This document shows, one piece after another, positions 1 through 31,350 of a stretch of 31,350 bases of DNA (positions within the stretch are counted from its first letter, which is position 1; every line of letters starts with the position of its first letter). Position numbers and translations under genes: made by a program. The stretch is from a virus. The stretch spans positions 1-31,350 of IMG/VR virus record IMGVR_UViG_3300013126_000145; one strand, 5' to 3'. Below the pieces are notes generated by a model that saw nothing but the letters and a program-made list of their open reading frames with translations, had not been told where the DNA came from and searched no databases.

Positions 1-474
1 ATTAGATAAAGTATCTGTAGTATTTGTACCTACTAAAGTTGTTGTAGTTGTTGGTAGTGTAATGGTACCTGTATTAGTAATAGAACCAATTACAGGTGCT
101 GTAAGCGTTTTATTTGTAAGTGTCTGAGTTGCTGTAGTAGTTACAATGGTAGCACCACCAACAGTGCTATTAGCAGCTAGACTCGCTACACCTGATGTAC
201 TCAATGTTGTAAATGCTCCGGTACTTGGAGTTGTAGCTCCTATTGTACCATTAATATTTATATTATACTTTGTTGAGCTATCTACCCAAGTACTCCCATT
301 ATATTTTTCCCATCGGAATGATGCAGAGTTCCAACGAATAGAATTTGTTGGTATATTTGTAACAGTTGTTACAGCAGGGTCTAGATTAAATGCTAGGTCG
401 TTTAACCTAGCATTTAAATCATCAATAACTACACTATATGTACTACCTATAGTGGGTGAAGCATGATTTGCCAT
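1..474 (-). CDS. tail fibre protein, N-terminal part (runs off the window)
   Basis: Reading leftward from the ATG at 472-474, an open frame continues to base 1 without a stop, giving about 157 residues. A good Shine-Dalgarno (AAGGAAA) lies just upstream, in the 9-bp gap after the stop of the K/I/J-like gene. The product begins MANHASPTIGSTY and is rich in Thr, Asn and Ser. It contains TLTNKTLTAP and TGTITLPTTTTTLVG, phrases that are very common in phage tail-fibre and collar-fibre shafts. A likely role is a trimeric side or distal fibre attached to the tail tip and used in host recognition. The placement directly downstream of the J-like gene matches lambdoid phages, where fibre genes follow J. 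The receptor-binding C-terminus lies outside the window. The rightward frame 146-466 is only its shadow. Confidence 0.85.
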   Translation of the reverse strand, partial: MANHASPTIGSTYSVVIDDLNARLNDLAFNLDPAVTTVTNIPTNSIRWNSASFRWEKYNGSTWVDSSTKYNININGTIGATTPSTGAFTTLSTSGVASLAANSTVGGATIVTTTATQTLTNKTLTAPVIGSITNTGTITLPTTTTTLVGTNTTDTLSN

Positions 475-483
475 TTAATTTCC

Positions 484-3400
484 TTAATACCCGCGAAGGC
501 TCCAAGATACATTAGATGTAGCTGCATTTCCCAGATGGTCAAATACATATAGCCGCATCGAATTAGGGTAAAATAATAAATTTCCAGAGGTATTTGCTGT
601 TGTCAGTAGTATTGTAAAAGTATTTGCATTTGGTACGGTATTAACTGTGTATACTCCGCTTGGTGCACTACCTGAAGTCATTGATGCTCTTATATTCATT
701 CCAGCATATATGTTATGACTAGTATAGCTTACAGTACATACATTACCACTTATAGAATATGTAGCTTCTCTAATGTAATCAGAAAAATCATACACTGCAT
801 ATAAGGGAGTAGTACCAGATGGGGCTACTAGTAGTGAAACAACGTCAATTATCTCTTTATTAAAGTTAACAATAGTACCAGAGGTACCGACAGCAGCATT
901 ACCACTGTCTGTTACCTGTTTTGCGTCTAATCTAATAGATGATGCATTTAATTGAAGTAAGTCACCTACTACAGATTGGGTAACTTCAATACGTACTTTA
1001 ATATATCTAAAGTTCGAGACAAATATCTGAGTTCCTACATAGGCAGTATAGCTTACACCATCTAGGGATGTAGATATAGTTGTTACTATACTTGGAGTAC
1101 CTGAAAGCATAGTAGAGCTAAGATTTGCTGTAATCTGACTACTACCTAAAACTGATCCATAATCAAAAATTTGCTCGTAATATCCAGAAGTTATACCAGG
1201 CTGTATATATATCGGATATCCAGCAGTTACCTGTGCTTGTGGACCTGCCCAACTATGCGAAGTAAAGTGCTGAGAAAATGTCTCGGTATTATTTACTGGA
1301 AGTATTAAAGATGCGCCGTCACTAGATGTTTTTGCATTACTATTTGTACTAGTTGTATAGTCAAGAAAGTATTCTGCATTAAATATAAAGTCAGGTGGCT
1401 GTGATATTTTACTTACTAGTGGCACAGACGGCGCCGATTCCCTACCATCTGTATCTACAGATACTAACCAATACGTGTAGTCTCCGCCTTGAAGTTCACT
1501 TATAGTTGTAAATGTACCAGACTTTGCACCAATTAAATCTGCTGTATCAAAATTTGCACCCTTTTTAAGTACTATATTAGATATAGGCAAGGTAGTTGGA
1601 GCAGGTAAGTCCCAGTAAATTAATACATTATTGTCAATAACCTGTGCACGTATATTAGTTGGTGGATTTGGTAAATACTTATCAACAAGCAGTTCTGCTT
1701 GTGAAGATTTAATACCTAACATATCTACGGTTTGAACTCTAAATGGTAGAGTACCTATCCAATTAGCTGGAAGTGTAATTGAGGTAGCTTTAGTATAGAT
1801 AGTATTGCCATTAAATGTAACAATATATCCGTCTAATCCAAATGTAGTAGTAACAGCGCTCCAGGATACTGTAATAGTAGCACTACCTGTATCTGTACTA
1901 AAAACCACTGGCTCTGTTATGACAGGCGCTATAGGTCTATATACAGTATATGCTACAGTAGTATATCCTGTAGAGTAAGTATTACTACTATCTATACTCT
2001 TTAAATATAAGGATATAGTTTTTGGAAATGTATCGCCATCACTTACCAAAGGTCTAAGATCTAGAGTATATTGTGAAGATGAGCCTCTCCATAAAAAGCC
2101 ACTAGAACCCCATCCAGTAGTACTGGTACGGAGTTCATAACCAGTTACCGGTAGGCTTGTTATAACTGTATCCGGCCAATCTAAAAATAATCCTGTTGTA
2201 TATGTGCTCGCTACAATATTTGAAGGGGTATTTGGCTTTTGTTTAGTAACAGTAAATACTAAAGGATCAGAATATGTATCTAACTCATCTACTGCTATAA
2301 TAGTTACTGTTGCATCGCCTTCCCATGTAACCCCAAGTTCCCAATCAGTAGTAAGTCTATCTACTTCAATAGTATTATTATACGGAATTGTATAATTAAT
2401 AGATACTTTATAGTACTTAATAGGTAACTGAAATGTATCAGGTACAGAAGAATATGCTCCTGACTCCCATGTAAGTCTAACAGTATTTCCAGTAGAGCCT
2501 CCTGCAAATATATAACCTGTTAAGAGTTTTACTGGTGTTGGTGGCTTTATAATTGTGTATGAAACATTTATAGGTGTGGAGTATCCTAAATCTGTATCAA
2601 AAGCATATAGATCGTAAGATTTATATCCACTAGTTTTTTCAAAAATAGTAGCATTTTCTACATTACCCTTCCATACACCGTTTCCAGGTAATTCACCTGT
2701 ATTTGTAATCTCATACCCAGCTATATTAAGACTTGTTACGCCAGGAGCATCCCATGATATTGATATAGCATTACTAGCATAAGATGTCTGAACATTTGAT
2801 GGAGGCAACGGGTTTAACTTATTTAATTGAATATTAGTTGAGGATGTGCTTGCGTTTCCTAGTATATCTACGGCTTTCACTGAAATATTAGCGATACCTT
2901 CCCAATCTACTGGAATATACACTTTGTTGGCAAATATATCTATAGAGTATATTGAACTATTTGGCTTAACTACAGTTACAGTATAGTAACTTAATTTAAA
3001 ATAAATATTTATGGGCGTATCCCACTGAATGAATGCCTGCGCAGTACTACTTATTGTATCTACAAATATAGCACTCACATTAGTAGGAACAGACGATGCC
3101 TGTACAGTGTGTTGAAATGAAATAGCCGCACCGTATACATTATTAGTATCATATGCAGCAATATACCAAGTATTAACCCCTAGTACGAATGATGTTAAAA
3201 TTACTTCTGTAAGGGACCCTTTCCATACTGCCCCCGCTGAGCCAAAACCACTACTTGTAGTACGAATTTCGTATCCAGCAATAGGTAATCCATTTATACT
3301 CTGAGTAACTGGTTCCCATGTTGTACGTAATGCTGTACTCGAATAGGTAACCGATACTGTACCAACTACATTAGGAATATTTCTTTGTAAAACATATGTA

Positions 3401-6400
3401 CTACTTAAATTACTAATAATTCCAAACCGGTCTACGCTTTGAACTGAAATATCGCACGAGCCTATCCAGTCTATATTAGTTGTAATATGTTTTGTTGTAC
3501 TAATCAAAGTAGTATCAGTATATCCTACTGGTTTATCTAGTGAAATAATGTAGTGATCTATATCAAATGTACCAGGAGTTGCATCCCAGGTAATATCCAA
3601 CTGACTTGTACCTGCAGTACTTAAGTAAGTACCTTGTATATTAATAGGAGCTCCTGGAGCAGTTAAATTAATCTCATGAATTAAAGCTGTCTGATTGTAT
3701 GTATTACTAGTATCGAAGCATTTTATATAGTAGGTTGAATTTAGTTGAATATCTGATACTAAATAGGATGTGGCTAAACCTCTCCATATAAATGAACCAG
3801 TATTTGTACCCCACCCATCATCAGAGGACCTAACCTCAAAACCGCCTATAGCTAGACTAGTAATAGCTGGGGCAATCCAAGATAGTAATACGTTAGTTTT
3901 GCTTATATCATGAGATGACAGTAATATGTCATTAGGCCTATATTTAGATATATTACCTGTAAAGTTTGTGGAACTACTACGCTCTAGTATGTCTACAGTG
4001 GTAATAGAAATATCAGCTGTGCCTAACCAATCCGCTTGAAAAAGTATTGAGCCAGTATAATTATCTACGACTATAGGAGCGAATCCAGGTTTACTAAAAG
4101 TAACTCTATAATATTTTATAAGTATATCTGTACTTACTGCTGCATCCCAAGTAAACTCAACAAAAGCACCGAAGTTAGTACTGCTAAAATTACTAGATGT
4201 TAAACTAGTAATTTTATCTGGTAGAGCTCTACTTATAGTAGTACTTACTGAATTAGTGCTATACCTTTTTCCAGTATCTATAGCACGTATATATAGTGTT
4301 TGTGATACATCTGTAGAAATTACATCAAATAAAGTATTTTTACCTTTATATAAATATCCAGTATCTGTACCCCAATCCATATCAACACTACGAATCTCAT
4401 ACCCAAAAGTATCTAGTTCTTTATTGCTATCCCATGACAAAGTAGCAATACCTGTAGCCGGATTTAAACTATGAGTAAAGTTATACACATCTGCTGGTGG
4501 TGTTGTTTTACCTACTATATTATGTGTAGTTGCGCTTGACCATGGGCCGAGACGACCATCTAGTCCAACATACCTACTTTTTATTGAATATGTATTTCCC
4601 TCAAGTACATCTGAAAATGTAACCGAGGATATACTTATTGGAACTGTTTTTACTGTACTATAGAAATCTTCTGTATCTGCTTCTAATTTTATAGCGCACT
4701 CAATAAATTTCACATTGTATGGTAGACCAGACTGATTAGTAAAATTTATTTGAAGATTTGTTGATAAAACTCCTGGGCCTACTAAAGTTAGTACCGATTC
4801 GTCACTAATAACTGTTGAAATTATTGGTGATAATACCGTACTCTGATCTAATATTTCCCTAGGTTTTGTAATATTAGACGCATATGGAGGTATTACAAAG
4901 TTATTGCTTATATAGTCTACAGTGTATATTTCTGGAGAATAATCGTTTAAAGTAAGTTTAGCAGAATTATTGCTAAGAGGCTCAATACTCAGTACAACTA
5001 AATCATGGTCTTGCTGTGTTGAAGTACCTATTAATACTAAATCATCATCTATAGCCTCTGTATTGGTGAAAGGAGTCTCTGTAACTATATATGTATAATA
5101 ACCATCAGCTAGCAAGGCCTCACCTGTTATAGGTATGGAGGCATTATCTGCAAAAACTAGTGGAACACTAACTGTTGAGCTTGTTGTAGATAATATAACT
5201 GCTTGTGTAATTGCGCCAACTAAGTCACCACCAACAATATTAAAAGAAATATTATCGTCTATTTGGAACGGATGTTCACCAATATCTATAGTTAAAATAT
5301 TATTCAATACAGATGCGCTATTTATTGTAAATATTGATTTAATATTTGAAACTTTTGATGTTCCCTGAACTGATCTTATGCGAATTATATAAGAATTGGC
5401 TTGTTCTAGTAAAATTGCATTATCAATAATAAATTTTGTATCACTTAATTTTGAGCTAATTCTTCCATATCCAGCCCCCCACATAGGTATATCGTGAGTA
5501 ATTTTAACTCGATCACCTCTGTTACATACTATATATTCTATATCGGTGTTTAGTGTATATACTTCTGGACGCAATACGGCTTGCGCCATATGCCAACGCA
5601 ACATTCTTTGTGCCTGAAGGGGGTCTGTTATTCCGGGCAGCGAAATAGTTTCAAAAATACTTGAGTTTGTTACATCTTTGCCACTATTATATACTATTAA
5701 CTCTTCTACATCATAGTTTTTTAACTCATTATTAATATTTACCTTTAAACCATCAGGTAATTTTGTAAGTTTCTTTGTAGATTCAAATCCCCAGCTATTA
5801 CTAGGTGTAAAACATTGTACAATATCTGTCCTAGGCCTATCAATATTTACTGTCCATTTACCATCTACCATTGCTGGACTAGCCATACCTGCTGCAGCTA
5901 TATCTCTTAAAGTATCTAAAACGCTTGTCGAACTACTTATAACCGCATTATAGGTTAATTTATTATCTTGGCAAAAATTTGACCAATCTTCTAGTGCAGG
6001 TATATTTATTTTTTGAGCAGCATTAGTAATCCTAAATGCATTACCCGGATGTTCCAGCACATATCTAAATAGGTGCGCAGGATTATTAGTTGTTGCATAT
6101 ACCCAAGTTTGTGTCGCTCTACTATATGCTAAACATATTGATGATACTAACCCGTTAATACCCTCTATATTACCGTTTAACTGATTTGAGGCTTTAATTT
6201 TTATAGCGGTTCTTGCAACCTTAACATTAGGTGGTAAAGATATTGCTGGTCTAAGTGTATATCCTGTAAATGTTTGTAAAGTTACTTCATGTAAATCCTG
6301 AATACCAGACGAAGGTTCGGCTAAATCACTATTAAGTCTACGTACCCTAATTTGGTATGTACCTGTACCATTACCTGTTAAATCGGTAGGTGTACCTATA

Positions 6401-8337
6401 TACTCAGTATGAGTAAACGCATCTTTCTTTGCTACATAGTTTACTAATCCAAGACTTATAATAGTACTGTTTTTAGAGATAGATCCTGCTGATACTACAA
6501 CTTGAGTAATATATGAATCTGCCCACCCCTCTTCACCTCCAATATACCTACTAATTGTTCTGGTAGCTGTACTTAGATTCAGTCCAGTGTAGGTAAATCC
6601 TGTAGTACCATGATTTGTAGTTATATTGTATACAGTACTTACACCATATATGCATATATAACCTAATTCTATATCTCCAGGGTTTAAATTTGGAAATCTT
6701 AGGGTACCACTTACAATTAGATTAGTTGGAGCTACACTGTATGGGTCCTTACATATACCACCTGATCTAAGACTAATTATACCGGCCGTATTTATAACTA
6801 CTCTATGCCACTGGTAACCATAATTAGTAGTAACATAACCACTATCCCCCCACCACTCAGATGTATAGTATACAGCAGAAGGTAAGTCTAGCCTTGCTTC
6901 TGTAAATAGTCTAGAATTAGGATCTTTCCAGTCCTCTAAAGGAGTACCACCTGCATCTAGTGACCTAACCTGTAATTCTAGTTGACATTCTTTAGCTTGG
7001 TTTGTTCCGGCAGCACTTCCCATCGTTATTATTCTTCGTAACCCTCTAGGAAAGTAAAAGTTTACTGCTAACCTAGTGATTCCTTGCTCTAATAGTGTAG
7101 ACTCTGTCCAAGGATTCCCATCTGTAGGATTATTAGTTAGAGTAATGCCTATAGCATTCTGTTTAACATCATTACAATATATTGAGTTAAAATTCCGTAA
7201 CCCAGCATAATCATCTAATCCAATATCATCTCCAAGAGTTTCATACTGGACAGGTGCTCCAAACTGGTTTTCGTACTGGTCAATACTCGTATCCCCTATA
7301 CGTATATCAGATACACGTACCGGACCAATACCCCAGCAGAGCATCATATTGTAGTAGCTATCTCTTTCACTGGACTCTACAAAGCCACTGGCCGCTAATG
7401 GAGGAGTAATTCGTGTGGTGCCAAGTACTACTGGAATTGGTTGATATAATGCTGCTCGATTTGACCTAGCCTGCATTAAATTTAATGCCTCAGTAGCACC
7501 AGGGTCTTGCATATTATTCTGTAATGGTTTAACAGGGAATATTGCATTTAACAACATTCCACCAACTAATTGAATACCGGCAGCTAAGACCCATCCGGCG
7601 GTACCCATAGTAGCAACAGTAACGGCTGTCCCAGTTGCGTAAGACATTAGACTTGCAGCCATTTGAGGAGCATATATAGCTATTACTACAAATGCTACCA
7701 TTTTAAAAGCATCTTCGCCGGGAATAACTCGATACTCAATAATATCATTTACATGAATGATGGTATTGTAATTCTTTTGAGTTATTGGTGTACTATTTAA
7801 AAGTACAGTTACTCTATTGTATAATACTTCACGATCACCAGAGAAGTATTTAGCTTTTATACTATCAATAAGTTGTCCTATTGTAGTGCCTTCCTCAATG
7901 GGTAGCGTTATTCTAGTAGTAGATAAGGCTTCTGGCAAAACGGTTAGGTATGCAAAGTTACTGGCAGAATACTTATAGTATCCTACAATTCTTGAGCGCC
8001 AGTTAATGCTATTTAAAGATTCTACGACTGTGCCGCTTTTTCTACGAGTATGTATAAACTTATCGTTGCCTATATATACTCCTATATGTGTAGGCTCTCC
8101 TACAATTCTAAATAAAATAGAGTCACCAACTTTAAGCTCAGTTACTTGCTCCCATCCTTCAATATGAGCAGAAATAGCTTCACTTACAGTTGTGGTATTA
8201 TGATATTCCTCAGCAAAGCTAGGTAGATCAATATTAAATTCATTCTTATAAATAAGGCGCACTAATCCCCAGCAATCAACGCCAGCGATATCTCTACCTT
8301 TTTCTTTATAAGGAATACCAATATACTTTGAAAACAT
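484..8337 (-). CDS. giant tail-tip protein: NlpC/P60 peptidase + lambda I-like + lambda J-like with Fn3 repeats
   Basis: A 2617-residue product that appears to join three proteins which are separate in lambda (K, I, J). Residues 1-125 look like an NlpC/P60 cysteine peptidase: Cys22 in GVDCWGLV and His84 in THIGVYIG are the expected catalytic pair, suited to cutting murein during DNA entry. Residues 128-207 resemble the small ubiquitin-like domain of gpI, followed by a Gly/Ala-rich hydrophobic stretch (about 213-267) as in gpI. From about 290 on, the RAALYQPIPVVLGTTRITPP region and what follows resemble the tip attachment protein J, which forms the central fibre and recognises the receptor. 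Residues about 1280-2300 hold tandem fibronectin type III-like units with GYEIR...WG...WKG signatures. The C-terminal 270 residues are a distal domain I do not recognise. It follows the L-like gene by 3 bp and is probably translationally coupled. The fusion is inferred from one uninterrupted frame. Confidence 0.9.
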   Translation of the reverse strand: MFSKYIGIPYKEKGRDIAGVDCWGLVRLIYKNEFNIDLPSFAEEYHNTTTVSEAISAHIEGWEQVTELKVGDSILFRIVGEPTHIGVYIGNDKFIHTRRKSGTVVESLNSINWRSRIVGYYKYSASNFAYLTVLPEALSTTRITLPIEEGTTIGQLIDSIKAKYFSGDREVLYNRVTVLLNSTPITQKNYNTIIHVNDIIEYRVIPGEDAFKMVAFVVIAIYAPQMAASLMSYATGTAVTVATMGTAGWVLAAGIQLVGGMLLNAIFPVKPLQNNMQDPGATEALNLMQARSNRAALYQPIPVVLGTTRITPPLAASGFVESSERDSYYNMMLCWGIGPVRVSDIRIGDTSIDQYENQFGAPVQYETLGDDIGLDDYAGLRNFNSIYCNDVKQNAIGITLTNNPTDGNPWTESTLLEQGITRLAVNFYFPRGLRRIITMGSAAGTNQAKECQLELQVRSLDAGGTPLEDWKDPNSRLFTEARLDLPSAVYYTSEWWGDSGYVTTNYGYQWHRVVINTAGIISLRSGGICKDPYSVAPTNLIVSGTLRFPNLNPGDIELGYICIYGVSTVYNITTNHGTTGFTYTGLNLSTATRTISRYIGGEEGWADSYITQVVVSAGSISKNSTIISLGLVNYVAKKDAFTHTEYIGTPTDLTGNGTGTYQIRVRRLNSDLAEPSSGIQDLHEVTLQTFTGYTLRPAISLPPNVKVARTAIKIKASNQLNGNIEGINGLVSSICLAYSRATQTWVYATTNNPAHLFRYVLEHPGNAFRITNAAQKINIPALEDWSNFCQDNKLTYNAVISSSTSVLDTLRDIAAAGMASPAMVDGKWTVNIDRPRTDIVQCFTPSNSWGFESTKKLTKLPDGLKVNINNELKNYDVEELIVYNSGKDVTNSSIFETISLPGITDPLQAQRMLRWHMAQAVLRPEVYTLNTDIEYIVCNRGDRVKITHDIPMWGAGYGRISSKLSDTKFIIDNAILLEQANSYIIRIRSVQGTSKVSNIKSIFTINSASVLNNILTIDIGEHPFQIDDNISFNIVGGDLVGAITQAVILSTTSSTVSVPLVFADNASIPITGEALLADGYYTYIVTETPFTNTEAIDDDLVLIGTSTQQDHDLVVLSIEPLSNNSAKLTLNDYSPEIYTVDYISNNFVIPPYASNITKPREILDQSTVLSPIISTVISDESVLTLVGPGVLSTNLQINFTNQSGLPYNVKFIECAIKLEADTEDFYSTVKTVPISISSVTFSDVLEGNTYSIKSRYVGLDGRLGPWSSATTHNIVGKTTPPADVYNFTHSLNPATGIATLSWDSNKELDTFGYEIRSVDMDWGTDTGYLYKGKNTLFDVISTDVSQTLYIRAIDTGKRYSTNSVSTTISRALPDKITSLTSSNFSSTNFGAFVEFTWDAAVSTDILIKYYRVTFSKPGFAPIVVDNYTGSILFQADWLGTADISITTVDILERSSSTNFTGNISKYRPNDILLSSHDISKTNVLLSWIAPAITSLAIGGFEVRSSDDGWGTNTGSFIWRGLATSYLVSDIQLNSTYYIKCFDTSNTYNQTALIHEINLTAPGAPINIQGTYLSTAGTSQLDITWDATPGTFDIDHYIISLDKPVGYTDTTLISTTKHITTNIDWIGSCDISVQSVDRFGIISNLSSTYVLQRNIPNVVGTVSVTYSSTALRTTWEPVTQSINGLPIAGYEIRTTSSGFGSAGAVWKGSLTEVILTSFVLGVNTWYIAAYDTNNVYGAAISFQHTVQASSVPTNVSAIFVDTISSTAQAFIQWDTPINIYFKLSYYTVTVVKPNSSIYSIDIFANKVYIPVDWEGIANISVKAVDILGNASTSSTNIQLNKLNPLPPSNVQTSYASNAISISWDAPGVTSLNIAGYEITNTGELPGNGVWKGNVENATIFEKTSGYKSYDLYAFDTDLGYSTPINVSYTIIKPPTPVKLLTGYIFAGGSTGNTVRLTWESGAYSSVPDTFQLPIKYYKVSINYTIPYNNTIEVDRLTTDWELGVTWEGDATVTIIAVDELDTYSDPLVFTVTKQKPNTPSNIVASTYTTGLFLDWPDTVITSLPVTGYELRTSTTGWGSSGFLWRGSSSQYTLDLRPLVSDGDTFPKTISLYLKSIDSSNTYSTGYTTVAYTVYRPIAPVITEPVVFSTDTGSATITVSWSAVTTTFGLDGYIVTFNGNTIYTKATSITLPANWIGTLPFRVQTVDMLGIKSSQAELLVDKYLPNPPTNIRAQVIDNNVLIYWDLPAPTTLPISNIVLKKGANFDTADLIGAKSGTFTTISELQGGDYTYWLVSVDTDGRESAPSVPLVSKISQPPDFIFNAEYFLDYTTSTNSNAKTSSDGASLILPVNNTETFSQHFTSHSWAGPQAQVTAGYPIYIQPGITSGYYEQIFDYGSVLGSSQITANLSSTMLSGTPSIVTTISTSLDGVSYTAYVGTQIFVSNFRYIKVRIEVTQSVVGDLLQLNASSIRLDAKQVTDSGNAAVGTSGTIVNFNKEIIDVVSLLVAPSGTTPLYAVYDFSDYIREATYSISGNVCTVSYTSHNIYAGMNIRASMTSGSAPSGVYTVNTVPNANTFTILLTTANTSGNLLFYPNSMRLYVFDHLGNAATSNVSWSLRGY

Positions 8338-8340
8338 AAT

Positions 8341-8859
8341 TTAAAACAATCCAGGAAATATAGCCGGGGTAAAATAGTAACACGGAAACGGTTCTCTAGA
8401 ATAATCAATCATATCTAGTGAGAAGGTTACTGCGCTCTCATTATACGTAATACCTGTTATATAGAAGTCCGAAAAGTACGCTTCTACAATATCTGGCGTA
8501 CTTTTTAAAACTAATTCTAATAGTATTTTTGGAGGGGCCCCTAAATTACGAATAAGCGGGGTAATATACCTAGTAACATCGTTCAGGACAATACTGCATC
8601 TAGGGGCGGAATTGTCCTCTTCGGATGGCAATGTTATTGACATAGGCATAAATATAAAGTCATCAGACCTGCTAGTTACACCATACAATATATCTTCACT
8701 AGTTTCACTAAGTCTTTTTGTAAAATTATCTGCAACTCGTAATGTTGGCAGACTTGTTACTGGATCATATAAAGTTATTAGTGAAATAAATGTATCGTCG
8801 CTATTAGTACTAAAAACTGCCCGTATTGCTTCCGGGCTTAAGCTTGTTAATCTACTCAT
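8341..8859 (-). CDS. DUF1833-type tail-tip protein (position of lambda gpL)
   Basis: A 172-residue protein starting MSRLTSLSPEAIRAVFST and ending FTPAIFPGLF. This beginning and end, with MPMSITLPSEEDN and PKILLELVL in the middle, are what I know of the DUF1833 family of phage proteins found between the gpM-like protein and the K/I/J genes in siphophages. It probably belongs to the baseplate hub region of the tail tip. The iron-sulphur cysteine cluster of lambda gpL is not visible: there are only two cysteines, in APRCSIV and PFPCYYF. It overlaps the upstream M-like gene by 4 bp and lies 3 bp before the K/I/J fusion, so all three should be translated together. Confidence 0.85.
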   Translation of the reverse strand: MSRLTSLSPEAIRAVFSTNSDDTFISLITLYDPVTSLPTLRVADNFTKRLSETSEDILYGVTSRSDDFIFMPMSITLPSEEDNSAPRCSIVLNDVTRYITPLIRNLGAPPKILLELVLKSTPDIVEAYFSDFYITGITYNESAVTFSLDMIDYSREPFPCYYFTPAIFPGLF

Positions 8860-9218
8860 ATTAATACTTCAATGCTTAGTTTAACACTATAAAACCCAGG
8901 CGCAATATGCTCAATGTAATACATAGAGTTCTCTGATGGTACTAACCGTACTTCGCTAACTACCCCTGTCCGTGGATGTAAGAAGCCAAAACGAGAGCTA
9001 CATTTTATTGTATCGTATACAAAGGTTTCTAATGTAGCTACTTGTTCTGTAGTCATAATAAATGTTAGCTGCAGTACATTTGGCAATTTAAACCGTAATC
9101 GCTGCTTTGCAATACCGGAATCCATTGGTGTTCTAATTACCTTACTATTACTAGCTTCGGAAAACCCCTTTTGTGGTGATTGTGGCAACGCTGGAGGCCA
9201 TACATAACTATAAGACAC
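8856..9218 (-). CDS. minor tail protein, gpM-like
   Basis: A 120-residue protein with a GTG start at 9216-9218, chosen because a strong AAGGAG lies about 7 bases upstream and the first residues (MSYSYVWPPALPQ) fit the family. The WPP(S/A)LPQ opening, IRTPMDSGIAKQRLRF, and a Phe-rich end with HPRTG followed by a short beta-rich tail are typical of the small minor tail proteins encoded right after the tape measure gene, in the position of lambda gpM. It probably helps to form the tail-tip hub on which the tube is built. It starts 2 bp after the tape measure stop and overlaps the DUF1833 gene by 4 bp. Confidence 0.85.
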   Translation of the reverse strand: MSYSYVWPPALPQSPQKGFSEASNSKVIRTPMDSGIAKQRLRFKLPNVLQLTFIMTTEQVATLETFVYDTIKCSSRFGFLHPRTGVVSEVRLVPSENSMYYIEHIAPGFYSVKLSIEVLI

Positions 9219-9220
9219 TA

Positions 9221-12200
9221 CTATCTCCTTCTAATTACTGGGGGTAATCCAAACGTACGTTTTATATTATTTTGTACTGGACTATTACTACGAGCAATTT
9301 CTGAAGCTACTGCTTCACCAATAATTACTTCTATTTTTCTATTTCCGCGGTCATCGCTAGTTTCTTTAGTAGACGCCTTTTCGCCGCTGAAGTTATTAAC
9401 TACTACTTCGACATTCTGTTGCGTACCACTACTTTGAACCCCTAACCTGCCCTGCTCATTCCTACGTAATGGTAGTATTGCTTCAGGACCGGCTTCTCCC
9501 ATTAACCCGGTACCACTAGCAAATTTGAATAATGTAGGAGAAGAAACAATACTATTTGTAAAGCTGCCACCATTTGCAAAGGCGTGTAAAGTTTCTGGAT
9601 ATACACCACCTAGTGCCATTGCATTAAATCTAGCTCCGGAACCTGATAGGCTATATAAAGAACTACTACCTGCAGAAGCACCTGCAGAAGCACCTGCCCA
9701 AGGCATTGATTGCAGCATAAAACTGAAAAGCTGATTAGTAGTTTGCTGTACAGCTAGCCTAGCTAGACCTGTAAGCATTGAGTCAATCATGCTTGTGAAA
9801 CTTAGCTCTCCGGTTTTTGCAAAATTTACTATGGCATCTGCCATATCATCAAAACCTTGTTTAAAGACCTCTTGATATTTAAGTTGTGTATCAGTAAGTT
9901 TTTTATACATACCATCTACATCTTGTATTTTGGTCTTTTGTATCTCTAGATTTCTAGTAGCTTCGGCTACTGCTGCCACGGCTGTATTAAAGCTATCCTG
10001 CTCTGAATCAAAAGATGTACCATTCTTTATTGCATTTTGTACGGCTAAAACATAAGTTTGCTTAGCTTTTATAACTTCTAACTCTTGTTCATTTAGTTGT
10101 ACTGCAATAGTTTGTAAATCTAAAGTTTTTTGCAAGCTTAAAGTCTGTGCATCATAGTCGTCTTTTATTAGTGTACCACTATCTAATCTAAGCTGTAATA
10201 ACTCTTGCTGATTTTGAGTTTCTGTTCTTAGAATATCAAGAGAGGCTTTTTGTACTGTAAGCTTATTTTCAGCATATGTTAGCTCGGACTGGTATAATTT
10301 ATTATTATTTTCTAAAGTAAGTTCTTCACCAGCTATTGAATCTTTAGATTTTTCATTAGCTAGAGATATTGCTGATAGTCCGCTAGAGGTATTTGCCTCA
10401 TTAATGGATTTATTGAGTCCAGCTCTTGCTGCTGACGAAGTACCGTTTTTAGACAGTACTGAAGCAGATACATAACCTTGTGCACCAAAAGCTGTGAGAG
10501 CATCTTTTGTTGCTTGAAGTTCGCGTAAGTCTCCCTGTGCAGCTTGTGTTTGTTTTAAGCGATCTTCATTACTTGCAGAACGGTATGCGGCTGTATTAGG
10601 TAAATTCTCTAATTTAAGTTGGGCTTCTTTAGTAGCATTACTAAGATTCTCTAAAAGATTACTAAATTCTACTCCGATCTGTTCGGCATTGATTTTTACT
10701 TTTGCTGCAGCTGCTTCTAAGTCTAACTGCCTTAGTTTTGCCTTAAAGGTTTCACTACGCTCTTTTATGCTTGTCTCTAATTTTGCAGCACTAGGAGCTA
10801 ATAGAGCCTCTTGTGAAATAGGAGCATTTTTTAGTGTAGGAGTACCTGTGGCAACTAGTTGCTTATTGGAAAATTCTAGTGCCTTTGATACGCTCGATAT
10901 CTTAGAATCTCTTAACGCCTGTGTCTCATTAGAGCCTAGCGGAGAGCTTTTTAGTTGCTCTAAAGAACTAGATAACGAGAAGTTTTCTAACTGAGCAGTA
11001 TTACGTTCCTGAACTTCTATTAAATCATTTAGTAGAATTAATTTTTTTCTTTTTAAATCTATAGAGGCTAGATCTAAACGTAGTTGTTCTGCTAAACTTT
11101 CTTTAGTTTTTGGTAATACGGATAGTACTGAACTGGCGTACTTAATTTGGGCTTCTTTTATTACATTATTTGCTTCGTTACGTATTAAAGCTACACCCTT
11201 TCCAATGCTGTCTCTATCTAGTGAAGCCTTAACTTTAACTACTACTTCTGATTTTTTAAGTTTTATATTTTCTGCAAGTTGGTCATTACCAGACTTTACG
11301 GCTTTAGTATAAGCCTCGTCTAATTTAGACATTTCTACAGCTGCAATACTAAGACTCTGTACCGCTTCAGGTGTTAAAAATCTTAATTGTTCCGGATTTT
11401 TTAATATATCTGCTAATACTGTAGCTGAAGTAGCACTATCATCTAATGCCTTACTAATAGCTGTTGCATTTTTTATAAGTTCTGTACCAAATTTACTTAT
11501 AGTAGAGCTAGAGTTTAGCTCTTTTTCCATATTTAGATAGGCATCTTCTATGCTCTTAAAACTATCCTTAACTGGTGTAAGTGTTTTAACGGTATCTGCT
11601 GAATGAGATGTAATTTCTTCTGCAAGTTTAGCTTGTTCCTGTAGTAATTTTTCTGTATCTTTTTTACTTAAACTAGCTAAAACAGAGGCTCTGCCACTTT
11701 CAGAAGAAAAGTCCTTTACGTTCTGTTTAATTACTTTATTTGATTTTACATATGCACTAGAGTATAACTCCGTAACTGCATCAGCATATTTCTTTTTTGC
11801 TGCAGGATCTGTTATAGCTTTTAATAAAACAGATATTTGGTCACCAGCAGCTTTTTGTGCATTAGAGGCAACATCTGCATTAAAAAGGCCTTTAAAAAAG
11901 TCCCCTACGTTATCTGTAAAAGAAGAGTTATCCAATACAGCAGTATAATCCTCTGCTAGCTTTTTACTTACACTTAGACTTTCTATTAATATGTTATTTT
12001 TCGCTATTGCTGAATCAATAGAAACAGTAGAACCATATTGTGCAAAAGTCTTATTTGCAGTTCTTAGTAGGTCCTCACTAGTAGCTATAGTATTATTAAA
12101 CTCACCCAGTTGTTTAGTGTTCTTTCCAAATAGCATATCTATAACAGGTAGTGCTATAGCTAATGCCGCTAGTGGGCCAGTTACAAATGAGGCAACAGCG

Positions 12201-13870
12201 CTCGCAACATTTAAAAAACTCTTAGCAGCAATAGTTCCTGCAGCTTTAGCAAATGTTGCAGTCTGTGCTAAACCGCTGCCTAATACACTCACCTTATTCT
12301 GTTTTACGTTCTTTCTTCCATTTTCATCTGAACCAAAGCCATACATTGAAAATAGCTGCCCAAATGCTGTAAATCCACCTTGAGTATCTGCAGTCTCACC
12401 AAGCCTACTAACAATTCTAGAAGATATGGCTGAACGTTTTGCGGCTTGGGCCTCACGTTGTAGTTGTCTTATACGAGCTGTTGTTACTGTGGAGTTTGCC
12501 TCTTGTCTGAATTTTGTGTATAAATCTTCTGTATATTTATACCCTTCTTGAGAGTCCTCAATACTTTTATAGAATTTATTAAGTAGGGCCTTATCTCTAC
12601 GATTGTTTACAGTTTTAGTAAATGCTTTTAGCTCAGCTAGCTCTTTAGTATCCCATTCACGAGAAGTATCTTTATTTTCGATTGCTGCCTTAACTAATGG
12701 AGGAAAGTTTAATTTACCTTTTCTATAACGTGCAGACACTAATTCTTCAAACTGTATCTTTTCATTCTCTAAAATTTCCGCTGCTTCATCATATGGACGA
12801 ATTTTTGCACTTACAGATTTATCTATAGCTACAGCCCTTGCCCTTGCTGCATATTTAGATTTTCTAGTAGCTATTCTTGACTGCCTACTAGTATCTATTT
12901 CCATCAGCGAGCGCATTTCAGTTAATGCTGGTACTGCCTGTTTTAGAACTTTAGATACTAAAAAGCCGATAGCTAATGTGAGAGCTTTAGGACTCTCTGC
13001 GAGCTTCTCTAATAACGGGTTTAGCCCTTTACTAACAACATTTAATAGTTCAAAGGTAACATCCTTTAACGATGCTGTTAATTTATCAAATCCAGAGGTT
13101 GGTGTATTAATACTACTAAATTTAGTTTCTAATTCTGCTAAAACAGCATTTTTATACGCCGTGCGTCTTTCAAAATCAGTTAACTGAGATACTGACTTGC
13201 CGGTTTCTTTAGCATAAGTGGCAGAGGCTGCCCCTACTTTTGTAAATAATCCCAATTCATCAATTAATTCTGGTTCTAACTTAGTAATAGCTCTACTTAA
13301 TCTACTAACTGCATCAGACATATTTAAACCTAATGCTGATGCGGCTTGTTTAGCTCCAGCACCTAAGCGTAAAAAGTCCTTGCTGGACATTCCACTACTT
13401 ACAGCCTTTACAGCTGCTGACATAGCCTCTTTTGTGCTAATTGCATCGCCTGCAGCTGTTTTAAAATCTCTAGCTAAAGATAGAATATTCTTTCCTACGG
13501 TACCGCCTAATGAGGTCAGCCCCTCGTTCATTTTTGCGGTATCCATAGCGTCGGATAAGGCTCTATATGCTGCTGTAACTGCAAACATATTTGCAGCCCA
13601 TGTAGCGTATAACCGTACCACTCCGCCAAGACCTTGGGCTTGATTAGCAAAATCTCTAGCACTAGCACCGGTTCTGGCTTCTACACCGCGTGATTGCCCA
13701 TAAAGTCTGATCTGTTCAGACTGTGGAGACGGTGGAGAGACGGTAGCTTTACGCGGTTTTGCTGCTTTATCAAGCTCATTATTTAGTTCTCTAGCTGTAC
13801 GAACTTGCTGTAATAAAGTATTACCTTTATCACGTATATTTAAGTTTATACTAACGGTAGTTCCTGCCAT
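9221..13870 (-). CDS. tail tape measure protein
   Basis: A 1549-residue protein with long Lys/Glu/Ala/Gln-rich alpha-helical stretches. It has a hydrophobic segment at about 549-580 and a C-terminal region (about 1417-1467) with FANGGSF and GLMGEAGPEAILPL, a motif that recurs in lambda-type tape measure proteins. This protein sets tail length, is packed inside the tube and is ejected at infection. At roughly 0.15 nm per residue the length implies a tail of about 230 nm, an inference from the family rule. The ATG at 13870 has an AGGAG site 6 bases upstream. It is preceded by a terminator and a consensus sigma70 promoter (13925-13953), so it can be transcribed independently of the tail tube genes. 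Confidence 0.95.
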   Translation of the reverse strand: MAGTTVSINLNIRDKGNTLLQQVRTARELNNELDKAAKPRKATVSPPSPQSEQIRLYGQSRGVEARTGASARDFANQAQGLGGVVRLYATWAANMFAVTAAYRALSDAMDTAKMNEGLTSLGGTVGKNILSLARDFKTAAGDAISTKEAMSAAVKAVSSGMSSKDFLRLGAGAKQAASALGLNMSDAVSRLSRAITKLEPELIDELGLFTKVGAASATYAKETGKSVSQLTDFERRTAYKNAVLAELETKFSSINTPTSGFDKLTASLKDVTFELLNVVSKGLNPLLEKLAESPKALTLAIGFLVSKVLKQAVPALTEMRSLMEIDTSRQSRIATRKSKYAARARAVAIDKSVSAKIRPYDEAAEILENEKIQFEELVSARYRKGKLNFPPLVKAAIENKDTSREWDTKELAELKAFTKTVNNRRDKALLNKFYKSIEDSQEGYKYTEDLYTKFRQEANSTVTTARIRQLQREAQAAKRSAISSRIVSRLGETADTQGGFTAFGQLFSMYGFGSDENGRKNVKQNKVSVLGSGLAQTATFAKAAGTIAAKSFLNVASAVASFVTGPLAALAIALPVIDMLFGKNTKQLGEFNNTIATSEDLLRTANKTFAQYGSTVSIDSAIAKNNILIESLSVSKKLAEDYTAVLDNSSFTDNVGDFFKGLFNADVASNAQKAAGDQISVLLKAITDPAAKKKYADAVTELYSSAYVKSNKVIKQNVKDFSSESGRASVLASLSKKDTEKLLQEQAKLAEEITSHSADTVKTLTPVKDSFKSIEDAYLNMEKELNSSSTISKFGTELIKNATAISKALDDSATSATVLADILKNPEQLRFLTPEAVQSLSIAAVEMSKLDEAYTKAVKSGNDQLAENIKLKKSEVVVKVKASLDRDSIGKGVALIRNEANNVIKEAQIKYASSVLSVLPKTKESLAEQLRLDLASIDLKRKKLILLNDLIEVQERNTAQLENFSLSSSLEQLKSSPLGSNETQALRDSKISSVSKALEFSNKQLVATGTPTLKNAPISQEALLAPSAAKLETSIKERSETFKAKLRQLDLEAAAAKVKINAEQIGVEFSNLLENLSNATKEAQLKLENLPNTAAYRSASNEDRLKQTQAAQGDLRELQATKDALTAFGAQGYVSASVLSKNGTSSAARAGLNKSINEANTSSGLSAISLANEKSKDSIAGEELTLENNNKLYQSELTYAENKLTVQKASLDILRTETQNQQELLQLRLDSGTLIKDDYDAQTLSLQKTLDLQTIAVQLNEQELEVIKAKQTYVLAVQNAIKNGTSFDSEQDSFNTAVAAVAEATRNLEIQKTKIQDVDGMYKKLTDTQLKYQEVFKQGFDDMADAIVNFAKTGELSFTSMIDSMLTGLARLAVQQTTNQLFSFMLQSMPWAGASAGASAGSSSLYSLSGSGARFNAMALGGVYPETLHAFANGGSFTNSIVSSPTLFKFASGTGLMGEAGPEAILPLRRNEQGRLGVQSSGTQQNVEVVVNNFSGEKASTKETSDDRGNRKIEVIIGEAVASEIARSNSPVQNNIKRTFGLPPVIRRR

Positions 13871-13924
13871 ATATTTCTCCTAGTACAAACGAAAAAATTT
13901 GCACACATATTTTTAACTTTCTAC

Positions 13925-13953
13925 ATTATACCACTAAGGATAAGATTTGTCAA
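13925..13953 (-). promoter_or_regulatory. consensus sigma70 promoter for the tape measure and tail-tip genes
   Basis: On the minus strand, TTGACA (13948-13953) is followed after exactly 17 bases by TATAAT (13925-13930). Both hexamers match the sigma70 consensus. The predicted start near 13918 leaves a leader of about 48 bases with an AGGAG site before the tape measure ATG at 13870. It lies directly downstream of the terminator at the end of the chaperone genes, so it restarts transcription for the distal tail genes. Confidence 0.85.
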
Positions 13954-13968
13954 TCCAAAATTTTGGCA

Positions 13969-14000
13969 ACAAAAAACCCACTAGTTTTTGCTAGTGGGTT
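13969..14000 (-). terminator. intrinsic terminator after the tail chaperone genes
   Basis: AACCCACTAG (13975-13984) and CTAGTGGGTT (13991-14000) form a 10-bp perfect stem with a 6-base loop. In the leftward direction the stem is followed by a T run (TTTTTTG). The stop codon of the frameshifted chaperone frame lies inside the structure. The rightward direction also has a T-rich tail, so it could work both ways. Confidence 0.8.
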
Positions 14001-14747
14001 CTTTTTTATTTATCAGCTCGCTTCGTATATTGTCAAATATACGAATAAGTCTTAACATAAGTATTTTATCATCTACCTCTAATATATTAAAGATCTCAGA
14101 TATACTTTGTAGATTTTTTCCTAAGTACCGTCCGCCGATAGGGTCGTAATTGTCTTGTAATAGACTATATACGTCTATAGCTTGTATTACTTCAATAGGA
14201 AGATCTTCTAATTCATAAGGTATATTTTCTTCTTCAATAGGGGTATTGAGCATTTCACACATTTCAAAATACTTCTCTTTGGTCATCCCAACGTCCATAT
14301 TTTGAAGCATGTTCTTATATGCTTTACTTATTTCTTCGAGCTGTTCTTCGTAAAATTTGCTAAATCTGTCACAGTTTCTGTAATAAATGTATCAAAATCT
14401 GGAGAGTTCTTCATTAGATATAGTGCGTTCTCTTTACTAAACTCTAGAAAATCTTCTGGGTCTTGGCCACTTAAATCTACGGGAGCCAATGATTCTAGAT
14501 AGCTAAGCTTTAGGCCTGACCATCCTTTAATAGCACTGTCTACATATAATTGTAAAAATAAGTCTTCGTTAAAATCTTCCGATGGCTGTCTATTTTTAAT
14601 AGATATCTTTGTTGATTTTTTACGAATATTTAGCTGTGTTTCTCTTGAAAGAAAAGATACCGTAACCTTAAATCCCTCAAATCCAGGATACTCTACTTCT
14701 GTATCCTTAGAAGAAACCAAAATAGATTTTAATGAAAGTTGTGTCAT
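13981..14747 (-). CDS. tail assembly chaperone GT-type fusion made by -1 frameshift
   Basis: Reading from 14747 and slipping back one base at the A AAT TTT heptamer (14352-14358), the ribosome continues in the -1 frame to the stop at 13981-13983. This gives a fusion of about 255 residues (132 + 123). The extension reads YEEQLEEISKAYKNMLQNM and then continues in an acidic region. The -1 frame is open upstream of the first ATG (14310), and the codons before that ATG are protein-like, so a separate gene starting at 14310 is unlikely. Such fusions (lambda gpG-GT) bind the tape measure protein and recruit tail tube subunits, and are absent from the finished tail. The position between tail tube and tape measure genes is the standard one. 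Confidence 0.85.
14328..14747 (-). CDS. tail assembly chaperone, G-type (unshifted product)
   Basis: A 139-residue product, starting MTQLSLKSILVSSKD and ending with a Lys-rich tail. It sits between the tail tube and tape measure genes, where siphophages encode the abundant chaperone that coats the tape measure before tube assembly. It contains a slippery heptamer near its 3' end (see the fusion entry), which supports the assignment better than sequence similarity alone. No clear Shine-Dalgarno precedes the ATG; the upstream bases are AT-rich and carry TATAAT only 3 bp from the ATG. It is separated from the tail tube gene by an intrinsic terminator, so it is either expressed by readthrough or from a weak promoter. 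Confidence 0.85.
   Translation of the reverse strand: MTQLSLKSILVSSKDTEVEYPGFEGFKVTVSFLSRETQLNIRKKSTKISIKNRQPSEDFNEDLFLQLYVDSAIKGWSGLKLSYLESLAPVDLSGQDPEDFLEFSKENALYLMKNSPDFDTFITETVTDLANFTKNSSKK
14352..14358 (-). other. -1 ribosomal frameshift site (A AAT TTT)
   Basis: On the minus strand, in the frame of the G-type chaperone, the codons are GCA AAT TTT ACG, giving the canonical X XXY YYZ heptamer AAATTTT. Slipping one base back allows both tRNAs to re-pair with AAA and TTT. The site is about eight codons before the G stop, and the -1 frame is open from there to 13981. Confidence 0.8.
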
Positions 14748-14763
14748 ATTATTATATAGTAAG

Positions 14764-14796
14764 TTAAAAAGAGGCGTCAGTGATCAAGCTGACGCC
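14764..14796 (-). terminator. intrinsic terminator after the tail tube gene
   Basis: Leftward, GGCGTCAG (14789-14796) and CTGACGCC (14773-14780) form an 8-bp GC-rich stem with an 8-base loop, followed by TCTTTTT. It lies 8 bp past the stop of the tail tube gene. It should keep the abundant tail tube transcript mostly separate from the chaperones, with some readthrough. Confidence 0.85.
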
Positions 14797-14804
14797 GTGC
14801 AGTA

Positions 14805-15935
14805 TTATGCTGCGTAATACGTAATTGTAGCCTCATTAGCTGACGCAATATCGAAATTAGCACCTGAACTACCTTGGGCAGTAAAGTTAATAGATGTTGA
14901 TACGACTTGCTCAGTATTAATTGTAGGTATAGACAATACGACAGCAGGGAGTTTTATTTCCATTCTGTTCGGATTTGTAACACCACCTAGCTCTAGCTGA
15001 ATATAGTACTCAGGGTCTACATCAGTAGTACTACCTGCAAGTAAGGCAGTCATAAGTGCCGCCGAATTACCTGCACCAGTTTTTAGGTATGCATTAATAC
15101 TTCCACTAATAGCACGTGTGCCAGTAAAGTAAGTGATAGGTTTATTAACAACACCTAGGTTTGCTGGAGTTAAGTACGAAATATTATTGCTAATAGTTAC
15201 ATTACCACCAGTAATAGCGACAGTATACGCTGTACCTGTACCGTTGATGCCTTGTTTTAGAGTTAGAGTAGATAATTTATTTGCAATATATCTTGCATCT
15301 ACATTCTTACCTTCGGCTGTACCAGTAATACCTGCACCAAATGTAGGAGTAGCACCTGTTGTAACAGTTACACCCTCAATTTGTCTTACCGAAGTACCCT
15401 TACCTGCCCAAGCCACTTGAGTAATAGCATCTAATGCAAAGTCAATAGATGCACTATCTAAGGCACAATTATCAATAATGTATGTAACATTATCTACAAC
15501 GATGATTAGACCAAATTTCTGAAGTTGGTGAGTATTAGAGCCAGAAAATGATACGACAGAGCTCGTAGGTCCTGTAGTCCATGCACCGCCACTATCTCTA
15601 GGAGATGTGCCGGCCAGTGCATTCCATAACAGTGATTCTTCACAAGTTATTTTGTCAGGAGTACCGTTAAGAAAGAAGGGGCGAACATATGACCCAAACG
15701 AAAAGTCAACAGGGTCTAGTGCAGTATTAAAACTTCTTTGACCGCGGGCTGGTGCTGAACCCGACTCACTCAGTGTAACTGTATCTGACTGAGTATTTTG
15801 AGAAAAACTGATGCCATCTAGCACCTGGATTTCGTGTGTAGTTGTATTGTCGTGCCCTGTGATAAGTACAGTACCTACCAGATCAACATTAGTTGTAAAG
15901 AATACTCTGGCGCTACGAATTAAATTTAATGCCAT
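14805..15935 (-). CDS. major tail tube protein
   Basis: A 376-residue protein beginning MALNLIRSARVFFTTNVD, rich in Thr, Ser and Gly, with predicted beta structure throughout. Its position between tail terminator and chaperones is that of the major tail protein. FGLIIVVDNVTYIIDNCALDSASIDFALDAITQVAWAG-type alternating segments fit a tube-forming beta sandwich. It polymerises around the tape measure to make the tail shaft. The ATG has an AGGAAA site upstream, its own promoter (15968-15996) and its own terminator (14764-14796), consistent with a gene needing very high expression. Identification is by context and composition. Confidence 0.85.
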   Translation of the reverse strand: MALNLIRSARVFFTTNVDLVGTVLITGHDNTTTHEIQVLDGISFSQNTQSDTVTLSESGSAPARGQRSFNTALDPVDFSFGSYVRPFFLNGTPDKITCEESLLWNALAGTSPRDSGGAWTTGPTSSVVSFSGSNTHQLQKFGLIIVVDNVTYIIDNCALDSASIDFALDAITQVAWAGKGTSVRQIEGVTVTTGATPTFGAGITGTAEGKNVDARYIANKLSTLTLKQGINGTGTAYTVAITGGNVTISNNISYLTPANLGVVNKPITYFTGTRAISGSINAYLKTGAGNSAALMTALLAGSTTDVDPEYYIQLELGGVTNPNRMEIKLPAVVLSIPTINTEQVVSTSINFTAQGSSGANFDIASANEATITYYAA

Positions 15936-15967
15936 AATTTATTTCCTATAAAATTATCATAAGTACT

Positions 15968-15996
15968 ATTATAGCACTTGATATTGAATTTGTAAA
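15968..15996 (-). promoter_or_regulatory. sigma70 promoter for the tail tube gene
   Basis: Leftward TTTACA (15991-15996), 17-base spacer, TATAAT (15968-15973), with TGC directly before the -10 giving an extended -10. The start would be near 15961, leaving a leader of about 26 bases that contains the AGGAAA ribosome site of the tail tube gene. It overlaps the very end of the upstream tail terminator gene. Confidence 0.75.
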
Positions 15997-16400
15997 TTAA
16001 TTTCACCAACACCGTAAGGAGCCAGCAATCCCTCATCTGTTACAATAGAGGTTATCCTTGTATCTGTTACACTATTAGTGTCATCATATGTAAAGCAATA
16101 GTTTTTATCTATACACCTTTCAAGATTTTCTAAAATGTTTTCCAAATACTCCTGTGGCTCCTCTCCCTTTACATAAACTTTTATGCTAAGAGATAAGTAT
16201 GCCCACTTAAATCCTCCGGGTAGGTATTCCCTAGATTCATTACCTGTAATTACAAATACAGAAGGGAAGTCTGATACCTCATCCCAAAACTGTAACTTGG
16301 CGGATACATTATTAAAAAGATTTACTGTATAGATACCGCTACCATCTATACCTTTTATTATATTTACTAGTGCGTTAGCTATTGATTTTCGTTTGCTCAT
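15969..16400 (-). CDS. tail terminator / tail completion protein
   Basis: A 143-residue protein (MSKRKSIANALVNIIKG...). It has an N-terminal helix, a beta-rich core (LSLSIKVYVKGEE) and an ending in INLQIQYQVL. This layout and its place between the head-joining protein and the tail tube are typical of tail terminators (lambda gpU type), which cap the tube end that joins the head. It overlaps the 526-residue gene upstream by 4 bp, so the two are probably translationally coupled. Assigned from position and fold-like pattern, not from a diagnostic motif. Confidence 0.7.
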   Translation of the reverse strand: MSKRKSIANALVNIIKGIDGSGIYTVNLFNNVSAKLQFWDEVSDFPSVFVITGNESREYLPGGFKWAYLSLSIKVYVKGEEPQEYLENILENLERCIDKNYCFTYDDTNSVTDTRITSIVTDEGLLAPYGVGEINLQIQYQVL

Positions 16401-17977
16401 AATAGTACGGCCCTTATCTTATCAATAGAGTTTTCTAGTAGTACTTGACGTATTGACTTGGCTATTAATAGTTTGGGATCTCTACTTCTTGGTACCTGTT
16501 GCGCCCAACCTTTAGAAAAGGTTTCGTAAGGATACTTCATATATGTGTAAAAAGCCGTAATCATACCTTCTCTAGACTGAGTGAGTTTTTTTACTTCTAC
16601 AGATTCGGCGAAACGTCCAGTTCTTAAATTAAGAATATCTTTACGATCACCAGAGCCCATATTATTTTTTACATACTCACTTAATACAGTATTAAGAATA
16701 TAATGTAAACTATATAAGGATTTTTCAATTACAGCCTTTTTCTTTGCTGACTTTACACCAAAGGCAATATATGGGGATGTAATTTTTGGTACTGGAGTAG
16801 CCTTTCGCTTAGCTACGGGAATATGTTTCTTAGCTGTAGCTGAAGAGACGCCGTTAGTAGTACGTTTTTTACCATCTATTGCTGAGGCTACTGCTTTTTC
16901 AACATGCTTAGATATAGGGTCACTACCTGGTGTAGTTATTAACTGATCATATAGCGTAATGCTTTTTACAATCTTATCTAACTCTACCCGTAATTCTGGA
17001 GAAATTCTTTTTTGTCCACTAAGCTCTAGTTGCCTTAGTTGTACATAGTCTCGTACCTGTACTAAACTATTTAATAATTTCTGTAAATTAACGTCACTAG
17101 GGTCTGGTGATGTTAATGATCTGAGTAAGCTACCAACAGCTTTTCCTGCAGAGCTTAACATGCGGCCAACATCTTGATTAGACTCCGAAACTTGAATTTC
17201 AGCGCTGAAATTAATACCTAGTTTAGTAGTACTTAAATTCTTTAAAGCTTTCGAAACTATATTAACATCGTTATATACATTACTAGATAATAGATCAGCA
17301 GCACTAACTAAATCCAAAATATTCTGGAATATTGGCTGGGCTGTAGAATTCTTTATACCAGCTATATTCTGTATATTACCAAATTCATCTAATCCTAGGT
17401 GCAGGGATTTTATAAATCTACCTGTAAAGACACCGACAAGGTGCCCAGAGTTTAGCATTTTCTTTAGTATTGTTTTAGCTTCTTTATGATGCTCTGGAGG
17501 TACTTGCTCTAGTATATATTCTTTAAATAATTTTAATAATGTATTTAATGGTACATTTTTTAAAATTAGAGAGTCTTTACTTTTTGACTCTAATGACTTA
17601 AATGCAGTAGCATTATCTACTGTTTCTGTATAGATAAAGTTATTATCTGCTACTTTGGTATATTCTGGAGTACCTATTACATAGGCAACAAAATCATCGT
17701 ACTTAAGATTACCCAAAACATCTATTAGGATTGCATTATATACTTTGTGTTTAGTCAGATAGGCTTCCATTTCTGACTTTAGCTCTGCAAGCCCGCCACG
17801 CGTAAATACATTTTCTGTATTACCATTAGTTTTTACACGCAGCGCTCCTGTTGATGTTCTTAGAATATGATTTTCAACTATTCTGCTGGTAAGGGTAGGA
17901 TTCCCTCTTTGTATTGAGCGTTGTAATGCGGAAATAACTCTCTTTTGCATTAATGCACTCATTGCACCAACACTCAT
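16397..17977 (-). CDS. large head-tail joining protein of uncertain family
   Basis: A 526-residue protein in the slot normally used by a much smaller (100-170 residue) head closure or HK97 gp10-like protein. The last 100 residues (ILNLRTGRFAESVEVKKL ... AFYTYMKYPYETFSKG) resemble the gp10-like tail completion domain. The first 400 residues are helical and polar, and I do not recognise them. A Lys-rich segment around 370-410 may be a linker. It overlaps the connector gene and the tail terminator gene by 4 bp each, so it is co-translated with neck proteins. The likely job is stabilising the head-tail junction, with an added N-terminal domain of unknown role. Confidence 0.6.
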   Translation of the reverse strand: MSVGAMSALMQKRVISALQRSIQRGNPTLTSRIVENHILRTSTGALRVKTNGNTENVFTRGGLAELKSEMEAYLTKHKVYNAILIDVLGNLKYDDFVAYVIGTPEYTKVADNNFIYTETVDNATAFKSLESKSKDSLILKNVPLNTLLKLFKEYILEQVPPEHHKEAKTILKKMLNSGHLVGVFTGRFIKSLHLGLDEFGNIQNIAGIKNSTAQPIFQNILDLVSAADLLSSNVYNDVNIVSKALKNLSTTKLGINFSAEIQVSESNQDVGRMLSSAGKAVGSLLRSLTSPDPSDVNLQKLLNSLVQVRDYVQLRQLELSGQKRISPELRVELDKIVKSITLYDQLITTPGSDPISKHVEKAVASAIDGKKRTTNGVSSATAKKHIPVAKRKATPVPKITSPYIAFGVKSAKKKAVIEKSLYSLHYILNTVLSEYVKNNMGSGDRKDILNLRTGRFAESVEVKKLTQSREGMITAFYTYMKYPYETFSKGWAQQVPRSRDPKLLIAKSIRQVLLENSIDKIRAVLL

Positions 17978-18519
17978 GCCATTTCCTTATAGTAGTCTAA
18001 TACTCTGCGAATATGTGCTGGCAATGCATTAGATATTGCATACTCTAATTGTACTGAGTTAGTTCCAGGAGCCTTAGGGCTATGCACTGCAGAGTCGTTT
18101 CGTAAATAGTAAGTAATTAAATCAAAAATAGCTAACTTTAGATCTTCTGGTATTCCATCTGGGTATCCACAAATATAGGATACGCGATATCCATTCGGTA
18201 TTCGTGGCCACTCTTTATATAATGTACTATAAATACTGTAGGAATCATTAAACCAATCTAAATACTCCGTAAAAGTCTTACCATAATCCTCGCTATACTC
18301 TACAGATACTATTGATAGAGGCGTCTCTTTTAGAATTAAACAATCATACCCACCATGAAAGGTTTCTACTTTTGGGTCGTCAATATGTTTAGTAAAGCTT
18401 TTTTTACAAAAATTCCTTACAAATTCAGATACTTTAGGAATTAAACTATCTATGGTAGCATCTTGATTAGTACTAGAAATTCCTGCGTACGTTTTATATT
18501 CTTGGCGGGTTACTAGCAT
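17974..18519 (-). CDS. head-tail connector (adaptor) protein
   Basis: A 181-residue protein beginning MLVTRQEYKTYAGISS. The N-terminal helical region, a hydrophobic loop (YRVSYICGYPDGIPEDLKLAIF) and helical C-terminus ending in HIRRVLDYYKEMA match the HK97 gp6-type connector family. Such proteins form a ring below the portal to which the tail docks. The YVAGYP-like loop followed by (I/V)P(E/D)DL is the part I find most typical. A ribosome site (AAGGA) precedes the ATG. The tandem hairpins at 18535-18592 separate it from the capsid gene. Confidence 0.8.
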   Translation of the reverse strand: MLVTRQEYKTYAGISSTNQDATIDSLIPKVSEFVRNFCKKSFTKHIDDPKVETFHGGYDCLILKETPLSIVSVEYSEDYGKTFTEYLDWFNDSYSIYSTLYKEWPRIPNGYRVSYICGYPDGIPEDLKLAIFDLITYYLRNDSAVHSPKAPGTNSVQLEYAISNALPAHIRRVLDYYKEMA

Positions 18520-18534
18520 ATTATTATCCTTATT

Positions 18535-18592
18535 GTTTTAAAAGAGCACCAAGATAATGCTCTTTTAAAACAGGAGAGTCCCCTCTCCTGTT
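18535..18592 (-). terminator. two adjoining hairpins after the capsid gene (partial terminator)
   Basis: Reading leftward from the capsid stop, the first stem pairs 18583-18592 with 18569-18578 (10 bp, GC-rich, 4-base loop) and is followed by TTTTAAAA. The second stem pairs 18558-18571 with 18535-18548 (14 bp perfect, 9-base loop). They share three bases, so only one can form fully at a time. This is the usual place for a leaky terminator or 3' stabiliser that raises capsid mRNA relative to downstream genes. Confidence 0.75.
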
Positions 18593-18600
18593 AAAGCTTA

Positions 18601-19944
18601 TTAAGCTACGTAACGTAGTGCACTTACACCAGCATTGGCAATGACTTGAGTCATACCAGTGCGCATACTTGCAACAAGAACCTTACGTTGAGTTTCAACT
18701 AGAGTGTCTTGGTCGATTCTCATACCTCTTTGGTTACCTAGCAAGAAGTTATTCTTGTTAACACAAAGAGCTGCTACTGCAGTAGCTGCTTTTGCAGCAA
18801 ATTCGCCAGATACTAGAACTGGAGAGCTACCGATTGCACCGATTTGTCCAGTCAGCACAGTTGCATGAGTACCAACTTTATCCATTGTCTGGAACAGAGG
18901 GTCGTCTAGCAGGTCATAGTATACTTCAGTAGATACAAAATATACTAGATCTTGAGGGTCTAGACCCCATCCACCCATGTCCTTACGTAGAGATGTAAGA
19001 GCAGCTACACTACCAGAAGTAAAGCTGGTTCCAGCAACAGTGGCCTTGTCAATGTCGATGTTGTATGTACTAACAGCATCATACAGAGCGAGACCCTTAA
19101 CAGGATCAGCACCTGCACCAGCACCGATTAGTAGGGCTTTGTCAATAGACTTAGCAACTCTGCGAACCATTGCATCACGTATAACCGGCATTAGAGCAAT
19201 GATAGCGTCTTCTTCTTCTTCAAGAGCTAAATACTCGCGAGTAGCAACCTTATAAGCATTTAGCGTGATAGGTGTTAAGACGTGATTAGTAGTGTTACCT
19301 GAGGAAGCACCACCTGCATCACCAAACTGAGCATTTTGAACCCAGCTTGCATATCCAGCTTCAGGATTTACTGGTAGAGTCATTACGTTTGTCGTCATAT
19401 TGATAGAACGTAATGTCGGAGCAACCACTAAGCGTCTACGTACTTCGTTTTCTAGCGTAGTAGAAACTTCAAGTTCCCATGTAGCGCTTGGTACGTGTGC
19501 ACCAGCTTTTTCGATTACGCGTTTACCGAAATTTGTATTTTCGATAGACTTGCCCATAATCTTAGAAAGCAGATATGCGGTTTCTTTTTCTGTATAGTCT
19601 GCGTCAGTTTTTTCAGCTGTGCTGAAAGACATACGCGATTTTTGGATTGCTTCTAGTTCAGCTGACTTTTCTTTGATAACAGCTTCTAGGCCTTCTAAGG
19701 CTTTCTTGCTATTTTCAGTTTGTTCAGCTAGACGTTTTTCAACTTCTGCAAGCAGAGTTTCTGCTCCAGTAGTACTAGCTTCAACAGCTGCTTTTACTTT
19801 ATTAGTAAACTCAGCTTCAGCTTTTTCAGCGGCTAGCTTGTCAGCAGCTGCTTTTTCTTGCGCAGCTAAAACTGCAGATGTTGCCTTTTCGGCAGCTTTT
19901 TCACTGGCGGCAGCCAATAGTTTTTCAAGTTCTTTAGGATCCAT
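18601..19944 (-). CDS. scaffold-capsid protein from an internal start (nested product)
   Basis: The in-frame ATG at 19942-19944 (Met184 of the fusion) is preceded by AAGGA (19952-19956) at a 7-base spacing, an ideal ribosome site. It falls exactly at the junction of the protease domain and the scaffold coiled coil, beginning MDPKELEKLLAAASEK. Initiation here would give a 447-residue scaffold-capsid protein without protease. A prohead needs hundreds of capsid subunits but only some protease, so an extra start solves a stoichiometry problem, like the nested C/Nu3 genes of lambda. This is inferred from the sequence only. Confidence 0.6.
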   Translation of the reverse strand: MDPKELEKLLAAASEKAAEKATSAVLAAQEKAAADKLAAEKAEAEFTNKVKAAVEASTTGAETLLAEVEKRLAEQTENSKKALEGLEAVIKEKSAELEAIQKSRMSFSTAEKTDADYTEKETAYLLSKIMGKSIENTNFGKRVIEKAGAHVPSATWELEVSTTLENEVRRRLVVAPTLRSINMTTNVMTLPVNPEAGYASWVQNAQFGDAGGASSGNTTNHVLTPITLNAYKVATREYLALEEEEDAIIALMPVIRDAMVRRVAKSIDKALLIGAGAGADPVKGLALYDAVSTYNIDIDKATVAGTSFTSGSVAALTSLRKDMGGWGLDPQDLVYFVSTEVYYDLLDDPLFQTMDKVGTHATVLTGQIGAIGSSPVLVSGEFAAKAATAVAALCVNKNNFLLGNQRGMRIDQDTLVETQRKVLVASMRTGMTQVIANAGVSALRYVA

Positions 19945-20493
19945 ATTCCATTCCTTGGTTATAGAATTGCTTGCCGCTTTAGCGGTCGCAAATTGCATTT
20001 TATAAGAAGTATACTCTTCTTGGGTTTCAAATGATTTAGAAAGATTAAATAAAGTATTTTGGTTAGCTGGAACAGATACTACAGAGATTTCGTGTAGTTC
20101 TAGTTCGGTAATTAGAAAGATATCTGTAGCTTGATCGTACCTAGCGTCTTTAACGCTAAATCCGATACTAAATGCTGTTAGTACCCCATCTTTTATAAGA
20201 TTAAAAGTATCCTCGGCTGCGGCCGAAATTCTTGCTTTAACCCACAACCCATTCTGATCTACTTTATGTTCAATAACTTTGCCGATAGGTTTTTTATGGT
20301 CATGGAACGCTAGAACGATTGGATTTTTTAGGTAATTTTCTAATCCGGCTTCCCAAACATTAGCTGGAACAACATCGCCGTGTCTATCTTTGTCATTTGT
20401 ACTTGCATGGCCTTCGATAGTGATTGATGTTATTTCTTCGTCTGCTGTAGGAAGCGTTTTAATTAAGGCATCTACATATAGTAGTTTTTTCAT
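18601..20493 (-). CDS. fused prohead protease - scaffold - major capsid protein (HK97 type)
   Basis: A 630-residue product with three parts. Residues 20-150 are an HK97-family prohead protease: IEGHASTNDKDRHGDVV, the catalytic His in LAFHDH (His64 or His66) and Ser109 in AFSIGF. Residues about 184-300 form a charged Ala/Glu/Lys coiled coil that should act as the scaffold (delta) domain. Residues about 305-630 have the HK97 capsid fold pattern, including LRSINMTTNVMTLPVNPEAG. The protease cleaves the scaffold inside the prohead during maturation. It overlaps the portal gene by 4 bp and has an AAGGAA ribosome site. Protease-capsid fusions are known, but here an internal start (see next entry) probably separates production of the two. 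Confidence 0.93.
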   Translation of the reverse strand: MKKLLYVDALIKTLPTADEEITSITIEGHASTNDKDRHGDVVPANVWEAGLENYLKNPIVLAFHDHKKPIGKVIEHKVDQNGLWVKARISAAAEDTFNLIKDGVLTAFSIGFSVKDARYDQATDIFLITELELHEISVVSVPANQNTLFNLSKSFETQEEYTSYKMQFATAKAASNSITKEWNMDPKELEKLLAAASEKAAEKATSAVLAAQEKAAADKLAAEKAEAEFTNKVKAAVEASTTGAETLLAEVEKRLAEQTENSKKALEGLEAVIKEKSAELEAIQKSRMSFSTAEKTDADYTEKETAYLLSKIMGKSIENTNFGKRVIEKAGAHVPSATWELEVSTTLENEVRRRLVVAPTLRSINMTTNVMTLPVNPEAGYASWVQNAQFGDAGGASSGNTTNHVLTPITLNAYKVATREYLALEEEEDAIIALMPVIRDAMVRRVAKSIDKALLIGAGAGADPVKGLALYDAVSTYNIDIDKATVAGTSFTSGSVAALTSLRKDMGGWGLDPQDLVYFVSTEVYYDLLDDPLFQTMDKVGTHATVLTGQIGAIGSSPVLVSGEFAAKAATAVAALCVNKNNFLLGNQRGMRIDQDTLVETQRKVLVASMRTGMTQVIANAGVSALRYVA

Positions 20494-21647
20494 GTATTTC
20501 CTTTATCAGGGCGACCCCCTTGAGTAGGGTCAACAGCAGACCCTGCTATATTTGCTGGAACTCGTATATTATCACAGTTTTCAACTGCTTCATACCGTAA
20601 TTCAGCTCGTGCTTCGTTTGGTGTAATAATACCACCATTTACTAATGTTGTATAGTATCCGGCAATATCCTTTAGGTCTGGCTGTAATGCGCTTACGTTG
20701 GAAACAACGATATCTACATCATAACCGAAAAACCTTTCTAAAGCACTTACAAACTTTCGTGCTATAGGTAAGACTGTTTCTAGATAGAATAGTCTTAAGT
20801 TCGGAGAAATGTTAGCATTATTTCCACCAGCTAAGAGAATAGGAGGTACACCCAATGCTTGCAATAGTTTTTCCGAATGCGTTTTAATAGCAGTATCGAA
20901 ATCCATATCCTTAAAGTTTGTACTAGCAAGAGGATAAGGTTTCATACCACTATCTAATATTACTGGTGTCCTAGCCCCATTTTTAGGGCTATAGAACTGT
21001 CTCCAGTATTTAATAGTCTTTTCTTTTGCGACATTAGACAGCGTATTATCTGTCACAAAAATAGTACCAAATACAGCACCATTAGAGAAAAAGCCGTCCT
21101 GAAAATCTAGCATATTATACAATGCTTTTATAGAACGACTAGCCGATACTAATCTACTAGTTCCTCTATAAATGCTAGAAGAACTAAGATCTCTAAAGTG
21201 AAATACTTCTTCTGGTTTAAAAGTAGTATTTAAATATGTATAGCTTTTTATAAATGTTTTCTCATCTGCGTTAATTACAACATTAGCTGCAGGTAAGTGG
21301 TATATAAATGCACCATCAAAGTATATAAAAGCATTTCCTTCTAATATGAAGTCTGTAAAAATTGCAGTTCTGAAATCTTGTACACTTTGATAAGGATTTG
21401 GTCTATAATTTAATAATGTATGTAATGATTTTTTCCTGATAGTAACTACGCTGGAGCTTAGACTGTCTTTTATATCATAGTCTAAACTAGCAACTGCGTT
21501 TACCAGCATACTGGTGCCGCGACTTAAGACTTCTACCTTATTAACCGCGTCTGCAGCTCTAATATCGTAATTGGTAGTTTCTTCAGGATTGCGCTGAGCG
21601 ATCTCTCGCTGAGCAGGATTAAACTTTTCACGTAGCCATTTTAGCAT
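20490..21647 (-). CDS. portal protein (HK97 type)
   Basis: A 385-residue protein. LEGNAFIYFD, the EVFHFRDLSS segment, GTSRLVSASRSI, DMDFDTAIKTHSEKLLQALGVPPILL and GGIITPNEARAELRYE are all characteristic of HK97-type portals. Twelve copies form the ring at the capsid vertex through which DNA is packaged and ejected. The C-terminus is Gly/Asp-rich and probably disordered. The start codon overlaps the HNH gene by 20 bp, and the stop overlaps the protease-capsid start by 4 bp, placing it in a tightly coupled head operon. Confidence 0.95.
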   Translation of the reverse strand: MLKWLREKFNPAQREIAQRNPEETTNYDIRAADAVNKVEVLSRGTSMLVNAVASLDYDIKDSLSSSVVTIRKKSLHTLLNYRPNPYQSVQDFRTAIFTDFILEGNAFIYFDGAFIYHLPAANVVINADEKTFIKSYTYLNTTFKPEEVFHFRDLSSSSIYRGTSRLVSASRSIKALYNMLDFQDGFFSNGAVFGTIFVTDNTLSNVAKEKTIKYWRQFYSPKNGARTPVILDSGMKPYPLASTNFKDMDFDTAIKTHSEKLLQALGVPPILLAGGNNANISPNLRLFYLETVLPIARKFVSALERFFGYDVDIVVSNVSALQPDLKDIAGYYTTLVNGGIITPNEARAELRYEAVENCDNIRVPANIAGSAVDPTQGGRPDKGNT

Positions 21648-22008
21648 GTTTTTCTTTCTGAATATTTATCCAGCTAACCTGCTTACTACTAGTCGATAGT
21701 GGAGGAGATTTTGTATAAATACTATGAAGTTTTACATGATGCATATTACATAGAGTGAATACCTGCTCATATATTTCTACCTTATGATCGGCAATAAACT
21801 CGTCTCTAACAGCTAAAATGCCTTCATCAGTAGTTATGTCATAACCCTTCTTCTTCGCCCAAGCATTAAGTAATAGAGTAACTGAAGAGGTATGGTGCAA
21901 CTCTAAATTTTCTGTGCTACCACAAATATAACAGGAGCTTTGCTTATTATAAGCCCCTTTCGCTTTATCTCGAACCCATTTGACTGGTATTCTAACGTTT
22001 TTTGCCAT
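21628..22008 (-). CDS. HNH endonuclease next to the terminase
   Basis: A 126-residue protein if started at the ATG 22006-22008 (MAKNVRIPVKWVRDKAKG). An upstream TTG would fall inside the promoter and is rejected. It has a CxxC pair (CYICG), LELHHTS with the catalytic His, and the second zinc/HNH part FTLCNMHHVKLH. HNH proteins beside the terminase and portal in HK97-like phages are known to work with TerL in cutting DNA at cos, so a packaging role is more likely than homing. There is no Shine-Dalgarno. A consensus promoter ends 3 bp before the ATG, so the protein probably comes from readthrough mRNA or from a start very close to the 5' end. Confidence 0.85.
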   Translation of the reverse strand: MAKNVRIPVKWVRDKAKGAYNKQSSCYICGSTENLELHHTSSVTLLLNAWAKKKGYDITTDEGILAVRDEFIADHKVEIYEQVFTLCNMHHVKLHSIYTKSPPLSTSSKQVSWINIQKEKHAKMAT

Positions 22009-22011
22009 ATA

Positions 22012-22040
22012 ATTATACCATAGGACCAAAAATTTGTCAA
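22012..22040 (-). promoter_or_regulatory. consensus sigma70 promoter for the head operon
   Basis: Leftward TTGACA (22035-22040), 17-base spacer, TATAAT (22012-22017). It is a perfect match in a 30-bp gap between the large terminase and HNH genes. Transcription should start at about 22005-22006, inside the HNH start codon, so it should mainly drive portal, capsid and connector. A few transcripts starting slightly upstream could be leaderless for HNH. Confidence 0.85.
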
Positions 22041-22059
22041 CTAAAAATTTAATTTAGCC

Positions 22060-23334
22060 TTAAGTTGTGAATGAGTATAGTGCATATCGAAGCGCATCAG
22101 CCATGTGAGAATAGTCATCATGAACCGGAGTCTCTACTCGCTTCGCATCCCACCGATATTGGTCTAAACAAGCTATTGTATGTAGACAGTGTGGAGCCAC
22201 TTTCAATCGATCTTGTTCTACAAGTGTCTGTACGAAAGCAATACCACTAAGTTTGCTTTTATTTGCCTTTATAGTTGGTATATCATACATATAAGCTAAA
22301 TCCCCTGCAAACTGAGCAGCTGCAGAGTCAATAAATATGTTTTCTACCTCCCACTTTTTTATTAGACTATTAAATGCAGCAGCGTGGGTAGCAGTAGTGT
22401 TTCCAGATTCCTGATATTCGTCTACAACCCAGTAGCAATCAGTACTAGGATTATACGCTATAACTACAAAAGCCGTAGGGTCCTTATACCCAGGGTCGCA
22501 ACCAGCAATTATCTCATCGTCACCAGGTTCATAATCTAGTACATTAGACGCAGAGAATGTAAAGATTTGACCCACGAATTCAGTAAATGAAGCATTGTAC
22601 TCTTGCTCAAACTCTGCGCGGCTCATCGATTTTCGCGCTTCAGCCACATCAGATGCATTCATTCTAACATTTTCAGTATAATCAGCTTGTAATGAACACC
22701 ATTCAGGATATTCATCATCAAAACCTCTCATAAAGAACTTAGAAAACCAGTTTTGTTTACCTCTAGGAGTGCTAATAAATATTGCTTTAGCAGTACTTTT
22801 ATCTAATGTTGGCCTTAGTGCGACATTAAACGCTTCTTCGCCACCAGATGATAGTGCAGCTTCGTCAAAGATTATTAAATCATAACTACGACCAACGCAG
22901 CTATCAACAGTAGTAATAGAGCCCATTCTGATAGTTGATCCATTTGATAACTCTATAATTTTATCTTTTAAATTATCTCTAGAAGTTTCTAAATCAAAAT
23001 GATTTATAAATTTACGTTGTAAATCAAAACTAATAGAGGACAAGTTGTAGTTTGGAGATATAATTAGTACATTCGAATTAGGTATTAAGCTAATAAGCTG
23101 ACCAATTACATTAGCAATAAATGTTTTTCCCAATCTACGAGCAAATGCTGCGCACACAAATCTATGCCTAGGGTCGTTGATAGCATTTATTAACCCTATT
23201 TGTGGACGATTTAACGTCTCATCAATTCCTAGCAGTTTTATATAACTATTTATAGGTAATTTGATAAACCTTTCGCTAGGAGGGAAGGTTTCAATATACT
23301 CTATATTTACATATTTACGGCTTGTTACTATCAT
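22060..23334 (-). CDS. terL: terminase large subunit (packaging ATPase and nuclease)
   Basis: A 424-residue protein. The ATPase half has a Walker A-like AFARRLGKT (63-71), Walker B LIIFDE (153-158) and the coupling motif ISTPRG (187-192). The nuclease half has the RNase H-like acidic residues Asp280 in AGCDPGYKDPTAF, Asp336 in IFIDSAA, and the C-terminal DDYSHMADALRY cluster (Asp406/407, His410, Asp413). It pumps DNA into the prohead and cuts it to length. Its start overlaps the small subunit gene by 20 bp. The gene encodes a somewhat short member of the family, with all key motifs present. Confidence 0.95.
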   Translation of the reverse strand: MIVTSRKYVNIEYIETFPPSERFIKLPINSYIKLLGIDETLNRPQIGLINAINDPRHRFVCAAFARRLGKTFIANVIGQLISLIPNSNVLIISPNYNLSSISFDLQRKFINHFDLETSRDNLKDKIIELSNGSTIRMGSITTVDSCVGRSYDLIIFDEAALSSGGEEAFNVALRPTLDKSTAKAIFISTPRGKQNWFSKFFMRGFDDEYPEWCSLQADYTENVRMNASDVAEARKSMSRAEFEQEYNASFTEFVGQIFTFSASNVLDYEPGDDEIIAGCDPGYKDPTAFVVIAYNPSTDCYWVVDEYQESGNTTATHAAAFNSLIKKWEVENIFIDSAAAQFAGDLAYMYDIPTIKANKSKLSGIAFVQTLVEQDRLKVAPHCLHTIACLDQYRWDAKRVETPVHDDYSHMADALRYALYSFTT

Positions 23335-23803
23335 TTAATAATTTGCTAATAAGTTCACCATACTTAGAACCGTCTTGTAAGCCTAGACCACTATCATTAA
23401 TCTGTACATTAACTTGATTTCTAATAGAAGTGTCGGACTGACGTAGCTTTTCTAAAGCTATTGATTTGTCAAGATATTCCATGCTCATCTTATGTGATAG
23501 AGCAAGCAAATCTGCGATATCTTTTGAGGACCCTACATCTGCTTCTTCTAGTTCTTGGAGCTTTTTCTGTATAAGTGTATCCATAGCCTCGCGTATTTTG
23601 TACCGATTATTATAACCAGTATCAAAAAATACATGATCTATGTAAGCTTTTACTTCTCTACGTGCTAGAATACTTTGTACAGTATCTGAGCCGATTTCTA
23701 GTGAGTCTGCGACTGCGCGTATATCTTGTAATTGTAGGTAGCAATTAGCGACCTCTAATGCTTCTGGAGCAATTTGTATAACTTCTGCAGGTAAATTTTG
23801 CAT
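23315..23803 (-). CDS. terS: terminase small subunit
   Basis: A 162-residue protein. The N-terminal third looks like a helix-turn-helix (CYLQLQDIRAVADSLEIGSDTVQSILA), suited to recognising the packaging start. It is followed by a helical middle (LIQKKLQELEEADVGSSKDIADLLALSHK) for oligomerisation and a polar tail. It directly precedes and overlaps terL, the normal arrangement. A promoter (23826-23855) drives it, and an array of direct repeats just upstream (23878-24118) is a candidate binding site. Confidence 0.85.
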   Translation of the reverse strand: MQNLPAEVIQIAPEALEVANCYLQLQDIRAVADSLEIGSDTVQSILARREVKAYIDHVFFDTGYNNRYKIREAMDTLIQKKLQELEEADVGSSKDIADLLALSHKMSMEYLDKSIALEKLRQSDTSIRNQVNVQINDSGLGLQDGSKYGELISKLLNDSNKP

Positions 23804-23825
23804 GTAACACTGCCTTTCTTCCCGA

Positions 23826-23855
23826 ATTATACTACTAAAGCAGCCCTAGGGTCAA
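23826..23855 (-). promoter_or_regulatory. promoter of the terminase genes, containing a CCCTAGGG motif
   Basis: Leftward TTGACC (23850-23855), 18-base spacer, TATAAT (23826-23831). The -35 and spacer include the palindrome CCCTAGGG (23844-23851), the same motif that is repeated through the right part of the window. The start should be near 23820, giving a leader of about 17 bases to the TerS ATG. Confidence 0.65.
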
Positions 23856-23877
23856 GTCAAAATTTTTCATGCTATGT

Positions 23878-24118
23878 GCAATTTACGGTGGCTGTCGGCG
23901 GCAATTTACGGCGGCAATTTACGGCGGCTTTTGGCACCGAAAGTGTTTTCAAACACGTTTTGTTGGAAATTTACTGTGGCAACTTATTGCAGTTGTTTTG
24001 GCACCGAAAGTACTTTCGAACACGTTTTGTTGGCAATTTACTACGGCACCGAAAGTACTTTCAAAAAATTACCCATGGTTTACGTAAAGGTGGGCGCATG
24101 GGCGATGGGCGCATGGGC
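23878..24118. repeat. direct repeat array upstream of terS (candidate cos/TerS binding region)
   Basis: Three copies of GCAATTTACGG (23878, 23901, 23914) are followed by three copies beginning GGCACCGAAAGT (23933, 24000, 24045). The first two continue in near identity for about 48 bases through ACACGTTTTGTTGG. Copies 2 and 3 contain the 12-bp palindrome GAAAGTACTTTC. At the right end GGGCGCATGGGC is repeated at a 15-base interval (24092, 24107). The block is GC-richer than its flanks. The six-frame openings here are shaped by the repeats and look non-coding. Confidence 0.8.
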
Positions 24119-24212
24119 AGTCTAATAACCGCCCCTAGCATAAATCCGGTAAAAAATCAACAAAAATATTTTATTTTTCTTTGCGCTAAATCAAAGAATT
24201 GCTAGATCATCA

Positions 24213-24249
24213 TGGTATAGTTTGCCCATCGGTTGAGATCACTCACCGA
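24213..24249 (+). promoter_or_regulatory. extended -10 promoter and operator-like inverted repeat
   Basis: TGG followed by TATAGT (24213-24221) is an extended -10 element. No good -35 is present at the usual distance. Directly downstream, ATCGGT (24228-24233) and ACCGAT (24244-24249) form an inverted repeat centred about 20 bases past the -10, a natural place for autoregulation by the HTH-like protein encoded next. Bases 24119-24212 are AT-rich and hold nothing else I can name. Confidence 0.5.
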
Positions 24250-24280
24250 TACTTTGTAACCTAACCTTAAAGGATTTATC

Positions 24281-24676
24281 ATGGGTGCAACCAAAACGGA
24301 AACGACGGTTAAGGCCGTCAACTATACTGCGGAGCAAACCGCAGAACTGGTGAATGCTTATAAAGCATCACCTACATCTGAAACCGTTGATGCTATGGCC
24401 ACGAAGTTTGGCAAGAATCGGCGTTCGATCATTGCCAAGCTGACCCGCGAACGGGTTTACGTCAAGGCTGAATATACCGGGAAAACCGGGCAAAAACCAG
24501 TTTTCAAGGATGCTACAGCCGACAAAATCGGGGAATTGCTCCGCATGAACGAGGGTGATATTACATCACTCACCAAGGCCAATAAATCGGCACTTGTTGC
24601 GATTTTGAACGCGTTGATTGCCTGTACTGTAAACGGTGCGGGTGAGACCGTGGCGCTTTCGGAAAGCATGGCGTAA
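24281..24676 (+). CDS. small HTH-like DNA-binding protein, paralogue 1
   Basis: A 131-residue protein with an AAAGGA ribosome site. Residues about 14-60 read YTAEQTAELVNAYKASPTSE, a spacer, then FGKNRRSIIAKLTREXVY-like sequence (X is Arg), which looks like a helix-turn-helix or Myb/SANT-like unit with a recognition helix (RRSIIAKL). Next comes EYTGKTGQKP and a C-terminal helical part (SLTKANKSALVAILNALI). Two other proteins in the window (27360-27671 and 27628-27942) share this layout. Small proteins of this kind are common in tailed phages, usually without assigned function. A role in regulating early or middle genes is inferred. It is the first gene of the rightward cassette. Confidence 0.75.
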   Translation: MGATKTETTVKAVNYTAEQTAELVNAYKASPTSETVDAMATKFGKNRRSIIAKLTRERVYVKAEYTGKTGQKPVFKDATADKIGELLRMNEGDITSLTKANKSALVAILNALIACTVNGAGETVALSESMA

Positions 24677-24683
24677 AGCAAAA

Positions 24684-24712
24684 ACCGGACAAGGTTTCTA
24701 CCCTTGTCCGGT
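24684..24712. promoter_or_regulatory. strong hairpin between the HTH-like and SprT-like genes
   Basis: ACCGGACAAGG (24684-24694) pairs with CCTTGTCCGGT (24702-24712): 11 bp perfect, 7-base loop. The rightward direction has no T run, so it is not a normal rightward terminator. The leftward direction is followed by TTTTTGCTTT and would terminate leftward transcripts. Rightward, the stem ends 5 bases before the SprT-like ATG and could limit ribosome access. Confidence 0.7.
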
Positions 24713-24717
24713 ATCGT

Positions 24718-25059
24718 ATGCAAAAAGCACACGTAACGCTTAATCGGTTTTGGGATATTGCATTGCAAACCCAAAACCCGAAATATATGCAAAACCTTAT
24801 TATTCCTGCACTCGCATGGAATAATAGGGTTCGCTCCGTTTTGGCGTATGCTGAGGCCGGGAAAAACCTAATCACTATTGGCACTTATAGCTATAGGATT
24901 AATCCTGATATTTATCACTCTGATATTATTGGGCATGAATTGGCGCATATTCTAGACTATCATTTATATGGTGAGCATTATCACCACCATAATAAAAATT
25001 GGGCAAAGATTATGCGTGATTTTGGACTAACCCCTAATAGGTGTTATGATGTTCATTGA
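24718..25059 (+). CDS. SprT-like zinc metalloprotease domain protein
   Basis: A 113-residue protein. GHELAHILDYHLYG contains the zinc-binding HExxH (73-77), and a downstream HHHNKNWAKIMRDFGL supplies a third ligand and the trailing pattern typical of SprT/Spartan-like proteases. The family includes enzymes that cut proteins bound or crosslinked to DNA. Phage members are usually reduced to this core, and their targets are not established. No Shine-Dalgarno precedes the ATG, and a strong hairpin ends just before it, so expression may be low or coupled. The gene overlaps the next membrane-protein gene by 14 bp. Confidence 0.8.
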   Translation: MQKAHVTLNRFWDIALQTQNPKYMQNLIIPALAWNNRVRSVLAYAEAGKNLITIGTYSYRINPDIYHSDIIGHELAHILDYHLYGEHYHHHNKNWAKIMRDFGLTPNRCYDVH

Positions 25060-25258
25060 GAAAATTGGCGTATCTGCGGGCATTGCTGGCGCGGTATTGA
25101 TGGCGCTTAAACTGGCGCTATTGGGTTACGTGGGGTTTTTTGTTTCCTCTGCGCTACTGTCATTTACAGCATATCGCAATGGGCAAACCAATTTGCTTAA
25201 ATTGCAGATTGTGTTTTTCTGGGTTAACCTTTTTGGGCTTTTCAATTATGCCAATTAA
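25046..25258 (+). CDS. small membrane protein
   Basis: A 70-residue protein with about three hydrophobic segments (VSAGIAGAVLMALKLALLGYV, GFFVSSALLSFTAY, LQIVFFWVNLFGLF) separated by a short polar turn (RNGQTN). The pattern resembles small inner-membrane proteins often seen in phages and sometimes annotated as transporter-like (PnuC/YgjV style). A holin is possible, but no lysis gene is next to it. It overlaps the SprT-like gene by 14 bp and the HAD gene by 11 bp, which supports it being translated. Function unknown. Confidence 0.7.
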   Translation: MMFIEKIGVSAGIAGAVLMALKLALLGYVGFFVSSALLSFTAYRNGQTNLLKLQIVFFWVNLFGLFNYAN

Positions 25259-25718
25259 GCGCGTTCATATTTATGATCTTGACGGAACTATTATCGATAG
25301 TTCCCACAGATACCGCGCTATCAATGGCAGAATTGATTTACAATTCTGGCGCGATAATGAGCATTTAGCATATTCGGACAGTTTGCTACCATTAGCTAAT
25401 CAGTATTGGCGAGATATTGCCGATACTGAATGCTTTACCATTATCGCAACTGCGCGGGTATTGTCAGAACCAGATAATCGGTTTATTCGGGATTTTCTCG
25501 GGATACCTAATCGGATTATCTCACGCAAAATTGATGATAATCAATCTGGCGCAATGCTGAAAATTAAGGGTATTATTGGCCTTTTCAATTTGCACGTTTT
25601 CAAACGCGCAGAGATTAAGGTATTCGAAGATAATATCCAATACCTAAAATCAATATGCGATGCACTAATGGCATATAATGTGCATGGCGTATATGTACCA
25701 TCAATTCAAGGCCATTAA
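25248..25718 (+). CDS. HAD-superfamily phosphatase
   Basis: A 156-residue protein starting MPIKRVHIYDLDGT. The longer upstream reading from 25140 lies on another gene and is rejected. Motif I is YDLDGTIID (Asp10, Asp12), motif II is IIATAR (Thr68), and motif IV is VFEDN (Glu127, Asp128). The short cap and ATAR motif resemble phage polynucleotide 5'/3' phosphatase domains, so nucleic acid end repair or nucleotide metabolism is likely, but the substrate is inferred. It overlaps the upstream membrane protein gene and lies 1 bp before the micropeptide gene. Confidence 0.85.
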   Translation: MPIKRVHIYDLDGTIIDSSHRYRAINGRIDLQFWRDNEHLAYSDSLLPLANQYWRDIADTECFTIIATARVLSEPDNRFIRDFLGIPNRIISRKIDDNQSGAMLKIKGIIGLFNLHVFKRAEIKVFEDNIQYLKSICDALMAYNVHGVYVPSIQGH

Positions 25719-25719
25719 A

Positions 25720-25806
25720 ATGAATACTCGCCCAATTTTGATTGATTATATTTTCGCTGCAATTATTGGCATAACCCTTGCTGCGGTTTTCATTTTCTTT
25801 TTCTAA
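25720..25806 (+). CDS. 28-residue membrane micropeptide
   Basis: The ATG follows the HAD stop by one base, and the stop is 8 bases before the next gene, so it exactly fills the gap in an otherwise tightly packed operon. The product begins MNTRPILIDYIF and then consists almost entirely of hydrophobic residues, ending in FIFFF. It should be a single transmembrane helix with a short polar N-terminus. No known family can be named at this size. Coding is supported by its packing between two genes and by the sharp amphipathic division. There is no clear Shine-Dalgarno, so coupling to the HAD gene is likely. Confidence 0.6.
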   Translation: MNTRPILIDYIFAAIIGITLAAVFIFFF

Positions 25807-25814
25807 GCAACATC

Positions 25815-26510
25815 ATGGCCAAAAAACAATATTTTATGATTGTTGATACGGAATCGACAATTAATAACCTTGTTGCCGATTTTGCTGCAATTATTGTAGA
25901 TTCTAAGGGTATCATTCATAATGAATGCGCGATATTGGTTAAAGGTATCTTTGACCAATATGATCTATTTCATAATACCGATTTAGAAGGTATCTGGACT
26001 AGGCGCAATCTAGAATCAAGGGTTACAGCATACACCGAAAAGCTGAAAACTGGAAAACGGTTATTTACTACTGTGGACAAAATCAACGCATGGCTTGAAA
26101 AAGCCAATACAAAATATGCGCCTACATTGACCGCATATAATCTGGCGTATGATGCTAATTTATGCGATGGCAGTAAAATCAATCTGGCGCAGTTTTCGGA
26201 AAGATTTTGTTTATGGCATGCAGCAACTGGTAATATCTGCAATACTCGCAAATACCATCAATTTGCATTGGAAAACCATTATTTCACTAAACCGACAAAA
26301 TTGGGCAATATGTCGATTTTGACCAATGCTGAATGTGTGGCGCATTTTGTACGCGGTAAAAAAGATATTGAACCGCATACCGCGCGAGAGGATTTAGATT
26401 TTGAACTAGATATTTTCAAACACTTAATTAAAAAGCGAAAATATAAACAAGGAATAACCCCTTATAATTGGCGAGATCATCAGGTGAAAGCCCATTATAA
26501 AGCAAAATAA
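25815..26510 (+). CDS. DEDDh 3'-5' exonuclease (DnaQ-like)
   Basis: A 231-residue protein. Motif I is FMIVDTEST (Asp11, Glu13), motif II is TAYNLAYDANLC (Asp113), and motif III is HTAREDLDF (His188, Asp193, the H-x4-D form). These define a DEDDh exonuclease of the kind used for proofreading or for RNA/DNA end trimming. A Cys/His-containing stretch (CNTRKYHQF) lies in the middle. It is the last gene of the rightward cassette and is followed by a terminator at 26523-26553. It has no obvious Shine-Dalgarno, suggesting coupling to the upstream micropeptide. Confidence 0.85.
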   Translation: MAKKQYFMIVDTESTINNLVADFAAIIVDSKGIIHNECAILVKGIFDQYDLFHNTDLEGIWTRRNLESRVTAYTEKLKTGKRLFTTVDKINAWLEKANTKYAPTLTAYNLAYDANLCDGSKINLAQFSERFCLWHAATGNICNTRKYHQFALENHYFTKPTKLGNMSILTNAECVAHFVRGKKDIEPHTAREDLDFELDIFKHLIKKRKYKQGITPYNWRDHQVKAHYKAK

Positions 26511-26522
26511 TTAAAACAAAAT

Positions 26523-26556
26523 AAACCCTAGGATTAAACCCCTAGGGTTTTTTATT
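26523..26556 (+). terminator. intrinsic terminator of the rightward cassette
   Basis: AAACCCTAGG (26523-26532) and CCTAGGGTTT (26541-26550) form a 10-bp perfect stem, with an 8-base loop and a following TTTATT. It is 12 bp after the exonuclease stop. It includes the CCTAGG core that is repeated as a separate motif to the right. Confidence 0.8.
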
Positions 26557-26563
26557 GCCTGAA

Positions 26564-26607
26564 AATATATTATTTACCGGATAATATATTATCCCGAATA
26601 ATATATT
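26564..26607. repeat. overlapping AT-rich palindromes, set A
   Basis: AATATATTAT (26564-26573) pairs with ATAATATATT (26581-26590) over a 7-base spacer. The sequence at 26583-26592 (AATATATTAT), overlapping that right arm, pairs with ATAATATATT at 26598-26607 over 5 bases. The two palindromes therefore share a central arm. Confidence 0.85.
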
Positions 26608-26617
26608 TGCGCCAAAC

Positions 26618-26756
26618 TATTATATAAGACACATTATATAATACTTACCGCGAGTATGTCCTACATAATATCATTATTATATAGGACCCATTATATAATA
26701 CCATGCAACTATTATATAAGACCCATTATATAATACCATGCAACTATTATATAATA
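26618..26756. repeat. iterated AT-rich inverted repeats, set B
   Basis: Three inverted repeats have TATTATATAA and TTATATAATA arms around a 6-base GACCCA/GACACA spacer: 26618-26643, 26675-26700 (one arm base differs) and 26710-26735. A spacerless half-copy, TATTATATAATA, lies at 26745-26756. The last three are 35 bases apart. They lie between converging or diverging units without a gene, so they are candidate binding sites or an AT-rich unwinding region. Confidence 0.85.
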
Positions 26757-26762
26757 GTATCT

Positions 26763-26862
26763 CGCAGCGCTCCGCGCTGCGCCAGTGCGAAATCTCAAGT
26801 GGAAAAATTTAATCGTAGTACGTGCGCCAGTGCGAAATATCAAGTGCAAAAACTTAGTCGTC
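26763..26862. repeat. GC hairpin followed by a 40-base direct duplication
   Basis: CGCAGCGC (26763-26770) pairs with GCGCTGCG (26774-26781) with a 3-base loop. A 40-base unit starting TGCGCCAGTGCGAAAT occurs at 26778-26817 and again at 26823-26862 with a few changes. The bases 26863-26980 hold no other structure I can support, and no gene. Confidence 0.75.
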
Positions 26863-26984
26863 GGTATGCGCCAATATTATACCTTAGCCAAATACTTTTT
26901 GTCAAGAGCATGTTTCTGACCCTAAAATGCAGCAAGCGGAGCGAGTCTGGAAAAATGTGGCAATTATATGAAGCCCTAGGGTCA

Positions 26985-27056
26985 GAGCAATTTAACAATC
27001 CAGAGCAATTTAACAATTCGGTGCAATTTAACAATTCGGAGCAACTCCAGTGCAAT
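26985..27056. repeat. 18-base tandem repeat next to a CCCTAGGG motif
   Basis: GAGCAATTTAACAAT starts at 26985, 27003 and (as GTGCAATTTAACAAT) 27021, with a degenerate fourth unit at 27039: a period of 18. It directly follows a CCCTAGGG motif at 26974-26981. A degenerate motif (CATAGGGTCAAA) lies at about 27078. The GCAATTTA word recurs upstream of terS and at 28653. Confidence 0.8.
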
Positions 27057-27097
27057 TTCTACCCCAAATTGCTACAGCCATAGGGTCAAATAAAAAA

Positions 27098-27132
27098 GCC
27101 GCCTTGATATTGTAATCAAGGCGGCCTATAAT
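27098..27132 (+). promoter_or_regulatory. promoter with a 28-base palindrome over the -35 and spacer (leftward terminator on the other strand)
   Basis: Rightward TTGATA (27104-27109), 17-base spacer, TATAAT (27127-27132). The perfect inverted repeat GCCGCCTTGAT (27098-27108) / ATCAAGGCGGC (27115-27125) covers the -35 and the spacer, so any dimer bound there would block the promoter. On the minus strand the same stem is followed by TTTTTTATTT and is a textbook intrinsic terminator for leftward transcription. One element therefore starts one unit and ends the opposing one. Confidence 0.8.
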
Positions 27133-27156
27133 AGACGTTATCAAAGGAGAAAAGCT

Positions 27157-27324
27157 ATGGAAACTAATGTACTAGACCTGGTTCGTATTTTTGGTGTTGT
27201 TCATTTCTATGATCTGGCAACCACTGAACAAGTGCGGGAATTTGAACGCCTGGTATTGTACAGTGAAAATGCTAAGAAGCTGGATGAACTCCAAGAAATC
27301 CAGACTTGCGAAGAATATCAGTAA
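27157..27324 (+). CDS. small acidic protein of unknown function
   Basis: A 55-residue protein (METNVLDLVRIFGVVHFYDL...). A strong AAAGGAG ribosome site (27143-27149) lies 7 bases upstream, and the promoter at 27104-27132 gives a short leader. It has a hydrophobic first half (LVRIFGVVHFYDL) and an acidic, helical second half (EQVREFERLVLYSENAKKLDELQEIQ). I do not recognise a family. It is transcribed together with the HTH-like gene at 27360, and its 3' end contains that gene's extra promoter, so an accessory role to the HTH protein is possible. Confidence 0.75.
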   Translation: METNVLDLVRIFGVVHFYDLATTEQVREFERLVLYSENAKKLDELQEIQTCEEYQ

Positions 27325-27334
27325 GCTATATAAT
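27306..27334 (+). promoter_or_regulatory. sigma70-like promoter for the second HTH-like gene
   Basis: TTGCGA (27306-27311), 17-base spacer, TATAAT (27329-27334), lying over the end of the 55-residue gene. The start should be near 27341, placing AAGGAA and the ATG at 27360 in a leader of about 19 bases. Confidence 0.65.
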
Positions 27335-27359
27335 TTAATCTTTAACAAGGAAACAAACT

Positions 27360-27671
27360 ATGTCGAAGCTCTATACCCCCGAACTGACTGCGAAAATTGT
27401 TGGTGAATACGTTTCTGGTAAATCCGTGGATGCTCTCGCTGCTGAAAACGCACTCAGTGTGCGCTCGGTGCGCGCAAAGCTGGTGCGTGAAAAGGTTTAC
27501 CAGTCGTCCACAGCGAAAGTGGCAACTCAGCGTACTACTAAGCGTGAAAACCTCAGCAAAATTGAGTCGCTCACCAATTTGCCCAGCAAGTCTCTTGACT
27601 CGCTGGTCTCCGCAAACAGCAGTGCAATTAGTCTGCTGCTGACTTGGATTCAAGCGCGGCAACAATCGTAA
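27360..27671 (+). CDS. small HTH-like DNA-binding protein, paralogue 2
   Basis: A 103-residue protein beginning MSKLYTPELTAKIVGEYVSG. SVDALAAENALSVRSVRAKLVREKVY is the same helix-turn-helix-like pattern as in paralogues 1 and 3 (A..Y..G..V..LA...L..RSV.AKL...VY). The C-terminal part (ESLTNLPSKSLDSLVSANSS) also matches the SL.K.NK region. AAGGAA is at a good distance. Its last 44 bases overlap the end of the convergent paralogue 3 gene. It uses more GC-rich codons than paralogue 3. Two promoters (27104 and 27306) can transcribe it, and a terminator at 27771-27807 would end the transcript inside the opposite gene. Confidence 0.75.
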   Translation: MSKLYTPELTAKIVGEYVSGKSVDALAAENALSVRSVRAKLVREKVYQSSTAKVATQRTTKRENLSKIESLTNLPSKSLDSLVSANSSAISLLLTWIQARQQS

Positions 27672-27942
27672 TAAGAATGCGTTTGTTGACTTTTTCTAGA
27701 GAATCTAGGTTTTCTAGACTTATATTGAGTAATTCTGACAATTTTTCAATATAAGAGGACTTTTTTACAGAAGGCTCTCCTAACTTTGTTAGGTAGGGCC
27801 TTTTTTTATACAAATTTAAAGAAGCCAGTTTTGCAATTACTGACTTCTGCGGCACGTTCAAATTCTCTGCGATTTGCTCAACAGGGATTCCTGCGGTGTA
27901 GTCTTCAATTAGTTTGAGTGTAAGTTCTTTACTGTAACGCAT
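27628..27942 (-). CDS. small HTH-like DNA-binding protein, paralogue 3
   Basis: A 104-residue protein beginning MRYSKELTLKLIEDYTAGIPVEQIAENLNVPQKSVIAKLASLNLY. This is the most regular of the three paralogues, with two probable helices and a recognition helix (KSVIAKL), then YLTKLGEP and a C-terminal SLEKVNKRILITIVAALES. It is co-transcribed with the 216-residue gene upstream, which it overlaps by 14 bp. It converges with paralogue 2 and overlaps it by 44 bp. A rightward terminator hairpin is built into its coding sequence at 27771-27807. Confidence 0.8.
   Translation of the reverse strand: MRYSKELTLKLIEDYTAGIPVEQIAENLNVPQKSVIAKLASLNLYKKRPYLTKLGEPSVKKSSYIEKLSELLNISLENLDSLEKVNKRILITIVAALESKSAAD
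27771..27807 (+). terminator. intrinsic terminator of the rightward HTH unit, inside the leftward gene
   Basis: Rightward, AAGGC (27771-27775) pairs with GCCTT, and CCTAAC (27779-27784) pairs with GTTAGG (27788-27793). The loop is TTT, there is an internal bulge, and the stem is followed by seven T residues. It lies 100 bp after the stop of paralogue 2 and within the codons of paralogue 3, where it encodes KKRPYLTKLGEP. Confidence 0.65.
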
Positions 27943-28579
27943 ATATGTTAATTAGTGGATCTGGTGTATTATCCCAGTTACTAGGGTCAAGAATCATATA
28001 AGAAGTGCGCAAGCTCGGGTGTGCCACCCAGATTTGCGCGAGCATTGTTTGAGCTAGAACAGGAAGACCGCCTAGTGCGGTTTCTTTTATTCCTGAAAGT
28101 CTCCAAGTTGTAGTAGCATTCTGAACCTGCCCCATTTTAGGGCCAGTTTTGATAGTTAATCCAATTTCGCGAGCTTCCAGAATATCTTCTCGTGTAATTC
28201 CAGAAATGTCACAAGTCATAGCATCGTACAAATTTTTGGGTACGAGCATATTTAAGCCCTCTGTAGACCATTTTGAGTATGGCACATTCTGGTACTGCTT
28301 TATACCAGCTAGAATTAATGGTACTAGAGCGCTATATTGTGGCAAAACTGATTGCTGTTTAATTAAATCTCCACGATTTCTATTTACAGCTAAATCCCAT
28401 AAGTGGCGATTTTCCTCTGAAATATTGTATTTTGCTGTAGCCCTAGGGTCAATTAAGCCGTTATCCCGATATTTGAGTTTGAAAGTTCCGAAGGCCGCAC
28501 AAAGCTGGGCTGGGAGCCAGGATTGGTGTGGCCATAAAGGAACGCTGAAATCTTTTATTGCTGAAAGTTGTTTTAACAT
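27929..28579 (-). CDS. conserved-looking phage protein of unknown function
   Basis: A 216-residue protein beginning MLKQLSAIKDFSVPLWPHQS. It is rich in Trp and Pro, with segments such as WLPAQLCAAFGTFKLKYRDNG and HPSLRTSYMILDPSNWDNTPDPL that look like a folded phage protein, but I cannot name the family. No membrane or signal segments are seen. Codons at 28441-28448 contain the CCCTAGGG motif. No Shine-Dalgarno is present: the ATG lies 7 bases after a TATAAT, so it is probably leaderless. It overlaps paralogue 3 by 14 bp, making a two-gene leftward unit. Confidence 0.7.
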   Translation of the reverse strand: MLKQLSAIKDFSVPLWPHQSWLPAQLCAAFGTFKLKYRDNGLIDPRATAKYNISEENRHLWDLAVNRNRGDLIKQQSVLPQYSALVPLILAGIKQYQNVPYSKWSTEGLNMLVPKNLYDAMTCDISGITREDILEAREIGLTIKTGPKMGQVQNATTTWRLSGIKETALGGLPVLAQTMLAQIWVAHPSLRTSYMILDPSNWDNTPDPLINIYALQ

Positions 28580-28586
28580 ATCTGAT

Positions 28587-28615
28587 ATTATACACTAGGG
28601 CAGTTATATAATCAA
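28587..28615 (-). promoter_or_regulatory. sigma70 promoter ending at the start codon
   Basis: Leftward TTGATT (28610-28615), 17-base spacer, TATAAT (28587-28592). The ATG (28577-28579) begins 7 bases after the -10, where the transcript should start, so the mRNA would have little or no leader. Confidence 0.75.
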
Positions 28616-28675
28616 GACAAAAAATTCTGACCCTAGGGCTGTAGCAAGTTGGAGCAATTTATCTAAGTGGGGGCT

Positions 28676-28757
28676 AATTTGTGCAGTGCAGCAATTTAAG
28701 CTAATTTGTGCAGTGCAGCAAATTTGTGCAGTGCAGCAAATCTACGCAGCCCTAGGG
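28676..28757. repeat. three-copy repeat next to CCCTAGGG motifs
   Basis: AATTTGTGCAGTGCAGCA occurs at 28676-28693, 28703-28720 and 28721-28738. CCCTAGGG motifs flank the block in opposite orientations at 28631-28638 (forward) and 28750-28757 (reverse). No gene is visible. The following AT-rich stretch 28758-28925 shows nothing I can name. Confidence 0.8.
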
Positions 28758-28925
28758 TCAAAAAATTTTTGGCAAAATTAAAAATTTATTACTCAACCTG
28801 CCTTCGAAATTGTTAGTCTAAAACCTAGATTTATTACTAGAAATGGAATGCAAAATAACATGAAATTGCTATACCGAAAAAATTCAAGGTATGGTAGTAG
28901 CTTGAAAAATTTTTAAATAAATTTA

Positions 28926-29125
28926 GCACCCAAAGTGCTGTAGAAAAATTTTTAGGGTCAATTTTTAGGCTTTTTATAATAGGCAGATGGTAGTAATAAA
29001 TACAATGTATTATACAGGTTATAGCCCTCTAAAAATTCTTTTGGCACCCAAAGTGCTGTAGAAAAATTTTTAGGGTCAATTTTTAGGCTTTTTATAATAG
29101 GCAGATGGTAGTAATAAATACAATG
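28926..29125. repeat. 82-base perfect direct duplication
   Basis: Bases 28926-29007 are repeated without change at 29044-29125, with 36 bases between. Each copy starts with the small hairpin GCAC CCAAA GTGC, contains AGGGTCAA (a degenerate CCCTAGGG motif) and a TATAAT, and ends AAATACAATG. An open frame across both copies (28958-29143) repeats the same peptide and has no ribosome site, so I regard the stretch as non-coding. Confidence 0.9.
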
Positions 29126-29141
29126 CTCTGACCCTAGGGCC

Positions 29142-29183
29142 ATAGTAGATATAGTAGATATAGTAGATATAGTAGATATAGTA
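29142..29183. repeat. 9-base microsatellite (ATAGTAGAT)
   Basis: Four perfect copies of ATAGTAGAT and a partial fifth. It directly follows a CCCTAGGG motif at 29132-29139. The unit contains a TATAGT, like the -10 of the tandem elements at 29688. Confidence 0.9.
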
Positions 29184-29188
29184 ATTTA

Positions 29189-29283
29189 CCTAGAGTATAT
29201 TGACCCTAGGGCTATAGCAATCTCAGCAATCATAATAACTATAGCAATAATCCTAGAGTATATTGACCCTAGGGATATAGTAA
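29189..29283. repeat. two-copy CCTAGAGTATATTGACCC element
   Basis: The sequence starting CCTAGAGTATATTGACCCTA occurs at 29189 and 29252, 63 bases apart. Each copy carries CCCTAGGG (29204-29211 and 29267-29274), followed by TATAG and a sequence resembling AGCAA/AGTAA. Confidence 0.8.
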
Positions 29284-29310
29284 TCCTAGAATCAACCTAG
29301 GAAACAGATC

Positions 29311-29508
29311 GTGCAAAGTCCATACTTGGCAGATCGATACAATTTACCCAAGTCTTACAAGGTTAAACTCCTTGAATTAACTCCAAATCATCGATTTCCT
29401 TTAGAAATTCAAAAAATCAACAAACATAGGTATCCTGTATTATGCATTGCTATCTACCCGGCAGATTTGTATAATCTCACCCAATCACCTGGTCTTGCTG
29501 CGGGCTGA
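29311..29508 (+). CDS. possible small protein with GTG start
   Basis: A 65-residue reading frame from a GTG preceded by AGGA at an 8-base spacing. The product (MQSPYLADRYNLPKSYKVKL ... PNHRFPLEIQKINKHRYPV) has a normal amino acid mix and could be a real small protein. Its last 17 codons lie in the foldable RNA element at 29453, and there is no good promoter. It has no recognisable family. Either it is a small gene whose 3' end became part of the structure, or it is a chance opening. I weigh these about equally. Confidence 0.35.
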   Translation: MQSPYLADRYNLPKSYKVKLLELTPNHRFPLEIQKINKHRYPVLCIAIYPADLYNLTQSPGLAAG

Positions 29509-29573
29509 GCCTCGCGTCCAGGTTTGTGAATGATTCTACAATCTGCCGGTTTAGTATTCGGTAGAATATAACC
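29453..29573 (-). ncRNA. long foldable RNA element, probable novel non-coding RNA
   Basis: Nested pairings: CCGGCAGATT (29458-29467) with AATCTGCCGG (29540-29549), extended by GTA/TAC over a single bulge. Inside are ACCTGG (29487-29492) with CCAGGT (29518-29523), and a GCGGGC (29500-29505) / GCCTCGC hairpin with a 3-base loop. An outer TCTAC (29453-29457) / GTAGA (29561-29565) pairing is possible, while ATTCTAC (29533-29539) competes for the same GTAGAAT (29561-29567). The minus strand has a promoter just upstream (29577-29605) that would place the 5' end near 29573, so the minus strand is the likely transcript. It has no tRNA features, and I cannot match it to a known RNA family. Confidence 0.6.
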
Positions 29574-29576
29574 TAT

Positions 29577-29605
29577 ATTATAGCACACTTTTTAGCGATA
29601 TTCAA
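29577..29605 (-). promoter_or_regulatory. sigma70 promoter reading into the foldable RNA
   Basis: Leftward TTGAAT (29600-29605), 17-base spacer, TATAAT (29577-29582) with TGC before it (extended -10). No leftward gene follows within several hundred bases, so the product is most likely an untranslated RNA. The AT-rich stretch 29606-29687 holds nothing else I can identify. Confidence 0.7.
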
Positions 29606-29687
29606 GCCAATTTTTTGCTAGGGTTAATGAAATCTTGCGAATTTTGAGGGCTGAGTAAAATTTTTATTTTTTATTGGCTGGTTATGG

Positions 29688-29820
29688 CTGACCCTAGGGC
29701 TGTAGCAGACTATAGTTGACTGTAATTGACCCTAGGGCTGTAGCAGACTATAGTTGACTGTAATTGACCCTAGGGCTGTAACAGACTATAGTTGACTGTA
29801 ATTGACCCTAGGGCTGTAAC
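29688..29820 (+). repeat. 38-base tandem repeats, each resembling a promoter
   Basis: CCCTAGGG occurs at 29692, 29730, 29768 and 29806, exactly 38 bases apart. In the first three units (C/T)TGACC is followed after 17 bases by TATAGT (29711-29716, 29749-29754, 29787-29792). The fourth keeps the -35-like half and lacks a -10. Units contain two palindromes, CCCTAGGG and ACTATAGT. If active, the promoters point rightward into the antisense of the thyX gene. Confidence 0.85.
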
Positions 29821-29833
29821 AATCACAGCAGGC

Positions 29834-30649
29834 TTAAGTCTCTAGTAGTTTTCTATACTGCACCCAGCCTTGCAGATTGCCAGACCATTTATTATTATTC
29901 ATATCTACATGAGATACACCGTAAAAACCCTCAATAGGTGTTGCTTGATGTTCTAGAGGACTGGCATGCATAGGGTCAGAATACACTAATCTCTTAATAA
30001 TATCTCTAGCCTTCTCAATACTAGGGTCATTCTTTCTATATGACACCTGAGCACAACAGGAGACCGATATATCTCTAGCCTCTTCTAGCGAATACTCTAC
30101 TCCACTAGAATAATACTTGCCATCTATAAAATCAATGTAAGGTAAATGCCACTGACCTGGTAGCAGCTTAGTAGGTATTGAATTATTTAGTGCATCTCTA
30201 ATACCTTCAGCTAATACCCTAAACTCTGGCTGAGCATCTTTATGAGTTCTTAAATACAGAAAGTTGCTCCACTCTGTTCCAGATATAACTGTTTTCATTA
30301 GCATCCAAGGTTCAGTAATGCGGTTCAATATCTGTTTATGAACTCCTAGCTCTGCTAACTCATCTCTGAATTTAATTGCTGAGTCTCTTGCCTTAAACCA
30401 GATATCTCTAGCACTATCTTTATCTTCAATCTCTTCTTTAGCTTGCATACCTGGCTGGTTTTTGCCCCACTCTGATGGCTCCGCCGTCAAGACCGTGGCA
30501 TTTTTAGGTATTGCTCTGCTTGAAGAGCTGTTTTTTGATAACATTCTGTGAGTATTTACCTCCGCCAGAATAAATCTTGGATACTCTATCTCTAGAGTAA
30601 CCATTCTGTTTCCTGACGTATTAACACTATCTGCTAGAACTTTAATCAT
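29834..30649 (-). CDS. thyX: ThyX-like flavin-dependent thymidylate synthase
   Basis: A 271-residue protein. NTHRMLSKNSSSSRAIP (32-48) corresponds to the RHRxxS flavin/dUMP motif with Thr in place of the first Arg, as in many phage forms. WGKNQPGM, VHKQILNRITEPWM, ISGTEWSNFLYLR, GQWHLPYID, HASPLEHQATP and GNLQGWVQYRK are other family blocks. The enzyme makes dTMP from dUMP with methylenetetrahydrofolate and NADPH/FAD, supplying thymidine for AT-rich phage DNA. It overlaps the hydrolase gene upstream by 8 bp and should be expressed from that gene's promoter at 31038. Confidence 0.88.
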   Translation of the reverse strand: MIKVLADSVNTSGNRMVTLEIEYPRFILAEVNTHRMLSKNSSSSRAIPKNATVLTAEPSEWGKNQPGMQAKEEIEDKDSARDIWFKARDSAIKFRDELAELGVHKQILNRITEPWMLMKTVISGTEWSNFLYLRTHKDAQPEFRVLAEGIRDALNNSIPTKLLPGQWHLPYIDFIDGKYYSSGVEYSLEEARDISVSCCAQVSYRKNDPSIEKARDIIKRLVYSDPMHASPLEHQATPIEGFYGVSHVDMNNNKWSGNLQGWVQYRKLLET

Positions 30650-31031
30650 AAAATAAATGGTTTCCTATTTGAACAATAAACCGTCGCTGTTTGGCCCACT
30701 TCGGGGCAACATTGACGGAATGAAAATGAGTTGCTTTAAAATAGTTTTTAGTGTTTAGTGCTTCTTTTGCAACTCGCATAGCAGCTAACCACTCTTCTTT
30801 TACTACATTAGTTGAATAGTTAAGAGTCCAAGAGAACTGATACTTTTCAAATACAGCATCGCATACTGATCTATTTTTACTACGATTTAGGGTGACAAAA
30901 GCAACTGCTAACTGCCCTGCTTTAGGCTCACCTTTAGCTTCATAGTATATGTTTTGGGTTAAACAATGTAAATCATTAGCTCTAGCATGAAAACTAAGTA
31001 ACATAAGGATGATAAGGAATAATAGTCTCAT
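30642..31031 (-). CDS. secreted cell wall hydrolase (SleB family), probable endolysin
   Basis: A 129-residue protein. The N-terminus MRLLFLIILMLLSFHARAND is a typical Sec signal, with likely cleavage after ARA. The rest (CLTQNIYYEAKGEPKAGQLAVAFVTLNR ... ATHFHSVNVAPKWAKQ) matches the SleB/cell wall hydrolase domain, with the catalytic Glu expected in YYEAKGE. It would degrade peptidoglycan from the periplasm and so serve as, or assist, the lysis enzyme. The start codon coincides with the predicted transcript start, and no Shine-Dalgarno is seen. It overlaps thyX by 8 bp, an unusual pairing of lysis and nucleotide genes. Confidence 0.88.
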   Translation of the reverse strand: MRLLFLIILMLLSFHARANDLHCLTQNIYYEAKGEPKAGQLAVAFVTLNRSKNRSVCDAVFEKYQFSWTLNYSTNVVKEEWLAAMRVAKEALNTKNYFKATHFHSVNVAPKWAKQRRFIVQIGNHLFYD

Positions 31032-31037
31032 TACATG

Positions 31038-31066
31038 ATTATACTATAAATGGGGAGAGAAATCAA
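31038..31066 (-). promoter_or_regulatory. sigma70 promoter of the hydrolase-thyX unit
   Basis: Leftward TTGATT (31061-31066), 17-base spacer, TATAAT (31038-31043). The hydrolase ATG (31029-31031) starts 6 bases after the -10, so the transcript should be leaderless. The element has the same hexamers and layout as the promoter at 28587. Confidence 0.75.
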
Positions 31067-31102
31067 GCCAAAATTTGTTTTGGTAGTTATGAAATTTTGA
31101 GC

Positions 31103-31131
31103 TTGCTTATCTATAGCTATAGTGCTATAAT
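31103..31131 (+). promoter_or_regulatory. sigma70 promoter of the rightward repeat-protein gene
   Basis: TTGCTT (31103-31108), 17-base spacer, TATAAT (31126-31131) preceded by TGC (extended -10). The start should be near 31138, giving a leader of about 27 bases to the ATG at 31165. It is divergent from the hydrolase promoter, with about 36 bases between the -35 elements. Confidence 0.75.
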
Positions 31132-31164
31132 AGATAATTTAAAGCGGCAAATATAAATTCTTAA

Positions 31165-31350
31165 ATGTCTATTACTTTCGAAAATGGGTATAATGCTGCA
31201 GGACGCACTACAGTTACTGACGGTGAGAAGCAAGAGTGGTGGTCGACTGAGTGTACTAATGGCCCTGCGATCATTGACGGTGGCTGGCGTCTAAACGGAA
31301 ACCTATGCACTAATGTTCCCGCAATTATCAGCGGTGAAAAGCAAGAGTGG
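31165..31350 (+). CDS. Trp/Gly repeat protein, N-terminal part (runs off the window)
   Basis: The open frame from ATG 31165-31167 gives 62 residues to the window end without a stop. It contains two related units: GPAIIDGGWRLNGNLC and VPAIISGEKQEW, with GEKQEWW earlier. Repeats of the GPA-I-(D/S)G...W...NG type are found in phage and other viral proteins built of beta-hairpin repeats, related in pattern to MORN repeats, with binding roles that are mostly unknown. Only a weak ribosome site is visible. Codons are more GC-rich than in the neighbouring genes, which suggests separate acquisition. Confidence 0.75.
   Translation, partial: MSITFENGYNAAGRTTVTDGEKQEWWSTECTNGPAIIDGGWRLNGNLCTNVPAIISGEKQEW

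Follow-up and report, generated by a model that had tools for sequence, protein, structure and literature searches.

The convergent gene pair S-P2 and Q-P3 was analyzed within the window, by which we refer to the complete 31,350 bases of IMG/VR record IMGVR_UViG_3300013126_000145, probably a fragment. As read from its sequence, the pair forms a real, lineage-specific overlap that is ordinary in kind and lies inside a conserved but little-described regulator module (Table 1). This module, consisting of three GcrA-like paralogues (P1, P2, and P3) and Q in a convergent layout, is kept across T5-like freshwater phages and is barely recognized by PHROGs and Pfam. We propose that the pair is probably a copy of this module in which the spacer is missing, and that the resulting one-sided interference would tune timing or dose.

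Table 1. Genes, predicted regulatory elements and boxes of the convergent pair and its surroundings (positions in the window)
Feature	Position	Strand	Description
P1	24281-24676	+	third paralogue, same HTH family
Further leftward promoter, predicted	26876-26905	-	TTGACA-18-TATAAT, 12/12 consensus; TAGGGTCA box upstream
TAGGGTCA box, S-P2 unit	27081-27088	+	15 nt before S-P2 promoter -35
S-P2 promoter, predicted sigma70-type	27104-27132	+	TTGATA-17-TATAAT, 11/12 consensus
Q-P3 terminator, predicted intrinsic	27126-27089	-	12-bp stem, dG -21.5, T tract
S	27157-27324	+	55-residue gene; AAAGGAG ribosome site
P2	27360-27671	+	103-residue HTH paralogue
P2/P3 reading-frame overlap	27628-27671	both	44 bp, tail-to-tail
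P3	27628-27942	-	104-residue HTH paralogue
S-P2 terminator, predicted	27770-27809	+	dG -19.2, then T run; inside P3 gene
Q	27929-28579	-	216-residue gene
Q-P3 promoter, predicted sigma70-type	28615-28587	-	TTGATT-17-TATAAT, 10/12 consensus
TAGGGTCA box, Q-P3 unit	28635-28628	-	12 nt before Q-P3 promoter -35

In the window, S and P2 make up the rightward unit and Q and P3 the leftward unit, with the 3' end of Q overlapping the start of P3 by 14 bp. The gene anatomy described in the first-pass annotation was reproduced, since all features that it named are present, in place or displaced by a few bases. This includes the overlap of the P2 and P3 coding ends as well as both promoters and both terminators, which we recovered as predictions. 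That annotation had missed that the -35 element of the S-P2 promoter is located inside the hairpin stem of the Q-P3 terminator, and that the Q start codon follows the -10 element of its promoter by only about 7 nt, which would leave the Q message almost without a leader. The further leftward promoter sits within a stretch (about 26760-26940) that is conserved in related phages.

A transcript of the S-P2 unit, starting near 27139 and ending at about 27807, would overlap the Q-P3 transcript by about 670 nt, close to the roughly 700 bases claimed previously. As the P2 terminator sits inside P3 and the spacer is missing, P3 has its nearest strong terminator on the S-P2 promoter, about 530 nt further downstream. 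The overlap is asymmetric: the predicted Q-P3 transcript spans the whole S-P2 unit including its promoter, and the predicted S-P2 transcript extends over no more than the final ~180 nt of P3. Readthrough at the predicted terminators is possible, as is dominance by other promoters. We found no second contig with the same P2/P3 junction, and an assembly or strain peculiarity is thus possible.

Convergent genes without an intervening terminator represent one of the excludon organizations described in a review of overlapping transcription (PMC7154746). No terminator was predicted between the stop codons of P2 and P3, and we therefore consider the structural label of an excludon fair for the predicted pair, whose mRNAs would be antisense to each other as in the class with convergent 3'-UTR overlap (PMC7154746). 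The pair differs from this class in that its products are paralogous phage regulators, and in that the overlap, known here from sequence prediction, is absent from all relatives examined.

The paralogy of the HTH proteins on opposing strands, which had also been claimed, was borne out: P3 retrieves both P2 (27% identity, E 6e-8) and P1 (34% identity, E 3e-11). Our first classification into P1, P2, and P3 was made with profiles to which the window proteins had contributed; when it was repeated without them, all three assignments were unchanged. With these independent subfamily profiles, the window P2 scored 69.8 bits for P2, 59.0 for P1, and 39.6 for P3, and the window P1 scored 124.5 bits for its own subfamily. 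The AlphaFold model of P3 (pLDDT 89.9) comprises an N-terminal HTH (residues 1-44) and a C-terminal three-helix region, and its three best structural matches (VIA-align) are all GcrA (5yiv_A, Z 8.6; 5yiu, Z 8.3; 7ye1_G, Z 7.8). Residues 1-44 resemble the GcrA DNA-binding domain (5yiv/5yiu, PF07750) with an rmsd of 1.0 A over 44 residues and 32% identity. However, Pfam GcrA scores amount to 14-18 bits (maximum 17.6) and stay below the PF07750 cut-off of 26.9, the match of a sequence profile to GcrA is weak (E 0.61), and the proteins are short, of phage origin, and present in three copies. Judged by the model, P1, P2, and P3 are GcrA-like HTH proteins; because the Pfam scores are under the cut-off, we use this name and do not file them as members of the GcrA family. 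Weak profile matches, mostly to the HTH region, were also obtained for PHROG 1725 (DNA binding protein; best E 8.9e-9 in relatives) and PHROG 323 (D5-like transcriptional regulator; best E 1.9e-5 in relatives), although the window matches to the latter (E 7e-4 to 9.5e-4) cover no more than about 50-80 of its 319 positions. No close homologue was found among 50,697 phage records.

Relatives of the module had to be identified with alignments, as searches by the Q or P3 sequence alone returned little or nothing; profile searches yielded 80 loci each for the HTH family and for Q. About 70 distinct relatives retain the order P1, P2, P3, and Q, with P3 facing P2 and the layout always convergent; one clade carries a P1-like gene in the place of P2 opposite P3. 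The facing stop codons are 235-3349 bp apart in the relatives and -44 bp in the window alone, and the P2/P3 reading-frame overlap was seen in none of the ~70 relatives. Of 73 relatives, 70 have a predicted terminator 39-141 nt after the P3 stop, and none (0/73) has a predicted transcript overlap. The units of the relatives are thus kept apart: convergence is conserved, the overlap is not. Since the overlap is confined to the window, we regard it as a lineage-specific compaction and not as a conserved excludon or toggle. The large terminase encoded in the window is about 47-48% identical, over 99% of the protein, to those of large phages of Vibrio and Pectobacterium, which we take to be T5-like; by its terminase large subunit, the window phage is T5-like. 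The window also encodes a ThyX-type thymidylate synthase and, after it, a Hydrolase_2-family cell wall hydrolase (29834-31031, minus strand).

In the relatives, the two units are parted by a stretch bounded by predicted terminators, often with a hammerhead-ribozyme RNA, and this spacer is missing in the window. Polymerase transcribing Q-P3 would consequently cross S-P2 and could occlude the S-P2 promoter together with its box. Additionally, the paired Q-P3 and S-P2 RNAs would, as double-stranded RNA, be open to cutting by RNase III. The net effect would be that Q-P3 dampens S-P2, with a weaker reverse interference acting on the last 180 nt of P3. Given the predicted layout, Q-P3 transcription would most likely interfere with S-P2 in a one-sided manner, and the role of this interference would most likely be a tuning of the timing or dose of the regulators, not a bistable toggle.

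Neutral compaction, through loss of intergenic sequence or insertion of S-P2 into the P3 3' UTR, could have created an overlap without regulatory consequence. The overlap is unique to the window, and window positions 26760-26940 match two regions of the relatives, namely the one before S (E 3e-11) and the end of the gap nearest to P3 (E 1e-14). Since both candidate regions are matched, the insertion and deletion histories are inseparable and either origin of the overlap is possible. We nevertheless consider an overlap without consequence rather unlikely, as the antisense terminator inside P3 far exceeds the strength expected from codon choice. When P3 was recoded synonymously 400 times with phage codon usage, an antisense terminator of -19 or below was obtained in 0 of 400 recodings, and -15 was reached by 0.5%. 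The in-gene terminator is therefore no by-product of the P3 protein sequence, and the transcript ends, at least, seem to be under selection. This suggests selection on the overlapping layout and is compatible with a role stronger than mere compaction.

The first-pass annotation had proposed an excludon-like toggle, in which mutual antisense repression and cross-binding of the paralogues would hold either an S-P2 or a Q-P3 state. While the convergent overlap at the predicted 3' ends and the paralogy of the predicted DNA-binding products stood, the proposed switching finds no support in conservation, and we regard the toggle as improbable. The failure of codon choice to explain the in-gene terminator would fit it, as would the TAGGGTCA box upstream of both promoters. 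However, the overlap is one-sided, and its absence from the relatives indicates that conservation does not extend to mutual antisense repression. T5-like phages are virulent, so that control of timing or dose is likelier than a bistable toggle; further, no lysogeny genes were recognized in the window. A bistable switch is thus unlikely in a T5-like phage.

The TAGGGTCA box is strongly over-represented in related phages and is a possible activator box, but at the two promoters in relatives it occurs in 5 of 69 and 3 of 58 cases, compared to 2.5% at random positions. We therefore rejected the idea that the box marks both units family-wide, as there is no clear enrichment at these promoters. With a box upstream of each predicted promoter in the window, a common regulator is conceivable, and a box common to both would favor co-regulation rather than exclusion.

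In many relatives, the gap between P2 and P3 contains a conserved noncoding stretch in the direction of P2, with its own promoter-like and terminator-like sequences and sometimes a tRNA-Glu. A hammerhead pattern, made up of CUGANGA...GAAA, stems I to III, and either GUC or GUA as the cleavage site, was detected in 40 of 77 distinct gaps and never on their reverse strand. The three stems are 95% paired over 18 sequences, 9 of 17 pairs are changed on both sides, and 0 shuffles equaled this. Searching 76 loci with a covariance model returned 54 matches, nearly all in the P2-P3 gap. Predicted type I-like hammerheads lie within noncoding stretches of 0.6-2 kb, for example in loci L101 (6907-7013, minus strand), L024 (7217-7323, minus strand), and L011 (7076-7183, minus strand). 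Matches outside the gap, upstream of Q, were observed in L018 (391-496, plus strand) and L021 (1581-1685, plus strand), from the clade with the P1-like facing gene. Rfam, applied to the window and the gaps of the relatives, reported only tRNA above threshold and did not recognize the hammerhead. The P2-P3 gap itself is absent from the window, and no intact hammerhead copy was found there; the best match (26910-27011, minus strand, 17.4 bits) was rejected as a working hammerhead since both core strands are missing.

That the hammerhead RNA couples or insulates the units in relatives, and that in the window a direct mRNA overlap took over as RNA-level switch between the paralogues, seems very doubtful to us. 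Insulated pairs that are separated by a ribozyme RNA and one fused, overlapping pair provide a natural comparison, which makes it directly testable how convergent overlap affects a pair of regulators. The ribozyme RNA of the relatives may matter more than the overlap of the window and is the more striking lead.

Homologues of Q precede P3 in relatives with enough flanking sequence, making Q a conserved partner of P3. Its confident structure model (pLDDT 92.6) had no fold match in the PDB, a viral library returned only unnamed phage homologues, and Q matches no known family. In an alignment, the variable tail of the relatives' Q proteins is followed by a conserved terminal PW motif, and the window Q stops before this motif. 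S is the positional counterpart of a small gene preceding P2 in relatives (e.g., L017 8186-8332, minus strand), whose protein product is acidic, conserved, and about 44 residues long. Homology between the two is unsupported (relatives' S profile against the window S, E 0.24). The acidic protein ends in FEFDDVPF or similar, resembling the C-terminal tip of bacterial SSB, an ending that is absent from the window S.

Several repeats were observed in addition. Of 482 instances of TAGGGTCA, 37 precede a sigma70-type promoter with constant spacing, mostly 11-12 nt ahead of TTGA, compared to 0-1 in controls; examples are found at window positions 26924 and 28635 (both minus strand) and in relatives, and the same string also occurs in the hammerhead cleavage arm. 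CCCTAGGG occurs 13 times in window positions 23844-29813 (0.2 expected), mostly intergenic at the right end and often as CCCTAGGGTC. TTTAGGGTC is present 11-18 times per ~100 kb, versus 0-2 for the reversed control, in the whole records behind L009, L024, L101, L052, L088, L105, and L141, and once only in the record behind L104. Finally, a segment of roughly 80 bases (cacccaaagtgctgtagaaaaatttttagggtc...) is duplicated nearly exactly at 28930-29125 of the window, with TAGGGTC in each copy.
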